From positions 186,001 through 250,000 of the forward strand of contig NZ_JACYFR010000004.1 in NCBI RefSeq assembly GCF_014837175.1: a stretch of 64,000 nt of DNA, in the 5' to 3' direction. The notes below the pieces were generated by a model that saw only the letters and a program-made list of their open reading frames with translations, was not told the origin of the DNA and did not search any database. Shown piece after piece: positions 1-64,000 of this stretch (the first letter of the stretch is position 1; each line of letters opens with the position of its first letter). Origin of the DNA: Cellulomonas sp. JH27-2. Lineage in GTDB: Bacteria > Actinomycetota > Actinomycetes > Actinomycetales > Cellulomonadaceae. The translations under genes and the position numbers were made by a program.

Positions 1-1
1 G

Positions 2-460
2 CGCGTGCGCGTCTATGCGGCCGACGAGGGGGAGCGCCTCGCCGTCGGCGGCCTCGTGGACGGCGCCGCAGGCCAGGTGTTCTGCTGCGGACCGCGTCGG
101 CTCATCGACGCGGTCGACGAGGCCGTCGGTTCCGAGCCCGGCTGGACCGCGCACGCCGAGCGTTTCGAGGCCCGCGAGTTCGGCCCGCCGCTGTGGTCCG
201 ACCCGTTCGAGGTCGAGCTCGCGTTGTCGGGCACGACGCTGACCGTGCAGCCCGGCCAGTCGATCTTGTCCGCTGTGGAGGACAGCGGCGCCGTCGTCGT
301 CTCGTCGTGCCGCGTCGGGACGTGCGGGTCGTGCGAGACGCCCGTGCTGGAGGGGACCGTCGAGCACCGGGACTCGGTCATCGGCCCCGGCGGCAGCGGG
401 ACGACGATGATGATCTGCGTCTCGCGCGCCGCCGGCCCGTCGCTGGTGCTGGAGGTGTGA
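2..460 (+). CDS. Ferredoxin-type oxidoreductase, C-terminal part (PDR/VanB family)
   Basis: Only the last ~152 residues are present; the gene enters from the left edge. The visible part has the end of an NAD-binding domain (FCCGPRRLIDAV, a CGP motif) followed by a C-terminal plant-type 2Fe-2S domain with cysteines in SSCRVGTCGSCET and a distant MMICVSRA. This order (reductase first, ferredoxin last) is that of phthalate-dioxygenase-reductase-like proteins, which pass electrons from NAD(P)H through flavin to an oxygenase. No partner oxygenase is visible. The substrate cannot be inferred from this piece. Confidence 0.85.
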   Translation, partial: RVRVYAADEGERLAVGGLVDGAAGQVFCCGPRRLIDAVDEAVGSEPGWTAHAERFEAREFGPPLWSDPFEVELALSGTTLTVQPGQSILSAVEDSGAVVVSSCRVGTCGSCETPVLEGTVEHRDSVIGPGGSGTTMMICVSRAAGPSLVLEV

Positions 461-470
461 CGTGCGCCCC

Positions 471-1754
471 TCAGTGCCCGACGCGGCGGTGCAGCGCGTC
501 CACCACCTCGCGCTCGTCGGCCGTCTGCAGCACGTAGTCACGTACGACGACACGGCCGCCGACCACGACGTGCCGCGGCCGCCGGCCGGGCGACGCCCAC
601 AGCAGACCCGCAACGGGGTCGTCGACGCCCGCGTCCGCGACACCCGAGACGTCCCAGACGCACAGGTCGGCGGCCGCCCCGGGCCGCAGGCGACCGAGGT
701 CGTCGCGGCCCAGCCCGGCCGCGGACCCGGCCGTCGCCATGGTCAGGGCCTCGCGCGCGGCGAGTGGACGTCCGACGAGCGGCGCGACCTGCATCGCCAG
801 CCGGGCGTCGGCCAGCAGGTGCCCGGCGTCGTTGCTGCCGCCGCCGCTGGTGCCGAGCCCGACCGCGACGCCGGCGTCCCGCAGCGCCGCGACCGGCGCG
901 ACGCCCCAGCCCATCGGCAGGTCGCAGCCCGGCGCGTGGGTCGCGGTCACGCCGCGGGCGGCCAGCAGCGTCAGCTCGTCGGGCGTGATGTCGCACAGGT
1001 GCGCGAGCGTGACGTCCGGCGCCAACCAACCCCACTCGTCGAGCAGGTCCAGCGGCCGGCGGCCGTAGCGCTCGAGCGCGACCGCGACGTCCACCTGCTC
1101 GTTGGCCTGGGTGCGCCGGCGCAGTCCGTAGCGCGCCGCCACGTCGCCCAGCAGCGCGAACGTCTCGGGTGCGTCGCTGTGCACGCCTGCCGGGCCGACG
1201 GCCACCTGCAGCATGCCGTCGGCGCTCACGCCGCCGCGCACCCCGCCGACGAGGTCGCGGACGATCGCTTCCGCGGACTCGGCCGCCTGCTCGGCGTCGT
1301 CGCGTGCGCTGCCTCGGACGAAGACGAGCCGGGCACCGAGCTCGCGGGCTGCGCTCGCGGTGCCGCGTGCGATGTCCACGCCGTCGCCGCCCGTCCACGT
1401 CAGGTGGTGGTCCGCGACGGTGGTGACCCCGCACAGCAGCGCCTCGGCGAGCCCGGCCTTCGCAGCGACGTGGCTGAGCTCCCCGTCCACGCCCGCGGCG
1501 GTGTAGGCCGCGGCCATCGTCGGCAGCCACGTGGCCATGGGGACGCCGCGCGTCCCGGGCAGCGTGCGGAACGCCGTCTGCAGCAGATGGTGGTGGGCGT
1601 TGACCAGGCCGGGCGTGACGACGCAGCCGGACACGTCGAGGACGTCCCCGGCACTGGTGGCCTCGGCGATGCGACCGTCCACCACGTGCACGTCGCCCGT
1701 CCGCTCCGTCGCCTCGTCGACGAGCACGGCCAGGGCACCGGTGAGAGTCAGCAT
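471..1754 (-). CDS. 8-oxoguanine deaminase-like amidohydrolase
   Basis: A 427-residue metal-dependent amidohydrolase. The ATG at 1754 gives MLTLTGALAVLVDEATERTG, a normal N-terminus for the family; an open frame continues upstream but is not needed. Metal-binding signs are NAHHHLLQT (HxH after the first strand), VADHHLTW, HLCDIT and the GTSGGGSNDAGHLL block near the C-terminus. These fit the 8-oxoguanine deaminase / hydroxyatrazine hydrolase branch, which removes an amino group from oxidised purines or triazines. The neighbouring xdhC and xanthine dehydrogenase genes support a purine role. Exact substrate is inferred, not shown. Confidence 0.8.
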   Translation of the reverse strand: MLTLTGALAVLVDEATERTGDVHVVDGRIAEATSAGDVLDVSGCVVTPGLVNAHHHLLQTAFRTLPGTRGVPMATWLPTMAAAYTAAGVDGELSHVAAKAGLAEALLCGVTTVADHHLTWTGGDGVDIARGTASAARELGARLVFVRGSARDDAEQAAESAEAIVRDLVGGVRGGVSADGMLQVAVGPAGVHSDAPETFALLGDVAARYGLRRRTQANEQVDVAVALERYGRRPLDLLDEWGWLAPDVTLAHLCDITPDELTLLAARGVTATHAPGCDLPMGWGVAPVAALRDAGVAVGLGTSGGGSNDAGHLLADARLAMQVAPLVGRPLAAREALTMATAGSAAGLGRDDLGRLRPGAAADLCVWDVSGVADAGVDDPVAGLLWASPGRRPRHVVVGGRVVVRDYVLQTADEREVVDALHRRVGH

Positions 1755-1796
1755 GGGCCATGGGTAGCACCGCGATGTGTCGGGGAGGTGACCTGA

Positions 1797-2804
1797 GTGC
1801 TGGAGATCGCTGCGCGTCTGCTGGCGCTGATGGGTGAGGGGCGGTCCGTCGCCGTGGCGACGGTCGTGTCGATGAACGGCAGCGGGCCCACGGTCGTGGG
1901 CACGTCGATGGCTGTCGACGACACCGGCGCCGCGGTGGGCAGCATCGCCGGCGGCTGCGTCGAGGGAGCCGTCTACGAGCTGTGCCGGTCCGTGCTGTCC
2001 GGGGGACCGGCGCGTCTGGAGGAGTACGGCGTGACCGACGAGGACGCGTTCGCCGTCGGGCTGACGTGCGGGGGAGTGCTGCGGGTGCACGCGCGGATGC
2101 TGTCGTCGTCCGACGTCCCGGCGCTGCGCGCGGCCGCCGCGGGCGCCCCCGCACGCGTCGCGACGCCGCTCGACGGGCCGCTGCCCGACGTGTTCGCACC
2201 GGCTGTCGTGCGCTCCGGGCTGGTCCGCGCCGCGTCGTCGTCCGGGCCCGTCGAGATCTTCGTCGAGGTCAGCGACGCGCCGCCCCGCCTGCTCGTCTAC
2301 GGCGGCTTGGAGTTCTCCGCCGCGCTCGCCGCGGCGGCCACACCGGTCGGCTACCGCGTGACCGTCTGCGACGCGCGCCCGGTCCTCGCCACGCCCCGTC
2401 GCCACCCGGCGGCCGCGGAGGTCGTCGTCGACTGGCCCGTCCGGCACCTCGCCGCGCAGACCCTGACCGCGCGTGACGCGGTCGCCGTCATGGCCCACGA
2501 CGACCGCTTCGACGCCGACCTGGTGCTCGCCGCCCTGCGCTCCGGCGCCGGCTACGTGGGCGCGATGGGCTCGCGGCGCACGCAGGCCGGCCGCGTCGCG
2601 GAGCTCATCGAACGAGGCGCCACCGACGACGAGCTGGCCCGCCTGCACGGCCCCATCGGTCTGGACATCGGTGCGTCCACCCCGGCCGAGACGGCGATCT
2701 CCGTGCTCGCTGAGGTGCTGGCCGTCCGCTCGGGTGCGAGCGGGCTGGCGCTGACGGCGACGGGGGGACCGATCCACAGAACGGGAATGCATCTGCCACG
2801 CTGA
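1797..2804 (+). CDS. xdhC: XdhC/CoxI family molybdenum-enzyme maturation protein
   Basis: A 335-residue protein starting at GTG 1797, 42 bases from the divergent amidohydrolase start. The N-terminal XdhC_CoxI domain has SIAGGCVEGAVYE with its conserved cysteine and a second GLTCGGVL motif. The C-terminal half is the Rossmann-like XdhC_C domain (DARPVLATPRRHPAA, VAVMAHDDRFDADLVLAAL, YVGAMGSRRTQ, IGLDIGASTPAETAISVLAE). XdhC binds molybdenum cofactor, promotes its sulfuration and hands it to xanthine dehydrogenase. Its likely client is encoded at 4256-7752. Confidence 0.92.
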   Translation: MLEIAARLLALMGEGRSVAVATVVSMNGSGPTVVGTSMAVDDTGAAVGSIAGGCVEGAVYELCRSVLSGGPARLEEYGVTDEDAFAVGLTCGGVLRVHARMLSSSDVPALRAAAAGAPARVATPLDGPLPDVFAPAVVRSGLVRAASSSGPVEIFVEVSDAPPRLLVYGGLEFSAALAAAATPVGYRVTVCDARPVLATPRRHPAAAEVVVDWPVRHLAAQTLTARDAVAVMAHDDRFDADLVLAALRSGAGYVGAMGSRRTQAGRVAELIERGATDDELARLHGPIGLDIGASTPAETAISVLAEVLAVRSGASGLALTATGGPIHRTGMHLPR

Positions 2805-2941
2805 CTCCGTCGGCGCCTGACCACGACAGCCGCCACGAGAGCCTGCGTAGGGATCGACTGCGTCGTCGTCGCACGACCTCTCGCAGGCGACCCACCGAGT
2901 CCAGACCTTCCCCGAGCTGCCGGAGATGGTCCTCGTGTCGG

Positions 2942-3586
2942 CTACAGGCTGATCGGGAAGGGTGCCGCGAGCCGCTGAGTGTCGCTGCGCCCGAGCCCGG
3001 CGAGGACTGCCGAGCGGTCGTCGAGGTCGGTCGGCAGGTCGGCGTCAGCCAGGGCCTCGATCGTGGCCCGGGCCCATGCGGCGCCGGGCACGTCGGTGTC
3101 GCCGCCCAGGTCGAGCTGGTGGACGGCCAGCTCGACGACCCACGTCGCGACGAAGTCGCCCGAGCGCATGCGCTGCCCTTGGAACCCGACGACGCCGTCG
3201 GACATCGCTCGCACCGCGGCGACCGCGCCGGCCGCGGCGTCGCGCAGGTGCGTCAGCGCGGCCGACGGGCGCCCGTAGGCGCTCGCGGTGCGGCGCAGCC
3301 AGAGGATGTGCGGGACGGCGTCGACGTCTCGGTCGTCGGGACGCGTCGTCCAGTACGACGCGGCGTCGTGGTCAGCCGGCCCGTCGCCGGAGGTGATGGT
3401 CCCGACGACCATCTCCTGCAGGCCCAGCCGGACGTGCACCACCAGGTCCAGCACGCTCCACCCGTAGCACCGCGACGGCCCGAGCAGCGCGAGTTCGTCG
3501 AGCGCTGCGGCTGCGCCGACGAACGCCTCGGTCTGACGCGCGAACGTGACGGCAGCGTCTGCGTGCGGGAAGTGCAGAGCCCTCAT
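2942..3586 (-). CDS. Maleylpyruvate isomerase N-terminal domain protein (DinB-like)
   Basis: A 214-residue protein resembling the actinobacterial mycothiol-dependent maleylpyruvate isomerase/DinB superfamily. It has the family-type helical start (FVGAAAALDELALLGPSRCY), the W-S-V-LDLVVHVRLGL segment with a metal-type histidine, and ATWVVELAVHQLDLGG towards the C-terminus, where the two histidines that complete the metal site are expected. Members are thiol-dependent enzymes that use mycothiol, but most are uncharacterised. It stands alone and interrupts the purine genes, with no obvious partner. Confidence 0.7.
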   Translation of the reverse strand: MRALHFPHADAAVTFARQTEAFVGAAAALDELALLGPSRCYGWSVLDLVVHVRLGLQEMVVGTITSGDGPADHDAASYWTTRPDDRDVDAVPHILWLRRTASAYGRPSAALTHLRDAAAGAVAAVRAMSDGVVGFQGQRMRSGDFVATWVVELAVHQLDLGGDTDVPGAAWARATIEALADADLPTDLDDRSAVLAGLGRSDTQRLAAPFPISL

Positions 3587-3661
3587 ACGCGCCGACGATA
3601 GCTGCGGACGGCGTCCCGCGGCCCATGGTCAGGGCGCCAGGCGCGTGGAACAGTTGTCACA

Positions 3662-4242
3662 GTGGGCGGGACGCAGGCGTTCGTCGCGAGCATCGTCGGG
3701 AGCCTGGCTTGGCCGGCGGTCGTGATCGTTGCTGTGATCGTGCTGCGGGGCCCCTCGGTCGGGCTCTCGAGCAGCTGCGCTCTGCCAAGGGGTACGGGGT
3801 GGAGCTGGACTTCGAGGAGCGAGCGGACGAGGCGCGGCAGAGCGCGGCTGCCGTGCTGGAGGGGGCTCAGCGCTCCGACGGCGTCGACCTTCCCGATGTC
3901 GAGCCCGAGCCGGCCCGGGTGCCGCGCGACGAGGACCCTTCGTACGCCGTCGTCGCCGCCTATGCGCGGGTCGCCGTGGCGGTGCGGTCTCTGGCCGCGG
4001 CATCGAACATCCGGCAGCCGCCACCGGGCACGTCCACCGCGAGGATCGTGCTCGCCCTGCACAAGGCGGGAGTCGTGAGTGCGGGCTACGTCGAGTCGGT
4101 GAAGTCCCTCGTCGAGCTGCGCAACGTCGTCGCGCACGGGCAGCAACGCATCACGTTCGACGAGGCGAAGGCCTACGTCGAGGCAGCGAACGAGCTGGTC
4201 AGCGCCTCCAACGTGCTCGCATCCCTCCAGGGGCGCGCGTGA
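3662..4242 (+). pseudogene. Membrane-anchored HEPN-like protein, apparently frameshifted
   Basis: Two frames must be joined to get one sensible protein. From GTG 3662, frame 2 reads a short N-terminus and a membrane segment (VGSLAWPAVVIVAVIVLRG). In frame 1 the coding continues from about 3753 as LEQLRSAKGYGVELDFEE and on to TGA 4242. The frames meet at GGGGCCCC around 3747-3754, where one base seems to be missing. The C-terminal region is helical and contains ELRNVVAHGQQ, an R-N-x3-H motif like that of HEPN domains. Function unknown. A single-base assembly error is as likely as a true broken gene. Confidence 0.6.
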
Positions 4243-4255
4243 GCGGCGCTCCTCG

Positions 4256-6958
4256 TCACGTCCCGACGCTCCGCGCCAGGCGCCAGAGGCGGTCGGCGGT
4301 CATGGGGAGCTCGGTGGGGCGGACGCCCAGGGCGTCGCGGACCGCGTTGGCCAGGGCGGGGGCGACCGGGTTGTAGGGCGCCTCGCTCATCGACTTCGCG
4401 CCCAGCGGGCCCAGGTCGTCCGACGTGGCGGCGAAGTAGACCTCGGTGCGTGGCAGGTCGGCCATCTGCGGCACGTGGTAGCCGCGGAACGACGGGTTGA
4501 GCACGCGGCCCTCGTCGTCCAGGCGAACCTCCTCGAACAGAGCGGTGCCGATGGCCTGGCCGGTGCCGCCCTCCACCTGGCCGCGCAGCTGCTCGGGGTT
4601 GAGGACGACGCCGGCGTCGACGGCCTGGACGCTGCGCAGGATCGTCACCTCCCCGGTCCCGGGGTGCACCGCGACGCGGAAGGCGTGCACGTTGAACGCG
4701 ACCGAGCGCGGGGTGCCGTCGTGGTTGCCGTGCCCGACGAGACTGCCGGCGGCCGCTGCGATCGCGGTGAGCGGGATGTCGCCCGCGCCGGTCGACGACA
4801 GGGAGATCCCGTCCCAGGTGCGGGGCTCGTCGCTGGGGTGCTGGTGCAGGGCGGCGGCCGCGGCCAGGATCTTGCCCCGCAGCTGCAGGGCCGCCCGGTG
4901 CAGGGCCAGGCCCGCGACGACGACGCCGGCCGACCCGAACGCGCCCGTGTCGTAGCCGGTCACGTCGGTGTCGGACTGACGGATCACGACCCGGTCTGCG
5001 GTGGTACCGAGCGCGGTGGCGACCAGCTGGCCGTGGACCGTCGTCGTGCCGTTTCCGAACTCGGTGGTCCCGACGTTCGCCTCGTAGCGGCCGTCGTCGA
5101 GCAGGCGCACCGACGCCTCGGCGTAGTGGCCGCGCGGCGCGATCGTCGCGATCATCGCGACGGCCATCCCCTCGCCGATCCTGGCTCCCGGCGGCGCCTC
5201 GTCGGACGTGTCCGCCAGCGCCCGCTGCGCCAGGTCCAGGCACTGGTCCAGCCCGTAGGAGTTGATGTCCAGGTCGCCGACCTCGTCGGGGTCCGTCACC
5301 AGCAGGCGGTCGCCGGGCACGACGACGTTGCGGCGCCGCAGCTCGAAGGGGTCGATGCCGACCTCGCGCGCCAAGTCGTCCATCGCGGACTCGATCGCGA
5401 AGATGACCTGCCCCAGCCCGTACCCGCGGAAGGCCCCGGACGGCAGGGTGTGCGTGTAGACGGACTCGGCGTCGACGCGCTTGTTGGCGCAGCGATAGAC
5501 GGCCATCGACTCGCTGACCCCGTGGAACATGACGCCCGGGCCGTGGTTGCCGTACGCGCCCGTGTTGTTCAGGACGTCGATGCGCATCGCGGTCAGCACG
5601 CCGTCGTCGTCGGCCCCCAGCTCGACCTCCACCCGCACGGGGTGGCGCGTGGGGACGATCGTGAACTCGTCGGTGCGCGTCATCTCGTACTGCACGGCCC
5701 GCCCGGTGGTCAGGACGGCGAGCGCGACGACGTCCTCGGTGAGCAGCTCCTGCTTGCCGCCGAACCCGCCGCCCACGCGCCCGGTCAGGACCCGGACCTG
5801 CTTCGGGTCCAGGGCGAAGATGTGTGCGATCTCGTCCCTGACCAGGTACGGGACCTGCGTGCTGGTGCGCAGGACCAGGCGGCCGTCGTCGTCGAGCCAG
5901 CCTCTGGTCGCATGGGTCTCGAGGCTCGCGTGCGCCACGCGGCTGGTGCGGTACGTGCCGCCCGCTCGGTGTGCGGCAGCGGCCAGCGCGGCCGTGACGT
6001 CGCCCATCTCGTCGTGCATCTGCGCGACGACGTTGCGCCCGGCCTCCGAGATCCGTGCCTCCGGGCCCTTGTCGCCGTGGACCAGCGGGGAGCCGGCCCG
6101 TCGGGCGTCCTCCGGGTCGAATACCGCGGGCAGGACCTCGTACTCCACCTCGATCAGCGCACGGGCGCGCTCGGCGTCGCGCAGCGTCTCGGCGACGACG
6201 ACGGCGACGCGCTGGCCGCGGAACCGCAGCACCGGGTCCAGGACGCGGGTGTCGTCGGGGTCGTCGAGCCGGCTCTCGTGCCGGGCGGTCGAGAAGAGCG
6301 TGGCGGGGGAGTCCTCGTGGGTGAGGACCGCGAGGACTCCGCCCTGCTCGCGCGCTGCCTTCGCGTCGATCCGCACGATGCGCGCATGCGGGTGCGGGCT
6401 GCCCAGCACGGCGACGTGGGCGAGCTGGCTGGCAGGCACGTCGAGCGTGAACGACTCGTGGCCGGTGACGATCCGCTCGGCCGCGGGTGCGCGCAGCGGT
6501 CGGCCGGCGTCCTGGCCCTCCTTCGGCGGCGCGATGTTGGTGCGTCCGGCGACCGCGTCACAGATGGACCGGTAGCCGGTGCAGCGGCACAGGTTTCCCT
6601 TGAGTCGTCGCGCGGTGTCGTCGTCGGCCTGGATGTCGTTGCCCGCGACCGTCGTCACGAAGCCCGCCGTGCAGAACCCGCACTGGAACGCGGCGGCGTC
6701 GACGAACGCCTTCTGCACGCGCGCGATCCGCTCGTCGTCGCCCCGCACGGTCGTGACGCTGCGGCCCTCCGCGCGGTAGGCCGGCACCAGGCACGAGTGC
6801 GTCGGGCGGCCGTCGAGCAGCACCGTGCACGCCCCGCAGTCGCCCGCGTCACACCCCTTCTTGACCTCGGTGTGGCCGTGCTCGCGCAGCAGCGTGCGGA
6901 GCACCTGCCCGGGCGCAGGCTCGGTGTCGAGCGGCTCACCGTTGACCTCGAACCTCAT
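4256..6958 (-). CDS. Xanthine dehydrogenase, fused 2Fe-2S and molybdopterin subunits
   Basis: The ATG at 6958 gives a 900-residue protein, MRFEVNGEPLDTEPAPGQVL. The first 2Fe-2S cluster is at C36, C41, C44 and C56; the second is a helical domain with QCGFCTAGF and GNLCRCTGYR. The large molybdopterin domain follows, with GRVGGGFGGKQE, SGAFRGYGLGQV, FGSAGVVVAG and a C-terminal MSEAPYNPVAPALANAV that carries the usual catalytic glutamate. It oxidises purines such as xanthine, passing electrons to the FAD subunit next door, which it overlaps by 4 bases (ATGA). The fusion of iron-sulfur and molybdenum domains without FAD is a known actinobacterial layout. Confidence 0.9.
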   Translation of the reverse strand: MRFEVNGEPLDTEPAPGQVLRTLLREHGHTEVKKGCDAGDCGACTVLLDGRPTHSCLVPAYRAEGRSVTTVRGDDERIARVQKAFVDAAAFQCGFCTAGFVTTVAGNDIQADDDTARRLKGNLCRCTGYRSICDAVAGRTNIAPPKEGQDAGRPLRAPAAERIVTGHESFTLDVPASQLAHVAVLGSPHPHARIVRIDAKAAREQGGVLAVLTHEDSPATLFSTARHESRLDDPDDTRVLDPVLRFRGQRVAVVVAETLRDAERARALIEVEYEVLPAVFDPEDARRAGSPLVHGDKGPEARISEAGRNVVAQMHDEMGDVTAALAAAAHRAGGTYRTSRVAHASLETHATRGWLDDDGRLVLRTSTQVPYLVRDEIAHIFALDPKQVRVLTGRVGGGFGGKQELLTEDVVALAVLTTGRAVQYEMTRTDEFTIVPTRHPVRVEVELGADDDGVLTAMRIDVLNNTGAYGNHGPGVMFHGVSESMAVYRCANKRVDAESVYTHTLPSGAFRGYGLGQVIFAIESAMDDLAREVGIDPFELRRRNVVVPGDRLLVTDPDEVGDLDINSYGLDQCLDLAQRALADTSDEAPPGARIGEGMAVAMIATIAPRGHYAEASVRLLDDGRYEANVGTTEFGNGTTTVHGQLVATALGTTADRVVIRQSDTDVTGYDTGAFGSAGVVVAGLALHRAALQLRGKILAAAAALHQHPSDEPRTWDGISLSSTGAGDIPLTAIAAAAGSLVGHGNHDGTPRSVAFNVHAFRVAVHPGTGEVTILRSVQAVDAGVVLNPEQLRGQVEGGTGQAIGTALFEEVRLDDEGRVLNPSFRGYHVPQMADLPRTEVYFAATSDDLGPLGAKSMSEAPYNPVAPALANAVRDALGVRPTELPMTADRLWRLARSVGT

Positions 6959-7752
6959 GCCAGCTCCTGCCTGATCCGCTCCGCCAGGCGTCCCGCCATG
7001 GCCGCGCGCCAGTCGGGTGCGCCGTGCGGGTCGTCGTACCAGTCGTCGATGGCCGCAACGGCCCGGGCGACGTCGTCGGGGTTCGGGTCCGCGGTGAGCC
7101 CCAGGCGGTGCGGGCGCGTGACACCCGCGGTCACCGTCAGGACCAGGGCGTCGGGCGTGCGGCGGCCGACGACGATCACGCCGGAGCGCCCCTCCTTGGT
7201 GAGCGCGACCCGTCCGAACGCGGCCGGCTGGGCGAGCGTGGCGCGGTCGATCTCGATGCTGCGCAGCACCTCGTCGGGCCCCAGCGTCGTGGTGCGCACG
7301 CCCGTGACCAGGTCCTTCACGGCCTGGCGCCGCTCGCCGCCGTCCGGCGTCCACACGACCGCCGTCGCGTCCAGCGCCACCGCGAGGCTCGTCATCGCGC
7401 CCGCCGGGAGAGCCAGTGCGATGTTGCCGCCGACGGTCGCCCAGTCCCAGATCTTCTCCGACGCGACCAGGCTCCGCGCGCAGCGCTGCACCAGGTGCTG
7501 GCTCGCCCACCCGGTGATCGGTGCCAGCTCGACGAGCTCCCGGATGGTGCAGGTCGCGGCGATCGTCAGGACGTCGTCGTGAACCTCGACCGGCGCCCAT
7601 CCCATCGACGTCAGGTCCACCAGTTCGCGCAGCTCGGGTTGGGGTTCCGAGAACAGCCACGTCCCCCCGGCCAGGGGCGCACTCGTGGCGCTCAGCCCGA
7701 GGTCGGCGCACGAGCGGGCGACGCGGATGCGGTTCAGCGCGGTGAGGTCCAT
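6955..7752 (-). CDS. Xanthine dehydrogenase FAD-binding subunit
   Basis: A 265-residue FAD-binding protein of the CoxM/XdhB type and first gene of the dehydrogenase operon. FAD motifs are LAGGTWLFSEPQPEL near residue 28 and ATVGGNIALALPAGAM in the middle; the C-terminal part matches the CO-dehydrogenase flavoprotein C-terminal fold. It accepts electrons from the 2Fe-2S clusters of the fused subunit and reduces NAD+ or another acceptor. Its stop overlaps the next start by 4 bases, so the two are translationally coupled. Confidence 0.88.
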   Translation of the reverse strand: MDLTALNRIRVARSCADLGLSATSAPLAGGTWLFSEPQPELRELVDLTSMGWAPVEVHDDVLTIAATCTIRELVELAPITGWASQHLVQRCARSLVASEKIWDWATVGGNIALALPAGAMTSLAVALDATAVVWTPDGGERRQAVKDLVTGVRTTTLGPDEVLRSIEIDRATLAQPAAFGRVALTKEGRSGVIVVGRRTPDALVLTVTAGVTRPHRLGLTADPNPDDVARAVAAIDDWYDDPHGAPDWRAAMAGRLAERIRQELA

Positions 7753-7801
7753 CGGTCGTGAGTGAACCTCACGTGCGTGTCGGGCGCGTTACGGCGACAG
7801 G

Positions 7802-8008
7802 TCAATCGGCCCGGCTCCACTGGGTAGGGACGTGCAGGAGGGCGTCGACCTCGGACCGGCGGTAGCGGCGGTGCCCACCGAGGGTCCGCAGGCTGGTGAG
7901 TCGACCCGCACGAGCCCATCGTGTGACTGTCTTCGGTCCGACCCCGAAGAGGTCCGCGACCTCGGCCGGGGTGAGGAGCTCGTCGCGATCGGTGTCGTCA
8001 GCAGTCAT
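7802..8008 (-). CDS. bldC: BldC family MerR-like transcription regulator
   Basis: The ATG at 8008 gives 68 residues, the same length as Streptomyces BldC. The single winged-helix domain is clear: LLTPAEVADLFGVGPKTVTR, then WARAGRLTSLRTLGGHRRYR. BldC binds DNA as head-to-tail multimers on direct repeats and delays development in Streptomyces; in non-sporulating actinobacteria its role is less clear. It lies 49 bases upstream of the xanthine dehydrogenase operon on the same strand, which could mean shared transcription or just adjacency. Confidence 0.93.
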   Translation of the reverse strand: MTADDTDRDELLTPAEVADLFGVGPKTVTRWARAGRLTSLRTLGGHRRYRRSEVDALLHVPTQWSRAD

Positions 8009-8100
8009 GGCGCCCCTCAGCTCGTCTCTCGACCCTTCTCGTGAGTCGACCGTAGTTCGCCGCGAAACTGATTGCCCACCCAAACCGTTGGGACCGGAGG

Positions 8101-8116
8101 GTGAATCTGGATTCAC
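8101..8116. promoter_or_regulatory. Palindrome upstream of bldC
   Basis: GTGAATCTGGATTCAC is a perfect inverted repeat of 7-base arms around TG. It sits 93-108 bases before the bldC start and is relatively AT-rich for this window. It could be an operator for bldC or for the gene at 8218-8655 transcribed towards it. The rest of 8009-8217 shows nothing else I can name. Confidence 0.4.
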
Positions 8117-8217
8117 ACGCACGAGTGACGTTCCGGTGCCCCCTGCGATCGGCGCGCCATGCACCGCAGGTAGCCCACGACGTCAGGCGCAGTCGCCCGA
8201 AGCAGGGCGAACGGTGC

Positions 8218-8655
8218 TCAGGCGGGATCGATCGACCGCTGCCCGTCATCGACGAGCGAGGTGAGCACTTCCGCGACCAGCGCGTCCGCGCTCGCCGTGA
8301 CCTTGGCCAGCGGTTCCTGGCGCTCCTTCTTGCCGACGTGCCGCACGAGCGCCAGCGCCTGCGACACCTTGTCCGCCCGGGCGATCCACCCGCGAGCGCG
8401 GTCCGCCTCCGCAGGTGCGGGGGAGTGCGCGAGCACGAACTCGGCCTGCTCGCGGACCGACGCCATGGCGCGGTCCACCTTCTCCTCGGGTGTCCGGGCC
8501 TTCTGCGCCTCGCTGATCCGCCTGGACACACGGCTGACCTGATCCTGGACCGTCGTCTGGAGCTTGGGATTCGCCGCGACGAACGCCGCCACGGCCATGG
8601 CGGACTTCTTCGCCGCCGGCCATGTGATCGCCTTCGCCAGTCCGGTCCACGCCAT
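8218..8655 (-). CDS. Hypothetical helical protein
   Basis: A 145-residue protein I do not recognise by name. It begins MAWTGLAKAITWPAAKKSAM with a weakly hydrophobic stretch (AMAVAAFVAANP), then charged alpha-helical sequence rich in Ala, Lys, Glu and Arg. There are no cysteines and no enzyme motif. The start at 8655 is the first in frame after the divergent region. It is transcribed divergently from the ferric-reductase operon and towards bldC. Composition and codon use match its neighbours, so it is probably a real gene. Confidence 0.7.
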   Translation of the reverse strand: MAWTGLAKAITWPAAKKSAMAVAAFVAANPKLQTTVQDQVSRVSRRISEAQKARTPEEKVDRAMASVREQAEFVLAHSPAPAEADRARGWIARADKVSQALALVRHVGKKERQEPLAKVTASADALVAEVLTSLVDDGQRSIDPA

Positions 8656-8722
8656 GCTCGCTCCTCGGGTCGCCTCCTTCCAGCATGCATCGTTGCGGCA
8701 ACGGCGGCCTGCCGGGGGCTGC

Positions 8723-8740
8723 TCACAGGGATGTCACAGG
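8723..8740. promoter_or_regulatory. TCACAGG direct repeat, 11-bp period
   Basis: TCACAGG occurs twice, starting at 8723 and 8734, as TCACAGGGATGTCACAGG. An 11-base period puts both copies on one face of the helix, which is typical of OmpR-family response-regulator sites. The repeat ends 43 bases before the ATG of the ferric-reductase-like gene, a position fitting activation or repression of that operon. Confidence 0.45.
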
Positions 8741-8783
8741 CGCCTCGGAGGGGGTTCCGAGGTGTCGTGGCCAGTCTGTCCAG

Positions 8784-10154
8784 ATGACCACGACGACCCG
8801 CATCGCCGAGCCGGCCGCTACGCCGGCCCCGGGCGAGCCGCGTGCACGCGCGCCTCGACGGCGAGTCTCCGCCGTGCTGGTCGCGCTGGTCGTGGGCAGT
8901 GCCGCCACGGTCGCGTTCTGGTGGGCCGGCGCCACGGCGACGGGCGTGCCGGGCGCCACGATCATGAGTCTGGGCGAGCTGGCCGGGCTGCTGGCGTCGT
9001 TCCTGGTGTGTGCGCAGGTGCTCCTCATCGCGCGGGTGCCGTGGTTCGAGGCGTCGGTCGGGTTCGACCGGCTCGTGTCGTGGCACCGCTCGCTCGGCAC
9101 CACGGTGGTGCTGCTGGTGGGCACGCATGTGCTGCTCATGATCGTGGGCGGTTCCGTGCTGGACGGGATCACCGTGTGGGCCGAGGTGCCCGCCATCCTG
9201 CGCACGCAGCCGTACCTGTGGTGGGCGTTGATCGGGACGGTGCTGTTCTTCGCCGTCGGGCTCTCGAGCGCGCGGCTCGCGCGGGCCCGGTTGTCCTACG
9301 AGTGGTGGTTCGCACTCCACCTGACCATCTACGCCGGCATCTTCCTGGCGTTCTTCCACCAGGTGGCGGGCGGGACGCACTTCGTCGCGTCGCCGGCCGC
9401 GCGGTTCGTCTGGATCCTTCTCTACAGCGCGACGGCCGGCGCCGTCCTCGTCTGGCGCGTGCTGCTGCCTCTGCTCGACCACGGGCGGCTGCGCCTGACC
9501 GTCACGTCCGTGGTCCCGGAGGCCGACGGGCTTGCCAGCGTGTGGTTGCGCGGGAGCGGTCTCGAGCGGCTCGGCGCCCGCGGTGGGCAGTACTTCCTGG
9601 TGCGGTTCGTCGCACGCGGGCACCTGGGGACGGCCCACCCCTACTCGCTGTCGATGGTGCCGACGGCCGACACCATGCGATTCACCGTCGGTGCGCTCGG
9701 CGACCACTCCGCCGCTGTCGTCGCCATCCAGCCCGGGACCCGCGTGCAGGTGGAGGGACCGTTCGGACGGTTCACCGGTGACCGTGCCACGACGCACAAG
9801 GTGCTTCTGGTCGCTGGCGGGGCGGGGATCGGGCCGGTGCGGGCGCTCGCGCAGGACCTCCTCGCCCGGGGGCACGAGCTCGTCGTCGTGCACCGTGCGC
9901 ACGCCGCCGCGGGCCTCGCGCTGGCCGGGGAGTTCACGGCGAGCCCCCACCTGCGGTACGTCCCCGTGCCCGGTCGCCGAGCGACGCTCGGGTACGACCC
10001 GCTCGACCCCGCGCACCTGGCCGCGACCGTGCCCGACGTCGCCGAGCGGGACGTGTTCGTCTGCGGTCCCGACCCCATGATCACGACTGTCGTCCGGACG
10101 GCGCGCGCCCTGGGCGTGCCCGCCGGCGCGATCCACCGAGAGGAGGTGGCCTGA
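8784..10154 (+). CDS. Ferric-reductase-like transmembrane flavoprotein
   Basis: The ATG at 8784 gives 456 residues. About six membrane helices come first; paired histidines in SWHRSLGTT/VLLVGTHVLL and FALHLTIYAG/AFFHQV are the expected b-type heme ligands. A ferredoxin-reductase-like module follows, with the FAD motif HPYSLSM and the nucleotide-binding motifs GGAGIGPVRAL and CGPDPM. It should move electrons from cytoplasmic NAD(P)H through FAD and heme across the membrane. Its stop overlaps the ATG of the FMN-binding protein (TGATG), so the likely acceptor is that extracytoplasmic flavin protein. Confidence 0.88.
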   Translation: MTTTTRIAEPAATPAPGEPRARAPRRRVSAVLVALVVGSAATVAFWWAGATATGVPGATIMSLGELAGLLASFLVCAQVLLIARVPWFEASVGFDRLVSWHRSLGTTVVLLVGTHVLLMIVGGSVLDGITVWAEVPAILRTQPYLWWALIGTVLFFAVGLSSARLARARLSYEWWFALHLTIYAGIFLAFFHQVAGGTHFVASPAARFVWILLYSATAGAVLVWRVLLPLLDHGRLRLTVTSVVPEADGLASVWLRGSGLERLGARGGQYFLVRFVARGHLGTAHPYSLSMVPTADTMRFTVGALGDHSAAVVAIQPGTRVQVEGPFGRFTGDRATTHKVLLVAGGAGIGPVRALAQDLLARGHELVVVHRAHAAAGLALAGEFTASPHLRYVPVPGRRATLGYDPLDPAHLAATVPDVAERDVFVCGPDPMITTVVRTARALGVPAGAIHREEVA

Positions 10155-10702
10155 TGGCCGCACGACCCTGGCGAGGCACGCTCATCTACGTCGGCGCCGT
10201 GGCTGTGATGACGGCGGCGGGGGTCGCGAAGTTCAACGGAGTAGGAGCGGTCGACTCCGCCGCCGCACCGGTGGCCGACGGCGCGACGAGCGACGAGAGT
10301 GCGACGACGGGCCCGGACTCGACGGACGCGGGCTCGACCGAGTCAGGTGCGGACCAGACCGGCCCAGGCTCCTCCTCCGACGGCACCGACCCGGGATCGG
10401 CAAGCACGGAAGGCTCGTCGACCAGCGACGACGTCACGATCGTCGGCTCCGTGGCCCAGACCCGCTACGGGAACGTGCAGGTCTCGGTGACGTTCGCGGG
10501 CGAGAAGATCACGGACGTCCAAGCGCTGCAGATCCCCGACCGCGAGCCGCGTGACGTGCAGATCTCCCAGCAGGCCGTCCCGATCCTCACCCAGGAGGCG
10601 ATCGAATCGGGCTCGGCACGTATCGACACGGTCTCCGGCGCCACCTATACCTCGGAGGGTTACATCGAGTCCCTCCAGTCCGCGATCGACCAGAGGGGCT
10701 GA
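10154..10702 (+). CDS. Extracytoplasmic FMN-binding protein
   Basis: A 182-residue protein with an N-terminal membrane segment (LIYVGAVAVMTAAGVAKFNG), a ~65-residue linker rich in Ser, Thr, Gly and Asp, and a C-terminal FMN-binding domain (RnfG/NqrC type). The motif SGATYTSEG carries the threonine to which ApbE attaches FMN. The ApbE gene is next, 3 bases downstream, so donor, carrier and maturation enzyme are encoded together. The protein probably carries electrons outside the membrane to an unknown acceptor. Confidence 0.9.
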   Translation: MAARPWRGTLIYVGAVAVMTAAGVAKFNGVGAVDSAAAPVADGATSDESATTGPDSTDAGSTESGADQTGPGSSSDGTDPGSASTEGSSTSDDVTIVGSVAQTRYGNVQVSVTFAGEKITDVQALQIPDREPRDVQISQQAVPILTQEAIESGSARIDTVSGATYTSEGYIESLQSAIDQRG

Positions 10703-10705
10703 GCC

Positions 10706-11449
10706 GTGCGCCACCAGCAAGTCGTGATGGGTATCCCGATGTCCGTCGACGTGCCCGACCGCGACGACGCGGCCGTGCGCGAGGCGGTGACCATGGCGTT
10801 CGCGTCGTTGCACGCCGCGGACCGTCGGTTCAGCCGGTTCGACCCGACCAGCGAGGTCAGCCGCTACGCCCGCGGCGAGGTGCTGGTGGTGTCCGACGAG
10901 CTGCGTGAGGTGCTGGCGCTCGCGGAGCGTGCCGCCGACGAGTCCGGGGGAGCGTTCAGCATCCGCCGGCCCGACGGAGGCCTCGACACCGACGGGGTCG
11001 TCAAGGGCTGGGCCGCGCAGCGGGCCGCCGACACGCTCCTGGGTGCGGGCGTCGACCGCTTCTGCCTGAACGCGGGCGGTGACGTGGCGCTGGCGGGGGA
11101 GCCCGAGCCAGGCCGTCCCTGGAACGTGGGGGTGCGCCACCCCGACGACCCCACCCGCGTGCTCGCGGTGCTCGAGGTGCGGGACGGGGCGGTCGCAACC
11201 TCGGGAACCTACGAGCGCGGCGCCCACATCTGGGACGGTCGGACCGGAGGCGCAGCGGCCGGCCTCGTGGCGGCGACGGTGGTCGCGAACGACCTGCTCA
11301 GGGCGGACATCATGGCGACGACCGTGATGGCGCTGGGACCCGACGGCGTCGCCTGGGCCGCCGAGCACGGTGCCGCGGCCGTCGTCGCGGTCCGCCCGGA
11401 CGGCCGGATCCTCAACGCCGGCGGCGCGGCCGTGCCGCAGCTCGTCTGA
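10706..11449 (+). CDS. apbE: FAD:protein FMN transferase (ApbE family)
   Basis: A 247-residue ApbE-family enzyme from GTG 10706. Family motifs are RRFSRFDPTSEVSR near the N-terminus, TDGVVKGWAAQRAADTLL, CLNAGGDVAL, ATSGTYERGAHI and ADIMATTVMALG. It transfers FMN from FAD onto a Ser/Thr of a target protein, here very likely the SGATYTS threonine of the preceding gene product. It is shorter than the ~330-residue enterobacterial enzymes and has no obvious signal peptide, so it may act in the cytoplasm or be exported with its target. Confidence 0.88.
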   Translation: MRHQQVVMGIPMSVDVPDRDDAAVREAVTMAFASLHAADRRFSRFDPTSEVSRYARGEVLVVSDELREVLALAERAADESGGAFSIRRPDGGLDTDGVVKGWAAQRAADTLLGAGVDRFCLNAGGDVALAGEPEPGRPWNVGVRHPDDPTRVLAVLEVRDGAVATSGTYERGAHIWDGRTGGAAAGLVAATVVANDLLRADIMATTVMALGPDGVAWAAEHGAAAVVAVRPDGRILNAGGAAVPQLV

Positions 11450-11485
11450 CCGCGGCCCGTGTGACTGCAGCTCGTCCTGCGCAGG

Positions 11486-12151
11486 TCACGGACCGCCGCG
11501 CCAGTGGTCGATCCGGCGGTGGTCGGGCGTGAATCCGTGCTGGACGCCCCACAGCACCGCCTGCGTGCGGCTCTCGGCGCCGATCTTGCGGTAGACCGAC
11601 CGGATGTAGGACTTGACGGTGTTGGGGCTCAGGAACGTGAGCATGGCGACGTCGGCGTTGCTCATGCCCTGGGTGATGAGCGCGAGGATCTCCGACTCCC
11701 GGTCGCTGAGGCCCTCGTGCCGGCCGGGCCAGTCCAGGCCGTTGGCGGGGCGCACCCGACCGCGCGGCTCGCTGAGCACGAACTCGCCCGCGTGGACGGC
11801 CTCGAGCGCCGCGACGAGCTCGCGTGCGGGCAACGACTTGGACAGGTAGCCGCTGACGCCCTGCTCGCGGGCGCTGGCGACGAGGTCGGGATGGAAGTTC
11901 CACGTGAACACGACGACCTTGCGCGCGTTCGGGTTGCGCACCAGCACGCCGATCTCGTGCTGGTCGGACTCCGGCTGCGCGAAGGAGTCGTACAGGACGA
12001 TGTCCACCGGATCGCTGACGGGCTCGTTGGTGTCGATCTCGGCCACCACCACGCGGTCGCGGTACTCGTCGATGATCTTCGCGACGCCCATCACCACGAC
12101 GTCGTAGTCGTCGACGAGCGCAACGGTGATGGGGGCACTACGTTCGGTCAC
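11486..12151 (-). CDS. Orphan LuxR-family response regulator
   Basis: GTG 12151 gives 221 residues. The receiver domain has an acidic pair at D14-D15, the phosphoacceptor D55 (DIVLYDSF) and the lysine of GYLSKSLPA. The C-terminal LuxR helix-turn-helix is complete: LSDRESEILALITQGMSNAD, then FLSPNTVKSYIRSVYRKIG. No histidine kinase is adjacent. It is divergent from the GlsB-like gene, and the gap holds two CCCC-AGGGG palindromes that are candidates for its own binding site. Confidence 0.85.
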   Translation of the reverse strand: MTERSAPITVALVDDYDVVVMGVAKIIDEYRDRVVVAEIDTNEPVSDPVDIVLYDSFAQPESDQHEIGVLVRNPNARKVVVFTWNFHPDLVASAREQGVSGYLSKSLPARELVAALEAVHAGEFVLSEPRGRVRPANGLDWPGRHEGLSDRESEILALITQGMSNADVAMLTFLSPNTVKSYIRSVYRKIGAESRTQAVLWGVQHGFTPDHRRIDHWRGGP

Positions 12152-12164
12152 GCAGCCGACGATA

Positions 12165-12202
12165 ACCCCCCTAGGGGTGTACTGCACCCACCCCAGGGGT
12201 GG
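12165..12202. promoter_or_regulatory. Paired CCCC-AGGGG palindromes in a divergent promoter
   Basis: CCCCTAGGGG (12168-12177, within ACCCCCCTAGGGGT) and CCACCCCAGGGGTGG (12188-12202) are two palindromes with centres about 22 bases apart, near two helical turns. They lie between the response-regulator start at 12151 and the GlsB start at 12244. Binding by the regulator to both would control both genes; this is inference. Confidence 0.5.
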
Positions 12203-12243
12203 TTGTGTCGGAACATCGACCACGCCGAACGAAAGGCACCACC

Positions 12244-12522
12244 ATGCTTGGGCTCATCATCACGATCATCATCGTCGGACTCATCGCGGGCGCCCTGGCC
12301 CGCCTCATCGTCCCCGGCAAGCAGGACATGTCGATCCCCATGACCATCCTCATCGGGATCATCGGCTCGTTCGTCGGCGGCTTCCTCGGTTACGTGCTGT
12401 TCCACAAGGACGGCAGCGACGGCTTCCTCCAGCCGGCCGGGATCATCGGCTCGATCATCGGCGCGATCATCGTGCTGCTGCTCTGGATCAAGTTCTCGGG
12501 TCGTCGCTCCATCACCAGCTGA
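12244..12522 (+). CDS. GlsB/YeaQ/YmgE family stress-response membrane protein
   Basis: A 92-residue membrane protein starting at ATG 12244 (MLGLIITIIIVGLIAGALAR). It has three hydrophobic segments and the family-typical LIVPGKQDMSIPMTILIG and PAGIIGSIIGAIIVLLLW. Such transglycosylase-associated proteins are small, induced by stress, and of unknown biochemistry. The divergent LuxR regulator and the shared palindromes suggest stress-linked control. A strong hairpin terminator follows at 12543. Confidence 0.85.
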   Translation: MLGLIITIIIVGLIAGALARLIVPGKQDMSIPMTILIGIIGSFVGGFLGYVLFHKDGSDGFLQPAGIIGSIIGAIIVLLLWIKFSGRRSITS

Positions 12523-12542
12523 CGCAGCGGGACCCCACGATG

Positions 12543-12580
12543 CCCGGTCGGGCGGCTCACGCGGCCGCCCGACCGGGTTT
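12543..12580 (+). terminator. Hairpin terminator after the GlsB-like gene
   Basis: CCCGGTCGGGCGGC (12543-12556) and its exact complement GCCGCCCGACCGGG (12564-12577) form a 14-bp stem with a 7-base loop, followed by TTT. It sits 20 bases after the stop. Confidence 0.8.
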
Positions 12581-12929
12581 CGTCGTCCCAGTGCGCGGGC
12601 GTGCCGCGCGGCGGCACTGGGGTTCGCCGGGAAGAAAATCGCTCGGTTACCGTTGAGTACACCTGGGCGCGTCGCACGACGCGCCCGGAGCCGATCCCCG
12701 GGAGCTGACCCACGTGATCACGTGGAACCTGACCGAGCGCCGCGCCGTCGACCTGAGCCTGGTCGCCAGCGCGCTCTGTCGTGCTCCCCGCGGGTGTCGG
12801 CCCGCTGCGCGCATCTGACCCGCAGCCCCGCCAGCGACCTCCGTCGCCCTTCCCGGCCCTGCCCTGAGCGGGTGCGCCGGGTTCTTCCCACACGACGCGA
12901 GCGCACGCGCGCTCACGGAAGGCTCTCCT
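12581..12929 (+). other. Long structured leader before the DAACS symporter
   Basis: This ~350-base stretch has no gene I can support. It holds two perfect inverted repeats: GGGCGCGTCG-CA-CGACGCGCCC at 12665-12686 and CCACGTGATCACGTGG at 12710-12725. The rest, to the GGAAGG ribosome-binding site near 12917, is GC-rich and could fold. It may be a promoter with operators, or a long 5' leader with regulatory structure. I could not match it to a known riboswitch. Confidence 0.35.
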
Positions 12930-14393
12930 GTGTCTACATCGACTGAAACGCCCGTGCGCCGCCGCCGGCTGCGCCTGCCCTCCTTCACCGTCCAGGTGAT
13001 CCTCGGCCTCGCGCTCGGCGTGCTGCTGGGCTGGGTCGCCCGCCAGATCGGCCCGACCGCTGCCGGTGACCCCAACTGGCTCACCACCACGCTCGACACC
13101 ATCGGCAGCTCGTTCGTCACGTTGCTCAAGGCCGTGGTCCCGCCGCTGGTGTTCCTGGCGATCGTCGCCTCGATCGCCAACCTGCGGCACGTCACCAACG
13201 CGGCGCGCCTGGCCGGCCAGACGCTGCTGTGGTTCGCCATCACGTCGGCGGTCGCGGTGACGATCGGCATCGGGCTGGGTCTCATCCTCAAGCCCGGCTC
13301 TCACGCGACGCTGGACACGGCGGGTGCGACCGCGCCCGATCACACCGGCAGCTGGCTCGACTTCCTCAACGGCTTGATCCCGGGCAACGTCCTGGGCCTG
13401 CAGGCCGGCACCGACGCGAGCGTCGCGGACGGATCCGTGCAGGCCACGACCAGCATCAACTTCAACGTGCTGCAGATCGTGGTGGTCGCCCTCGTCATCG
13501 GCATCGCGGCGCTGCGCACGGGCAAGGCCGCCGAGCCGTTCCTCACGTTCACGCGGTCCGCGCTGACGATCGTGCAGAAGGTGCTGTGGTGGATCATCCG
13601 CCTGGCGCCGCTGGGCACCCTGGGCCTGATCGGCAAGGCGGTCGCGACGTACGGGTGGGACCTGCTGGCACCGCTGGCCACGTACGCGGTCGCGATCTAC
13701 GCCGGGCTGCTGATCGTGCTGCTCGTCGTCTACCCGGTGCTGCTGCGCAGCAACGGCCTGCGCGTGCGCGACTTCTTCCGCGGCGCCTGGCCGGCCATCC
13801 AGCTCGCGTTCGTGTCGCGGTCGTCGGTCGGGACGCTGCCCGTCACGCAGCGCGTGACGGAGCGGAACCTGGGCGTCCCGTCGTCATACGCGTCGTTCGC
13901 GGTGCCGCTCGGGGCGACGACGAAGATGGACGGCTGCGCCTCGATCTACCCGGCCATCTCGGCGATCTTCGTCGCCCAGATCTTCGGCATCCACCTCTCG
14001 CTGACCGACTACCTGCTCATCGCGTTCGTCTCGGTGGTCGGTTCCGCCGCCACGGCCGGGCTCACGGGGGCGGTCGTCATGCTGACGCTGACGCTCTCGA
14101 CGCTCGGGCTGCCGCTGGCCGGCGTCGGGCTGCTGCTGGCGATCGACCCGATCCTCGACATGGGCCGCACGGCGGTGAACGTCGCGGGGCAGGCGCTGGT
14201 CCCGACCATCGTCGCCAAGCGTGAAGGCATCCTGGACCTCGACCGGTACGCGTCGGCGTCGGCGGAGGACCTGTTCGCGGACGACGAGGACGCGGCGCTC
14301 GACGCGTCAGGCTCGGACGACTCGTCAGCGGTGGGAACCCCGACGAGCGGGTCCGACGCGACGCGTGGCCGGGAGCTCACGCCCGCGCGCTGA
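12930..14393 (+). CDS. Dicarboxylate/amino acid:cation symporter (DAACS), atypical sodium site
   Basis: A 487-residue transporter of the glutamate/dicarboxylate family, from GTG 12930 with GGAAGG upstream. Hairpin 1 reads SRSSVGTLPVTQRV. TM7 reads PLGATTKMDGCASIY where the family norm is NMDGT, and TM8 reads DPILDMGRTAVNVAGQ where the norm ends NVTGD. So the asparagine and aspartate that bind sodium 1 in GltPh (N310, D405) are Lys332 and Gln421 here, while the substrate-binding Asp and Arg (DMGRT) stay. The ~75-residue C-terminal tail is acidic and Ser-rich. Substrate is probably an acidic amino acid or dicarboxylate. Confidence 0.88.
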   Translation: MSTSTETPVRRRRLRLPSFTVQVILGLALGVLLGWVARQIGPTAAGDPNWLTTTLDTIGSSFVTLLKAVVPPLVFLAIVASIANLRHVTNAARLAGQTLLWFAITSAVAVTIGIGLGLILKPGSHATLDTAGATAPDHTGSWLDFLNGLIPGNVLGLQAGTDASVADGSVQATTSINFNVLQIVVVALVIGIAALRTGKAAEPFLTFTRSALTIVQKVLWWIIRLAPLGTLGLIGKAVATYGWDLLAPLATYAVAIYAGLLIVLLVVYPVLLRSNGLRVRDFFRGAWPAIQLAFVSRSSVGTLPVTQRVTERNLGVPSSYASFAVPLGATTKMDGCASIYPAISAIFVAQIFGIHLSLTDYLLIAFVSVVGSAATAGLTGAVVMLTLTLSTLGLPLAGVGLLLAIDPILDMGRTAVNVAGQALVPTIVAKREGILDLDRYASASAEDLFADDEDAALDASGSDDSSAVGTPTSGSDATRGRELTPAR

Positions 14394-14414
14394 CATCCGT
14401 CCCGCGACACCCCT

Positions 14415-14451
14415 CGACGGCGCATCGAGCACCTCGCTCGGTGCGCCGTCG
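14415..14451 (+). terminator. Hairpin after the DAACS gene
   Basis: CGACGGCGCA (14415-14424) pairs exactly with TGCGCCGTCG (14442-14451); the inner bases GAGC/GCTC extend the stem. It follows the stop by 21 bases. There is no clear T run, so it may be a factor-assisted or weak terminator. Confidence 0.5.
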
Positions 14452-14589
14452 TCGTGTCCTGACCACCGATCGGTCAAGTCCTGGCCGGTGCCCTGCCAGG
14501 ACTTCGTCATGCCGCGTGAAGGTGTCGTGGACACGTGACCAAGTTCGCAGGTTGCTCGAGAAAAGCGTGCTGGTCAGTGCCGGTCGTAA

Positions 14590-14623
14590 CGATACGATTC
14601 CTGCGTCGCTCGAATCGATACGA
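14590..14623. promoter_or_regulatory. CGATACGA direct repeat upstream of the MATE gene
   Basis: CGATACGA occurs at 14590-14597 and 14616-14623, 26 bases apart, 36-69 bases before the MATE start, in an AT-richer patch. It may mark the promoter or an operator for the exporter. Nothing else stands out between 14452 and 14658. Confidence 0.3.
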
Positions 14624-14658
14624 GCGTCTCGTCACGAGTTCCCGGAGCCCCCCACCCC

Positions 14659-16206
14659 ATGCGCAAGTCCCTCCTCGTCGGCAGCCCCTGGCGTGTCATG
14701 GCCGTCTTCGCCGTGCCGCTGCTGATCGGCAACGTGGTGCAGCAGATGTACCAGGTGACCGACGCGTTCATCGTCGGCCGCACGCTCGGTGTCGACTCGC
14801 TCGCGGCGGTCGGCTCGACGGGCAGTCTCCTGTTCCTGCTCCTCGGTTTCGCGTGGGGCATGACGTCCGGTTTCGCGATCCCGACCGCGCAGGCGTTCGG
14901 CGCGGGCGACGCGGCTGCCGTGCGCCGCTCGGTCGCGGCGGGGACCATGCTCACCGCAGCCGCCAGCGTGGTACTCACCGGGCTGTCGCTCGCGCTGACC
15001 GGGCCCGCGCTCCGCCTGCTCGACACGCCCCCGGAGCTCATCGGCGAGGCCACGACGTTCGCGACCATCAGCTTCGCCGGCGCCGCCGCGACCATGTTCT
15101 TCAACTTCCTGTCCGCGATCATCCGCGCCATCGGGGACTCCCGCACGCCGCTCGTCTTCCTCGCGCTGTGCTGCGGCCTCAACGCCGGCCTCGTCGTGCT
15201 GCTCGTCGGGGCGCTGGGCTGGGGTGTCGGCGGAGCCGCTGCCGCGACCGTCGTCTCGCAGCTCATCTCCGTCGCGCTCTGCCTCGCGTACATCAAGCGC
15301 CGCGTGCCCGCGCTGCACATCGGCCGTGCAGACTTCGTCGGCGCGCGTGACGAGCTCGGCGTGCACCTGCGCATCGGCCTGCCGATGGGCTTCCAGGCGT
15401 CGATCATCGCGATCGGCTCGCTGACCGTGCAGCTGCGACTCAACGAGCTGGGCGCCGACGCGGTCGCCGCGTACACGACGGGCTCCCGCGTCGACGGCCT
15501 CGCGGTCGCGTTCCTCGGCTCGATCGGGCTCGCGGCCTCGACGTTCGTCGCGCAGAACCACGGCGCCGGGCGGCCCGACCGCATCCGCGCCGGCGTGACG
15601 CAGGCCGTGTGGCTGTCGGTCGCCGTGTCCGTGCTGCTGGGCATCGTGCTGGTGACCTGGGGCAGCGACATCGTCGCGCTGTTCGTCGGGCCGGGCGAGG
15701 ACCAGGTGGTCGACATGGCGGCGGAGCTCCTCACGGTCAACGGCCTGACGTACTCCGCGCTGGGCATCCTGTTCGTGCTGCGCGGTGCGCTGCAGGGACT
15801 GGGCCGGACGCTGGTCCCGACCATCACCGGTGTCGTCGAGCTCGCGATGCGCGTCGGGGCGGCTGTGGTGCTGGGGTCGATGTTCGGCTACGCCGGCATC
15901 GTGTGGGGCAACCCGCTCGCCTGGCTCGGATCGGCCGTCGTTCTCGTCCCCGCATACCTGCGGGCGCGCCGGTCGCTCGGGGAGCCGGCCGCCGACGTGG
16001 TCGTCGTCGACGGCCCGGCCGACGGGTCCATGGTGATGGAGGTGGTCGTCCCGCAGCCGCACGCGGCACCGGACGAGGCGCCGGACGGTGGGCCGGCCCG
16101 GGCGGCGGCGTCGCGCCGGGTGCGCGTCCGCGTCCGACGCCGCGGGACGGTCCGCCCCGGCGGCCGTCGCGCTCAACGCGCCAGGCGTTCGACGACCGCT
16201 CCGTAG
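14659..16206 (+). CDS. MATE family efflux transporter
   Basis: A 515-residue MATE exporter, from ATG 14659, with two homologous six-helix halves. Typical segments are PLLIGNVVQQMYQVTDAFIV at the start, then AIPTAQAFGAGD, SAIIRAIGDSRTPL, and in the second half GSRVDGLAVAF and FVLRGALQGLGRTLVPT. MATE proteins export drugs or cationic compounds using a sodium or proton gradient. An Arg/Pro-rich cytoplasmic tail of ~60 residues follows the last helix. Its 3' end overlaps the convergent FAD oxidoreductase gene by 34 bases. Confidence 0.88.
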   Translation: MRKSLLVGSPWRVMAVFAVPLLIGNVVQQMYQVTDAFIVGRTLGVDSLAAVGSTGSLLFLLLGFAWGMTSGFAIPTAQAFGAGDAAAVRRSVAAGTMLTAAASVVLTGLSLALTGPALRLLDTPPELIGEATTFATISFAGAAATMFFNFLSAIIRAIGDSRTPLVFLALCCGLNAGLVVLLVGALGWGVGGAAAATVVSQLISVALCLAYIKRRVPALHIGRADFVGARDELGVHLRIGLPMGFQASIIAIGSLTVQLRLNELGADAVAAYTTGSRVDGLAVAFLGSIGLAASTFVAQNHGAGRPDRIRAGVTQAVWLSVAVSVLLGIVLVTWGSDIVALFVGPGEDQVVDMAAELLTVNGLTYSALGILFVLRGALQGLGRTLVPTITGVVELAMRVGAAVVLGSMFGYAGIVWGNPLAWLGSAVVLVPAYLRARRSLGEPAADVVVVDGPADGSMVMEVVVPQPHAAPDEAPDGGPARAAASRRVRVRVRRRGTVRPGGRRAQRARRSTTAP

Positions 16207-17222
16207 AGCGCCGGCGCGGCAGCGGCGAGCGGGACGATGCCTCGGCGCAGCGGCGTCGCCGACGTCGTGACCAGCGCGGACGTGAGCACGCGGTAGTCGC
16301 GCGTGACAGCGGACCATGCCCGCTCGTAGGCCGCGTTCGACGAGGCGACGGACTCGCCGGAGTCGTCGTCGGGCAGCGTCGTGATCGCCGCGTGTGCCTG
16401 CGCGACCCCGACGCGCAGGCCTTCGCCGGTCAGTGCGTCGACGTAGCCGGACGCGTCGCCGACCAGTCGGATGCGGCCCGCCGTGCGGCGCGACGTCGTC
16501 TGGCGCAGCGGGCCGGCGCCGCGCAGCGCGCCGATCGTCGGTGCGCCTGCGACGTGCGCGGCCAGGTCCGGCAGCGCGGCCAGCGTCGCGTCGAAGTCGG
16601 TGTGCGGTGGGCACAGCAGCGCGATGCCCACCATGTCGTCGGCCACCGGGGTCACGTACGCCTCGACGTGCGGGCCCCAGTGGACCTCCACCAGGTCGGA
16701 CCACGGCGCGACACGGAAGTGCCGGCGCAGGCCGAACCGGCGCGGCTGCCAGCGGCTGGCGCGCCGGTCCAGCGCGAGCTGGGAGCGGATGTGCGAGTGC
16801 AGGCCGTCGCAGGCCAGCAGCCACCGCGCGCGGACGTCGCCGCAGGTCACGCCCTCGTCATCCTGCTTGATCGGCCCGGACCGGGTCCCGACGAGGTCCG
16901 CGCCGAGCTCCCGCGCGCGGGCCTCCAGCGCCGCGTGCAGCGTGGTGCGGCGCACGCCACGGCCGGACGTCGTGGCGAACAGGTGGTCGGCGCGGCGGCG
17001 GCCCGCGACGTAGCGGATGCCGCGCAGCTCGTGCCCGTCGGGGTCGACGCCGATCCGCGCGAGCGCCGCGACCGCACCGGGCATCAGCCCCTCGCCGCAC
17101 GCCTTGTCGACCGGCCCGGGGCGCGGCTCGAGCACGGTGACCGACAGTCCCGCCAGCCGCGCCTCGATCGCCGCGGCGAGGCCCACGGGCCCGCCGCCGA
17201 CCACCAGGACGTCGACGCTCAC
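16173..17222 (-). CDS. FAD-dependent oxidoreductase of the phenolic-lipid cluster
   Basis: GTG 17222 gives 349 residues. The N-terminal FAD motif is VVGGGPVGLAAAIEARLAG; ACGEGLMPGAVAAL and LVGDASGYVDALTGEGL are typical of the geranylgeranyl-reductase-like/aromatic hydroxylase flavoproteins. In Streptomyces griseus the third gene of the srs phenolic-lipid operon (srsC) is a flavoprotein hydroxylase acting on alkylresorcinols; this gene has the same place after a type III PKS and a methyltransferase. It may hydroxylate the ring or reduce a prenyl chain. It overlaps the methyltransferase gene by 4 bases. Confidence 0.8.
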   Translation of the reverse strand: MSVDVLVVGGGPVGLAAAIEARLAGLSVTVLEPRPGPVDKACGEGLMPGAVAALARIGVDPDGHELRGIRYVAGRRRADHLFATTSGRGVRRTTLHAALEARARELGADLVGTRSGPIKQDDEGVTCGDVRARWLLACDGLHSHIRSQLALDRRASRWQPRRFGLRRHFRVAPWSDLVEVHWGPHVEAYVTPVADDMVGIALLCPPHTDFDATLAALPDLAAHVAGAPTIGALRGAGPLRQTTSRRTAGRIRLVGDASGYVDALTGEGLRVGVAQAHAAITTLPDDDSGESVASSNAAYERAWSAVTRDYRVLTSALVTTSATPLRRGIVPLAAAAPALYGAVVERLAR

Positions 17223-17773
17223 GCCGCCGTGCCTGCCGTGCCCGTGGAGGTGCCCGACGAGCTGCCCGCGGACCGCAGCGCCCGCTCCTCGGCCGGGATG
17301 CGGAAGGCCAGCAGCAGCACGGCGTTGAGCACGGTGAACGCAGCGGCGGTGATCCACGCACCCCCGGCGATCGGCAGCGCCAGCCCCTCGGCGGCCACCG
17401 CGACGTAGTTGGGGTGCCGCATCAGCGCGTACGGGCCGGTCGCGACCAGGGGCTCGCCGGGCACGATGACGATGCGCGTGTTCCACAGGTTGCCGAGCGT
17501 GCGGATGCACCACCAGCGCAGCACGTTCGCGGCGACCACCACCGCGACGGCGACCACCGCGAGCAACAACGGGGGGGCGTCGTCGCGCACGCGCGGCTCG
17601 ACGAAGCACCCGACCAGCAGACCGACGTGCAGCGCGACCATGGCCGGGTAGTGGCCCTGCGCGTACTGCATGCCGCCGCGGGCGAAGGCCCAGCGCGAGT
17701 GCCGTGCGGCGACGACGAGCTCGCACAGCCGCTCGACGACGACCACCGCGAGCAGGGCGTGGTACCAGGTCAT
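17219..17773 (-). CDS. Isoprenylcysteine carboxyl methyltransferase-like protein
   Basis: A 184-residue membrane protein from ATG 17773, with about five hydrophobic segments and the ICMT-type SAM-binding region TGPYALMRHPNYVAVAAEG near residue 115. Related proteins in bacterial phenolic-lipid operons (SrsB type) methylate the resorcinol hydroxyl rather than a protein. It overlaps the PKS upstream and the flavoprotein downstream by 4 bases each, so all three are translated as a unit. Confidence 0.85.
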   Translation of the reverse strand: MTWYHALLAVVVVERLCELVVAARHSRWAFARGGMQYAQGHYPAMVALHVGLLVGCFVEPRVRDDAPPLLLAVVAVAVVVAANVLRWWCIRTLGNLWNTRIVIVPGEPLVATGPYALMRHPNYVAVAAEGLALPIAGGAWITAAAFTVLNAVLLLAFRIPAEERALRSAGSSSGTSTGTAGTAA

Positions 17774-18843
17774 GAAGCCTCCGGCCAGCGCATCAGGACG
17801 GTCTCGGCGCTCACGCCGGGCCCGAACGCGAACATCACCGCCGGCGATCCCGGCACGTGCTGGCCGTCGTCCAGGGTTCGGGCGAGCACGTGCAGGACGC
17901 CCGACGACGACAGGTTGCCGACCTCGGCCAGCGACGCCCAGCTCGCCGCGAAGGCCTCGTCGGGCAGGTCGAGCGAGTGGGCCGCGGACTCGAGGATGCG
18001 CGGCCCGCCGGTGTGCGCCACCCACGCGCCGACGTCGCTCACCTTGAGGTGGTGCGCGGCCAGCAGGTCCGTGACGTCGTCGCCCAGGTGCTCGCGGACC
18101 AGGTCGCCCAGGCTGCTGGCCAGCAGGATCCGGAAGCCGGAGCCGCCGATGTCCCACCCCAGGTCGCGGGCGGTGCCCGGGTACAGCGCGCTGCGCGTGG
18201 CGACGACGTCGATGCCGCCGGCGTCGTCGGCCGCGCGCACGTCGCCGACCATCACGGCCGCCGACGCGCCGTCGCCGAACAGGCCGCTCGCGACGATGTT
18301 GGCCATCGAGTCGTCGCCCTGCTGCAGGGTCAGGGAGCACAGCTCGACGCTGACCAGCAGAGCGACGTCGTCGGGATGTCCCTGCAGGTAGTCGTGGACG
18401 CGCGCCACCCCCGCGGCTCCGCCCACGCACCCGAGGCCGAACACCGGGATGCGGCGCACGTCGGGACGCAGGCCGATGCGCTCGACGAGCAGCGCGTCGA
18501 GGGACGGCGCCGCAATGCCGGTGATCGACGTGACGACGACGAGGTCCACGTCGGCGGCGGTCAGCCCGGCCCGGTCCAGCGCCTGCTCGCACGCTCGCGC
18601 GGCCAGGTCCAGGCCGTGGGTGACGAACGCGCGCAACGAGTCGTCGAACGACGTCAGGCCCGCGTAGTCCTCGAGCGGCAGCGTCATGTGCCGCGTCCGC
18701 ACACCCGTGGCCCGGTGCATCCGGTCGATGACGGCGAGGCGCCGCGGGTCGGTGGTGAGCAGCGGGGCGATCGCGGCGGTGATGTCCGCCTGCGCATGGG
18801 CGTGCGCCGGCAGCACGGGGGCGATCGCGGCGATCCTGCTCAC
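17770..18843 (-). CDS. Type III polyketide synthase (alkylresorcinol/pyrone synthase type)
   Basis: GTG 18843 gives 357 residues, the usual size. The catalytic triad is visible as C139 (FGLGCVGGAAG), H277 (VAHTGGPRIL) and N310 (EVGNLSSSG), equivalent to C164, H303 and N336 of chalcone synthase. Bacterial members of this kind extend a fatty acyl-CoA with malonyl-CoA to make alkylresorcinols or alkylpyrones. Position as first gene of the PKS-methyltransferase-flavoprotein operon matches the Streptomyces srsABC order. The divergent promoter region carries three CTCGCGGGTTC copies. Confidence 0.92.
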   Translation of the reverse strand: MSRIAAIAPVLPAHAHAQADITAAIAPLLTTDPRRLAVIDRMHRATGVRTRHMTLPLEDYAGLTSFDDSLRAFVTHGLDLAARACEQALDRAGLTAADVDLVVVTSITGIAAPSLDALLVERIGLRPDVRRIPVFGLGCVGGAAGVARVHDYLQGHPDDVALLVSVELCSLTLQQGDDSMANIVASGLFGDGASAAVMVGDVRAADDAGGIDVVATRSALYPGTARDLGWDIGGSGFRILLASSLGDLVREHLGDDVTDLLAAHHLKVSDVGAWVAHTGGPRILESAAHSLDLPDEAFAASWASLAEVGNLSSSGVLHVLARTLDDGQHVPGSPAVMFAFGPGVSAETVLMRWPEAS

Positions 18844-18921
18844 CCGAGCAGCCTCACACGCGCGCCCGGATCCGGCGCGCCGACGGCTCCCGCTGGCGTC
18901 GGGTCCGCCGGCCTGCCGGCG

Positions 18922-19000
18922 CTCGCGGGTTCCGTGGCGACTCGCGGGTTCGGCGACGACTCGCCCGTTGCAGCCCGCGCATCGATGATGAACCCGCGAG
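18922..19000. promoter_or_regulatory. Three copies of CTCGCGGGTTC between PKS and prenyltransferase
   Basis: CTCGCGGGTTC is found at 18922-18932 and 18941-18951 in direct orientation, 19 bases apart, and inverted (GAACCCGCGAG) at 18990-19000. A degenerate fourth copy (CTCGCCCGTTG) lies near 18960. They fill the gap between the divergent PKS (18843) and prenyltransferase (19036) starts and could be operators for both. Confidence 0.5.
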
Positions 19001-19035
19001 CCGAGCAGACGCACGGCGACGACGGGAGGTGGCGG

Positions 19036-19911
19036 GTGACCGACGGGTCTGTCGCGGCCGGCCGACGAGCGAGCGCGCGGGCCGGCGTCGCCCGCCGCAC
19101 CGTTGACCTCGTCCTCGCGTCGCACCCGGGACCCACCGTCGCGGTGACGGCGCTCGGCACTGCCCTCGCGCTCGGGGCGGGCGGCGGATGGCGTTCGCTG
19201 CTGGTCGGCGCCGCGGTCCTGGCCGGGCAGCTGTCGATCGGGTGGAGCAACGACTGGGTCGACGCGGCTCGTGATGCGGCCGTCGGGCGCACCGACAAGC
19301 CGGTGGGCGACGGTCGCCTGCCCGTGGCGACCGTGCGCACGGCGGCGCTGATCGCGGCGGCGTCGTGCGTGGTGCTCTCCCTGGCCGCAGGATGGGTCGC
19401 GGGGGCGGTCCACCTCGTCGCCGTGGCCTCCGCATGGAGCTACAACCTGGCGCTCAAGCGGACGGCGTGGTCGTGGGCGCCGTACGCGCTCTCGTTCGGC
19501 CTGCTGCCGCTGTTCGTCGCGCTGGCCGTGGGTGCGGACGGCGCGCGCTGGTGGGCCATCGCCGCCGGCGCGCTGCTCGGCGTGGGCGCGCACGGCACCA
19601 ACGTGCTGCCCGACCTGCTCGACGACGAGGCCACGGGGGTGCGCGGCGCACCGCACCGGATCGGTCGCCGAGCCACCGTCGTGGCGTCCGCGGCCGCGCT
19701 GCTCGGGGCGACGACGCTCGTCGTGCTGGCACCGCCCGGCGCGCCGTCGAGCGTGCCGACGGCGCTGCTGGTCGTGGCGCTGGCGGTCACAGTGGCCGGC
19801 GCGGCGGTCGCGCTGACCCGCCCGCGCAGCAAGATGCCCTTCGTGGCGTCGATCGCGGTGGCGGCCCTCGATGTGGTGCTGCTGGTCGGGTCGACGTGGA
19901 CGATCGGCTGA
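19036..19911 (+). CDS. UbiA family prenyltransferase
   Basis: GTG 19036, with GGGAGGT six bases before it, gives 291 residues. It is a multi-helix membrane protein with the first Asp-rich motif as NDWVDAARDAAVGRTDKP and the second as NVLPDLLDDEATGVRG, both needed to bind magnesium and prenyl diphosphate. UbiA enzymes attach isoprenoid chains to aromatic rings. Divergent from the type III PKS operon, it probably prenylates the phenolic lipid, as proposed for the agq cluster of Actinoplanes, which also combines these enzyme types. An in-frame ATG at 18985 is an alternative start with a weaker ribosome site. Confidence 0.88.
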   Translation: MTDGSVAAGRRASARAGVARRTVDLVLASHPGPTVAVTALGTALALGAGGGWRSLLVGAAVLAGQLSIGWSNDWVDAARDAAVGRTDKPVGDGRLPVATVRTAALIAAASCVVLSLAAGWVAGAVHLVAVASAWSYNLALKRTAWSWAPYALSFGLLPLFVALAVGADGARWWAIAAGALLGVGAHGTNVLPDLLDDEATGVRGAPHRIGRRATVVASAAALLGATTLVVLAPPGAPSSVPTALLVVALAVTVAGAAVALTRPRSKMPFVASIAVAALDVVLLVGSTWTIG

Positions 19912-19918
19912 CGCCTCG

Positions 19919-20284
19919 TCAGTCCGAGCCCCAGCACAGGCAGAAGGGGTGCCCGGCGGGGTCGGCGTAGACCTGGAAACCGCGCGGCAGGTCCAGGTCC
20001 GCGCCCTGGAGCAGCCGCGCGCCGGCCGCGATCGCCTCGTCGTGCGCGGACCGGATGTCCTCGACCGACAGGTCCAGGTGCAGCTGCTGCGGCTCGCCGT
20101 CGGGCCAGTCGGGCGGCACCAGACCGGGCACCAGCTGGAAGTCCAGCCGGGGCTCACCGTCGACGAGCACCGTGTGCCAGTCGTCCTCGACGGACACCGT
20201 CCCGTCCAGCAACGTCGCCCAGAACGTGGACGCCACGGCCAGGTCCGGCACGTCGAGCACGACGACCTGCTTGGTCACTCGCAT
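19919..20284 (-). CDS. VOC (glyoxalase-like) family protein
   Basis: A 121-residue single vicinal-oxygen-chelate unit pair, starting MRVTKQVVVLDVPDLAVAST and ending GFQVYADPAGHPFCLCWG. The family fold binds a metal to act on thiols, catechols or antibiotics; this size class is mostly uncharacterised in actinobacteria. It converges on the UbiA gene (7-base gap) and is divergent from the NUDIX gene. A link to the phenolic-lipid cluster is possible but not supported by sequence. Confidence 0.8.
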   Translation of the reverse strand: MRVTKQVVVLDVPDLAVASTFWATLLDGTVSVEDDWHTVLVDGEPRLDFQLVPGLVPPDWPDGEPQQLHLDLSVEDIRSAHDEAIAAGARLLQGADLDLPRGFQVYADPAGHPFCLCWGSD

Positions 20285-20348
20285 GCGCGATCACCTCCTG
20301 CCGCATCGTCGCACCGGCCACCCACACACGTCTTCGTAGGATCGGTGG

Positions 20349-20828
20349 ATGGCCATCCCCGAGTTCATCGTCGACCTGCGTGCCTCCGTCGGGCACGCCC
20401 CGCTGTGGCTGCCCGGAGTGACGGCGGTCGTCCTGCGAGACGGCGCCGACGGGACCGAGGTGCTGCTCGTCCGGCGCGCGGACACCGGAGCCTGGACCCC
20501 CGTGACCGGCATCATCGACCCCGGCGAGGAGCCGGCCGTGGCGGGAGCGCGCGAGATCCTGGAGGAGGCGGACGTCGTGGCCGTGCCGCAGCGGTTGGCC
20601 TGGGTGCACGTGCTGCCGCCGATGACGTACGAGAACGGTGACCAGGCCCAGTACCTCGACCTGACGTTCCGTTACGAGTTCGTCTCGGGCGAGCCTGCGC
20701 CCGCCGACGGCGAGAACACGGACGCGCGGTGGTTCCGGCTCGACGAGCTGCCGCCGATGACCGCCGACATGCGTGAGCGCATCACGCGGTGCCTCGACCC
20801 GGACGGCACCACCGCGTTCGAGGCGTGA
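20349..20828 (+). CDS. NUDIX hydrolase
   Basis: A 159-residue protein with the NUDIX fold. The signature is present as GEEPAVAGAREILEEADV, close to GX5EX7REUXEEXGU though the final G is replaced. It hydrolyses a nucleoside diphosphate linked to another moiety; substrate unknown. The C-terminal part has NTDARWFRLDELPPM, a usual feature. It is a single gene with the convergent hydrolase 3 bases after its stop. Confidence 0.88.
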   Translation: MAIPEFIVDLRASVGHAPLWLPGVTAVVLRDGADGTEVLLVRRADTGAWTPVTGIIDPGEEPAVAGAREILEEADVVAVPQRLAWVHVLPPMTYENGDQAQYLDLTFRYEFVSGEPAPADGENTDARWFRLDELPPMTADMRERITRCLDPDGTTAFEA

Positions 20829-20831
20829 GGC

Positions 20832-21500
20832 TCAGGCCGCCCAGCGGGCCAGGAGGTCGGCGATCGGCCCGGGGGAGCTGAGCGTCGCGAGGTGGCCCCC
20901 GGGCACGACCTCCGGCTCGACGCCGAGTCGTTCGCGTGCCACGCGGCGCTGCAGGTCGAGCGGGAACATCCGGTCGTTGCGCGCCGCGACGACGTGGACC
21001 GGCACGTCGGGCCATGCGAAGTCGACCGCCTCGTCGAAGACGGTCGCGGCCTCGTTCTCGTCGTGCTCGGCGGCCTGCTCCACGAGCTCCGCGGGCACGT
21101 CGTGGAAGAACGTCGTGTCGTCGAACGCGCTCGACCAGCCACCGCGCTGGGCGGCCGCCAGGCGCTCCGCCTCCGCGCCCACGTGCTCCGACCAGTCGCC
21201 CAGGCGTTCACCGGGGACCGGCACCATCGCCGTCAGGAAGACGACGGCGCGCAGGTCGACCCGCGGCCACACGAGCGGCGCCGTGAACCCACCCAGGGAC
21301 TGGGCGACGAGCACGACGTCGTCGCGCGCGCCGATCGCCTCGCCCACCACGTCCGCGTAGTCGGTCAGCCCCTTCGCGGGGTCGGCGGCGGGCAGGTCGA
21401 CGGCGAACGCGTCGATGCCGCGTCCGCGCAGCAGGTCGACGACTGGGTGGAGGTACCAGGCGGACCCGCCTGCGCCGGGGATCATCGCGACGGTCGTCAT
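20832..21500 (-). CDS. Alpha/beta hydrolase
   Basis: ATG 21500 gives 222 residues. The nucleophile elbow is AQSLGGFTAPLV; the oxyanion region MIPGAGGSAW is at the N-terminus, and RNDRMFPLDLQRRVA then PGGHLATLSSP supply the acid and the histidine. It belongs to the salicylic-acid-binding-protein/MenH-like group of small esterases. Substrate unknown. It lies downstream of the acyl-CoA ligase gene (37-base gap) on the same strand and may be cotranscribed. Confidence 0.85.
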   Translation of the reverse strand: MTTVAMIPGAGGSAWYLHPVVDLLRGRGIDAFAVDLPAADPAKGLTDYADVVGEAIGARDDVVLVAQSLGGFTAPLVWPRVDLRAVVFLTAMVPVPGERLGDWSEHVGAEAERLAAAQRGGWSSAFDDTTFFHDVPAELVEQAAEHDENEAATVFDEAVDFAWPDVPVHVVAARNDRMFPLDLQRRVARERLGVEPEVVPGGHLATLSSPGPIADLLARWAA

Positions 21501-21537
21501 CGGCCCATCGTGCCCCGGGCGCGGCCGACCGGCGCGA

Positions 21538-23115
21538 TCACCGGCCCCGCAGGTCCTTGCGCAGGATCTTGCCCGACGACGACTTGGGCACCGCGTCGAT
21601 GAACGCGACCTGGCGGACCTTCTTGTGCGGCGCCACCCGCTCTGCGACCCACGCCATGAGCACCTCGGCACTCAGGTCGGCGTCGGGGCGGAGCACGACG
21701 AACGCCTTGGGCACCTCCTGCCCGTCCTCGTCGGGCGCCCCGACGACCGCGGCGTCCTGGACGTCCGGGTGCGTGAGCAGCAGCGCCTCGAGCTCGGCCG
21801 GCGGCACCTGGTAGCCGTGGTACTTGATGAGCTCCTTGAGCCGGTCGACCACGTAGAACGCGCCGTCGGCGTCGACGGTCGCGATGTCGCCGGTGTGGAG
21901 GTAGCCGTCTGCGTCGAGGGTCTCGGCGGTCGCCTCGTCGGCGCCCAGGTAGCCCACCATGACGTTGGGACCCTGGCACCACAGCTCGCCCGGCTCGCTC
22001 ATGCCCTCGGCGGGGACGTCGATGTCGTGCCCGTCGGCCGGGTCGACGAGCCGGCACGTCATGTTGGGCAGCAGCACTCCCACCGAGCCGCGCGGCAGGT
22101 CGTCGCGGTCCGCGGGCACGGCGTGCGAGACCGGGCTCATCTCGGTCATGCCGTAGCCCTGCACCACCCGCGAGCCGAACCGGTCGGCGACGGCGTCGGC
22201 CAGCGCCCCGTCCAGCGGTGCGGCGCCGGACAGGATCGTGTGCACGCTCGACAGGTCGTGCTCTGCGACCAGCGGGTGCTTGGCCAGTGCGAGCGCGATG
22301 GGCGGCGCGACGAACAAATACGTGCAGTGCTGGTCGGCCACCGCACCCAGGAACTGAGTGAGGTCGAAGCGTGCGAACGTCACCAGGCGGGCGCGGGCCT
22401 TGAGCGACAGGTTGAGCAGCACGGTCATGCCGTAGATGTGGAAGAACGGGAGCACGGCCGCGACGACGTCGTCGGGCGTCAGCACGATCAGCCGGAGCGA
22501 CTGCGCGACGTTCGCGACCAGGTTGCGGTGGGTGAGCATGACGCCCTTGGCCAGGCCCGTGGTGCCTGACGAGTAGGGGAGGACGGCCAGGTGCGTCGCG
22601 GGATCGAACGCGACGTCCGGCGCCGGGTGGTCCTCGGCGAGCAGGTCGGCCAGCGAGGAGTGACCGTCCGCGCCGTCCAGCACGACGACGTGGTCGTCCT
22701 CGAGCCCGGCTGCGGCGGCACCGGCGGACATCGCGGGCAGCAGCGGCGACGCGGTCACGGCCCAGACGGCTCCCGCGTCGCGCAGCTGACGCCCGATCTC
22801 CTCGCCGGTGTAGAGCGAGTTCACGGTCGTGACGGTCGCGCCGGCCCGCAGGATGCCGTGGAAGACCGCGACGAACGCCGCCGAGTTGGGGGAGTGCAGC
22901 GCCACCACGTCGCCCGGCCCGACGCCCCGCGCGGCCAGCGCCCCCGCCACGCGATCGACCTGCGCGAGCAGCTCGCCGTAGGTCGTCGTCGCACCGGACG
23001 CCGAGTCGACCACGGCGATCGAGCCCCGCTCCGCGTCGGACAGGTCGCCGAACAGGAAGTCGTGCACGGACAGGTCAGGGATCTCGACGTCGGCAAAGGG
23101 GCTACGGATCACCAC
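21538..23115 (-). CDS. AMP-dependent acyl-CoA ligase (4-coumarate-CoA ligase type)
   Basis: A 525-residue ANL-superfamily enzyme. GTG 23115 is chosen because GAGGGAG precedes it by six bases; GTG 23112 is the alternative. Motifs: PYSSGTTGLAKGVMLTH (P-loop), QGYGMTEMSPVS, LHTGDIATVD, and the catalytic lysine in KSSSGKILRKDL. It activates a carboxylic acid to an acyl-CoA. The closest family feel is 4-coumarate:CoA ligase, but fatty or aryl acids are also possible. It might feed starter acyl-CoA to the type III PKS 3 kb away; that is speculation. Confidence 0.88.
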   Translation of the reverse strand: MVIRSPFADVEIPDLSVHDFLFGDLSDAERGSIAVVDSASGATTTYGELLAQVDRVAGALAARGVGPGDVVALHSPNSAAFVAVFHGILRAGATVTTVNSLYTGEEIGRQLRDAGAVWAVTASPLLPAMSAGAAAAGLEDDHVVVLDGADGHSSLADLLAEDHPAPDVAFDPATHLAVLPYSSGTTGLAKGVMLTHRNLVANVAQSLRLIVLTPDDVVAAVLPFFHIYGMTVLLNLSLKARARLVTFARFDLTQFLGAVADQHCTYLFVAPPIALALAKHPLVAEHDLSSVHTILSGAAPLDGALADAVADRFGSRVVQGYGMTEMSPVSHAVPADRDDLPRGSVGVLLPNMTCRLVDPADGHDIDVPAEGMSEPGELWCQGPNVMVGYLGADEATAETLDADGYLHTGDIATVDADGAFYVVDRLKELIKYHGYQVPPAELEALLLTHPDVQDAAVVGAPDEDGQEVPKAFVVLRPDADLSAEVLMAWVAERVAPHKKVRQVAFIDAVPKSSSGKILRKDLRGR

Positions 23116-23335
23116 GACGGACTCCCTCGTCTCGGAACGGCGGCGCACGTCCTCGTGCGCGCCGCCTCGCACGTTACCCGCAGCGCTCGAGGTGCGTCTC
23201 GGCGCGCGGTCGCGCCCCGACGTGGGCAGACTGCTTGCTGACCGAGCGTGCCCACCGAGCCTGCTGACCAGGCCCGACGAAGGCAGCCGACGACCCGCGC
23301 CGACCGTGGCGAGGCCGGAACGAGAAGGGGTGAGC

Positions 23336-24811
23336 ATGAGCATCCTGCGCACCAAGTCCATCGAGCAGTCGCTGGCGGACGCCGAGGAGCCGGAGCACCA
23401 GCTGAAGAAGTCCTTGTCCGCGCTCGACCTGATCGTCTTCGGCGTCGGCGTGGTGATCGGTGCCGGCATCTTCACGCTCACGGGTCGCGCCGCCAACCAG
23501 ACAGCCGGCCCGGCGATCGTCCTGAGCTTCGTCCTCGCGGCCGTGTGCTGTGCGCTCGCCGCCATGTGCTACGCGGAGTTCGCCTCGACCGTGCCGGTCT
23601 CGGGGTCTGCCTACACCTTCAGCTATTCGAGCCTGGGCGAGATCTTCGCGTGGATCATCGGCTGGGACCTGCTGCTGGAGATGGTGCTGGGCGCGAGCGT
23701 CGTCGCGCAGGGCTGGAGCTCCTACCTCATGGTCTTCCTGGGGAACATCGGCATCGACGTGCCCGAGGCGATCGGCGCGGGCGGCACGGTGGACCTCCTG
23801 TCGATGGGGCTCATCATCGTGCTCGGCATCCTCATCACGATCGGCATCAAGGAGTCGATGCGGGTCAACCTGGTGCTGGTGAGCATCAAGCTCTTCATCG
23901 TCCTGTTCGTGATCGTCGCCGGGATCGGCTTCGTCAACTCCGCCAACTACCACCCGTTCATCCCGCCGGCGCAGGCCACGGACACGACGACCGGTCTGAC
24001 GCAGCCGCTCATCCAGGCGCTGCTCGGCCACACGCCCAGCGCCTTCGGGGTCGGCGGAATCTTCGCGGGCGCCGCGCTCGTGTTCTTCGCCTACATCGGG
24101 TTCGACGTGGTCGCCACCACCGCGGAGGAGACCAAGAACCCGCAGCGCAGCCTGCCCATCGGCATCATCGGCTCGCTCATCATCTGCACGGTCCTGTACT
24201 GCGCGGTCTCGATCGTCGTGACGGGCATGGTGCCCTACGACAAGCTCGACCCTGAGGCGGCGCTCGCCAACGCGTTCACGGTGCACGGCGAGGACTGGAT
24301 GGCCACGCTCATCTCCGCCGGGGCCGTCGCAGGCCTGACCACCGTGGTGCTGACGCTCATGATCGGCGCGAGCCGCGTGGTCTTCGCGATGAGCCGCGAC
24401 AACCTGCTGCCGCGCGGGCTGGCCCGCGTGCACCCCACGTTCCGGACGCCGTACGTCATCACCGCCGCGATCACCGTGGTGTGCGCCCTCGTCGCCGGCC
24501 TGACGCCCGTGGGTGTCCTGGAGGAGATGGTCAACGTGGGGACGTTGAGCGCGTTCCTGCTGGTCAGCATCGGGATCATCATCCTGCGCCGGACGCGCCC
24601 CGACCTGCCCCGGGCCTTCCGGGTGCCGTGGGTCCCGGTGCTGCCGATCGTGTCCGCGCTCATCTGCCTCTGGCTGATGATCAACCTGTCGGTCGAGACG
24701 TGGCTGCGGTTCCTCGTGTGGCTGGTGCTCGGCTTCGGGATCTACTTCTTCTACTCGCGGTCGCACTCCCGGGTCGGTGACACCGAGGTCGAGGACAAGG
24801 TCGCGTCATGA
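23336..24811 (+). CDS. APC family amino acid permease
   Basis: A 491-residue, ~12-helix transporter of the cationic amino acid transporter (YfnA/CAT) group. ATG 23336 follows a GAGAAGGGG ribosome site; GTG 23330 is also possible. The helix 1 substrate motif is GVGVVIGAGIFTLTG, and FAYIGFDVVATTAEETKNPQ is the helix 6 region with a typical acidic tail. It overlaps the following MFS gene by 4 bases. Amino acid uptake is likely; the specific substrate is not deducible. Confidence 0.9.
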   Translation: MSILRTKSIEQSLADAEEPEHQLKKSLSALDLIVFGVGVVIGAGIFTLTGRAANQTAGPAIVLSFVLAAVCCALAAMCYAEFASTVPVSGSAYTFSYSSLGEIFAWIIGWDLLLEMVLGASVVAQGWSSYLMVFLGNIGIDVPEAIGAGGTVDLLSMGLIIVLGILITIGIKESMRVNLVLVSIKLFIVLFVIVAGIGFVNSANYHPFIPPAQATDTTTGLTQPLIQALLGHTPSAFGVGGIFAGAALVFFAYIGFDVVATTAEETKNPQRSLPIGIIGSLIICTVLYCAVSIVVTGMVPYDKLDPEAALANAFTVHGEDWMATLISAGAVAGLTTVVLTLMIGASRVVFAMSRDNLLPRGLARVHPTFRTPYVITAAITVVCALVAGLTPVGVLEEMVNVGTLSAFLLVSIGIIILRRTRPDLPRAFRVPWVPVLPIVSALICLWLMINLSVETWLRFLVWLVLGFGIYFFYSRSHSRVGDTEVEDKVAS

Positions 24812-26271
24812 CCCAGGCCGAGCAGACCCGGCAGCCGCCGGCGGTGCCGCGCAGCGCGTGGAACGCGCTGGTGGTGCTGATGGCCGGCATGTTCATGGCG
24901 CTGCTCGACACGACCATCGTCAACGTCGCGCTCCCGACCATCCAGAAGAGCCTGGACGCCAGCGAGGCGACCCTGAGCTGGATCATCTCCGGCTACGCCC
25001 TCGCCTTCGGGATCCTGCTCATCCCGGCGGGGCGGGTGGGTGACCGGATCGGGCACAAGTGGGTGTTCTTCTCCGGGCTCGCGCTCTTCACCGTGGCGAG
25101 CCTGTTCTGCGGCCTGGCGCAGTCCAGCATCGAGCTCGTCGTCGCCCGCGTGGTGCAGGGCGCGGCCGGCGGCATCTTCGTGCCCGCCGTGACCGCGATG
25201 ATCCAGCTGATGTTCCCCGGACCGGTGCGCGGCAAGGCGTTCGCGATCATGGGTTCGGTGATCGGCGTCTCCACCGCGCTCGGTCCCATCCTGGGCGGTC
25301 TCATCATCGAGGCTTTCGGCGACGAGAACGGCTGGCGGCTCGTGTTCTGGGTCAACATCCCTATCGGCATCGTCGCCCTCGTCGCTGCCGCCCGGCTGCT
25401 GCCGGCCGGCCACGAGGGGCACGCCAGAGAGGGCACGGACCTGGTCGGGCTCGCGCTGCTGACCGCCGGGCTCGTCGCCATCCTGGTGCCCTTGATCGAG
25501 GGGCAGGACAAGGGCTGGCCCACGTGGACCTTCGTCTCGCTGGCGGCGGGCGTGCTGCTCATCGTGCTCTTCGCGCTCTGGGAGCTGCGCGACGCGCGGC
25601 TGGACAAGAACCCCCTGGTCCCACCGCACCTGTTCTCCCACCCGGCGTTCACGGGCGGCACCGTCCTGGCGCTCGTCTACTTCGCGGCGTTCACCAGCAT
25701 CTTCTTCACCATCTCGCTGCTGTGGCAGGCAGGGCTCGGCCACACCGCGCTGCAGTCCGGCGTGGTGGGCGTCCCGTTCGCGCTCGGGTCGATCGTCGGC
25801 GCGTCGCAGAGCAACCGGCTCTCGCAGCGGCTGGGCCGCACGGTGCTGGTGCTCGGCACCGCCATGGTTGCGGTGGGGCTGATCTGGGTGTGGATCGTCC
25901 TGCGCGTGGTCGACGCGACGGACCTGACCAACTGGGACCTGGCCGCGCCTCTGGCGATCGCGGGCATCGGCAACGGGCTGTTCATCGCTCCCAACGCCCA
26001 GTTCATCGTCGCGACGGTCGACCGTCGCGAGGCGGGTGCGGCGAGCGGCGTCATCTCCGTGATGCAGCGCGTGGGCAGCGCGATCGGCATCGCCGTGATC
26101 GGCAGCGTCCTGTTCGGCACGCTGAGCATCACCAGCCGCGACCCGGCCGCGATCATGCAGGCGTTCGCCGACAGCGCCGCGCACGCGATGGCGGTCAGCG
26201 CCGTGCTGGCCGTCGTGAGCTTCGCGCTGGTGTTCGCGCTGCCGCGCAAGGTCGAGCAGCCTCGTGGCTGA
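24808..26271 (+). CDS. MFS transporter, DHA2 (14-helix) drug efflux family
   Basis: A 487-residue major facilitator with about 14 hydrophobic helices. Motif A is GRVGDRIGHKW between helices 2 and 3; motif D1 is LLDTTIVNVALPTIQ in helix 1; and the antiporter motif C is GSVIGVSTALGPILGG. This pattern matches the EmrB/QacA proton-driven exporters. It is translationally coupled to the amino acid permease through ATGA and to the DUF1905 gene through an 8-base overlap. Confidence 0.92.
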   Translation: MTQAEQTRQPPAVPRSAWNALVVLMAGMFMALLDTTIVNVALPTIQKSLDASEATLSWIISGYALAFGILLIPAGRVGDRIGHKWVFFSGLALFTVASLFCGLAQSSIELVVARVVQGAAGGIFVPAVTAMIQLMFPGPVRGKAFAIMGSVIGVSTALGPILGGLIIEAFGDENGWRLVFWVNIPIGIVALVAAARLLPAGHEGHAREGTDLVGLALLTAGLVAILVPLIEGQDKGWPTWTFVSLAAGVLLIVLFALWELRDARLDKNPLVPPHLFSHPAFTGGTVLALVYFAAFTSIFFTISLLWQAGLGHTALQSGVVGVPFALGSIVGASQSNRLSQRLGRTVLVLGTAMVAVGLIWVWIVLRVVDATDLTNWDLAAPLAIAGIGNGLFIAPNAQFIVATVDRREAGAASGVISVMQRVGSAIGIAVIGSVLFGTLSITSRDPAAIMQAFADSAAHAMAVSAVLAVVSFALVFALPRKVEQPRG

Positions 26272-26578
26272 GCCCGCCTACGAGTTCGACGGCACGTTGC
26301 ACGTCTGGGCGGCGCGGCCACCCGAGCAGCACGTCGACCTCCCCGAGGCGTTGTCGGACGAGATCGCGGAGGTCGCCGCGGGGGTGACGCGCGGCTTCGG
26401 CTCGGTGCGTGTGGAGGCGACCATCGGGTCGTCGACCTGGCGCACGAGCCTGTTCCCGGGTGCGTCCGCCTACGTGCTGCCGGTCAAGAAGCCGGTGCGC
26501 GTGAAGGAGGGCTTCGACGAGGGCGACCGCGTGCACGTCAGCATCGTGTTGGTCGACCTCACCGGCGACGAGGGCTAG
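26264..26578 (+). CDS. DUF1905 domain protein
   Basis: A 104-residue protein with start GTG 26264 inside the end of the MFS gene. It has the DUF1905 pattern: YEFDGTLHVW at the start, GFGSVRVEATIGSSTWRTSL in the middle, and SAYVLPVKKPVR before a short end (GDRVHVSIVLVDL). The domain is a small beta-barrel of unknown function. It is the last gene of the permease-MFS run and converges on the ABC permease gene with a 4-base overlap. Confidence 0.85.
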   Translation: MAEPAYEFDGTLHVWAARPPEQHVDLPEALSDEIAEVAAGVTRGFGSVRVEATIGSSTWRTSLFPGASAYVLPVKKPVRVKEGFDEGDRVHVSIVLVDLTGDEG

Positions 26579-27426
26579 GACGTCACGTCGGCCGTCGTGA
26601 ACCGGCTCCACGCGAGCGCGCCGAAGATGGCCACCCACGCGGCCTGCACCGCGAGCCCGCCGCCGATCACGCTCCAGCTCGGCTCCAGGCGCAGGAACTC
26701 GGCGAAGTCGAGCCAGTGGTGCGTGAGCAGCCCGGGCTGGATGGCGTGCAGCGACGGGATCGTGTCCAGGACGCCGGACACGATCGCGACGACGACGGTC
26801 GCAGCCATCGCACCCACCGGCACCTCCGTGAGCGTCGAGAAGAACAGCCCGACGGCCACGAGCCCGGTCAGGGAGAGCCCGACGTAGACGACGACGGCCA
26901 GCACGCGCAGCGCGCCCGCGGCCAACGGCACGGTGTCGCCCGACAGGAGCGTCACGTCGCGCACGCCGAACAGCGCCGCCCCGGCGACCAGCCCGACGAC
27001 GGCGATCGACGCGACCGCCGCGGCGGCGAACACCAGCGCCCCGACCGCCTTGACCAGCAGCAGGCGCGAGCGCCCCACCGGCACGGTGAGCAGGTAGCGC
27101 AGGGTGCCCGCCGCGGCCTCGCCGGCGATGGCGTCGCCGGACGCGATGCCGATCGTCAGCGGCAGCAGGAACGGCAGGCACAGGAACACCGACGCGACCA
27201 CCAGGAACAGTCCGTTGCCGGTGACGCGGGACAGGAACGCGGGCCCCTGCCCGGACAGCGCGGTGTCCTGCGTGAAGAACAGGACCAGGCCCAGCAGCAG
27301 GGGCACGAGCGCGAGCCCGACGAGCAGCACCAGGTTGCGTCGTCGGCCCAGCACCAGCCGCAGCTCGCTGCGCTGCAGGCGCCAGTACGACGATGCCCGG
27401 GACGGGACGGCCTCAACGAGCGACAT
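26575..27426 (-). CDS. ABC-2 type transporter permease
   Basis: A 283-residue membrane protein with six hydrophobic segments, starting MSLVEAVPSRASSYWRLQRS and with a large extracytoplasmic loop after helix 1 (FTQDTALSG). It is the membrane half of an exporter whose ATPase is encoded just upstream and overlaps it by 14 bases. Substrate unknown; the neighbouring secreted LolA-like protein and two-component system suggest an envelope-related job. Confidence 0.85.
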   Translation of the reverse strand: MSLVEAVPSRASSYWRLQRSELRLVLGRRRNLVLLVGLALVPLLLGLVLFFTQDTALSGQGPAFLSRVTGNGLFLVVASVFLCLPFLLPLTIGIASGDAIAGEAAAGTLRYLLTVPVGRSRLLLVKAVGALVFAAAAVASIAVVGLVAGAALFGVRDVTLLSGDTVPLAAGALRVLAVVVYVGLSLTGLVAVGLFFSTLTEVPVGAMAATVVVAIVSGVLDTIPSLHAIQPGLLTHHWLDFAEFLRLEPSWSVIGGGLAVQAAWVAIFGALAWSRFTTADVTS

Positions 27427-28411
27427 CGAAACCCTCCCCGGTCAGCTCGACGAAGACCTGCTCGAGGCTGGGGCGTCGTACCTCGAAGCCGGTGACCTCG
27501 ATGCCCGCGTGCACCAGCGCGGCGGGGATGCGCGGCGGGTCGATCGGGCCCAGGTCGGCGGTCAGCACCGGCCCCTCCGCGGTGACGTCCAGCCCCAGCA
27601 CCCGGAGCACGCCGACGGCGCTGGCGGCGTGCCCGTGCGTCACGGTGACCTGCACGGTGGTGGTGCCGCGCGAGTCGAGCACGGAGCGTTCGCCCTGCAG
27701 CAGCAGCCGGCCGCGGCTCATGATCCCCAGGTGCGTGCAGACCTGCTCGATCTCGCCCAGCAGGTGGGAGGACACGAGGACCGTGGTCCCGGCCTGCGCG
27801 AGCTCGCGGATGAGCAGCCGCACCTCCCGCGTCCCCTGCGGGTCCAGGCCGTTGGTCGGCTCGTCGAGCACGAGCAGGTCGCGGGGCCGCATCAACGCCG
27901 CGGCCAGGCCGAGCCGCTGCTTCATGCCCAGGGAGTACTGCCGGAACGGCTTGTGCTCGGCGGCCAGCAGTCCCACGCGCTCGAGCGCGGTCGACGCGCG
28001 GCGGGTCGCCGTGCGCGGGTCGGCCGTCGCGTCGGCGGCGTCCAGCCGGGCCAGGTTGGCGCGGCCGGTCAGGTAGGGGTGGAAGCCCGGCCCCTCGACG
28101 AGCGCGCCGACGCGCGGCAGCACGGCGGGCGCCGCGTCGGGCATCGGCTCGTCGAGCAGCCACGCCTGCCCGCTCGTCGGGCGCACCAGTCCCAGCAGCA
28201 TGCGGATGGTCGTGGTCTTGCCCGACCCGTTGGGCCCCAGGAACCCGTAGACCGCACCGCGCGGCACGGCCAGGTCGATGCCGTCGACGGCCACCTGCCC
28301 GGACCGGAAGCGCTTGGTCAACCCTCGGGTGCGGACGGCGGTCGACGCGTCGGTGGGCACGTCCGCAGTCTGGTCCGACGCGGTCGACGACGCAGCCTGG
28401 AGCTGGGTCAT
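27413..28411 (-). CDS. ABC transporter ATP-binding protein
   Basis: A 332-residue ATPase. Walker A is GPNGSGKTTT, the signature is YSLGMKQRLGLAAAL, Walker B is LLVLDEPTNGLDP, and the H-loop histidine is in VLVSSHLLGEI. The first ~25 residues are an extra Ser/Thr/Ala-rich extension. The ~90-residue C-terminal domain is usual for drug-export ATPases of the DrrA type. It lies 7 bases after the secreted LolA-like gene. Confidence 0.93.
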   Translation of the reverse strand: MTQLQAASSTASDQTADVPTDASTAVRTRGLTKRFRSGQVAVDGIDLAVPRGAVYGFLGPNGSGKTTTIRMLLGLVRPTSGQAWLLDEPMPDAAPAVLPRVGALVEGPGFHPYLTGRANLARLDAADATADPRTATRRASTALERVGLLAAEHKPFRQYSLGMKQRLGLAAALMRPRDLLVLDEPTNGLDPQGTREVRLLIRELAQAGTTVLVSSHLLGEIEQVCTHLGIMSRGRLLLQGERSVLDSRGTTTVQVTVTHGHAASAVGVLRVLGLDVTAEGPVLTADLGPIDPPRIPAALVHAGIEVTGFEVRRPSLEQVFVELTGEGFDVAR

Positions 28412-28418
28412 GCGGCGC

Positions 28419-29606
28419 TCAGCGCGCGTCGGCCTGGAGCGTGGACCCCGGGACGGCGCCCACCAGGACGCGGCCGTCCGTGGTCACCAGGACGCTGCCG
28501 AGCGTGGTCTGCACCAGCCGCCCCTCGGGGACGGCCGTGGTGAGCGTCTGGTAGAGCGTGGGGAGGTCGAGCTCGCGCGCCTTGTCGCTGCCGTCCGCGC
28601 CGAACTCGTCGAGCAGCTTCTGGCCGCTCTTCGACCCGATCATCGGCTTGCTCCCCGGCACCGTGGACAGGGCGTCCGTGCTGCCGGCCAGCAACCCCGC
28701 GACGTTGACACCGCTCGCCTGCACCACGGTCTCCCACCCGGTGCCGCTGACCGTGACGCCCTCGGGCAGGGCGGTCGAGGGCTCGTCCGTCGCGGCGGGC
28801 AGCGGGACGACGACGTCCTTGGTGTCGACACCCGCGGGAGCGGTGAAGCTCAGCACGGCGTCCGAGGGCTTTGCGAACGTCACGTCCGTGAAGCCGACCT
28901 CCATCGAGGGGGCCTTCGTGTCCTTCGTCGACCACACCTGCACGCGCAGCGGCGTGTCGGTCTTCGCGTCGATCGACACGACGACGTGGCCGACGAGCGT
29001 GTCGCTGTCCTTCGGCGTCACCACCAGGTCGTACGCGCTGCGTCCGGCGACCGTCGTGGCGGCGTCGAGCGTCACGCTCGAGTACTGCTCGACGAGGTTC
29101 AGCACGGAGCGCGCGGCCGCGGCCGGCGTCGGCAGGTCGCCGGCCACCTGGGGCTGGGCCTGCATCGACTCGTAGCGCGCCTGGTCCGAGGCGGGGATCG
29201 AGTAGTGCACCACCTGGTCGTCGGTGCTGGAGTACGTCCACGCCTGCGACCCGTCACGGACCACCGAGTACTCCGAGGTGGGGCCCAGCAGCGACGCGCG
29301 CGAGCGGTCGTCGCCGTCCGACCAGACCCGCAGCGTCGAGCTGCCGTCCAGCAGGTTGACGGGTGACGCGCCGGCCACGTCGCCCAGCGGCAGCGACGGC
29401 AGGCCAAGGCGCGCCGTGTAGACGACCGTGCCGGACAGCGGCTGGTCGGGCGCCTTCGCGACGTCCGTGACGAGCTGCTCCGGAGTCACGTCCGGCAGGT
29501 CGTCGCTGCTGGCCGACGCCATCAGCGGAGGGGCGACGAAGGCTGCGGCGACGATCGCGCCGACGACGGCGGGGACGGCCCAGCGGGCCCGGGGAGACAT
29601 GCTCAT
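28419..29606 (-). CDS. Secreted LolA/RseB-like protein
   Basis: ATG 29606 gives 395 residues with an N-terminal signal sequence (WAVPAVVGAIVAAAFVAPPL, ending near MASASSDD). The mature protein resembles the LolA-type fold found in actinobacterial lipoprotein-carrier-like and RseB-like proteins: a beta-rich first domain (LSGTVVYTARLGLP, STLRVWSDG, SYDLVVTP-type strands) and a C-terminal region of unknown role. It is first in an operon with the ABC exporter and is divergent from a two-component system, a layout that suggests envelope stress sensing or lipid-like cargo. ATG 29600 is an alternative start. Confidence 0.75.
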   Translation of the reverse strand: MSMSPRARWAVPAVVGAIVAAAFVAPPLMASASSDDLPDVTPEQLVTDVAKAPDQPLSGTVVYTARLGLPSLPLGDVAGASPVNLLDGSSTLRVWSDGDDRSRASLLGPTSEYSVVRDGSQAWTYSSTDDQVVHYSIPASDQARYESMQAQPQVAGDLPTPAAAARSVLNLVEQYSSVTLDAATTVAGRSAYDLVVTPKDSDTLVGHVVVSIDAKTDTPLRVQVWSTKDTKAPSMEVGFTDVTFAKPSDAVLSFTAPAGVDTKDVVVPLPAATDEPSTALPEGVTVSGTGWETVVQASGVNVAGLLAGSTDALSTVPGSKPMIGSKSGQKLLDEFGADGSDKARELDLPTLYQTLTTAVPEGRLVQTTLGSVLVTTDGRVLVGAVPGSTLQADAR

Positions 29607-29688
29607 GGCACCAGCCTGCGCCCTGGGCGCTGTGGCGATGCTGAGAGGCGGGCGGGCCGCGGGCCGCGCAGGGTGACATGCTGCCGGG

Positions 29689-30342
29689 ATGCGGGTGCTG
29701 GTGGTCGACGACGAGCGATCGCTCACGCACGCCCTGCGCCGGGGGCTCGGCGCCGAGGGCTTCGCGGTGGACGTCGCGCACGACGGCGAGCGCGGCCTGG
29801 AGATGGCAACGGCGCACGACTACGACGCCATCGTGCTGGACGTGATGCTGCCGCGGCGCAACGGGTACGACGTGGTGACCGCGCTGCGGGCGCGCGAGGT
29901 GTGGACGCCCGTTCTCATGCTGAGCGCGAAGGACGGCGAGTACGACGTCGCCGACGGCCTCGACGTCGGCGCCGACGACTACCTGACCAAGCCCTTCGCG
30001 TTCGTCGTGCTCGTCGCCCGGCTGCGCGCGCTGCTGCGCCGGCCGCCGCGCGTGGAGAGCCCCGTCCTGACCGTCGGCGCCCTGGTGCTGGACCCCGCCG
30101 CAAGGACGCTCACGCAGGAGGGTCGGTTCGTCGACCTCACGGCCCGCGAGCTCGAGCTGCTCGAGTACCTGATGCGCAACGCCGACCGGGTGGTGGGCAA
30201 GCTCGAGCTGCGCGACCACGTCTGGGAAGGGGCGGGGGAGGACGTCAACGTCGTCGAGGTGTACGTCGGCTACCTTCGGCGCAAGCTGGGCCGCGCGGCG
30301 GTGTCGACCGTGCGCGGCGCGGGCTACCGGGTCGCGGGCTGA
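29689..30342 (+). CDS. OmpR-family response regulator
   Basis: A 217-residue regulator. Receiver domain: acidic pair D7-D8, phosphoacceptor D51 (AIVLDVMLP), and DDYLTKPF with the conserved lysine. The C-terminal winged helix ends in VEVYVGYLRRKLGR and VRGAGYRVAG. Its kinase follows after 5 bases. It is divergent from the LolA-like/ABC operon, which is the most likely target. Confidence 0.92.
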   Translation: MRVLVVDDERSLTHALRRGLGAEGFAVDVAHDGERGLEMATAHDYDAIVLDVMLPRRNGYDVVTALRAREVWTPVLMLSAKDGEYDVADGLDVGADDYLTKPFAFVVLVARLRALLRRPPRVESPVLTVGALVLDPAARTLTQEGRFVDLTARELELLEYLMRNADRVVGKLELRDHVWEGAGEDVNVVEVYVGYLRRKLGRAAVSTVRGAGYRVAG

Positions 30343-30347
30343 GGCCC

Positions 30348-31553
30348 GTGGCGGCCAGGGGGCGCAGGACCAGACGCTGGACGCTGCGCCTGCGGCTGAC
30401 GCTCGTGACGGCGGGTCTGCTCTGCGTCGCGCTCGTCGTCGGGGCCGTCGCGCTGACCACGGTGCTGTCCCGCACACGCGTCGCCGCGCTGGACGACGTG
30501 GTGGTGCAGCGGGCGGACACCGTCGCGGAGCTCGCCGCCGACGACCGCCTGCCCACCACGCTGCCGGTGGCGCAGCCCGGAGAGATCGTGCAGCTCCTCG
30601 ACGCGTCGGGCCGCGTGCTCGCGACGTCGCCGACGGCGAGCGCGACCCTGCCCGTGCTGCCGGCGGACGAGGTCGCCGAGCTGCGGGCGCGCGCACCCTG
30701 GGTGGGCAGCACGACGGACAGCGCGTACGACGACGAGGCCCGCGCGGCGGTCCGGGCGACGACGTGGCAGGACGAGCCCGCGACCGTCGTCGCGACCGTG
30801 CCGATGACGGAGGTGCGCGGGTTGCTGCACGCGCTGACGCTCGCGCTGCTCGGCGTCGTGCCCGTGCTGACGGCGATGTTCGCGGTCGCGATCTGGTTCG
30901 CCCTGGGCCGGGCGCTCGAACCCGCCCTGGCGCGGCAGCGCACCTTCGTCGGGGACGCGGCGCACGAGCTGCGCTCGCCCATCGCGTCGCTGCGTGCGGC
31001 CGTCGACGTCGCACGCGCTCACCCGCAGGCGTACCCGGCCGACGAGCTGGCCGCCGACCTGGACGGCGACCTGACCCGCATGCAGACGCTCGTCGACGAC
31101 CTGCTGCTGCTGGCTCGTCTCGGCTCGACGACGGGTCGGCCGGTCGAGGTGGACCTCGCCGGGGTCGCGCGGGAGGTCGCGCGGTCCGTGGGCGTGCGCG
31201 CGGTGGTGCGGATGGAGGTGGTCGGGTCCGGGACGGGGACCGCCGATCCGGACGCGGTGGCGCGCGTGGTGCGCAACCTCGTCGACAACGCCGTCCGGCA
31301 CGCGCGGTCCCGCGTGGTCGTCACGGTCGCTCCGGGTGCGGTGACGGTGGACGACGACGGTTCCGGCATCCCTATCGCCGACCGCGAGCGGGTGTTCGAG
31401 CGGTTCGTCCGGCTCGACGAGGCGCGTGTGCGCGAGGGCGGCGGCAGCGGGCTCGGGCTCGCGATCGCCCGCGAGCTCGCGCGCGACGGCGGCGGAGACC
31501 TCACCCTGGGGGACAGCCACCTGGGCGGCCTGCGGGCCTGCCTCCGGCTCTGA
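30348..31553 (+). CDS. Sensor histidine kinase
   Basis: GTG 30348 gives 401 residues. Two membrane helices flank a ~135-residue extracytoplasmic sensor region; there is no clear HAMP sequence. The phosphoacceptor is H206 in GDAAHELRSPIAS. The ATPase domain has NLVDNAVRHA (N box), VDDDGSGIPI (G1) and GGGSGLGLAIAREL (G2). It partners the response regulator upstream. Confidence 0.92.
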   Translation: MAARGRRTRRWTLRLRLTLVTAGLLCVALVVGAVALTTVLSRTRVAALDDVVVQRADTVAELAADDRLPTTLPVAQPGEIVQLLDASGRVLATSPTASATLPVLPADEVAELRARAPWVGSTTDSAYDDEARAAVRATTWQDEPATVVATVPMTEVRGLLHALTLALLGVVPVLTAMFAVAIWFALGRALEPALARQRTFVGDAAHELRSPIASLRAAVDVARAHPQAYPADELAADLDGDLTRMQTLVDDLLLLARLGSTTGRPVEVDLAGVAREVARSVGVRAVVRMEVVGSGTGTADPDAVARVVRNLVDNAVRHARSRVVVTVAPGAVTVDDDGSGIPIADRERVFERFVRLDEARVREGGGSGLGLAIARELARDGGGDLTLGDSHLGGLRACLRL

Positions 31554-31574
31554 CCGACCGCTACGCTCCCGGTC

Positions 31575-32609
31575 ATGCTCACGCGCCGCTCTGCCGCCAC
31601 CGATGCGCGTCATGCGCGTGACGGGCGCCGCGTCACCATGACCGCGCTCGCGCTCGTCGTCGCGCTGGCCGCGTCGCTCGTCGTCGCCGCACCGGCGCAG
31701 GCCGCGAGGCTGGACCCGCGCCTGACGCAGAAGCTCTACGTCGAGAAGGCGGGTTCGGCGTACGACGCGGCCAAGGCGGCCCGCAAGGCCGGCAGGACGG
31801 CGACGGCCCGCAAGCTCGAGGTCATCTCGACGACCGCGCAGGGGAAGTGGATCGGTGACTGGACGGGCACCGCCACCCGGTCGACCGTGCGCACGTACGT
31901 CAAGAAGGCCGCCGCCGCGAAGCGGACCCCGCAGCTGGTGCTCTACGCGATCCCGGGCCGCGACTGCGGCGGTCAGTCCGCCGGCGGGCTCGCCGCGACG
32001 CAGTACAAGGCGTGGGTGCGCCAGGTCGCCGCGGGGTTGAAGGACGGCGCGGTCAAGGGCAGGAGCCGCGCGCTCGTCGTGCTGGAGCCCGACGCGCTGA
32101 TGCTCGACTGCGCCGACTCCGCCCGCTACGCCCTGCTGGCCTACGCGACCAGGAAGCTGGCCGCGACCGGCGCCTGGGTGTACATCGACGCCGGCCACTC
32201 CGGCTGGCGCACACCCGCCGAGACAGCGAAGCGCCTGGTCAAGGCCGGTGTCCGGTACGGCCGCGGCTTCTCGACGAACGTCTCGAACTTCAACTCGACG
32301 ACCGCGGAGAAGACGTACGCCACGAAGGTCGCCACCGCGCTCGCGACGAAGAAGGTCACCGCGAGCCACCGGCACTACGTCATCGACACGTCCCGCAACG
32401 GGCGGCACTCGGCCGCCGGCCAGTGGTGCAACCCCCCGAAGCAGGGGCTGGGGCGCAAGCCGGCCCTGTCGCACGCCGGGGGCGCCCTGGACGCGTACCT
32501 GTGGGTCAAGCGGCCCGGCGAGTCGGACGGCGCCTGCAACGGCGGTCCCGCGGCGGGGCGGTGGTGGCAGGCCTACGCCTTGGACCTGGTGCGCTACCGC
32601 GCGCGCTGA
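31575..32609 (+). CDS. Secreted glycoside hydrolase family 6 glucanase
   Basis: A 344-residue protein with an N-terminal signal sequence (TALALVVALAASLVVAAPAQ, cleaved after AQA). The GH6 catalytic domain shows AIPGRDCGGQSAGG, the general-acid motif VLEPDALMLDC, YIDAGHSGW, DTSRNGRHS and LWVKRPGESDGACNGG. GH6 enzymes cut beta-1,4-glucan with inversion; the short loops and missing binding domain suggest an endoglucanase. There is no carbohydrate-binding module or linker, which is unusual for a cellulolytic actinobacterium and suggests a soluble or wall-close enzyme. The segment after the signal is rich in Ala and Lys. Confidence 0.9.
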   Translation: MLTRRSAATDARHARDGRRVTMTALALVVALAASLVVAAPAQAARLDPRLTQKLYVEKAGSAYDAAKAARKAGRTATARKLEVISTTAQGKWIGDWTGTATRSTVRTYVKKAAAAKRTPQLVLYAIPGRDCGGQSAGGLAATQYKAWVRQVAAGLKDGAVKGRSRALVVLEPDALMLDCADSARYALLAYATRKLAATGAWVYIDAGHSGWRTPAETAKRLVKAGVRYGRGFSTNVSNFNSTTAEKTYATKVATALATKKVTASHRHYVIDTSRNGRHSAAGQWCNPPKQGLGRKPALSHAGGALDAYLWVKRPGESDGACNGGPAAGRWWQAYALDLVRYRAR

Positions 32610-32613
32610 CGCG

Positions 32614-34266
32614 TCAGATCCGGATGCGCGCCCACTGCAGGTTGTGGTCGGAGCCGCGGTAGCGCTCGTCGAACTTCCCGGACGACGTGAGGATCATCTG
32701 GTTGACGAACCGCGAGACGCCCGAGCCGTTCTTGACGAACACGTAGTCGATGCGGGTGCCGGTGTAGGCGTACTTGTACGGCTTGACCGGGTACCCGTGG
32801 TCCTTGCTCGCGTTGTGGCTGTTGGACGTCGTGTCCTTGCGGCGCGTGGTGCTCGCGGCGTTCGTCGCGCTGGTGTAACCGGCCTTGACCATGTCGACCT
32901 GAGGTCCGCTGGTCCAGCGGGAGTCGGAGTTGAAGTCGCCCAGGACGACGATCGGCGCGTCGGGCTGCCCGTCCGCCTTGGCCTTCGCGGCGATGAAGCT
33001 GCGGACGCCCGCCGCGGCGGCCTTGCGCATCTTCTGCACCGTGCTCGATGTGCCCTGCTCCAGGTGCGTCGAGACGACGTAGAACTGGTGGCCGGTCGCC
33101 TTCGAGGACATCCGTGCCCAGGTGAACTGGCGGTCGTACTTGCTCTTGTCCCAGGTCACCGAGCGTGCCAGCGACCGCGTCGACTGCACGCCCGAGGCGA
33201 TCAGCGTGACATCGGCCGGCTTGTAGAGGATGTGGTCGGAGCGGGAGGCGCCCGCGGTCCCCATGCTCTCGTACCGGTCGGACTGCGCTCCTGTCAGCGG
33301 GATGCGGGCGATGGCCACGGCGGACCGGTAGGTCGGGGACACCATGCGCGCCAGCTCCTGGTACTGCTCGCCGGACTTCTTCGACGCGGCCGCCTCCTGC
33401 ACCGCGACCACCGAGGCGCCGGCGTGGAGGATCCCGTTCCTGACCGCGGCCTTGCGCTTGTCCCACGACCGGCCCGGGATGGAGGCGGTCGCGGTCGAGC
33501 TCGCGACGTTCCAGGTGGCGAACGTGACGGCGTCCTTCGACGAGCCGGTGACGGGGGGTGGGGACGGGTAGCCGACGGCGGTGACCGAGTGGGCGACCTT
33601 CGAGCCGTTGCGGGCGTACAGGTGCACGTACACGGCCTCGGTGCCCTTGGAGCCGATCCGGGCACGCCACTTCGCCGGGATCGTGAGCACGACGGACGTG
33701 CGGCTGACGGCGACGCTCGTCGTCCAGATCCTGGCGCTGTTCAGGGCCGACGGGGTGCGGTGGCCGGACTTGTAGACGTTCTCGTTGGCCCACGACGCGA
33801 CGACCTTGAGCGACGTGCCCGCGACGTACTTGGGCCAGCTCACCGTGACCTTGTCCTGGCCCGCCGCCGTCACCTTCACCCCGGTCTTGTACCGGGGTGA
33901 GCTGGTGGTCGGCGTGGTCTTCTGCTTCGCGCTCCAGGAGGTCCCCGCCGCCTTCACGCGCACCCAGTACGCGGTGCGGAGCTTGAGCTTCTTGACCGCG
34001 AGGGCGGTCTTCGTGGTGGTCGTCGTGCGGGTCTTGGACCTCGCGAACTTCGACGAGGACGAGACCTGGACCGTGTACTTCTTCGCGCTCTTGACGGCCT
34101 TCCAGCTGACGCTCACCTGCTTGACGCCCGGGACGACCCGCACGGATGCGGGTGCGGGCAGGGCTGCCGTCGCCACGGCCGGCACCAGGCCGACGAGGGC
34201 CAGGACGGCGACGAGCGCGAGGACGACGACGCGGGCGGTGGAGCGGGTGCTGGTGCTGGACGCCAT
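32614..34266 (-). CDS. Secreted endonuclease/exonuclease/phosphatase with fibronectin type III domain
   Basis: A 550-residue secreted protein with signal LALVAVLALVGLVPAVATA. Residues ~37-115 form a fibronectin type III domain (PAPASVRVVPGVKQVSVSWK). A second beta region follows to ~235, and the C-terminal ~300 residues are an EEP domain with FATWNVASS, VAVQEAAASKK, VVSTHLEQGTSS, VVLGDFNSD, RIDYVFVKNG and the final GSDHNLQWARI. These supply the metal site and the catalytic His/Asp of DNase I-like hydrolases. Substrate may be nucleic acid or a phosphodiester; unusually rich in Lys, Ser and Thr. It converges on the GH6 gene with a 4-base gap. Confidence 0.85.
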   Translation of the reverse strand: MASSTSTRSTARVVVLALVAVLALVGLVPAVATAALPAPASVRVVPGVKQVSVSWKAVKSAKKYTVQVSSSSKFARSKTRTTTTTKTALAVKKLKLRTAYWVRVKAAGTSWSAKQKTTPTTSSPRYKTGVKVTAAGQDKVTVSWPKYVAGTSLKVVASWANENVYKSGHRTPSALNSARIWTTSVAVSRTSVVLTIPAKWRARIGSKGTEAVYVHLYARNGSKVAHSVTAVGYPSPPPVTGSSKDAVTFATWNVASSTATASIPGRSWDKRKAAVRNGILHAGASVVAVQEAAASKKSGEQYQELARMVSPTYRSAVAIARIPLTGAQSDRYESMGTAGASRSDHILYKPADVTLIASGVQSTRSLARSVTWDKSKYDRQFTWARMSSKATGHQFYVVSTHLEQGTSSTVQKMRKAAAAGVRSFIAAKAKADGQPDAPIVVLGDFNSDSRWTSGPQVDMVKAGYTSATNAASTTRRKDTTSNSHNASKDHGYPVKPYKYAYTGTRIDYVFVKNGSGVSRFVNQMILTSSGKFDERYRGSDHNLQWARIRI

Positions 34267-34434
34267 GGGCGCACATCCTTGCTCACGGGGGGAGGATCGG
34301 GCGCAGGCGGCTCTGGTGTCACCCGATCGGCGTACATGGTAAGCACGACATCTCGGAGGTTTCGGGTCGAGCGTCTCGATGGGTGGCCGTCGTCAGGTCG
34401 TCGTCGCAGCCGTCGCGCTGCCTAGACTCCGGTG

Positions 34435-35550
34435 GTGCAGTGCTCCTACTACGACGCCGGCGTGTGCCGTTCGTGCACGCTCATGGGAGTCCCGCACGCG
34501 ACCCAGGTGGCGGACAAGGAGGCCGGGGTCCGTGCGCTCGTCGGCGCCCACCTGGACTGGCTGCCGCCCGTCGTCGGGCCCGAGAGCGCGTTCCGGAACA
34601 AGGCGAAGATGGTGGTCGGCGGCACGCTCGACGCACCGACGCTCGGGATACTCGACCGTGCGGGGGCGGGCGTCGACCTGCAGGGCTGTGGGTTGTACCC
34701 GCCCGAGCTGAGCCGCATCTTCGGCGTCCTCGCGTCGTTCGTCGGGCTCGCCCGCCTCCAGCCCTACGACGTCCCCACTCGCACCGGCGAGCTCAAGAAC
34801 ATCCTCGTCACGCTCGCCCCCGACGGTGCGCTCATGGTCCGGTTCGTGCTGCGCTCGCAGGAGTCCGTCGCGCGCATCCGCAAGCACCTGCCGGCGCTGG
34901 GGGACATCGCCGTGGTGTCGGCGAACATCCTGCCCGAGCACAAGGCCGTGGTGGAGGGATCGCAGGAGATCGTCCTGACCGAGCGGGCGACCCTGACGAT
35001 GCGTGTCAATGACATCGACCTGCACCTGCGCCCCCAGTCGTTCTTCCAGACGAACACCGAGGTGGCCGCCGCGCTGTACCGGCAGGCCGCGGCGTGGGTG
35101 GACGAGGCCGCGCCGTCGTCGTTGTGGGACCTGTACTGCGGCGTCGGCGGCTTTGCGCTGCACTGCGCGGGCGGCCCGACGGCGCCGCGCGACGTCGTGG
35201 GCATCGAGATCAGTGCAGAGGCGATCGCGAGCGCTCAGACGTCGTGCGCCGAGCTGGGCCTGGACCGCGTGCGGTTCGCCGCCGGGGACGCGACGCAGTT
35301 CGCGCTCGCGTCGTCCGCCGCGCCCGACCTGGTGATCGTCAACCCGCCGCGACGCGGGATCGGGCCGGAGCTGGCCGGCTGGCTGGAGTCGTCGGGCGTG
35401 CGCCACGTCGTCTACTCGAGCTGCAACGCGCAGACGCTCGCGCGGGACCTGGCCGCGATGCCGAGCCTGCGGCCCACGCGCGCGCGGCTGCTCGACATGT
35501 TCCCGCAGACCACGCACTACGAGGTGATCACCCTCCTGGAGCGCCGATAG
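34435..35550 (+). CDS. rlmC: 23S rRNA uracil-C5 methyltransferase (RlmC/RlmCD type)
   Basis: A 371-residue SAM-dependent RNA methyltransferase starting MQCSYYDAGVCRSC; GTG 34435 is preferred over GTG 34432 because family members start MQC. Iron-sulfur cysteines are in MQC, VCRSC and LQGCGLY. The SAM fold has WDLYCGVGGFALHC; NPPRRGIGPEL and the catalytic cysteine in YSSCNAQTLARDL follow. It lacks the N-terminal TRAM domain of RlmD/RumA, as expected for RlmC. Position U747 is inferred from the family. Confidence 0.88.
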   Translation: MQCSYYDAGVCRSCTLMGVPHATQVADKEAGVRALVGAHLDWLPPVVGPESAFRNKAKMVVGGTLDAPTLGILDRAGAGVDLQGCGLYPPELSRIFGVLASFVGLARLQPYDVPTRTGELKNILVTLAPDGALMVRFVLRSQESVARIRKHLPALGDIAVVSANILPEHKAVVEGSQEIVLTERATLTMRVNDIDLHLRPQSFFQTNTEVAAALYRQAAAWVDEAAPSSLWDLYCGVGGFALHCAGGPTAPRDVVGIEISAEAIASAQTSCAELGLDRVRFAAGDATQFALASSAAPDLVIVNPPRRGIGPELAGWLESSGVRHVVYSSCNAQTLARDLAAMPSLRPTRARLLDMFPQTTHYEVITLLERR

Positions 35551-35642
35551 CCCTCACCCGCGAGACGGCACTGGTCACGCGCCGCTCGAGCGGGCACGCT
35601 GTCCCGAGCGTCCGGCGTCGTCGCCGGGGCGAAGGAGCGCGC

Positions 35643-36734
35643 GTGAGCACCGTGGTCGTCGGGGCAGGTCCTGCCGGGCTCGCGGTCGCCTCTGCACTCG
35701 CCCGACGAGCGCACCGGGCGACCGTGCTCGAACGTGCGTCGGTGGGCGCGTCGTGGCGAGGCCACTACGACCGCCTCCACCTGCACACGACGCGACGGCT
35801 GTCGTCCCTGGGCGGCTCGCCGATCCCGCGGCGCTACGGGCGGTGGGTCGCGCGCGACGACGTCGTCGCGCACCTCGACGAGATGGCGCGTGACGTGCGC
35901 GTGCGTCCGGGCGTGACGGTCGAGCGCGTGGACCCCGACGGACCGGGGTGGGTGCTGAGCACGTCGGACGGGCCGGTGCGAGCCCGGGACGTCGTGATCG
36001 CGACGGGCTACAACCACACGCCGCTCGCCCCCTCGTGGCCCGGGGTCGACGGCTACACCGGTGAGCTCCTGCACGCCGCCGACTACCGCAACGGGGCGCC
36101 GTTCGCGGGTCGTGACGTGCTGGTGGTGGGCGTCGGGAACACGGGTGCGGAGATCGCGGTGGACCTGGTGGAGGCCGGTGCGCGCTCGGTGCGGCTGGCA
36201 GTGCGCACACCGCCGCACATCGTGCGCCGGTCCACGCTGGGGTGGCCCGCGCAGGGCACGGGGATGGTCGTCCGCCACCTGCCGGTCCCCGTCGTCGACG
36301 CCGTCGCCCGGGGTCTCGCCCGCGTGGAGGTCCCCGACCTGTCGTCGTACGGGTTGCCGCGGCCGACCACGGGCCTGTACTCGCGCATGCTCGAGGGCGC
36401 GACGCCGGTGCAGGACGTCGGGCTGATCGCGGCGGTCCGGGACGGGGCCGTGACGCCGGTGGCCGCCGTCGTCGGCATCGAGGACGACGAGGTGCTGCTG
36501 GCCGACGGGACGCGCCTGCGACCCGAGGTGATCGTCGCTGCCACGGGGTACCGGCGCGACCTCGAACCGCTCGTGGGGCACCTGGGAGTGCTCGACGAGC
36601 GTGGGCTGCCGCGGTCGCACGGCGCCCGTGCACCCCGCCCGGGCCTCTACCTGACGGGCTTCACGACGCCGATCAGCGGGATGTTCCGCGAGCTGCGCCT
36701 GGACGCCGAGCGGATCGCCCGCGCGATCGCGTGA
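35643..36734 (+). CDS. Flavin-containing monooxygenase-like NAD(P)/FAD oxidoreductase
   Basis: GTG 35643, five bases after AAGGAG, gives 363 residues. The FAD motif is [17 protein letters not shown] at residue 4 and the NADPH motif [19 protein letters not shown] in the middle. [10 protein letters not shown] and [13 protein letters not shown] are the ATG motifs joining the two domains. Flavin monooxygenases of this group oxygenate N, S or ketone substrates, but the FMO fingerprint is not exact, so the reaction is open. It stands alone, convergent with an LLM-type gene 12 bases on. Confidence 0.82.
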
Positions 36735-36746
36735 GACCTCCCGCGC

Positions 36747-37769
36747 TCAGGCGAGCGCGCCGGCCAGCAGCCGCAACGTCTCCTCGCGGGCCGGCGAGCG
36801 GTCGGCGGGTGACCCGGCCAGGGCTCCCGCGACCGGACTGACCATGAGCTCGTCGGTGCCGAGCCGCTCGGCCAGGCGCGTGACCTCCGCGGCCGCCTCG
36901 TCGGGCGGACCGACGATCCACGCCGCCGTCAGCTCGTCGAGCGGGGGAGTGGGCGCCGCGGCTTCGGCGTCCTCGACCAGCTCCTGGGCGGACAGCCCCT
37001 GCCCGCTGCGCAGCCGCCACATGGAGCGCGCGTTGGGGAGCGCGAGGCGGGCAGCCTCGTGCGCCGTCGGCGCGACGACGACGTTCGCGACCGCGATCGT
37101 GCGGGGGTCGGCCAGCACGTCCGACGGCCGGAACGTGCGCCGGTACAGCGCGATGGCCTCGTCGGTGCCGCGGCCCGCGAAGTGGTGCGCGAAGACGTAG
37201 GGCAGGCCCAGCTCGGCGGCGAGCTGTGCGGAGTACATCGAGGAGCCCAGCAGCCAGATCTGCGCGGCCGAGGTCGCCTGCGGCGTCGCGCGCAGGTCGT
37301 AGGTGCGGGCGCCGACGGCCACGCTCACGGGCGTCGTGCCGAGCAGTGCCTGCAGCGTCGCGACGTCGTCGGGGAACGTGTCGACGCCGTCCGTCGTCGT
37401 GCCCCGCCGCAGTAGGTGACCGGTCACCGGGTCCGAGCCGGGCGCGCGGCCCAGGCCCAGGTCGATGCGCCCGGGGTGCGCGGCCTCCAGCAGCGCCACC
37501 TGCTCGGCGATCACCAGCGGCGAGTGGTTGGGCAGCATGACGCCGCCCGAGCCGACGCGGATGCGGGCCGTGGCCGCGGCGATCATCGCCATGAGCACCG
37601 GCGGGTTGGTGGAGGCGACCGCCGGCATGTTGTGGTGCTCGGCCACCCAGTAACGGGTCAGGCCCAGCTCGTCGGCGGTCCGGGCCAGGCTCAGCGTGGC
37701 GGCGAGCGCGTCACCGGTGGTCTGGTCCGTGCGGACGGGGATGAGGTCGAGGACGGAGAGAGCAGGCAC
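36747..37769 (-). CDS. LLM class flavin-dependent oxidoreductase (luciferase-like)
   Basis: A 340-residue protein of the bacterial-luciferase-like monooxygenase fold. Family marks: [20 protein letters not shown] near residue 40, [33 protein letters not shown] and [20 protein letters not shown]. The EHHNMP/GLGRAPG pattern is that of the MsnO8-like group, mostly of unknown substrate and dependent on FMN. No partner reductase is next to it. Confidence 0.87.
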
Positions 37770-37811
37770 GCTTGCGGCAACCGCCGACCCGCCGCGCGCA
37801 TTCCGGCCGGG

Positions 37812-38174
37812 TCAGACCGTCGGCTGCTGCGTCTCCAGATGCTGCGCCCCGATCGCTGAGGCCAGGTGCTGGATCAGCTCGTACGGGACGTCCTCGGTAT
37901 AGAGGAAGCAGACCGCGTCGTCGTCGGCCCGGTACCGCGAGACGTCGGCCTCCAGCGGCCCGTCGAAGTGCGGCACCGGGGACAGCCGGACGTCGTGCGC
38001 GGTCCCGCCGAAGTGGAACGCGCACCGGTCGCCCAGCAGGATGGCCGGCACGCCCTCGTGGATCTCCTCCGAGGCGCCGGGCACACCGCGGTGGATCGCG
38101 AGCCGGACGCTCTGCAGGATGCCCTGCACGTCGGGCTCGAAGGTCTCCAGGTACTCCTCGACGTTCTCGGCCAT
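37812..38174 (-). CDS. DUF1801 (iron-chaperone-like) protein
   Basis: ATG 38174 gives 120 residues. It starts MAENVEEYLETFEPDVQGIL and has SVRLAIHRGVPGASEEIHEG and AILLGDRCAFHFGG, a pattern of the DUF1801/YdhG fold related to frataxin-like iron chaperones. Members are small cytosolic proteins with no settled role. It lies between the LLM oxidoreductase and the nucleosidase on the same strand with gaps of ~30-40 bases. Confidence 0.75.
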   Translation of the reverse strand: MAENVEEYLETFEPDVQGILQSVRLAIHRGVPGASEEIHEGVPAILLGDRCAFHFGGTAHDVRLSPVPHFDGPLEADVSRYRADDDAVCFLYTEDVPYELIQHLASAIGAQHLETQQPTV

Positions 38175-38202
38175 GGGCGAATAATCCCGGATGAGACGGG
38201 CC

Positions 38203-38919
38203 TCAGCGCGCCGACGCGGCCGGGAAGGCACGCAGCAGCTCGATCACGACGTCCGCGGAGCGGTCGGCCGCGTCGTCGACGTGCGTGAGGTGGTCGTCGA
38301 TCGGGCCGCAGAGGTCGGAGATGCCGCGGACGGAGACGAACGGCACGCCGTACAGGTGGGCGGTGTGCGCGAGCGCGGCCGACTCCATGTCCGTGGAGAC
38401 CGCGGTGGGGAACTGCGCGCGGACGGCATCGATGCGCTCGGCGTCGATGAACATGTCGCCGCTGATGACGGTGCCCGTCACGAGCGTGCTGTCGACCCGG
38501 GCCGCCATCGCGACGTCGTGCAGCGCCTGCTCGGCGCGGTAGACCTCCGGCATGCCGGGCACCTGCCCGAGCTGGTAGCCGAAGGCCCGCGCGTCGGCAC
38601 CCGAGTACAGGTAGTGCGAGCCGACGACGACGTCGCCCACGCGTACGTGCAGCCCCACCCCGCCGGCGCTGCCCGTGCTGATCACGGCCCGCGGCCGCGC
38701 GGTCTGGATCACGACGGCGAGCGCCGCAGCCGCGTTGACCAGCCCGATCCCGCACCGCACCAGCACCACGCTGCGGCCCGCGAACGTGAGCGGTGTGTGC
38801 TCCGCGTGGCCCACGCGCGTGGTCGGTCCGACCGCCTCCGCGCGGGCGAGGAAGGGCGCGGCCTCGTCGGCCATCGCGGCGACGACCACAGCATCGACAG
38901 GGTGCTCGAGTGGGCTCAC
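38203..38919 (-). CDS. mtnN: 5'-methylthioadenosine/S-adenosylhomocysteine nucleosidase
   Basis: GTG 38919 gives 238 residues. The MTAN pattern is clear: AAMADEAAPFLARAEA at the start, VISTGSAGGVGLHVRVGDVV, TGTVISGDMFID, STDMESAALAHTAHLYGVPF and VRGISDLCGP with the catalytic aspartate (D of SDLCG). It cleaves MTA and SAH to adenine and thioribose products. The SAH product S-ribosylhomocysteine is the substrate of LuxS, encoded at 59710-60183. Confidence 0.9.
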   Translation of the reverse strand: MSPLEHPVDAVVVAAMADEAAPFLARAEAVGPTTRVGHAEHTPLTFAGRSVVLVRCGIGLVNAAAALAVVIQTARPRAVISTGSAGGVGLHVRVGDVVVGSHYLYSGADARAFGYQLGQVPGMPEVYRAEQALHDVAMAARVDSTLVTGTVISGDMFIDAERIDAVRAQFPTAVSTDMESAALAHTAHLYGVPFVSVRGISDLCGPIDDHLTHVDDAADRSADVVIELLRAFPAASAR

Positions 38920-39002
38920 CCGTCGATTGTCCCCGACGGCGGCAGCAGCTCGACGCCCGGCACGGCCCGCACCGGCCGGACCCAGGTGACCGGACCGGGT
39001 CG

Positions 39003-39977
39003 TCACCGGGCGCTGTCCTCGCCCGTCAACGCGTCGATCGCCAGCTGCAGCCACCCGCGTGCGCCTGCGGCGACGTCGGCCAGGGCGGGATCGTCGGGCG
39101 CCCCGACCGCCGCGTCGAGAGTCGCCAGCGCACGCCGCCACACCCAGGCGCGTGCGACGTGCGCGGCGGTGACGGCCAGGCGAGCCGTCCGGTCGAGGTC
39201 CTCGCCCGGGGCGAGCGGCTCGAAGCCTGCCAGGTACGCGCGGCGGGCAGCGGCGACCGCGGGGACGTCCCACGGGTGGTCGACGTTCCTGCCGACCGCG
39301 TCGGCGACGACCCGCTGGGGGACCAGCAGGGTCGCGAACGGATGGGCGAGCACGCTGTCGCCCCAGTCGATGACGACGGTGCGAGCGGTCCCGTCGCGCA
39401 GGACGTTGGCGTCGTGCAGGTCGTTGTGGTCGATGCTCGCCGGCACGGCGGATCGCGCGAGCTGCTCGCAGACGTCGACGAGGACCGCACGAGCGTCGGC
39501 TGCGCGGACGGGCTCGGGCCCGAGGCCGTCGACGAGCTCGTCGAACCGGCCCGGCAGCGCTGCGGGCCTCAGGTCGGCGACCCCCGCGGCGAGGAGGTCC
39601 GGCACACGGCGCGCGGCGGAGCGCTGGAGAGCGCCCACCTGGACGAGCGCCGCCGTGAACGGGCCGGGCAGGTCGGCGGGCGCGTACAGGTCCCGGAACG
39701 TGCGGCCCGCGTCGGCCAGCAGGACGCGGGCCCCCTCGTGGACGCCCAGCACCTCCGGTCCGAGCCGGGGCTGCAGGCGAGCGAGGGTCGCGAGCAGCGC
39801 GACCTCGAACCGCACCGGCGCAGCGGGTTCCTTGAGCCAGGTGGTGCCGTGGTCGGTGGGCACGGCCCACACCCGGCCCCACGGGCGGTCCCTGACCTGC
39901 GCCACGGCGCCGGAGCGCGCGCGCCCCGCGCCGGCGAGGCATGCGTCCACCCAGGTCAGCACGTCGACGTGGATCAT
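39003..39977 (-). CDS. Phosphotransferase family (aminoglycoside-kinase-like) protein
   Basis: A 324-residue APH-fold protein. The catalytic loop is ASIDHNDLHDANVLRDG (HxDxxxxN) and the metal loop VIDWGDSVLAHPFATL (DxD type). The N-lobe lysine is in TTWLKEPAAPVRFEVALL. Such proteins phosphorylate small hydroxylated molecules, sugars or antibiotics; nothing shows which. It is divergent from the membrane protein gene at 40141, and the gap holds the TGACGG direct repeat site A. Confidence 0.82.
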   Translation of the reverse strand: MIHVDVLTWVDACLAGAGRARSGAVAQVRDRPWGRVWAVPTDHGTTWLKEPAAPVRFEVALLATLARLQPRLGPEVLGVHEGARVLLADAGRTFRDLYAPADLPGPFTAALVQVGALQRSAARRVPDLLAAGVADLRPAALPGRFDELVDGLGPEPVRAADARAVLVDVCEQLARSAVPASIDHNDLHDANVLRDGTARTVVIDWGDSVLAHPFATLLVPQRVVADAVGRNVDHPWDVPAVAAARRAYLAGFEPLAPGEDLDRTARLAVTAAHVARAWVWRRALATLDAAVGAPDDPALADVAAGARGWLQLAIDALTGEDSAR

Positions 39978-40075
39978 CCGGGCATCGTGGCACGCACGTG
40001 CTGCGAGAGGCGACAGAAAACGCGCCCGACGAGGGCGGCGGCGGGTGCGCGCGAGCGGCGGCCGGGCGTGCCGGG

Positions 40076-40092
40076 TGACGGCAAGGTGACGG
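40076..40092 (+). promoter_or_regulatory. Direct-repeat site A: TGACGG-N5-TGACGG
   Basis: TGACGGCAAGGTGACGG lies 48 bases before the GTG start at 40141 and 98 bases from the start of the phosphotransferase gene. The two TGACGG units are 11 bases apart. The same 17-base pattern recurs at 41485, 45271 and 48359; see findings. Confidence 0.65.
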
Positions 40093-40140
40093 TGGTGGGT
40101 CTGGCGGCGCGGGACGCGCGTTGCTCCCTAGGGTGGTCGG

Positions 40141-41484
40141 GTGCCGACCGCCCACCCCGAGCATCCCGGGACCGCGCGTGTTGCCACCACTCCAGGGAAG
40201 TCATCACGGGGCCCGGTGCTCGCTGTGTCGCTCTGGGCCGGCGCCCTCGTGCTGCTCTGGGTCGTCGGCCTCGCGCTGGACCGGTCCGGCGCGGTGGTGA
40301 CGTTCGGGTCGTTGCCGCCGCTGCTCGGGCACGCCGCGGTGCGGGCGTCCGTGGGCACCCTTCTGGCCGTCGTCGTCGCGGGCGCCGTCGTCTGGCGAGG
40401 ACACATGCGGGCGCGCACGATGCGGTGGGGTCCGCTGCTGGCTTCCGGCTGGGCGGTGTCGGCGGTCTTCGCGGTCGCCCTCGCGACCACCCGCGGGTGG
40501 TCGGCGCTCTCTGCCCCGCTGCGGGGGGAGCACGACTACCTCGTCGTCGTCCCCACCGCCGCGGCAGCCCCGGGCGACTTCCTGCGCACGTTCACCGACC
40601 GGGCGCTGGAGTACCCGATCCACGTGCGCGGCCACCCTCCTGGCTTCGTCCTGCTCGCGACCGGCATGGACCGCATCGGGCTCGGTGGCGCGGGGTGGGC
40701 CACGGCGCTCGTCGTGATGGTCGGCTCGAGTGCCGTCGTCGCCGTCGCGGTCACCCTGCGGGCCCTGGCCGGTCCCGCGGGTGAGGACGTGGCCCGTCGC
40801 GCGATGCCGGCGGCCGTCCTGGCTCCCGCCGTCCTGTGGATCGCGACCTCGGCCGACGCCCTGTACGCGGGGGTGCTCGCCTGGGGCGTCGCGCTGCTCG
40901 CCCTCGCCTCGACCCGGCGGCACTGGTGGCCCTGGGCGCTCGCAGCTGGCCTCGTGCTGGGCGCCTGCCCGTTCCTGTCGTACGGGCTGCTGCACATGGC
41001 CGTGGTCGCGCTCGCGCCGCTCGTCGTGACGCGCCGGTGGCGGCCCACCGCGCTCGCCGCCGCCGTGGTGCTCGGGTGCGTCGCGGCCTGGGCGGTGGCC
41101 GGCTTCTGGATCGGCGACGGCATCGCGGTCACCCACCTCGCCTCCTCGCACGGCCGGTCCGCCGACCGCCCGTACCTCTACTTCGCGCTCGCCGACCTCG
41201 CGGTGCTCGGGCTGCTCGTCGGACCGGCCGGCGTGGGGGGCCTCGCAGGCCTGCGTCGGCTGCCGCGACCCGTCGTCGTGCTCGTCGCGTTCGCCCTCGG
41301 CACCGCCGTGCTCGGCGCGTTCTCCGGCGTCGAGCGTGGCGAGGTCGAGCGCATCTGGCTGCCGCTCGCGTGCTGGGTCGCTCCCGCGGCGGCGACGCTC
41401 ACCGGGCCGCACCAGCGGCGATGGCTCGTCGCGCAGGCCGCGACCACCGTGGCGCTCGCGGTCCTGCTCGACTCGCCCTGGTGA
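40141..41484 (+). CDS. Polytopic membrane protein, GT-C glycosyltransferase-like
   Basis: A 447-residue membrane protein from GTG 40141 with about 10-11 hydrophobic helices. The extracytoplasmic loop after helix 3 holds RGEHDYLVVVPTAAAAPGDF and YPIHVRGHPPGFVLLATGMD. The HVRGHPPG block resembles the first loop of GT39/GT-C polyprenyl-linked sugar transferases, but no clear DXD catalytic pair is seen. I infer a membrane glycosyltransferase role with low certainty. It begins a block with a Mo-enzyme, GT2 and epimerase genes that share the TGACGR repeat sites. Confidence 0.6.
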   Translation: MPTAHPEHPGTARVATTPGKSSRGPVLAVSLWAGALVLLWVVGLALDRSGAVVTFGSLPPLLGHAAVRASVGTLLAVVVAGAVVWRGHMRARTMRWGPLLASGWAVSAVFAVALATTRGWSALSAPLRGEHDYLVVVPTAAAAPGDFLRTFTDRALEYPIHVRGHPPGFVLLATGMDRIGLGGAGWATALVVMVGSSAVVAVAVTLRALAGPAGEDVARRAMPAAVLAPAVLWIATSADALYAGVLAWGVALLALASTRRHWWPWALAAGLVLGACPFLSYGLLHMAVVALAPLVVTRRWRPTALAAAVVLGCVAAWAVAGFWIGDGIAVTHLASSHGRSADRPYLYFALADLAVLGLLVGPAGVGGLAGLRRLPRPVVVLVAFALGTAVLGAFSGVERGEVERIWLPLACWVAPAAATLTGPHQRRWLVAQAATTVALAVLLDSPW

Positions 41485-41501
41485 CCGTCAGGTAGTCGTC
41501 A
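41485..41501 (-). promoter_or_regulatory. Direct-repeat site D: TGACGA-N5-TGACGG (minus strand)
   Basis: The minus strand reads TGACGACTACCTGACGG. It starts right after the previous stop and ends 47 bases before the GTG start of the molybdenum oxidoreductase at 41549, the same spacing as site A to its gene. Confidence 0.6.
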
Positions 41502-41548
41502 TCGGCACGGCCGTGCCACCACGCGGTCGCCGACCTACTGTCGAGGAC

Positions 41549-42763
41549 GTGGCAGGCGAGCGCTCGCGAAGCACCGTGCACCGGCGCCTGCTCCGGCCCC
41601 CGGAGCAGGATGACTTCCGCTCGGCCGTGCACGACCCGCGCGTCGTCGCCCGCGTGGGCACCTACCTGGGCGCCGCCATCGGCCTCGCGTTCCTCACGGG
41701 CCTGGTCTCGCACCTGCACCAGAGCCCGGTGCCGTGGCTGCCGCTGCCCACCGACCCGGCCTGGCTCTACCGCGTGACGCAGGGCCTGCACGTCGCGGCC
41801 GGCACGGCCGCGATCCCGCTCCTGCTGGCCAAGCTCTACGCCGCGTATCCGGCGCTGTTCGCGCGGCCGCGGGTCGGCAGCCCGCTGCGTGGGCTCGAGC
41901 GTGCCTCGGTGGCGCTGCTCGTGTCGACCGCGATCTTCCAGGTCGTCACCGGGCTGATCAACACGTTCCAGTGGTACCCCTGGTCGTTCGGCTTCCGCAC
42001 GGTGCACTTCGTGGTCGCGTGGGTGCTGGTGGGGTCGATCGTCGTGCACGTCGCGGTGAAGCTGCCCACCGTCGCGGACGCATGGCGGCGGCCCGTCGCG
42101 GCGCAGGACGACGACGTGCACGGCACCGACGCGGACGGCGACGACGAGGACGGACCGACGAGGCGCGGCTTCCTGGCCGGTGTCGCCGTCACAGTGCTCG
42201 GCCTCACGGCGCTCACGGTCGGCCAGACCGTGCAGCCGCTGTCCGGCGCCGCGATCCTGTCGCCGCGGCAGGCCGGCAACGGCCCGCAGGGTCTGCCGGT
42301 GAACCGCACTGCGAAGGCTGCGGGTGTGCTCCCCGCGGCCACGGACCCCGGATGGACCCTCACGCTCGAGGGCCCGGGAGCGAGCACGACCCTGTCCCGC
42401 GCCGAGCTGGAGGCGATGGAGCAGACCACGGTGGACCTGCCGATCGCGTGCGTCGAGGGGTGGAGCACCCTCGCTACCTGGCAGGGCGTGCGCGTGCGCG
42501 ACCTGGTCGCGCTGGTCGGTCCGGTCGACTCCGACGTGCGGTTCGTCTCGATGCAGCGGGGCGGGTCCTACCGGGAGTCGATCCTGCCGGCCCGGTACGC
42601 CGCGCATCCCGACAGCCTGCTGGCCCTGCGCCTGGGCGGCGAGGTGCTCGACATCGACCACGGCTACCCCGCCAGGCTCGTCACCCCCGATCGGCCCGGC
42701 GTGCTGCAGACCAAGTGGGTGGACCGGATCGAGGTCCGGTCCCCGGGCGGGGGGAGCGCGTGA
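41549..42763 (+). CDS. Membrane-bound molybdopterin-dependent oxidoreductase (sulfite-oxidase fold)
   Basis: GTG 41549 gives 404 residues. The N-terminal ~200 residues have four membrane helices with histidines (FLTGLVSHLHQSP, YRVTQGLHVAAG, VHFVVAWVLVGSIVVHVAVK) like a b-type cytochrome. After an acidic linker and another helix, the C-terminal domain is of the sulfite-oxidase type. C301 in LPIACVEGWST is the expected molybdenum ligand, followed by TWQGVRVRDL and the LVTPDRPGVLQTKWVDRIEV end. It should reduce or oxidise a small substrate outside the membrane, exchanging electrons through the heme part. It overlaps the next gene by 4 bases. Confidence 0.85.
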   Translation: MAGERSRSTVHRRLLRPPEQDDFRSAVHDPRVVARVGTYLGAAIGLAFLTGLVSHLHQSPVPWLPLPTDPAWLYRVTQGLHVAAGTAAIPLLLAKLYAAYPALFARPRVGSPLRGLERASVALLVSTAIFQVVTGLINTFQWYPWSFGFRTVHFVVAWVLVGSIVVHVAVKLPTVADAWRRPVAAQDDDVHGTDADGDDEDGPTRRGFLAGVAVTVLGLTALTVGQTVQPLSGAAILSPRQAGNGPQGLPVNRTAKAAGVLPAATDPGWTLTLEGPGASTTLSRAELEAMEQTTVDLPIACVEGWSTLATWQGVRVRDLVALVGPVDSDVRFVSMQRGGSYRESILPARYAAHPDSLLALRLGGEVLDIDHGYPARLVTPDRPGVLQTKWVDRIEVRSPGGGSA

Positions 42764-43254
42764 CGACCGCCGCGCGAGGGCTCGACGACCGGCGCTGGTC
42801 GGCGGGGCGCCGCGTGCTGCTCGCGATCGGCGTCGCGCTCGTCGGGTTCGGTGCGTTCCTGGGACTCACGACGGTGCCGACCCGGCAGTGGCCCTCGGTG
42901 CTGCTGTGGCTGGCCGGGGGAGTCGCGGTGCACGACGCGGTGCTGGCGCCCACCGCGGTGCTGCTGGGTGTGGTGGTGCTGCCGCGGGTCCCACCGCCCT
43001 GGCGGCCCGCGCTGCGCGCAGGCGCGCTCGGCGCGGCGGTGCTGACGCTGTTCGCGGTGGTGGTCGTGGTGGCTGCGGGCCGCCGGCGCAACGACTCGGT
43101 GGTGCCCGTCGACCCCGCGACCTCGCTGGTGAGCGCCGCCGCGGTGCTCGTGCTCGCGGTGATGATCGGGGCCGCCGTGGGGACGTGGGCCCGCCGGGTC
43201 CGCCCGGCGGCGCCGCCCGACGAGGACCTGCTGCCGCGCGAGGACGCCGACTGA
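42760..43254 (+). CDS. Hypothetical membrane protein
   Basis: GTG 42760 gives 164 residues with four hydrophobic segments (LLAIGVALVGFGAFLGL, LLWLAGGVAVHDAVLAPTAV, AAVLTLFAVVVVVAAG, AAVLVLAVMIGAAVGTW) and an acidic C-terminal end. I do not recognise the family. Its translational coupling (GTGA) to the molybdenum oxidoreductase suggests that it helps assemble or anchor that enzyme, an inference from position only. Confidence 0.75.
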   Translation: MTTAARGLDDRRWSAGRRVLLAIGVALVGFGAFLGLTTVPTRQWPSVLLWLAGGVAVHDAVLAPTAVLLGVVVLPRVPPPWRPALRAGALGAAVLTLFAVVVVVAAGRRRNDSVVPVDPATSLVSAAAVLVLAVMIGAAVGTWARRVRPAAPPDEDLLPREDAD

Positions 43255-43279
43255 CCGAGGGTTCGCCCGCGCGGTCAGG

Positions 43280-43915
43280 TCAGACGGCGCGGAGCGCCAC
43301 GAACGTGCGGTCGGCGAGCTGCCACTGCTCGGCGACGACGAACCCGCAGCCGCGCGCGACCCGGGCGAGCGTCCGTGCCCCGACACGCGCCCACGGCATG
43401 GGGCGGCTGAGGCGGCCGTGCGCGTCGCGCAGCACCAGCGGTGAGACGTCGTCGGTGTCCGGTGCGGGGTCGACCTCCACCAGGACCAGTCCCCGCGGGA
43501 CGACGATGGTCCGGCAGCGCGCGATCAGCGCCTCGGGGTCGCCGCCGATCCCGACGTTGCCGTCGGCCAGCAGCACGGTTCCCCAACGCCCCTCCGCGGG
43601 CACGGGCTGCTCGACGGCCCGGCGCAGCGCGAGCGCGCCGCGCCCGCGGGTCTGCTCCACCGCGCGCCGGGAGACGTCGATGCCGAGCGCGGGGACGCCG
43701 CGCGCGTTGAGCTCGGCGACCAGGCGTCCCGGCCCGCAGCCGACGTCCAGCACGGGTCCCTCGCAGCGCGCGAGCATCAGCAGGTCGACCTCGTCGGGCG
43801 GCTGGCTCCAGCGCGCGACGGCCAGCGGCTGCGCACCGCCAGCGCCGACCGCCTCGACGGCAGCGCCGTCGAGGGCTGCCTCGTACACGGCGAGGGGGTG
43901 CGGGCGCGCGCTCAT
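43280..43915 (-). CDS. Class I SAM-dependent methyltransferase
   Basis: A 211-residue protein with the Rossmann SAM motif I VLDVGCGPGRLVAELN at residue ~55, the acidic loop ALGIDVSRRAV and LLADGNVGIGGD. A target cannot be predicted. It is the last of three overlapping genes on the minus strand (GT2, TIGR04282-type, methyltransferase), each sharing 4 bases, so all three are cotranslated from the 45224 promoter. Confidence 0.88.
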   Translation of the reverse strand: MSARPHPLAVYEAALDGAAVEAVGAGGAQPLAVARWSQPPDEVDLLMLARCEGPVLDVGCGPGRLVAELNARGVPALGIDVSRRAVEQTRGRGALALRRAVEQPVPAEGRWGTVLLADGNVGIGGDPEALIARCRTIVVPRGLVLVEVDPAPDTDDVSPLVLRDAHGRLSRPMPWARVGARTLARVARGCGFVVAEQWQLADRTFVALRAV

Positions 43916-44562
43916 CGCGTGTGCACCGGGGCGAGGTCGTGGTAGGCCGCCGCGAAGCGCGTGTGCGGCGCTAGCGCCGCCACCGCACGGGCGTCGTCGG
44001 GCTCGTCGACGTCGCGCAGGCGGGGAAGCAGGCCCACACGCAGCCCCAGATCACGCAGCCGCGCCAGCTGCGCCGCGCACGTGCCGTCGGTGGACATGGG
44101 GACGCCCGCGAACACCCGCGGGTCGGGTGCGCGCAGCCCGATCGCCCAGTACCCGCCGTCGTCGGTGGGTCCGAGGACGGCGTCCACGCCGTGGAAGTCG
44201 ACGGCGGCGAGCGGGCCGGCCAGCTGCGGGGTGTCCATCCCGACCAGCAGCGCGGGGCCGTCCCGCGGGTCGGCGAGCGCCGCGTCGAACGCGGCCGCGA
44301 GCCGGTCGCCCAGCCCGCCCGTGGGCTGCCTGACCACGTCGAACCCCGGCGGCACCCAGGCCCCGGCGTCCCCGTCGAGCGCCACGAGCCGGCGCCGGGC
44401 GGGTGCGGCGACCAGGGCGGCGAGCGTGTCGTCGATCGCAGCGGCGGCCAGGCGCGCTGCCTCGTCGGGGCGGAACGCGGCGTGCAGGCGCGTCTTGACG
44501 CGCCCCGGCACCGGCTCCTTCGCCAGCAGGACGAGCGTGCCCGCGCGCTCGGCCGCACTCAT
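43912..44562 (-). CDS. TIGR04282/DUF2064 family nucleotidyl- or glycosyltransferase-like protein
   Basis: ATG 44562 gives 216 residues. The N-terminal LVLLAKEPVPGRVKTRL is the hallmark of the TIGR04282 family, which has a GT-A-like nucleotidyltransferase fold (LLVGMDTPQLAGPLAAVDF, AVLGPTDDGGYWAIGLR). The family name comes from proposed roles in arsenosugar synthesis, but most members sit with GT2 genes in unknown pathways, as here. It shares 4 bases with both neighbours. Confidence 0.85.
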   Translation of the reverse strand: MSAAERAGTLVLLAKEPVPGRVKTRLHAAFRPDEAARLAAAAIDDTLAALVAAPARRRLVALDGDAGAWVPPGFDVVRQPTGGLGDRLAAAFDAALADPRDGPALLVGMDTPQLAGPLAAVDFHGVDAVLGPTDDGGYWAIGLRAPDPRVFAGVPMSTDGTCAAQLARLRDLGLRVGLLPRLRDVDEPDDARAVAALAPHTRFAAAYHDLAPVHTR

Positions 44563-45224
44563 GACGCCAGCACGGCGGACATGTCGCGCACGGCACGGAC
44601 CAGGCCGAGCGGGGTCCCCGTCACCTTCGAGCGGCCCGTGCGCGCCGCGTAGGTCACGTCGACCTCGTCGATCCGCCACGACCGGTCCGCCGCGCGCACC
44701 ACCATCTCCAGGGGGTACCCGGAGCGGCGGTCGACGATGTCCAGGCCCAGCAGGTCGGCCCGGCGCGCGGCGCGCATCGGTCCCAGGTCGTGCAGCCGGA
44801 CCCCGGTGCGGCGCTCGAGCCGGCGGGTCAGGACCCGGTTGGCGTAGCGCAGGTGCCACGGCCACGCCGCCGACGACACGGGCCGGCGGCGGCCCAGCAC
44901 CAGGTCGGAGCGTCCGTCGCGGACCGGCGCCAGAACTCGCTCCAGCTCGATCGGGTCGAGGCTCCCGTCGGCGTCCATGAACGCGACGACGTCGGCGGTC
45001 GCCGCCTGCAGCCCGGCGTGGCACGCGGCCCCGAAGCCCTTGCGGGCCTCGGGCACGACGAGGGCGCCCAGGTCCGCGGCGACCTGCGCGCTGCCGTCCG
45101 TCGAGCCGTTGTCGACGACCACGGGGCGCACGCCCGCCGGCACCCGCGGCAGCAACCAGGCCAGGGCGCGGGCCTCGTCGAGGCACGGCAGCACGAGGTC
45201 GACGGAGACGGGCGCGGCGATCAC
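44559..45224 (-). CDS. Glycosyltransferase family 2
   Basis: A 221-residue GT-A fold protein. Nucleotide-sugar sites: VDLVLPCLDEARALAWLLP, VVVDNGSTDGSAQVAADLGA, RKGFGAACHAGLQAATADVV and the metal motif VAFMDADGSLDP. It lacks membrane helices, so it resembles cytoplasmic dolichyl-phosphate-type transferases. It begins the three-gene operon; its start is 46 bases from direct-repeat site B, which it shares with the divergent response regulator. Confidence 0.9.
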   Translation of the reverse strand: MIAAPVSVDLVLPCLDEARALAWLLPRVPAGVRPVVVDNGSTDGSAQVAADLGALVVPEARKGFGAACHAGLQAATADVVAFMDADGSLDPIELERVLAPVRDGRSDLVLGRRRPVSSAAWPWHLRYANRVLTRRLERRTGVRLHDLGPMRAARRADLLGLDIVDRRSGYPLEMVVRAADRSWRIDEVDVTYAARTGRSKVTGTPLGLVRAVRDMSAVLAS

Positions 45225-45270
45225 CCGTCCACGCTAGGTCGCGGCCGCACGTCGGGCCCGCGGGAGGCGA

Positions 45271-45287
45271 TGACGGCAACCTGACGA
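45271..45287 (+). promoter_or_regulatory. Direct-repeat site B: TGACGG-N5-TGACGA
   Basis: TGACGGCAACCTGACGA lies between the divergent GT2 operon (46 bases to its start) and the response regulator (71 bases). It fits the 17-base consensus and would let the regulator control itself and the GT2 operon. Confidence 0.65.
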
Positions 45288-45358
45288 TCACCCCCGCCGC
45301 ACGCTCGTACGGGGCCTCTCGCGGCGCCGCGCCCGAGCGGCGGCACTACCGTGAGGGG

Positions 45359-46075
45359 ATGCCGAACGTGCTGGTGATCGACGACGAGGAGCTCGTGACG
45401 AGCAGCGTCGCGGCCTATCTGGTCGCCGACGGGATGCGGGCCGACGTCGCCGCCGACGCGCGAGCGGGGGAGCGGTCCTGGCGCGAGGGCCGCCCCGACG
45501 CCGTCGTGCTCGACGTCCGGCTGCCGGGGGCGTCCGGGCTCGACCTGCTGCGCCGCATGCGCCTGGACGGGGACCGGACGCCGGTGGTCCTGCTGTCCGG
45601 GCTGGGATCGGTCGACGACCGGATCGTGGGGCTGGAGGTCGGCGCCGACGACTACCTCGCCAAGCCCTTCAGCCCGCGCGAGCTGGTGCTGCGCGTGGCC
45701 GCTCTGCTGCGCCGCGGCGACATCCAGCCCGGCGCGGACTCCCACCCGCTGACCGTCGGGCCGTTGACCCTCGACCCGACCCTGCGCACCGCGACCCTGG
45801 CGGGCCGGTCGCAGACCCTCGCGCCCCGCGAGTTCGACCTGCTCGCGTTCCTGGCCCGCAACGCGGGGGTCACGTTCGGCTCGCGGGAGCTGCTGCGGCG
45901 CGTGTGGGGGTGGGACTTCGGCGACGACTCGACGGTCGTCGTCCACGTGCGCCGGTTGCGCCGCAAGTTCGAGCCCGACCCGTCGGCGCCCGTGCTGCTG
46001 ACGACCGTCCGCGGCACGGGGTACCGGCTCGGGACGGCGGACGAGCTCGCTGCGGCGCTGGCGGCGACGGCGTGA
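45359..46075 (+). CDS. OmpR-family response regulator (glycosyl/Mo block)
   Basis: A 238-residue regulator. Receiver: acidic pair D8-D9, phosphoacceptor D52 (AVVLDVRLPG), and DDYLAKPFSPRELV. C-terminal winged helix: LAPREFDLLAFLARNAG, VVVHVRRLRRKFE and VRGTGYRLG. It shares 4 bases with its kinase gene. OmpR-type regulators bind direct repeats with a 10-11-base period, and four such repeats mark the promoters of this block, so it is the obvious candidate to bind them. Confidence 0.92.
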   Translation: MPNVLVIDDEELVTSSVAAYLVADGMRADVAADARAGERSWREGRPDAVVLDVRLPGASGLDLLRRMRLDGDRTPVVLLSGLGSVDDRIVGLEVGADDYLAKPFSPRELVLRVAALLRRGDIQPGADSHPLTVGPLTLDPTLRTATLAGRSQTLAPREFDLLAFLARNAGVTFGSRELLRRVWGWDFGDDSTVVVHVRRLRRKFEPDPSAPVLLTTVRGTGYRLGTADELAAALAATA

Positions 46076-47220
46076 GCAAGGACCTGTGGTTCATCGGCGG
46101 CGTCACGGCGGCCTGCGCCGTGGGCGCGGGCGTGATCGGCGCGCTGCTGGTCAACCGCGTGCGCCGCGTCTCGCTGATCCTCGCGCTCGTCGTCGCGGCG
46201 CTGACGCCTGCGAGCGCCCTGGCCTTCGCCCTGTGGTTCAACCTGCGCGTGATGTTCCTGTCCGACCACGACGCGCAGGTGACCCGCCTGGTGCTCGGCC
46301 TGTCGTGCGTGCCCGCCGTCGTCCTCGCGGTCCTGCTGGGCCGCATGGTGCTCGCCGACCTGCGGGCGGTGACGGCGCAGGCTCGGGCGCTGGGAGATCC
46401 TGGTCAGCCGGCGGGCACGACGCCACCGGTGACCGCTGAGCTGGCCTCGGTGGCCGCGGAGCTGGTCCGCACCCGGGAGCGCCTGGACGCGTCCCGTCGC
46501 CGGGAACGGGCCCTCGAGTCGTCCCGCCGCCAGGTCGTCGCCTTCGTGAGCCACGACCTGCGCTCGCCGCTGTCCGGCATCCGCGCGACCGTCGATGGCC
46601 TGCGCGACGGCGTGATCGCGGACGCCGGTGCCGCGTACCAGGGCATCGACCGTGCGGTGGACCGCCTCAGCCGCATGATCGACGACCTGGCCGAGCTCTC
46701 CCGGCCCGACGTGGAGCCCGCGCCCCGCGTGACCGAGCCCGTCTCCCTGAGCGCCGTGCTGGCCGACGTGCTGGCGCACACCGCTGCCACCGCGGCGAGC
46801 CAGCACGTCGACCTGCGCGCCGAGGTGGCGCCGGGCCTCGAGGTCGACGGCGTGCCCGACGAGCTCGCGCGCGTGCTGGACAACCTGGTGGGCAACGCCG
46901 TCCGGAGCAGCGGCCGCGGCGGCGCGGTCCGGGTCGCGGCTCGTCGGGTCGACGGGCAGGTGCGGGTCGCGGTCGAGGACACGTGCGGCGGGATCCCGGC
47001 CGACGACCGCGCGCACGTGTTCGACGAGGGCTTTCAGGGTGGCGGCCCGCACCAGGCCGTCTCGGTCGGTTCGTCGGGTCTCGGCCTGGCGATCGTCGGG
47101 ACGGTCGTGGCCGCGCACGGCGGTCGCGTCGGCGTCGCACCTACGGACGAGGGCTGCGTGTTCGAGGTCAGCCTGCCGGCGTGGACCGACGCGGCGCGGG
47201 TCGGCGCTAGGACGGAGTGA
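46072..47220 (+). CDS. Sensor histidine kinase (glycosyl/Mo block)
   Basis: GTG 46072 gives 382 residues. The N-terminus has three hydrophobic segments with little between them, so it probably senses within or at the membrane. H161 in FVSHDLRSPLSGIR is the phosphoacceptor. ATPase motifs: VLDNLVGNAVRSS (N), VEDTCGGIPADD (G1) and GSSGLGLAIVGTVV (G2). It pairs with the regulator upstream. The 3' end overlaps the convergent epimerase gene by 14 bases. Confidence 0.92.
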   Translation: MSKDLWFIGGVTAACAVGAGVIGALLVNRVRRVSLILALVVAALTPASALAFALWFNLRVMFLSDHDAQVTRLVLGLSCVPAVVLAVLLGRMVLADLRAVTAQARALGDPGQPAGTTPPVTAELASVAAELVRTRERLDASRRRERALESSRRQVVAFVSHDLRSPLSGIRATVDGLRDGVIADAGAAYQGIDRAVDRLSRMIDDLAELSRPDVEPAPRVTEPVSLSAVLADVLAHTAATAASQHVDLRAEVAPGLEVDGVPDELARVLDNLVGNAVRSSGRGGAVRVAARRVDGQVRVAVEDTCGGIPADDRAHVFDEGFQGGGPHQAVSVGSSGLGLAIVGTVVAAHGGRVGVAPTDEGCVFEVSLPAWTDAARVGARTE

Positions 47221-48301
47221 CCTGGCCCGGTCGAGCGTCGGTGGCCGTGCGGGACGGACGTCCGGACGTGTCGGCGAGGACGTCGGCGAGACCGGCGTCG
47301 AGCGGGATCTGCGCGCTCCACCCCAGCAGCGACCGCGCGCGCGCCGAGGACGCGGTCACGTGCCGCACGTCGCCCACGCGGTACTGGCCGGTCACGACGG
47401 GCTCCGGACCGCCCATCGCGGCAGTCATCGCGCCGGCCAGGCCGCCGACGGTCGTCACGGTGCCCGAGCCGACGTTGAGGGGCTCCATGGACCCGTCGTC
47501 GGTCGGCCTTCCGGCCGCGGCCACGACGGCGCGCGCGACGTCGTCCACGTGCACGAAGTCGCGCCGCTGACCCCCGTCCTCGAACACGCGCGGCGCGCGC
47601 CCGGCCGCCAGCTCGGAGCGGAACAGCGACGCGACCCCGGCGTACGGCGTGTCCCGCGGCATGCCCGGTCCGTAGACGTTGTGGAACCGCAGAGCGAACG
47701 CGCTGCCGCCCGTCTCGCGCACCCAGGACCGCAGCAGGTGCTCGCCCGTCACCTTGGTGGTCGCGTAGACGTTGCGCGGGTCGAGGGGGGCGTCCTCCGA
47801 GACCAGCCCGGGCGACAGGACGCCGTCGCAGCGCGGGCAGCGCGGGTCGAAGACCCCCGCGTCGAGGTCGCCGACCCGGCGCGGTGCGGGCGCGATCCGG
47901 CCGTGGGCCGAGCAGTCGTAGGCGCCCTCGCCGTAGACGACCATCGAGCTGGCGAAGACCACGCGCGGCGTCCCGGCGTGCAGCGCGGCGCGCAGGACGC
48001 ACGCGGTGCCGAGGTCGTTCGACGAGACGTAGTCGGTGATGTCGTCGAGATCGACCCCCAGCCCCACCTTGGCGGCCAGGTGCACGACCGCGTCGTGCCC
48101 GGGCACCACGTCGGTCAGGACGTCCTCGTCGCGGACGTCGGCCTGCACCAGGCGGGCCCCGGCGACGTCCGGCGTCGTGCCCGGGGCGTGCACGTCGGGT
48201 CGTAGCGAGTCCAGGACGGTGACGTCGTGACCGTCCTGCAGGAGGCGGCGCACGACGTGCCGCCCGATGAAGCCGGCCCCGCCGGTGACCAGTACGCGCA
48301 T
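47207..48301 (-). CDS. NAD-dependent sugar epimerase/dehydratase
   Basis: ATG 48301 gives 364 residues, an extended SDR. The NAD motif is VTGGAGFIGRHVVRRLL at residue 4; the active site SSMVVYGEGAY and YATTKVTGEHLL give the Ser and the YxxxK tyrosine. A cysteine pair, FDPRCPRCDGVLSPGL, is inserted after the catalytic serine and may bind zinc, an unusual feature. It probably remodels a nucleotide sugar for the glycosyltransferases of this block. Site C lies 57 bases before its start. Confidence 0.88.
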   Translation of the reverse strand: MRVLVTGGAGFIGRHVVRRLLQDGHDVTVLDSLRPDVHAPGTTPDVAGARLVQADVRDEDVLTDVVPGHDAVVHLAAKVGLGVDLDDITDYVSSNDLGTACVLRAALHAGTPRVVFASSMVVYGEGAYDCSAHGRIAPAPRRVGDLDAGVFDPRCPRCDGVLSPGLVSEDAPLDPRNVYATTKVTGEHLLRSWVRETGGSAFALRFHNVYGPGMPRDTPYAGVASLFRSELAAGRAPRVFEDGGQRRDFVHVDDVARAVVAAAGRPTDDGSMEPLNVGSGTVTTVGGLAGAMTAAMGGPEPVVTGQYRVGDVRHVTASSARARSLLGWSAQIPLDAGLADVLADTSGRPSRTATDARPGQVTPS

Positions 48302-48358
48302 GCCACCAGCATCGCCGCTCGCACCGGGCCGCCGCACGGCGGGCGCGGGCCGACGACC

Positions 48359-48375
48359 TGACGGCGAGGTGACGG
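48359..48375 (+). promoter_or_regulatory. Direct-repeat site C: TGACGG-N5-TGACGG
   Basis: TGACGGCGAGGTGACGG lies between the divergent epimerase (57 bases to its start) and mtnP (55 bases). It differs from site A at a single base. Confidence 0.65.
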
Positions 48376-48430
48376 TCGGCCTGGGCGCCTCCGCCGAGCC
48401 GCCGTCGGTCCGGCCCGCTACGGTCTGTGC

Positions 48431-49237
48431 GTGACCAACGACGCCTCGCCCATCGGCATCCTGGGCGGCTCCGGGCTCTACGAGCTGATCGAGGATGCCG
48501 AGCCCGTGCAGATCGACACGCCGTACGGCGCGCCCAGCGAACCGCCGCGCGTCGGGCTGCTCGCCGGCCGGCGGGTGGCGTTCATCCCGCGGCACGGCGC
48601 GGACCACCGCTTCCCCCCGCACGGGGTGCCCTACCGCGCCAACCTGTGGGCGCTCCGGGCGCTGGGCGTGCGCCGGGTGCTCGCGCCGTCGGCTGTCGGC
48701 GGACTGCGCGCCGACCTGGCACCCGGCACCCTGGTGGTGCCCGACCAGGTGATCGACGGCACGTGGGGGCGGCCGTGGACCTACTTCGAGGACGGTGCGC
48801 CCGTGCACGTCGGGTTCGCGGACCCGTACTGCCCGCAGGGCCGCGCCACGGTCGCGGCCGTGGAGGACGGGCAGATGCCCATGGAGCACCGCGGCACGCT
48901 CGTCGTCATCCAGGGCCCGCGGTTCTCCTCGCGCGCGGAGTCACGGCGCAACGTCGCTGCGGGCGGGGACGTCGTCGGGATGACCGGGATGCCCGAGGCG
49001 GCCCTGGCCCGCGAGCTGGCGCTCTGCTACACCACGCTCGCCGTGGTGACGGACGCGGACGCTGGCGTCGAGGGTGGCGAGGCGGTGTCGCACCAGGCCG
49101 TGCTGGCCCAGTTCGCCCGCAGCCTCGAGAGCCTGCGCGGGGTGCTCGCCGACGTCGTCGGTGCGCTGCCCGTCGACGACGAGTGCATCTGTCGGCACGC
49201 CCTGGACGGGCTCGTGCTCCCGTTCACGCTGCCCTGA
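48431..49237 (+). CDS. mtnP: S-methyl-5'-thioadenosine phosphorylase
   Basis: A 268-residue PNP-superfamily enzyme. It has IGILGGSGLYELIEDAEPV at the start, the phosphate-binding IPRHGADHRFPPHGVPYRAN, and MTGMPEAALARELALCYTTL. The base-site motif reads VVTDADAG, with aspartates where adenosine-type MTA phosphorylases have them and where inosine-type enzymes have Asn. So MTA is the expected substrate, giving adenine and methylthioribose 1-phosphate. With the nucleosidase at 38203 the cell has two ways to remove MTA. Confidence 0.88.
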   Translation: MTNDASPIGILGGSGLYELIEDAEPVQIDTPYGAPSEPPRVGLLAGRRVAFIPRHGADHRFPPHGVPYRANLWALRALGVRRVLAPSAVGGLRADLAPGTLVVPDQVIDGTWGRPWTYFEDGAPVHVGFADPYCPQGRATVAAVEDGQMPMEHRGTLVVIQGPRFSSRAESRRNVAAGGDVVGMTGMPEAALARELALCYTTLAVVTDADAGVEGGEAVSHQAVLAQFARSLESLRGVLADVVGALPVDDECICRHALDGLVLPFTLP

Positions 49238-49254
49238 GTCGCGGGAGCCCGCAC

Positions 49255-49968
49255 ATGACCGTCGCCCTGGAGCTCGCCGTCACCGACCTGGCCGGCGTGC
49301 GCGTCGCGCTCGACCTCGGCATGGACCGCGTCGAGGTGTGCGGCGCTCTCGAGGTCGGCGGGCTGACGCCGTCGCCGGCGTTCGTCGAGCGGACGGTCGC
49401 GCTGGCAGCCGGGTCCGGTCTGGGCATCCACCCGCTGATCCGGGTGCGTGCCGGCGGGTTCGTCTACGCCGACGACGAGGTCGCGATCATGGCCGACGAC
49501 GTGCGGCGGCTCGTCGATGCCGGCGCGGACGGCGTGGTCGTCGGCGCGCTGCGCGACGGCGCGGTCGACCTGGTGGCGCTCGAGCTGCTCCGCGAGGCGG
49601 CCGGCGACGTGGAGGTCACGTTCCACCGCGCGGTCGACGCCGTGGACGCGTCCGACGACGTCCTCGACGTGCTCGCGGACGCCGGCGTCACGCGGGTGCT
49701 GACGGCAGGCGGCACCGACGTGAGCGCCGGCCTGGAGCGGCTGCGCGCCCTGTGCGCCCAGCCGGGTCGCCGCGTCCAGGTCATGGCGGGCGGGGGAGTG
49801 ACCGAGGAGAACATCGGGGCGCTGCTCGAGGTGGGCGTGGATGCGATCCACTTCTCCGCCGGGGCGCGCGTCGAGGACCCGAGCGCCGCGGCCGGCGGCT
49901 ACGGCAGCCACCACGTCACCGACGCAGATCGCGCCCGGCGACTGGTGAGCCTGGCCCGAGGTGCCTGA
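49255..49968 (+). CDS. cutC: CutC family protein
   Basis: A 237-residue TIM-barrel protein from ATG 49255. Family motifs are RVEVCGALEVGGLTPSPAFV, IHPLIRVRAGGFVYADDE, VVVGALRDGAVD, VTFHRAVDAVDAS and VMAGGGVTEENIGAL, which match CutC closely. It was first linked to copper tolerance, but that role is doubtful and its biochemical function is not settled. It follows mtnP by 17 bases on the same strand, so they may be cotranscribed. Confidence 0.92.
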   Translation: MTVALELAVTDLAGVRVALDLGMDRVEVCGALEVGGLTPSPAFVERTVALAAGSGLGIHPLIRVRAGGFVYADDEVAIMADDVRRLVDAGADGVVVGALRDGAVDLVALELLREAAGDVEVTFHRAVDAVDASDDVLDVLADAGVTRVLTAGGTDVSAGLERLRALCAQPGRRVQVMAGGGVTEENIGALLEVGVDAIHFSAGARVEDPSAAAGGYGSHHVTDADRARRLVSLARGA

Positions 49969-50111
49969 CCGCGTCGTCGTACGGGCCGCGCACGTCGATT
50001 ACCCTTGCCTGCGACATCAGCGCCGTGACGCGCTTCGTTCGGCCAGCAGCACAGGGCGCAGGATCCGCTCCGTGCCGTCTGCAGGTCGTGCCATCGACCG
50101 TCGGAAGGATC

Positions 50112-52217
50112 GTGGAGAACGTGACCACCCTTCAGACGTCGACCGCTGCACCCCGTGCGGAGCCGTCGAGCCGGCGGCGACGCGGCGACATCCAGTCGCT
50201 GCGGGCCGTCGCTGTCGTCCTCGTCGTGCTGTTCCACCTCTGGCCCAAGCGGATGACGGGCGGATTCGTCGGTGTCGACGTCTTCTTCGTGATCTCCGGC
50301 TTCCTCATCACGTCCCACCTCATCAAGGATCCACCGACCTCGCTCCGCGGCGTCGGTGCGTTCTGGGGCCGACGTGTGAGGCGCCTGCTACCGGCAGCCT
50401 TCGTCGTGATCGTCCTGACCGTCGTGGCGAGCTGGGTGTTCCTGCCCGAGTCGCAGTGGGAGGCTGTCGCGCACGATGCGATGGCCTCGGCGCTCTACGT
50501 CGAGAACTGGCACCTGGCCGCTACGGCGACCGACTACCTTGCCGCTGACGGAGCCCCGTCGCCCTTCCAGCAGTTCTGGTCGCTCTCGGTCGAGGAGCAG
50601 TTCTACTTCCTCTGGCCGCTCCTCGTGGTCGGAGTGCTTGCGCTCGTCGGTCGCCGCGGTCGCGCCCGACGCACGGTCGGCGCCGTCATCGGTGTCATCT
50701 TCGTCGGTTCGCTCGCTGCGTCCGTGGCATACACCATGGTGCGACCCGCGGCGGCCTACTTCGTCACGTACACGCGCCTCTGGGAGCTCGCTCTCGGCGG
50801 GCTGCTCGGTGTCGCGACTTTCAGCCGTCCGGGGTGGTTCGCCTGGCCGCAGGCGGTGCGCGGCGCGGTCGCGTGGGGCGCGCTCGCCGCGATGGCCTGG
50901 GCGGCGTTCACGTTCGAGGGGTCGATGGCCTACCCGGGCGCCGCTGCCCTCGTCCCGACCTTCGCCGCCGTGGCCTTCTTGGCGGCACGCAGCGAGGACG
51001 GTGCGGCATCGCCCCAGCGGGTGCTGGGAGCGCGAGCGATCCAGTTCACGGGTGACATCAGCTACTCGGTCTATCTCTGGCACTGGCCCATCATCGTCAT
51101 CGTCCCGTACGTCCTCGGTCACGCACTGTCGTGGCCCGACAAGCTGGTCGTCGTCGCCGTCGCCGTGGTCGCCGGCTGGGCGTCGAAGACCTTGATCGAG
51201 GACCCTCCGCAGCGCTCGCGTCGGCTCGTCAGGCCAGCGTGGACAGCGGCGCTCGCGGCGGGCGGGATGATCGTCGTCGTCGCGCTCGGGACCACGCAGA
51301 TCGTGTCGACCGACATTCGCCAGGACCGCGCCGCGAAGCAGGTGACGGAGGCGCTCGCGTCGTCGTCGAGGTGCCTCGGTGCCGCTGCGATGGACCCGGC
51401 CGACGACTGCGCGGGATCTCCGCACGGGTCTCCGATCATCAACACGCCCGCGCAGGCCGCCGCGGACATGCCCGCCGCTTACGGCGACGGTTGCTGGTCG
51501 TCGGGGACGTTCACGCACCGGCCCGTCTGCACCTACGGACGGCAGCAGAACCCGACGGCGAGGATCGCGCTGGTCGGCAACTCTCATGCCGGGCACCTGC
51601 TGCCCGCCCTGCAAAAGCTCGCCGACGCGCATGGTTGGCAGATCACCACGTACCTCGTCTCCGCGTGCAGCCCGTTCGACCGTGACCAGGATCTTCCCGT
51701 CGCCGGCGCGGCCAAGGGCTGCCGCGACTGGGCCCGCTGGGCACAGGAGCAGACCGCCTCCCGCGGCTTCGACCTGATCGTCACCTCCGCCTACTTCGGG
51801 AAGGCGATCCTCGGGGTGCCGAAGTCCGAGCAGGTCCCGGCGGCGACAGACGCGTACGTGGACTGGCTGACGGCGTGGAAGGACTCCGGCGACCAGGTGC
51901 TCGTCATCCGCGACATCCCACACGTGGGCGACTCGGTCCCGGACTGCGTGGCCGAGCATCAGGACGACCTGTCCGCGTGCGACGCGCCCCGCGCCGAGCG
52001 GATCGTCCCCGACCCACTCGCCGCTGCCGCCCGTCGGATCGACGTCGACAGCATCCGGACGCTGGACCTGACGAAGTACTTCTGCGACCGGCAGACGTGC
52101 TACTCGACCATCGGCGGCCTCATCGCGTACTTCGACGGTAGCCACATGACGACGGCCTTCGCGACGACGCTCGCCCCGTACCTGGAACCGGCGGTCACCG
52201 CGGTGCTGGCCCGGTAG
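50112..52217 (+). CDS. OafA-type acyltransferase with SGNH domain
   Basis: GTG 50112 gives 701 residues; GTG 50121 is an alternative. The N-terminal ~390 residues are an acyltransferase-3 membrane domain with ~10 helices, including LRAVAVVLVVLFHLWPKRM with the essential histidine, GVDVFFVISGFLI and FWSLSVEEQFYFLWP. After another helix, an extracytoplasmic SGNH domain has LVGNSHAGHLLPAL (block I Ser) and FDGSHMTTAFA (catalytic Asp and His), plus several cysteines. Such proteins O-acetylate cell-surface glycans or lipids. Codon use is a little less GC-rich than its neighbours. Confidence 0.9.
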   Translation: MENVTTLQTSTAAPRAEPSSRRRRGDIQSLRAVAVVLVVLFHLWPKRMTGGFVGVDVFFVISGFLITSHLIKDPPTSLRGVGAFWGRRVRRLLPAAFVVIVLTVVASWVFLPESQWEAVAHDAMASALYVENWHLAATATDYLAADGAPSPFQQFWSLSVEEQFYFLWPLLVVGVLALVGRRGRARRTVGAVIGVIFVGSLAASVAYTMVRPAAAYFVTYTRLWELALGGLLGVATFSRPGWFAWPQAVRGAVAWGALAAMAWAAFTFEGSMAYPGAAALVPTFAAVAFLAARSEDGAASPQRVLGARAIQFTGDISYSVYLWHWPIIVIVPYVLGHALSWPDKLVVVAVAVVAGWASKTLIEDPPQRSRRLVRPAWTAALAAGGMIVVVALGTTQIVSTDIRQDRAAKQVTEALASSSRCLGAAAMDPADDCAGSPHGSPIINTPAQAAADMPAAYGDGCWSSGTFTHRPVCTYGRQQNPTARIALVGNSHAGHLLPALQKLADAHGWQITTYLVSACSPFDRDQDLPVAGAAKGCRDWARWAQEQTASRGFDLIVTSAYFGKAILGVPKSEQVPAATDAYVDWLTAWKDSGDQVLVIRDIPHVGDSVPDCVAEHQDDLSACDAPRAERIVPDPLAAAARRIDVDSIRTLDLTKYFCDRQTCYSTIGGLIAYFDGSHMTTAFATTLAPYLEPAVTAVLAR

Positions 52218-52388
52218 AAGGCGGCCTGTCCGTCGGTGACCGGGGGACGAGCGGGCGTCGTGATGCAGCTGATCACGCGTCGAGCGTGTCGCGCGGACCG
52301 CCGAGGTGACGCTGGGACGCGAAGTTGCGCCGGTCGGCCGTGCGGAGTCAACTGATCGGGCACCCACCACCTCGTCGACGGGACACCC

Positions 52389-53207
52389 ATGAAGGCCTGG
52401 TTCATCACCGGCGCATCGCGCGGCTTCGGCCGCGAGTGGGCCATCGCCGCGCTCGAGCGGGGCGACCACGTCGCCGCGACGGCTCGCGACACGAGCACGC
52501 TCGACGACCTCGTCGAGAAGTACGGCGACGCGGTCCTGCCGCTGCAGCTCGACGTCACCGACCGGGACGCCTGCTTCGCCGCCGTCCAGCAGGCGCACGA
52601 GCGCCTCGGCCGGCTCGACGTCGTCGTCAACAACGCCGGCCATGGCCAGTTCGGCATGATCGAGGAGATCTCCGAGGCCGAGGCGCGCGAGCAGCTCGAG
52701 ACCAACGTTTTCGGCGCGCTGTGGGTCACGCAGGCCGCGCTGCCGTTCTTGCGCGAGCAGGGCAGCGGCCACATCCTGCAGGTGTCCTCGATCGGTGGGA
52801 TCAGCGCGTTCCCCAACATCGGCATCTACAACGCGTCGAAGTGGGCGCTGGAAGGCTTCAGCCAGGCGCTCGCCGCCGAGGTCGCGGGCTTCGGGATCCG
52901 CGTGACGCTCATCGAGCCGGGCGGGTTCGACACCGACTGGGGCGGGTCGTCGGCCCGGCACGCCGCCGCGCTGCCCGCGTACGACGAGTTCCGCGCCCAG
53001 GCAGCCGAAGAGCGCAAGACGCGGGTGGGTGCCCCCGGCGACCCGGGCGCGAGCGCCGCAGCGGTGCTGCGCGTCGTCGACGCCGAGCACCCGCCGCTGC
53101 GGGTCTTCTTCGGGACGGCGCCCCTGGCCGTCGCCGAGGCCGACTACGGGCGGCGCATCGAGACGTGGCGCGAGTGGGACGACGTGTCCCGCCTGGCGCA
53201 GGGCTGA
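52389..53207 (+). CDS. SDR family oxidoreductase
   Basis: A 272-residue classical short-chain dehydrogenase. The NAD(P) motif is FITGASRGFGREWAIAALER; NNAG is in VVVNNAGHGQFG; the catalytic Ser and YxxxK are in ISAFPNIGIYNASKWALEGF. It probably prefers NADP because of the Arg near the second strand (TARDTST). Substrate unknown. It precedes an LLM oxidoreductase by 16 bases and may share a promoter with it. Confidence 0.9.
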   Translation: MKAWFITGASRGFGREWAIAALERGDHVAATARDTSTLDDLVEKYGDAVLPLQLDVTDRDACFAAVQQAHERLGRLDVVVNNAGHGQFGMIEEISEAEAREQLETNVFGALWVTQAALPFLREQGSGHILQVSSIGGISAFPNIGIYNASKWALEGFSQALAAEVAGFGIRVTLIEPGGFDTDWGGSSARHAAALPAYDEFRAQAAEERKTRVGAPGDPGASAAAVLRVVDAEHPPLRVFFGTAPLAVAEADYGRRIETWREWDDVSRLAQG

Positions 53208-53223
53208 GAGAGGCAGGACGACG

Positions 53224-54096
53224 ATGAAGATCGGTGTGCACCACTACCGGTACGACGCGGTGCCCACGGCGCAGCTGCGCACGGAGCTCCGGGACACGGG
53301 CCGCGCAGCCGACGACGCCGGGCTCGCCTGGTTGTCCGTCATGGACCACTACTTCCAGATGGAGCGCGCAGGGTTCCCGGCGAGCGACCCGATGCTGGAG
53401 GCGTACACGACGCTCGGCTACCTGGCCGGCGTGACCGAGAACGTGCAGCTGGGGACGCTCGTCACGGGCGTCACCTACCGCTACCCGGGGCTGCTGGCGA
53501 AGATCGGCGCGACGCTCGACGTGCTGTCCGGGGGCCGCGCGACGATGGGCATCGGCGCCGCCTGGTACGACCGCGAGCACGCGGCGTTCGGGGTGCCGTT
53601 CCCCTCGCTCAAGGAGCGGTTCGAGCTCCTCGAGGAGGCGCTGCAGATCCTGCACCAGATGTACGACCCGGCGCAGACCGGTCCGTACGAGGGCGCGCAC
53701 TTCCAGCTCGCGGAGACGGTCTGCGAGCCGATGCCGCTCAGCAAGCCGGAGATCATGGTGGGCGGGTCGGGGGAGCGCAAGACGCTGCGGCTCGTCGCCC
53801 AGTACGCCGACGCGTGCAACCTGTTCGGTGCGTCGGTGGACGAGACCCGGCACAAGCTCGACGTGCTGCGGGGGCACTGCGACGACGTGGGCCGCGACCC
53901 CGCCGAGATCCGGGTGACGATCCTGGCCGGGGGAGACCAGCTGCTCGTCGGCGACGTCGACGGGTTCGTCGAGGAGATGCGTCCCTACGGCGGGCTCGGC
54001 GTCGACACCGTCATCTTGCGCGTCCCGGAGACGGACCCCGCGCCGTGGATCCGCGACCAGGTGGCCCCCGCGGTCGCCCCCTTGTCCGACCTCTGA
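53224..54096 (+). CDS. LLM class oxidoreductase, probably F420-dependent
   Basis: A 290-residue luciferase-like TIM barrel. MKIGVHHYRYDAVPTAQLRT starts it, with LSVMDHYFQMERAG, LAGVTENVQLGTLVTGVTYR, LSGGRATMGIGAAWYDREH and the phosphate-site region IMVGGSGERKTLRLVAQYAD. The pattern is that of the actinobacterial F420-dependent group (TIGR03560-like). It is likely cotranscribed with the SDR gene. A nested hairpin lies after its stop at 54128. Confidence 0.88.
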   Translation: MKIGVHHYRYDAVPTAQLRTELRDTGRAADDAGLAWLSVMDHYFQMERAGFPASDPMLEAYTTLGYLAGVTENVQLGTLVTGVTYRYPGLLAKIGATLDVLSGGRATMGIGAAWYDREHAAFGVPFPSLKERFELLEEALQILHQMYDPAQTGPYEGAHFQLAETVCEPMPLSKPEIMVGGSGERKTLRLVAQYADACNLFGASVDETRHKLDVLRGHCDDVGRDPAEIRVTILAGGDQLLVGDVDGFVEEMRPYGGLGVDTVILRVPETDPAPWIRDQVAPAVAPLSDL

Positions 54097-54127
54097 ACCA
54101 GACCACCCCCGGTCATCCCTCCACCCA

Positions 54128-54197
54128 CCGAGACAGACCTCTACGGGTGAGATAGACCCTTGCAGGGGTCGATCTCACCGGGAAGGGTCTGTCTCGG
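54128..54197. repeat. Nested palindrome of GAGAYAGACC units
   Basis: Outer arms CCGAGACAGACC (54128-54139) and GGTCTGTCTCGG (54186-54197) are exact complements. Inside them GGTGAGAT (54146-54153) and GACCC (54155-54159) pair with GGGTC (54166-54170) and ATCTCACC (54172-54179), with one mismatch (A54154-G54171) and a bulged G54165. The motif GAGA[C/T]AGACC or its complement occurs four times. It could be a terminator for the LLM gene, an operator for the next operon, or a dispersed intergenic repeat. Confidence 0.6.
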
Positions 54198-54292
54198 CGC
54201 AGGTGCGAGGGGGACGCTCGGGACGGAAAGTGCTCAGGCGGGGCACAGGGGCGGCACAACGGAGGGACATCGCGGCTCCGTAGACAAGGGGC

Positions 54293-55294
54293 ATGAACAA
54301 CGCAGCCCCCCGCAAGCGCCGCAAGGTCCGCCGGGTAGTCGTCGCCTCCAGCCTCGCGTTCGTGCTGGTCGCGGGCGGCGGCACGGCCTGGGCCCTGGAC
54401 CGGTTCGTCGTCGACCACGTCGAGATCTCCGACGTCACCGCCTACGAGGCGCAGCAGTCGGCGAGCTCGTCCTCGGGCGACTCGTCCGACGCCGGCTCGA
54501 GCAGTGCCACCAACAGCGGCACGATCACCTCCACCAGCTACACGTCCGGCGACACGGACGTCAGCATCAAGAAGGTCACCACCGGCTCGGGCGACGACAC
54601 GGTCACCTACTACGTCGCCGACGTGACGCTCGACGACGCGACGACCCTGCGGTCCGCGTTCGCGAACGACGAGTTCGGCACCAACATCGTCGAGGACACC
54701 TCCGACATCGCGGCCGACAACGACGCGGTCTTCGCCGTCAACGGCGACTACTACGGCTTCCGCGACACGGGCATCGTCATCCGCAACGGCGTCGTCTACC
54801 GCGACAAGGGTGCGCGCGAGGGGCTCGCGTTCTACCGCGACGGCCACGTCGAGGTCTACGACGAGACGACGACGAACGCTCAGACGCTCGTCGACGCGGG
54901 CGTGTGGAACACGCTCAGCTTCGGGCCGGCGCTGCTCGAGGACGGCCAGGTCGTCGACGGCATCGACGACGTGGAGGTCGACACCAACTTCGGCAACCAC
55001 TCGATCCAGGGCGAGCAGCCCCGCACCGCGATCGGCGTGATCGACGACAACCACCTGGTCTTCGTCGTCGTCGACGGTCGCAGCACGGGGTACAGCAAGG
55101 GCGTCACGATGACCGGCCTCGCCGACATCATGAAGAGCCTGGGCGCGACGACGGCGTACAACATCGACGGCGGCGGCTCGTCGACCATGGTGTTCGACGG
55201 CGAGCTGGTCAACGACCCGCTCGGCAAGGGCCAGGAGCGCGGCACCTCCGACATCCTCTACATCGGCGGTCTGAGCTCGGCGGTGTCGTCGTGA
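54293..55294 (+). CDS. Phosphodiester glycosidase (NAGPA domain) membrane-anchored protein
   Basis: A 333-residue protein with one N-terminal membrane helix (VVVASSLAFVLVAGGGTAWA), a Ser/Thr/Gly-rich linker (~residues 60-95), then the NAGPA domain with AVNGDYYGFRDTGIVIRNG, TAIGVIDDNHLVFVVVDGRS, and YNIDGGGSSTMVFDGELVN. In animals this domain uncovers mannose 6-phosphate by cutting a sugar-phosphate diester; bacterial members act on cell-wall phosphoglycans or similar. Extracytoplasmic location is implied. It is the first of a five-gene operon and overlaps the GT2 gene by GTGA. Confidence 0.87.
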   Translation: MNNAAPRKRRKVRRVVVASSLAFVLVAGGGTAWALDRFVVDHVEISDVTAYEAQQSASSSSGDSSDAGSSSATNSGTITSTSYTSGDTDVSIKKVTTGSGDDTVTYYVADVTLDDATTLRSAFANDEFGTNIVEDTSDIAADNDAVFAVNGDYYGFRDTGIVIRNGVVYRDKGAREGLAFYRDGHVEVYDETTTNAQTLVDAGVWNTLSFGPALLEDGQVVDGIDDVEVDTNFGNHSIQGEQPRTAIGVIDDNHLVFVVVDGRSTGYSKGVTMTGLADIMKSLGATTAYNIDGGGSSTMVFDGELVNDPLGKGQERGTSDILYIGGLSSAVSS

Positions 55295-56367
55295 TCGTCC
55301 TGATCCCGGCCTACGAGCCCGACGAACGCCTGGTCCACCTGGTCCGCGCGGTGCGGCGGGAACGCCCGACGACGGACGTCGTGCTGGTCGACGACGGCAG
55401 CGGGCCCGCGTACGCACCGGTCTTCGCCGCGGCCGTCGCCGAGGGCGCCACCCTGCTGACGCACCCCGTCAACCAGGGCAAGGGCCGCGCGCTCAAGACC
55501 GGCTTCACGTACGTCGCCACCCAGCACCCCGGGCAGGGCGTCGTCTGCGCCGACTGCGACGGCCAGCACACACGGGCCGACATCCTCGCGGTCGCGGACC
55601 ACGCCCTCGCGGAGGACACCGCGGTGGTGCTCGGGGCGCGGCAGTTCACGGGCAGCGTGCCCCTGCGCAGCCGGTTCGGCAACGCGTGCACACGCTGGGC
55701 CTTCCGCGCCGGAACGGGCTGCTCCGTCCGGGACACCCAGACGGGGCTGCGGGCCTACCCCGCACACATGCTGCCCTGGCTGCTCGGGGTGCGCGGGGAG
55801 CGGTTCGAGTACGAGCTCGTCGTGCTCCTGCGGGCGGCGGCCGAGGGGCTGCCGGTCGAGGAGGTCACCATCGCGACCGTCTACCTGGACGGCAACGCGT
55901 CGTCGCACTTCCGACCGCTCGTGGACTCGTCGCGCATCTACGCCCCGCTCGTGCGCTTCGCCGCCTCGTCGCTGCTCGCGTTCGCGGTGGACGCGCTCGT
56001 GCTGCTGGCTCTCATGGCGCTGTCCGGATCGCTGCTCGCGTCGGTCATCGGGGCGCGCGTCGCCAGCTCGTCGGTGAACTTCGCCGTGAACCGGCTGTGG
56101 GTCTTCCGACGACGAGCCCGCCAGCCCGCGGGCCGCGAGGCGATCCGGTACTGGGTGCTGGCCGTCGCCCTGCTGCTGGCCGGCTACGGCGCGCTGTGGG
56201 CGCTGACCGGGATGGGCGTCCCCCTGCTGGTCGCGAAGGTCGGCACCGACCTCGCCCTGTTCGTCGTCGGCTACCAGGTCCAGCGCACGGCCGTCTTCGC
56301 CGGCACCACCCGATCCGTACCCGCGGCTCAGCGCTCGCACAGCGAACGCTCAGTGAACGCGGGCTGA
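55291..56367 (+). CDS. GT2 glycosyltransferase fused to a GtrA-like membrane domain
   Basis: GTG 55291 gives 358 residues. Residues 1-~215 form a GT2 domain: VIVLIPAYEPDERLV, VVLVDDGSGPAYAP, HPVNQGKGRALKTGFTYVA, GVVCADCDGQHTRADILAVA (the DXD region reads DCDGQ) and DTQTGLRAYP. From ~residue 220 a four-helix GtrA domain follows, with SSSVNFAVNRLWVFRRRARQ. Such fusions are thought to make or flip polyprenyl-phosphate-linked sugars. The transferred sugar is unknown. It may supply the glycan on which the upstream phosphodiester glycosidase acts. Confidence 0.88.
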   Translation: MIVLIPAYEPDERLVHLVRAVRRERPTTDVVLVDDGSGPAYAPVFAAAVAEGATLLTHPVNQGKGRALKTGFTYVATQHPGQGVVCADCDGQHTRADILAVADHALAEDTAVVLGARQFTGSVPLRSRFGNACTRWAFRAGTGCSVRDTQTGLRAYPAHMLPWLLGVRGERFEYELVVLLRAAAEGLPVEEVTIATVYLDGNASSHFRPLVDSSRIYAPLVRFAASSLLAFAVDALVLLALMALSGSLLASVIGARVASSSVNFAVNRLWVFRRRARQPAGREAIRYWVLAVALLLAGYGALWALTGMGVPLLVAKVGTDLALFVVGYQVQRTAVFAGTTRSVPAAQRSHSERSVNAG

Positions 56368-56401
56368 ATGGAACGCAACACGAAACCCCAGGAGGTCCCA
56401 G

Positions 56402-57004
56402 ATGTCCCCGTACGTGCTCTACGCCGTCGACCTGATCGCCATCGCCGTCCTCACGTTCGCGGTGTACCTGCCGCGGCACCACCGCCGTGACCTCGTGGTC
56501 GCGTTCCTCGGTGTCAACGTCGGCGTCCTGGCGGTGGCCGGGGTGCTCGCGCAGAGCACCGTCGGCGCCGGCCTGGGTCTCGGGCTCTTCGGGGTGCTGT
56601 CGATCATCCGCCTGCGCAGCACCGAGCTGTCCCAGCACGAGGTCGCGTACTACTTCGCGGCGCTGGCGCTGGGCCTCATCGGCGGCCTCGGGGTGGACCC
56701 GATCTGGTTGAGCGTCGCACTCATGGCCCTGGTCGTCGTGGTGATCGCGCTGGCCGACAGCCCGCGGCTCCTGTCCCGCTACCGCCAGCAGACGATGGTC
56801 GTGGACCGCGCGATCGTCGACGAGGTGGCGCTGGTCGCCCACGTCGAGCGCCTGCTCGGCTGCCGCGTCCACCAGGTGTCCGTGCAGCGGCTCGACCTGG
56901 TCAACGACACCACCGTCGTCGAGGTCCGCTACGCGACCGGCACCCCCGCGGCCGCGGTCGTGGAGACGGCCGCGGCGACCTCCACGCAGCAGGTGACCCG
57001 ATGA
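56402..57004 (+). CDS. DUF4956 membrane protein
   Basis: A 200-residue protein after an AGGAGGT ribosome site. Four hydrophobic segments occupy the first ~120 residues, with GLFGVLSIIRLRSTELSQHE and YYFAALALGLIGGLG in the centre; the C-terminal ~80 residues are soluble and beta-rich (HVERLLGCRVHQVSVQRLDL). This is the DUF4956 pattern. The family often neighbours VTC polyphosphate-polymerase domains, as it does here through a 4-base overlap. It is probably the membrane partner of that enzyme; its biochemical function is unproven. Confidence 0.87.
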   Translation: MSPYVLYAVDLIAIAVLTFAVYLPRHHRRDLVVAFLGVNVGVLAVAGVLAQSTVGAGLGLGLFGVLSIIRLRSTELSQHEVAYYFAALALGLIGGLGVDPIWLSVALMALVVVVIALADSPRLLSRYRQQTMVVDRAIVDEVALVAHVERLLGCRVHQVSVQRLDLVNDTTVVEVRYATGTPAAAVVETAAATSTQQVTR

Positions 57005-57762
57005 TCACCACGACGCACCTGGCCCCCATCTCGCTCGCCGAGCTCGACGCCGCGGCCTCGCTGCAGACCCGCGTGGATCGCAAGTACCTGGTCCCGACGC
57101 AGGCGCTCCCCGCCGTCGTCGCCGCGCTGGACCCGGCCACCCGGGTCCTCGAGATCGGCGGGCAGCGCGGTTTCGGCTACGAGTCCGTGTACTTCGACAC
57201 CCCGTCGCTGACCAGCTACCTGGGGGCCGCGCGGCGCCGGCGCAACCGGTTCAAGGTCCGCACCCGCACCTACCTGGACTCCGACCGCTGCTGGGTCGAG
57301 GTCAAGACCCGCGGCCCACGCGGCGCCACGGTCAAGACCCGCCAGGAGCACGAGGCCACCGGCCGCACCGAGCTGGACGACCCGGCCCAGGAGTTCACCA
57401 CCGAGCTGCTCGGTGCGCTGGACGGCCCGATGTCCCCGACCCTGGTCAGCACCTACGACCGGCTGACCCTGCACGTCCCCGCCGTCCAGCAGGGCCGCCC
57501 GGACAGCCGCACGACGATCGACACGAACCTGGTCTGGACCGACGCGACCACCGGCAGCGAGCGCGTGCTCGCGGGCCTGGCCGTCGTCGAGACCAAGACC
57601 GGCTCGACGCCCTCGTCGACCGACCGTGCGCTATGGCGGCTGGGCCACCGCCCGGTGCGCATCTCCAAGTACGGGACCGGCATGGCCGTCCTGCACCCCG
57701 ACCTTCCCGCGACGCCCTGGCGTCGAGTCCTCGACAGGCACGTGGCCCCGGCCACCGCCTGA
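57001..57762 (+). CDS. VTC domain protein (polyphosphate polymerase-like)
   Basis: A 253-residue protein made up of one VTC domain, the catalytic tunnel of the yeast polyphosphate polymerase Vtc4. Basic and acidic tunnel residues are visible: R27 and K28 in TRVDRKYLVP, YFDTP at 64-68, R-rich RRRRNRFKVRTRTYLD (78-93), the pair E100/K102 in VEVKTRGP, and VVETKTGS near the end. It may make polyphosphate from a nucleoside triphosphate, or bind it. It has no membrane helix; DUF4956 could provide one. It is the fourth gene of the operon. Confidence 0.88.
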   Translation: MITTTHLAPISLAELDAAASLQTRVDRKYLVPTQALPAVVAALDPATRVLEIGGQRGFGYESVYFDTPSLTSYLGAARRRRNRFKVRTRTYLDSDRCWVEVKTRGPRGATVKTRQEHEATGRTELDDPAQEFTTELLGALDGPMSPTLVSTYDRLTLHVPAVQQGRPDSRTTIDTNLVWTDATTGSERVLAGLAVVETKTGSTPSSTDRALWRLGHRPVRISKYGTGMAVLHPDLPATPWRRVLDRHVAPATA

Positions 57763-57775
57763 CCTACGTCAGGAG
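57758..57775 (+). promoter_or_regulatory. Hairpin covering the ribosome-binding site of the lipoprotein gene
   Basis: CCTGAC (57758-57763) and GTCAGG (57768-57773) flank CTAC. The right arm includes the start of the CAGGAG Shine-Dalgarno site, which lies 7 bases before ATG 57783. A 6-bp stem could limit translation of the lipoprotein relative to the genes before it. Confidence 0.35.
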
Positions 57776-57782
57776 CATCCCC

Positions 57783-59720
57783 ATGAAACGCTTCCTCACC
57801 CGCGTGGTCGCCCCCGCGGCGCTCGTCGCCGTCGTGCTGGCCGGTTGCACCTCCGACCCCGCCACCTCCACGGACTCGGGCACCGCCGCGACCACGACCA
57901 CCACGCCCAGCGCGGCGGACGCGGACGTGACGGTCGAGAGCACGATGGCCGCCAACACGGCCGCGCACACCGCGTCGGACGCGACCGGCGACGAGACCAC
58001 GATCACCCTGGACGACACGTCCGCCACCGTGAAGGGCGACGGCGCGAAGGCAGACGGCTCGACCGTCACGATCAGCGCCGCGGGCACGTACCGCGTCAGC
58101 GGCACGCTGACCGACGGCTCGATCGTCGTCGACAGCGACGACGACGGCACGGTCCGCTTGATCCTGGACGGCGCCGACATCACGAGCTCGACGACGTCGG
58201 CCATCGCGGTCACGGACGCCGGCGACGTGGTCGTCGAGCTGGCCGACGGCTCCACCAACAGCCTGTCCGACGCCAAGAAGTACACGGCCACGGGCGACGA
58301 CGCGCCCAACGCCGCCCTGTTCAGCAGCGCCGACCTGACCATCACGGGCACCGGCACGCTGGACGTCCAGGGCAACGCCAACGACGGCATCACCAGCAAG
58401 GACGGGCTCGTGATCGAGTCGGGGACCATCACGGTCACCGCCGCCGACGACGGCATCCGCGGCAAGGACTACCTGGTGATCTCCGACGGGACCATCAAGG
58501 TCACGTCCGGCGGCGACGCGCTCAAGTCCGACAACGAGAAGGACGCCACGCTCGGGTACGTCGAGATCGTCGACGGCACGGTCGACGTGACGGCCGGCGG
58601 TGACGGGATCGCCGCGCAGACCGATGCCGTGATCGCCGGTGGCACGGTCACCGTCGTCAGCGGCGACGGCCACGCGACCAAGGCGACCGACGACACGTCG
58701 ACCAAGGGCATCAAGGGCGCCGCGTCGGTCGTCGTCGGGGGCGGGACCGTCTCGGTCGACGCGTCCGACGACTCCGTCCACTCGAACGGCATCGTGTCCG
58801 TCACCGACGGTGCGCTGACGCTCGCCACGGGCGACGACGGCATCCACGCCGACGACGCGCTGCAGATCTCGGGCGGCACGGTGGACGTCGCGACGTCGTA
58901 CGAAGGTCTCGAGGCCGCGCAGATCGTGATCGCCGGCGGCGACACGTCGGTGAAGTCCAGCGACGACGGCGTGAACGGGTCGGCGGGGTCCTCCGACGAG
59001 GAGACGACCGACGCGACGACGTCCGACGACGACGCCCAGGAGGGCGGCCCCGGTGGCGGCATGGGCGGCGGTGAGATGGAGGCCGACGCGAACGTCATGG
59101 TCACGATCACCGGCGGCACGCTCGTGATCGACGCCGAGGGCGACGGACTGGACTCGAACGGCTCGGTCACGCAGAGCGGCGGCACGGTCGTCGTGTCCGG
59201 TCCTGAGAACGACGGCAACGGTGCGATCGACTACAACGGCACCTACGAGATCTCGGGCGGCGAGCTGATCGCCGTCGGGTCGTCGGGCATGGCGCAGACC
59301 CCTTCTGACGGCTCGTCGCAGTCGTTCGTCGGCATCACGCTGGACCAGGCCGGCAGCGCCGGCGACGTGATCCAGGTCGAGGACGCGGACGGCGACGTCC
59401 TCGCCGCGTTCACGGCCACGAAGTCGTACTCGTCGGTCGTGTACTCGTCGGCCGACGTCAAGGACGGCGACACCTACACGGCGGCCGTCGGTGGGAAGGT
59501 CGGCACGACCGTGGCCGGTCCGCTCTCGCACGACGGCGACGCGAGCGGCGCGACCGCCGCGGGCACCGGCACCGCGGGTGAGGTGTCCAGCGGGATGGGC
59601 GGCATGGCCGGCGGCATGGGTGGTGGCCAGGGCGGTGGGCCCGGCGGCGACGGCCAGGCCCCGCCCGACGGTGGCCAGGGCGGCCCCGGCGGCGACGGGC
59701 AGGCGTCCGTCAGGCCGTGA
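57783..59720 (+). CDS. Large beta-helix-like lipoprotein (carbohydrate-binding, DUF4353 type)
   Basis: ATG 57783 gives 645 residues. The signal ends in a lipobox, VVLAGC with Cys22, so the mature protein is lipid-anchored outside the membrane. After a Thr/Ser/Ala-rich linker, about ten repeats of a ~20-25-residue unit with D-D-G-I or related cores ([40 protein letters not shown]) suggest a right-handed beta-helix. A Gly/Met patch ([12 protein letters not shown]) interrupts it, and the last ~45 residues are Gly/Pro-rich. It matches the DUF4353 carbohydrate-binding group, found with VTC and CotH-like genes in other bacteria. It overlaps luxS by 11 bases. Confidence 0.8.
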
Positions 59721-60183
59721 CCTGCGACCAGGCGTCGCGCTCGGCGAGGAACGCGCGGGCGGCGTCCTGCGCACCCGTCAGCGTGTGGTTGGCACCCCAG
59801 CCGCACTGCACCTCGTTGGCGGCGGGCACCTCGTCGGCCACCAGTACGTCCTGCAGGGTGGCCTCGACCAGGCCGAGCACGTCGTCGTAGTCCCAGCTGC
59901 CCTGCAGGATCAGGTAGAACCCGGTCTGGCAGCCCATCGGGGAGAAGTCGATGACGCGGTCCGAGTGGTTGCGCGACTTCTCCGCGAAAAGGTGCTCGAG
60001 GGAGTGCACCGTGGGCATCTCGAGGTGGGCGACGTTGGGCTGGGTGAACCGGACGTCGTACTTCTCGATGACGTCACCCGCGGGAAGCTTCTTCGTGTCC
60101 GCCAGCCGCACGTACGGCGCGGCGACGGTGCGGTGGTCCAGGTTGAACGACTCGACGTTCATGCGGGGCTGCTGCTCGCTCAC
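59710..60183 (-). CDS. luxS: S-ribosylhomocysteine lyase LuxS
   Basis: A 157-residue enzyme starting [20 protein letters not shown]. Metal ligands are H60 and H64 in [11 protein letters not shown] and C127 in [10 protein letters not shown]85 in [11 protein letters not shown] is the catalytic cysteine. These match H54, H58, C126 and C84 of B. subtilis LuxS. It splits S-ribosylhomocysteine into homocysteine and DPD, the autoinducer-2 precursor. Its substrate is made by the nucleosidase at 38203. Whether AI-2 is used for signalling here cannot be told. Confidence 0.96.
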
Positions 60184-60243
60184 GTGCGCTCCTTCGATCG
60201 ACTCCCGTCATCCTCGCGCACTTTCGCGACACCTGTGACGGGG

Positions 60244-61413
60244 TCAGCCGCAGACGCCCGGGGACGTCGTCGGGCGGGGCTTGGCCTTCGTCGTGTGCGT
60301 GGACGTCGACGTCGGCTTGGGTGCCGGGTCCACGAGCGGACGGTCGCCCGCGACGCGCTGCCAGAGGTCGTCGGCGGCGGACGTCCACGCGACGCGACCG
60401 CTCTGGTGCGGGACGGAGGCCGTCGGCACGGTCACGGCCTCGATGTCGCTCCCGTCGACGCCACGGAGCCCGCTGGCGATGCCGGCCATCGACCGCAGGT
60501 CGCCCAGACCGGGGCTCACGCTGATCGCCTTGGTAGCCCGGTCCAGGACCTTCAGCAGCGTGGTGGGCTTGCCCAGCAGGTTCTCCGAGTGGACCTTGTC
60601 CGCGACCGCCTCGAGAAAGTCGTGCTGGCGGTCCAGGCGCTTCAGGTCGCTGCCGATCCACAGGTCGCCCCCCACGCCCGTGCGCGTCCGCAGCCACTGG
60701 ATCGACGTTCGGCCGTCGAACACCTGCTTGCCGGGAAGGACGTGCAGGCCGGACTTCTTCGAGTCCATCTTGGCGGGGACGCAGAACGGGACGCCGCCCA
60801 GGGTGTCGATGACGTCGCCGACGCCGACCATGTCCACGACCACGTGCTCGTCCGTGCGGACGCCCGTGACGGCCTCGACCGTCTTGCGGGTGCACGCGGC
60901 GGCCGTCGTGAGGTTGCCGTCCTTGCCCGCACCCACCTCGAACGACTCGTTGACGATCGAGGAGGTCGACGCGGGCGAGGTGCTCCCGTCGGCATGCGTG
61001 CACTCCGGCCGTGGCAGGAGCGAGTCGCGGGGGATCGAGACGACGTCGACGCGCGAACGGTCCGCGGGCAGGTGGACCAGGAAGAGCGAGTCTGCCCGCA
61101 TGCCGGGGACGTAGCCGAACTTCTTGTTCTTGCCCGCGCGTGAGTCGATGCCCATCACGAGGACGTTGACCGGCCTCCCCGCGTACCCGTCGACGAGCGG
61201 GTCGGCTGTGGCCGTCGTCGTTGGGCGCGCCGTGCCGAGGTACTTGTCGACGTCCGTCGCGGTGTCGATGTTGTGGTTGAGGTGCTGGTAGACGGCGAAC
61301 GCGCCGCTGGCGGCGAAGAGCGGGACGGCGACCAGGGCCGCGGTGACCCCGACGGCAACGCGGTGGCTGCGGGCGGGGCGACGCGAGTGGCGTGCGGGGG
61401 GCGGTGTGCTCAC
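60244..61413 (-). CDS. LytR-CpsA-Psr (LCP) family ligase
   Basis: GTG 61413 gives 389 residues; a TTG at 61422 is possible but less likely. One N-terminal membrane helix (VAVGVTAALVAVPLFAASGA) is followed by the LCP domain: NVLVMGIDSRAGKNKKFGYV, GMRADSLFLVHLPADRS, VVSIPRDSLLPRPE, and IQWLRTRTGVGGDLWIGSDL with the conserved arginines. LCP enzymes transfer lipid-linked glycans to peptidoglycan. Positions of four or more cysteines in the domain are consistent with disulfides. A Thr/Pro/Lys-rich tail ends the protein. It could attach glycans made by the clusters in this window. Confidence 0.9.
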   Translation of the reverse strand: MSTPPPARHSRRPARSHRVAVGVTAALVAVPLFAASGAFAVYQHLNHNIDTATDVDKYLGTARPTTTATADPLVDGYAGRPVNVLVMGIDSRAGKNKKFGYVPGMRADSLFLVHLPADRSRVDVVSIPRDSLLPRPECTHADGSTSPASTSSIVNESFEVGAGKDGNLTTAAACTRKTVEAVTGVRTDEHVVVDMVGVGDVIDTLGGVPFCVPAKMDSKKSGLHVLPGKQVFDGRTSIQWLRTRTGVGGDLWIGSDLKRLDRQHDFLEAVADKVHSENLLGKPTTLLKVLDRATKAISVSPGLGDLRSMAGIASGLRGVDGSDIEAVTVPTASVPHQSGRVAWTSAADDLWQRVAGDRPLVDPAPKPTSTSTHTTKAKPRPTTSPGVCG

Positions 61414-61530
61414 CCTTGGCAAACTAGGGTCGCGGACGTCCCGCGCGCAGCCGATCGCGGGGCGGTGCGGAAGAGATCAGGTGCGCGATCTGTGAAGATC
61501 GCCGCTGGTCAGCGGGCTGGGCCCCGTGAC

Positions 61531-61752
61531 TCAGCTCTCGCGGTCCTCGAGCGCCGGCAGGATCGTCGTCGGGATCATGAACGACAGGGTGACCGCCAGG
61601 ATGCCGGCCGCGAAGACGTACGGCTCGCCGTCCTTGACGTTGAACGCGACCGTGAAGAGCACGAGGCCGCCCAGGAACAGCAGGAACGCGAAGAAGGCGC
61701 CGACGGCCTTGGCGGGGGAGCCGTTGCGCTCGACGGGGCTGGTGCTGCTCAC
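61531..61752 (-). CDS. Small membrane protein, unknown
   Basis: GTG 61752 gives 73 residues with two hydrophobic segments (AVGAFFAFLLFLGGLVLFTV and YVFAAGILAVTLSFMIPTTI) and short charged ends. I do not recognise a family. Codon use and the clean start favour a real gene. It lies upstream of the LCP gene on the same strand. Confidence 0.65.
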   Translation of the reverse strand: MSSTSPVERNGSPAKAVGAFFAFLLFLGGLVLFTVAFNVKDGEPYVFAAGILAVTLSFMIPTTILPALEDRES

Positions 61753-61841
61753 GGGTTCCTCCAGGCGGATCGGGATGACTACCCCCGATCCTGCCTGGTG
61801 GACGGCCCGCGACGCCAGCGCGCCACGGTGTGACCTGATCG

Positions 61842-62183
61842 CTACGCGTGCAGACCCAGGGTCCAGATCGGCCGCACCTCGATCTGACCGAACCGCGCCA
61901 TGGGGTGCTGCGCCGCGATCTCGACCGCCTGCTCGAGGCTGTCGCACTCCAGCAGGTCGTAGCCGGCGATGAGCTCACCGAGCTCCGCGAACGGTCCCTC
62001 GGTGACCGAGAGCTCACCGCCGCGCACCCGTACGGTGCGCGCGGCGTCGGCCTTGGCCAACCGGTCGCCCTGACGGCGCGTGCCCATGCCGTCGGTGCTC
62101 GCCACCCACTCCTCGATGTTGTCGAGCGCGGGGTCGTAGGGCTCGGCGTTCGGGTCCTCGCAGACCAGCAGCAGGTACTCCAT
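61842..62183 (-). CDS. YciI family protein
   Basis: ATG 62183 gives 113 residues. It has the YCII/DGPF pattern MEYLLLVCEDPNAEPYDPAL, VRGGELSVTEGPFAELGELI and QAVEIAAQHPMARFGQIEVR. In actinobacteria this group often sits beside extracytoplasmic sigma factors, but none is visible here. Function is unknown; the fold is a ferredoxin-like dimer that sometimes has dehalogenase or lactonase-like activity. Confidence 0.85.
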   Translation of the reverse strand: MEYLLLVCEDPNAEPYDPALDNIEEWVASTDGMGTRRQGDRLAKADAARTVRVRGGELSVTEGPFAELGELIAGYDLLECDSLEQAVEIAAQHPMARFGQIEVRPIWTLGLHA

Positions 62184-62302
62184 GACATTCCTCCAGGGAT
62201 GAGCGGGTCTCGTTCGGTCGGTCGTCGGGGTGACGCGCGGGAGCAGCGCGGATCGACACGTCCGCCCGAGGATCTTCTCGGGCCGGGCGACGACCCTCGG
62301 GG

Positions 62303-63322
62303 TCAACGGAGCGGCGCGGCCCGCGGGCTGCGGGGGCCGAACCGCGGGGCGTTCGCGGTCTGCGTGATCTCGAGCAGGCGGATGACGCGTTGCCGGTGGC
62401 CGCGCCACGGCTCCAGAAGCTCGAGCATGCCGTCGTCGTCCGTCCGGCTGCCGGTCAGCGCCCAGCCCACCAGATGAGCGAGGTGGAAGTCGCCCACCGA
62501 GACTGCATCGGCGTCTCCGACCGCCCGGGAGGTCGTCTCCGCGACGGTCCACGGGCCGATCCCGCGCACGGTCAGCAGCCGTCGGCGCGTCTCGGCCAGC
62601 GGGACGTCCTCGTCGAGCCGGTGCGCGACGGCCGCCGCACGTCCGATCGTGTCCGCGCGCTGCCCCTCGACACCTGCGCGTCGCCAGTCCCACACCGGGA
62701 CGGCCGCCCAGCCGGCTGCCGACGGAGGCACCCGAAGGCCGTCCGGCGCAGGCCCGGGTGGGCGTTCGCCGTGCTGCGTCACCAGGCGCCGCCACGACGC
62801 CTTCGCGTCGAGGCCCACCACGCGCTGCTCGAGCACGGCGGGGACCAGTGCGGCGAACACGTACCCGGAGCGGCCGACGCGCAGGCCGGGCAGTCGCCGG
62901 TGCGCGTCGCGGACCAGCGGGTGCAGGCTCGGGTCGAAGCCCGTGTCGTCGTCGCGCGCGCCCAGCAGGTCGGGCAGCTCGGCCACGGCCCGTTCTGCCC
63001 CCGGCCCCCACGCGGTCGCGTGCACCCCGTCGCGGCGGACCTCGATCCGGGTGGTCGCCGGGCCGTCGGCCGTGCGGTGCGCCCGCCACGTCGCACCGTC
63101 GGGCGCGGTGCGCCATGCCGGGTCGAACGCCCCGCGTCGGTGTGGTGCGAGCGTCCGGCGCACGTCGAGCGGTCGGTCGGGCCGGTACACCGTCTCCCAG
63201 GGGTGGTTGTCGCCCGCGACGGGCCCGGCAGCGCCCTGTCGGGGCCGCTCTCGGTGCACGTCGGGGGCGTGCACGCCTGCATCGTTCGTCGGGCGCTCGT
63301 GCGCGGGCCGCGGAGTCGGCAT
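62303..63322 (-). CDS. DNA-3-methyladenine glycosylase (AlkA-like, HhH-GPD)
   Basis: ATG 63322 gives 339 residues. The C-terminal HhH-GPD domain shows LLTVRGIGPWTVAETTSRAV, the helix-hairpin-helix, and SVGDFHLAHLVGWAL with the expected catalytic aspartate. The N-terminal ~100 residues are divergent, with LDVRRTLAPHRRGAFDPAW like the AlkA N-terminal beta domain. It removes alkylated bases to start base-excision repair. The first ~45 residues look poorly conserved, so the true start may be further in. Confidence 0.85.
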   Translation of the reverse strand: MPTPRPAHERPTNDAGVHAPDVHRERPRQGAAGPVAGDNHPWETVYRPDRPLDVRRTLAPHRRGAFDPAWRTAPDGATWRAHRTADGPATTRIEVRRDGVHATAWGPGAERAVAELPDLLGARDDDTGFDPSLHPLVRDAHRRLPGLRVGRSGYVFAALVPAVLEQRVVGLDAKASWRRLVTQHGERPPGPAPDGLRVPPSAAGWAAVPVWDWRRAGVEGQRADTIGRAAAVAHRLDEDVPLAETRRRLLTVRGIGPWTVAETTSRAVGDADAVSVGDFHLAHLVGWALTGSRTDDDGMLELLEPWRGHRQRVIRLLEITQTANAPRFGPRSPRAAPLR

Positions 63323-63324
63323 GG

Positions 63325-63696
63325 TCAGTGGCCGCGCAGGCGTTCGATGAGCCTCCGGTCGCGCTTCGTCGGCCGGCCCGCGCCGCGGTCGCGCTGAGCC
63401 ATCACGGCCACCTGCTCCTTGGGAGGGACCGCGGGGGACCGGTCGAGGTAGCACGTCACGGCCACGGGTGCGCCGACGCGCTTGATGATCGTCCTGGTCA
63501 CGACGACGATCCGCTCCCGCTCGCCGCCGCGCACCACGACCTCGTCACCGGGTACGACCATGGTCGCCGGCTTGGCACGGTCGCCGTTGACGCGGATGTG
63601 GCCGGCCTTGCACGCGGCAGCCGCCGCGGACCTCGTCGGGAACAGCCGCACGGCCCACGTCCACGCATCCACCCGTGCACGCGTCACCTCGGCCAT
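63325..63696 (-). CDS. S4 RNA-binding domain protein (Hsp15-like)
   Basis: A 123-residue protein with an N-terminal S4 domain: RVDAWTWAVRLFPTRSAAAA, ACKAGHIRVNGDRAKPATMV and PGDEVVVRGGERERIVVV. The C-terminal part is basic (DRGAGRPTKRDRRLIERLRG). It matches the Hsp15/HslR group, which binds stalled 50S subunits carrying peptidyl-tRNA. It is 2 bases upstream of the glycosylase gene, so probably cotranscribed. Confidence 0.9.
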   Translation of the reverse strand: MAEVTRARVDAWTWAVRLFPTRSAAAAACKAGHIRVNGDRAKPATMVVPGDEVVVRGGERERIVVVTRTIIKRVGAPVAVTCYLDRSPAVPPKEQVAVMAQRDRGAGRPTKRDRRLIERLRGH

Positions 63697-63732
63697 GCCC
63701 CGAGCCTAACCACGTGGCCTGACACGGTCGGG

Positions 63733-63769
63733 TGCAGCGTTCGCCGCGCGATACGCGGCGAACGCTGCA
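63733..63769. terminator. Long perfect hairpin after pgi
   Basis: TGCAGCGTTCGCCGCG (63733-63748) and CGCGGCGAACGCTGCA (63754-63769) are exact complements around CGATA. It sits 25 bases after the pgi stop and upstream of the S4-domain gene on the same strand. No T run follows, so it may be a factor-dependent terminator or an intergenic palindrome. Confidence 0.5.
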
Positions 63770-63793
63770 GCCGAACCTCAGGCGCGGACGATC

Positions 63794-64000
63794 TCAGGAG
63801 CGCAGGCTCAGGTACGTCGCGATGAGGGACTTGGTCGACGGGTCCTGGGACTCGAGCGCGGCGGCGTCGCCCTGCACCGCGGGGGCCACCTCGAGGGCCA
63901 GCTTCTTGCCGAGCTCGACGCCCCACTGGTCGAACGAGTCGATGCCCCACACGACGCCCTGGACGAACGTGATGTGCTCGTAGAGCGCGATGAGCTGGCC
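63794..64000 (-). CDS. pgi: Glucose-6-phosphate isomerase, C-terminal part
   Basis: Only the last 68 residues are in the window; the gene continues past the right edge. The reverse strand reads [20 protein letters not shown], then [18 protein letters not shown], the strongly conserved C-terminal signature of phosphoglucose isomerase with its catalytic lysine (LGKKLA). The end is [11 protein letters not shown]. It interconverts glucose 6-phosphate and fructose 6-phosphate in glycolysis. Confidence 0.93.

Follow-up and report, generated by a model that had tools for sequence, protein, structure and literature searches.

In the window, a stretch of 64,000 nucleotides of Cellulomonas sp. JH27-2 DNA, we found a five-gene operon that is composed of two modules: a core comprising a VTC-domain gene, a DUF4956 gene and a third gene, and an add-on comprising an NAGPA-type phosphodiester glycosidase and a GT2-GtrA fusion. 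Various related bacteria show the same gene order, and the five products therefore probably act jointly at the cell surface. The reading that we favor, at a probability of roughly 35%, is that of two coupled membrane modules with a single surface client.

The first-pass annotation had described five packed genes of these families with 4-base overlaps or gaps of 34 bases or less, and the coordinates bear this out, with successive spacings of -4, 34, -4 and 20 bases. A long, GC-rich hairpin lies between the upstream luciferase-like gene and the glycosidase gene; it is the probable operon boundary. Four flanking genes were scanned with Pfam (SDR, luciferase-like, LuxS and LytR-CpsA-Psr). A scan of positions 54000-60300 returned no sigma-70 promoters, and the terminator-like sites in the same interval numbered three (0.9 expected), all on the minus strand. 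Rfam yielded no matches in the window at the gathering threshold.

Features of the operon and its upstream boundary, in window coordinates.
Feature	Position	Strand	Support
Long GC-rich hairpin	54128..54197	.	RNA fold -52.1 kcal/mol, z -6.4
NAGPA-type phosphodiester glycosidase, 333 aa	54293..55294	+	PF09992, E 8e-40
GT2-GtrA/DPMS fusion, GTG start	55291..56367	+	PF00535 + PF04138
DUF4956 membrane protein, 200 aa	56402..57004	+	PF16316, 9e-62
VTC/TTM domain protein, 253 aa	57001..57762	+	PF09359, 2e-23
Cthe_2159-family lipoprotein, 645 aa	57783..59720	+	PF14262, 8e-95

The core was surveyed in loci from related genomes. Genes in these relatives were called by codon scores, HMM-labelled genes always being included, and two loci (L140, L141) were judged from ORF hits; a GC3-based gene caller was set aside, as in 53 of 81 loci it overlooked DUF4956 or VTC. 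The 60 loci from the window's family were the top 60 by VTC score, drawn from 57 of 127 VTC genomes, and are thus biased to high scores. DUF4956 was present in all 60 of these VTC-picked loci, and VTC in 19 of 20 loci picked by DUF4956; the exception, L132, is a 6-kb contig without VTC whose Cthe_2159 match is a 40-bit remnant. The two genes overlapped by 4 bases in 64 of 76 clear pairs (four of the 80 loci had no clear pair). The third gene alternates: Cthe_2159 occurred in 48 of the 80 loci and CotH (called at E 1e-8, using seeds taken from 5 loci) in 26, with both in one locus and neither in seven. In L131, VTC and CotH are on one chain. The window's genome gave no CotH matches. Corynebacterium glutamicum has matches to all three of VTC, DUF4956 and CotH. 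These counts uphold the earlier suggestion that VTC and DUF4956 are neighbors, often accompanied by CotH or DUF4353, the latter being the former name of the Cthe_2159 family (PF14262).

The core set is already known beside Pel loci, and the five-gene operon is a variant of it. In PMC7112168, streptococci and clostridia carry CotH, a polyphosphate polymerase and DUF4956 next to pelDEADAFG, and bifidobacteria are described as having a modified form of this set. The adjacency of VTC and DUF4956 is common to both arrangements; in the present operon, however, Cthe_2159 replaces CotH, and the glycosidase and GT2-GtrA are added. The listings, abstracts and text passages from the open-access literature searched contained no experiment on the DUF4956-VTC pair.

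The VTC protein is predicted from its sequence to be a polyphosphate polymerase. Its domain scored 83.5 bits against PF09359 (cut-off 23), and among PDB entries the family profile matched yeast Vtc4 best. VTC was the only domain identified in its 253 aa. In the alignment, R264, R266, K281, K294, R361, E426, K428 and K458 of Vtc4 face residues conserved in 47 of 47 rows, and K200 faces a residue conserved in at least 90% of these rows; K200, K281, K294, R361 and K458 are active-site residues of Vtc4. R264, R266 and E426 were the residues altered to inactivate Vtc4 in PMC9911596. The protein thus shares with yeast Vtc1/Vtc3/Vtc4 the VTC/TTM domain and the active-site residues, as well as a paired membrane protein with conserved basic residues. 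It differs in that Pfam detected neither an SPX nor a Vtc1-like domain in the five genes, that a separate protein (DUF4956) takes the partner's place, and that the plasma membrane would be the membrane involved. The genome also carries PPK1, and VTC would therefore be a second, membrane-side polyphosphate maker. VTC-domain proteins are widespread in the family (127 of 200 sampled genomes), although textbooks give PPK as the way in which bacteria make polyphosphate. Of the first-pass proposal that polyphosphate or a phospho-sugar polymer is made at the membrane, the first half is strengthened by a polyphosphate-type polymerase domain with a conserved active site; the second finds no sugar-phosphate polymerase among the five genes.

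DUF4956 has five predicted transmembrane helices followed by a beta-alpha-beta-beta domain (AF2 model, pLDDT 85.6). R70 and R72 are present in 51 of 51 rows, and we position these invariant arginines close to the cytosolic face of the membrane. The protein is probably a remote MgtC relative. When compared with MgtC, the whole DUF4956 profile gave 94.2% and the CotH-associated class 97.8%, and block shuffles gave up to 65.7%; the window-type DUF4956 alone (41 rows) gave 43.9% (E 2e-4), a value within this shuffle noise. Some DUF4956 relatives also match the MgtC family model, PF02308: L062 was at the cut-off (31.4 bits), L065, L137 and L138 fell below it, and L124 and L141 had no match. The order of membrane helices and a C-terminal alpha/beta domain is common to both families; the window protein itself, however, falls short of PF02308, which was not among its matches up to E 1, and it is coupled to VTC. 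A PDB search with the DUF4956 profile gave no Vtc match up to E 10. In the fold search, neither PDB nor viral structures matched at E 0.001 or better, and the best VIA Z was 5.3, so no fold was assigned.

The third gene of the core encodes a Cthe_2159 protein that displays both the PF14262 match and a beta-helix fold. Its AF2 model (pLDDT 85.9) comprises a long, acidic beta-helix at about residues 70-500, in which confidence is low around 400-430, and a C-terminal beta domain; both ends are disordered. It superposes on Clostridium thermocellum Cthe_2159 (4peu) with a Z of 31.1 and an rmsd of 1.8 over 247 aligned residues at 34% identity. The beta-helix core is common to the two proteins, but that of the window protein is longer, and the C-terminal beta domain, a Gly-rich tail and the operon context are additions. 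The lipobox Cys22 is invariant in 33 rows, and the clostridial sequence also has an LTGC motif past a hydrophobic start. Together, the invariant cysteine and the beta-helix model agree with the lipid-anchored scaffold that had been postulated.

In the add-on module, the glycosidase has a catalytic domain at residues 143-324 and, by eye, an N-terminal hydrophobic anchor. Besides matching PF09992, it contains the RTA/DG/N-DGGGS core of the family, and the motifs NGDYYGFR, QPRTA, DGR, N-DGGGSS and ERGTSD are largely conserved over 81 rows. Its structure matches were animal and bacterial NAGPA-type proteins. Its partner, GT2-GtrA, is predicted to be a polyprenyl-phosphate-sugar synthase fused to its own flippase-like domain; it matched ArnC and dolichol-phosphate mannose synthase in the PDB and is PpgS-like, though far under the cut-off of the PpgS model. 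Multi-component transmembrane glycosylation systems of the CsbB-GtcA-YfhO kind (PMC8035078) likewise combine a GT-A C55-P-sugar synthase with a GtrA flippase. Here, by sequence, the two are fused, none of the five genes matched a GT-C transferase in Pfam, and NAGPA takes the outside position.

We examined the linkage of the modules in the best 80 of 163 NAGPA relatives. A GT2-GtrA match adjoined NAGPA in 80 of these best 80 loci, being a fragment only in L169 and L188. DUF4956-VTC followed the pair in 41, with order and strand as in the window; the core was divergent from it in three and absent from the fetched DNA in 36. The families with the same order were Cellulomonadaceae, Micrococcaceae, Microbacteriaceae and Micromonosporaceae, with Paenarthrobacter and Microbacterium among the soil relatives that have all five genes in this order, and the GT2/DUF4956 junction was a 4-base overlap, by gene-caller starts, in 15 of the 41. 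The constancy of the pair and the 41 ordered loci place this arrangement above chance, and conservation of gene order, on which the earlier proposal had been staked, is seen in them. The full five-gene order is nonetheless a minority arrangement, seen in 2 of 60 VTC loci fetched from the family to which the window belongs and in 1 of 20 loci at the phylum level. The modules are also separable, given the 36 unlinked pairs and the lack of VTC in three of those 36 genomes. The first-pass annotation had drawn neither this division nor the probable MgtC resemblance of DUF4956. Across 200 family genomes, with kinship ignored, VTC occurred in 50 of 52 with NAGPA vs. 77 of 148 without, and Cthe_2159 in 50 of 52 vs. 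71 of 148.

In the model that we prefer, VTC would polymerize phosphate out of ATP on the cytosolic side, and the five-TM, MgtC-like DUF4956 would keep it at the membrane and let the chain out, a part played in yeast by the membrane domain of Vtc1/3/4. Outside, the chain would serve the third protein, here the acidic beta-helix lipoprotein, perhaps via Ca2+ bridges, and a kinase-like protein, CotH, in other species. GT2-GtrA would make and flip a polyprenyl-phosphate sugar. NAGPA, anchored outside, would split the sugar-phosphate bond of the flipped lipid and then either pass the sugar to the lipoprotein (which would be the common client of both modules) or a nearby glycan, or free the carrier lipid. 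A bolder version, which we consider rather improbable, casts VTC-DUF4956 as an outward-facing bacterial counterpart of the yeast VTC machinery: polyphosphate made by VTC would pass through an MgtC-like DUF4956 conduit to CotH or beta-helix clients at the surface, where a CotH kinase could use it as a phosphate donor when ATP is scarce and an acidic, Ca2+-type beta-helix could be cross-linked by it; in this operon the client would also be sugar-modified, with NAGPA standing in for a GT-C enzyme and drawing the sugar off polyprenyl phosphate. Since VTC and DUF4956 form a fixed pair whose surface partner alternates, the role of bacterial VTC becomes directly testable; the operon also suggests what DUF4956 may do and which physiological substrate bacterial NAGPA may have.

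NAGPA enzymes cleave the glycosyl bond of a sugar-phosphate, and polyphosphate has none. Since NAGPA constantly neighbors a putative polyprenyl-phosphate-sugar synthase (80 of the best 80 loci), the phosphodiester of a lipid-linked sugar is a closer candidate for its substrate, and we infer that NAGPA may act on the product of GT2-GtrA. The trimming of polyphosphate or a phospho-polymer outside, as first envisaged, is unsupported. DPM-type synthases produce beta-linked sugars as a rule. The known NAGPA cuts an alpha linkage (PMC12024695), and this mismatch speaks against a direct fit of the lipid-linked sugar. A membrane-made phospho-sugar polymer trimmed by NAGPA is very unlikely overall: VTC and NAGPA each act on phosphate-bearing polymers or diesters and share an operon, but the set has no polymerase for such a product, and the steady partner of NAGPA resembles a maker of lipid-linked monosaccharides. 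Carrier-lipid housekeeping, in which NAGPA would hydrolyze flipped UndP-sugars to return the carrier and linkage to the core would reflect shared envelope-stress or phosphate control rather than a single product, seems unlikely to us. The constant yet separable NAGPA-GT2 pair and the lack of a GT-C transferase in the five genes suit it, and UndP-sugar hydrolases such as UshA exist (PMC11898649), although UshA is cytosolic and of a different fold. A futile make-and-cut pair within a single operon would also be costly, and the presence of Cthe_2159 and VTC in nearly all NAGPA genomes would go unexplained.

Two further alternatives concern the core. The MgtC-like DUF4956 could govern ATP or phosphate balance, with VTC as a triphosphate-tunnel sensor or phosphatase instead of a polymerase and the beta-helix as a co-regulated adhesin. 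Its MgtC kinship is in keeping with this. In Salmonella, MgtC affects ATP synthase as well as the uptake of phosphate, and both hydrolases and cyclases are found among TTM enzymes. Cthe_2159 is a distant relative of one predicted adhesin cluster (PMC9210967). The retained Vtc4 polymerase residues argue against such a regulatory pair, as do the VTC-CotH chain and the Cthe_2159/CotH alternation, which tie VTC to an outside protein; we judge it improbable. More doubtful is an accessory set for exopolysaccharide, which would export or fix a biofilm glycan as in Gram-positive pel loci, its phosphate chemistry modifying the glycan. The streptococcal and clostridial neighborhoods in PMC7112168 favor it, but neither the five genes nor the four flanking genes scanned include a polysaccharide synthase, and the genome lacks CotH.

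Where NAGPA-GT2 is unlinked to the core, no alternative partner emerged: eight of the 12 genes that closely follow it were searched with Pfam, and these belonged to seven different, unrelated families, with one gene having no match. A quick tree of 81 NAGPA rows requires at least eight linkage changes; its many weak forks led us to draw no linkage history. In L145, an alpha/beta hydrolase gene follows GT2 with a 4-base overlap.

The first-pass annotation had placed five genes in one operon of this 3.73-Mb, high-GC actinobacterial genome (window, C4:186001-250000), and all five are present at the stated places; their Pfam scores greatly exceed the cut-offs. Successive spacings are −4, 34, −4 and 20 bases, and the nearest relatives of the NAGPA among named records are from Cellulomonas. 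Between an upstream luciferase-like gene and NAGPA, RNA folding predicts a nested, very stable hairpin without a T tract (−52.1 kcal/mol, z −6.4). With this hairpin on the 5′ side and a convergent LuxS gene on the 3′ side, the five genes look like a complete unit; the operon is real and conserved. On visual inspection, L144, a locus fetched from a relative, has a hairpin of different sequence at the equivalent place.

Positions of the operon, its surroundings and two features in loci of relatives
Feature	Position	Strand	Remark
Hairpin	window 54128-54197		
NAGPA	window 54293-55294	+	phosphodiester glycosidase
GT2-GtrA	window 55291-56367	+	predicted polyprenyl-phosphate-sugar synthase
DUF4956	window 56402-57004	+	
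VTC	window 57001-57762	+	
Cthe_2159 lipoprotein	window 57783-59720	+	
LuxS and LytR-CpsA-Psr protein	window 59710-61422		convergent, immediately 3′ of operon
VTC-CotH frame	L131:4613-6982	−	790 residues
Alpha/beta hydrolase	L145:6124-6969	+	Cellulomonas biazotea record

We surveyed the core of the operon in 80 loci: the 60 best-scoring VTC places in the window's family and 20 DUF4956 places in the phylum. DUF4956 lay beside VTC in all 60 of the former, and VTC beside DUF4956 in 19 of the latter. The order was DUF4956-VTC in 67 loci and VTC-DUF4956 in nine (four unclear), with a 4-base overlap in 64 of the 76 clear pairs. The third gene was Cthe_2159 in 48 loci (one, L132, a remnant) and the kinase-like CotH in 26; both occurred together in L124 only, and neither in seven. 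Pfam upheld the CotH identity of nine of ten neighbours scanned; the tenth, in L136, is a helicase. Three CotH proteins (L070, L101, L105) carry a cellulose-binding CBM2 domain by Pfam, which suggests that they act extracellularly. In L131, VTC and CotH share a single open frame, with a hydrophobic stretch in between. VTC matches fell in three of the 14 named control genomes (Bacteroides ihuae, Corynebacterium glutamicum and Methanosarcina acetivorans), and so did those of DUF4956; CotH matched the latter two and Bacillus subtilis, and Cthe_2159 matched B. ihuae. The simplest reading is that DUF4956-VTC works for an extracellular partner, usually of one of these two kinds. A second, higher-scoring VTC class (L062-L067; 152.7-172.7 bits) has the order VTC-DUF4956-CotH, CotH being assigned by Pfam in L062 and L065; each of the six genomes has a further VTC place.

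In streptococci and clostridia, pel loci are described as having CotH, a polyphosphate polymerase and DUF4956 as neighbours; bifidobacteria carry a variant of this set, and regulation by phosphorylation has been proposed for the pel-adjacent set (PMC7112168); one clostridial locus holds polyphosphate-polymerase-domain and CotH proteins (PMC11677781). Within the portions of the literature examined, we found no description of the Cthe_2159 alternative, the MgtC link, the VTC-CotH chain or the NAGPA-GT2 extension, and the open-access texts searched yielded no experiments on the DUF4956-VTC pair. The operon is a variation on a gene set that is known but still lacks an explanation, and its proposed mechanism is open to experimental test.

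A profile built from 47 bacterial VTC proteins and searched against the PDB matched yeast Vtc4 (E 1e-16). Vtc4 K200 aligned with a residue conserved at 90% or more, and R264, R266, K281, K294, R361, E426, K428 and K458 with residues conserved in 47/47 rows. Changing R264, R266 and E426 is reported to inactivate Vtc4, and yeast VTC is described as passing the chain through a channel with basic residues along it (PMC9911596). The window genome also encodes PPK1, so VTC is not the sole possible polyphosphate maker there.

Five long helices and a beta-alpha-beta-beta domain make up the AlphaFold model of DUF4956 (pLDDT 85.6), and a structure search found no match among solved folds. R70 and R72 are conserved in 51/51 rows and each position of the basic stretch 25-29 in 40 to 50; with the C-terminal domain taken as cytosolic, both would face the cytosol. 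The CotH-class DUF4956 of L062 matched MgtC (PF02308) at cut-off (2.7e-7), and those of L065, L137 and L138 more weakly; the DUF4956 proteins of L124, L141 and the window did not match it. Profile comparison with MgtC gave 94.2% for all rows (85.6% under another setting), 97.8% for six CotH-class rows and 43.9% for 41 window-type rows alone, the last below the block-shuffle maximum of 65.7%; column shuffles reached 14.8% and the reversed alignment 0.6%. Kinship of the window DUF4956 to MgtC is likely from these sequence comparisons, not proven.

The lipobox Cys22 of the lipoprotein is invariant in 33 rows. In its model (pLDDT 85.9), a beta-helix spans residues 70 to 500 or so and is joined by a C-terminal beta domain, and the ends are disordered; the fold matches the Ca2+-bound structure of Cthe_2159 (4peu; Z 31.1, 247 residues aligned). 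In the mature protein, Asp/Glu residues number 97 and Lys/Arg residues 20, and DDG-type turns recur. Ca2+ might bridge polyphosphate to the acidic lipoprotein.

Four NAGPA proteins, used as queries against genome contigs, identified 163 relatives. In all of the best 80, which were fetched, a GT2-GtrA match adjoins NAGPA (a mere fragment in L169 and L188). DUF4956-VTC follows on the same strand in 41 of these 80, stands divergent, head-to-head, in three (L165, L186, L193) and is absent from the fetched DNA in 36; 33 of those 36 genomes have VTC elsewhere, and two of the other three retain Cthe_2159. Among 200 family genomes (NAGPA in 52, VTC in 127, Cthe_2159 in 121), NAGPA co-occurs with VTC in 50/52 (Fisher 9e-10) and with Cthe_2159 in 50/52 (4e-11); among 60 genomes at genus level the values are 20/21 (p 0.005) and 21/21 (p 8e-5), all uncorrected for kinship. 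From these counts, NAGPA-GT2 is an optional extension, seldom found without the rest of the set.

NAGPA is described as acting on sugar-phosphodiesters (PMC12419801, PMC12024695). The steps of multi-component glycosylation systems are synthesis of C55-P-sugar by a GT-A enzyme, flipping by a GtrA protein and transfer by a GT-C enzyme (PMC8035078). Here the GT-A and GtrA parts are fused, and NAGPA takes the outside place of GT-C. A need to free UndP from UndP-sugars is already known from UshA (PMC11898649). GT2-GtrA itself matches ArnC and dolichol-phosphate mannose synthase (DPM) in the PDB. Given this need and the fused GT2-GtrA beside NAGPA, we favour a lipid-P-sugar as the candidate substrate of NAGPA. 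DPM-type synthases usually yield beta-linked sugars. The known NAGPA, in contrast, acts on an alpha linkage (PMC12024695), which is a problem for a lipid-P-sugar substrate.

In L188, the GT2 fragment comes after NAGPA together with a truncated Cthe_2159 gene, and the genome has no VTC; this looks like a deletion within the operon. In L145, the usual place of DUF4956 is occupied by an alpha/beta hydrolase gene that shares a 4-base overlap with GT2; the B. subtilis UndP-sugar hydrolase UshA is described as resembling the alpha/beta hydrolase fold (PMC11898649).
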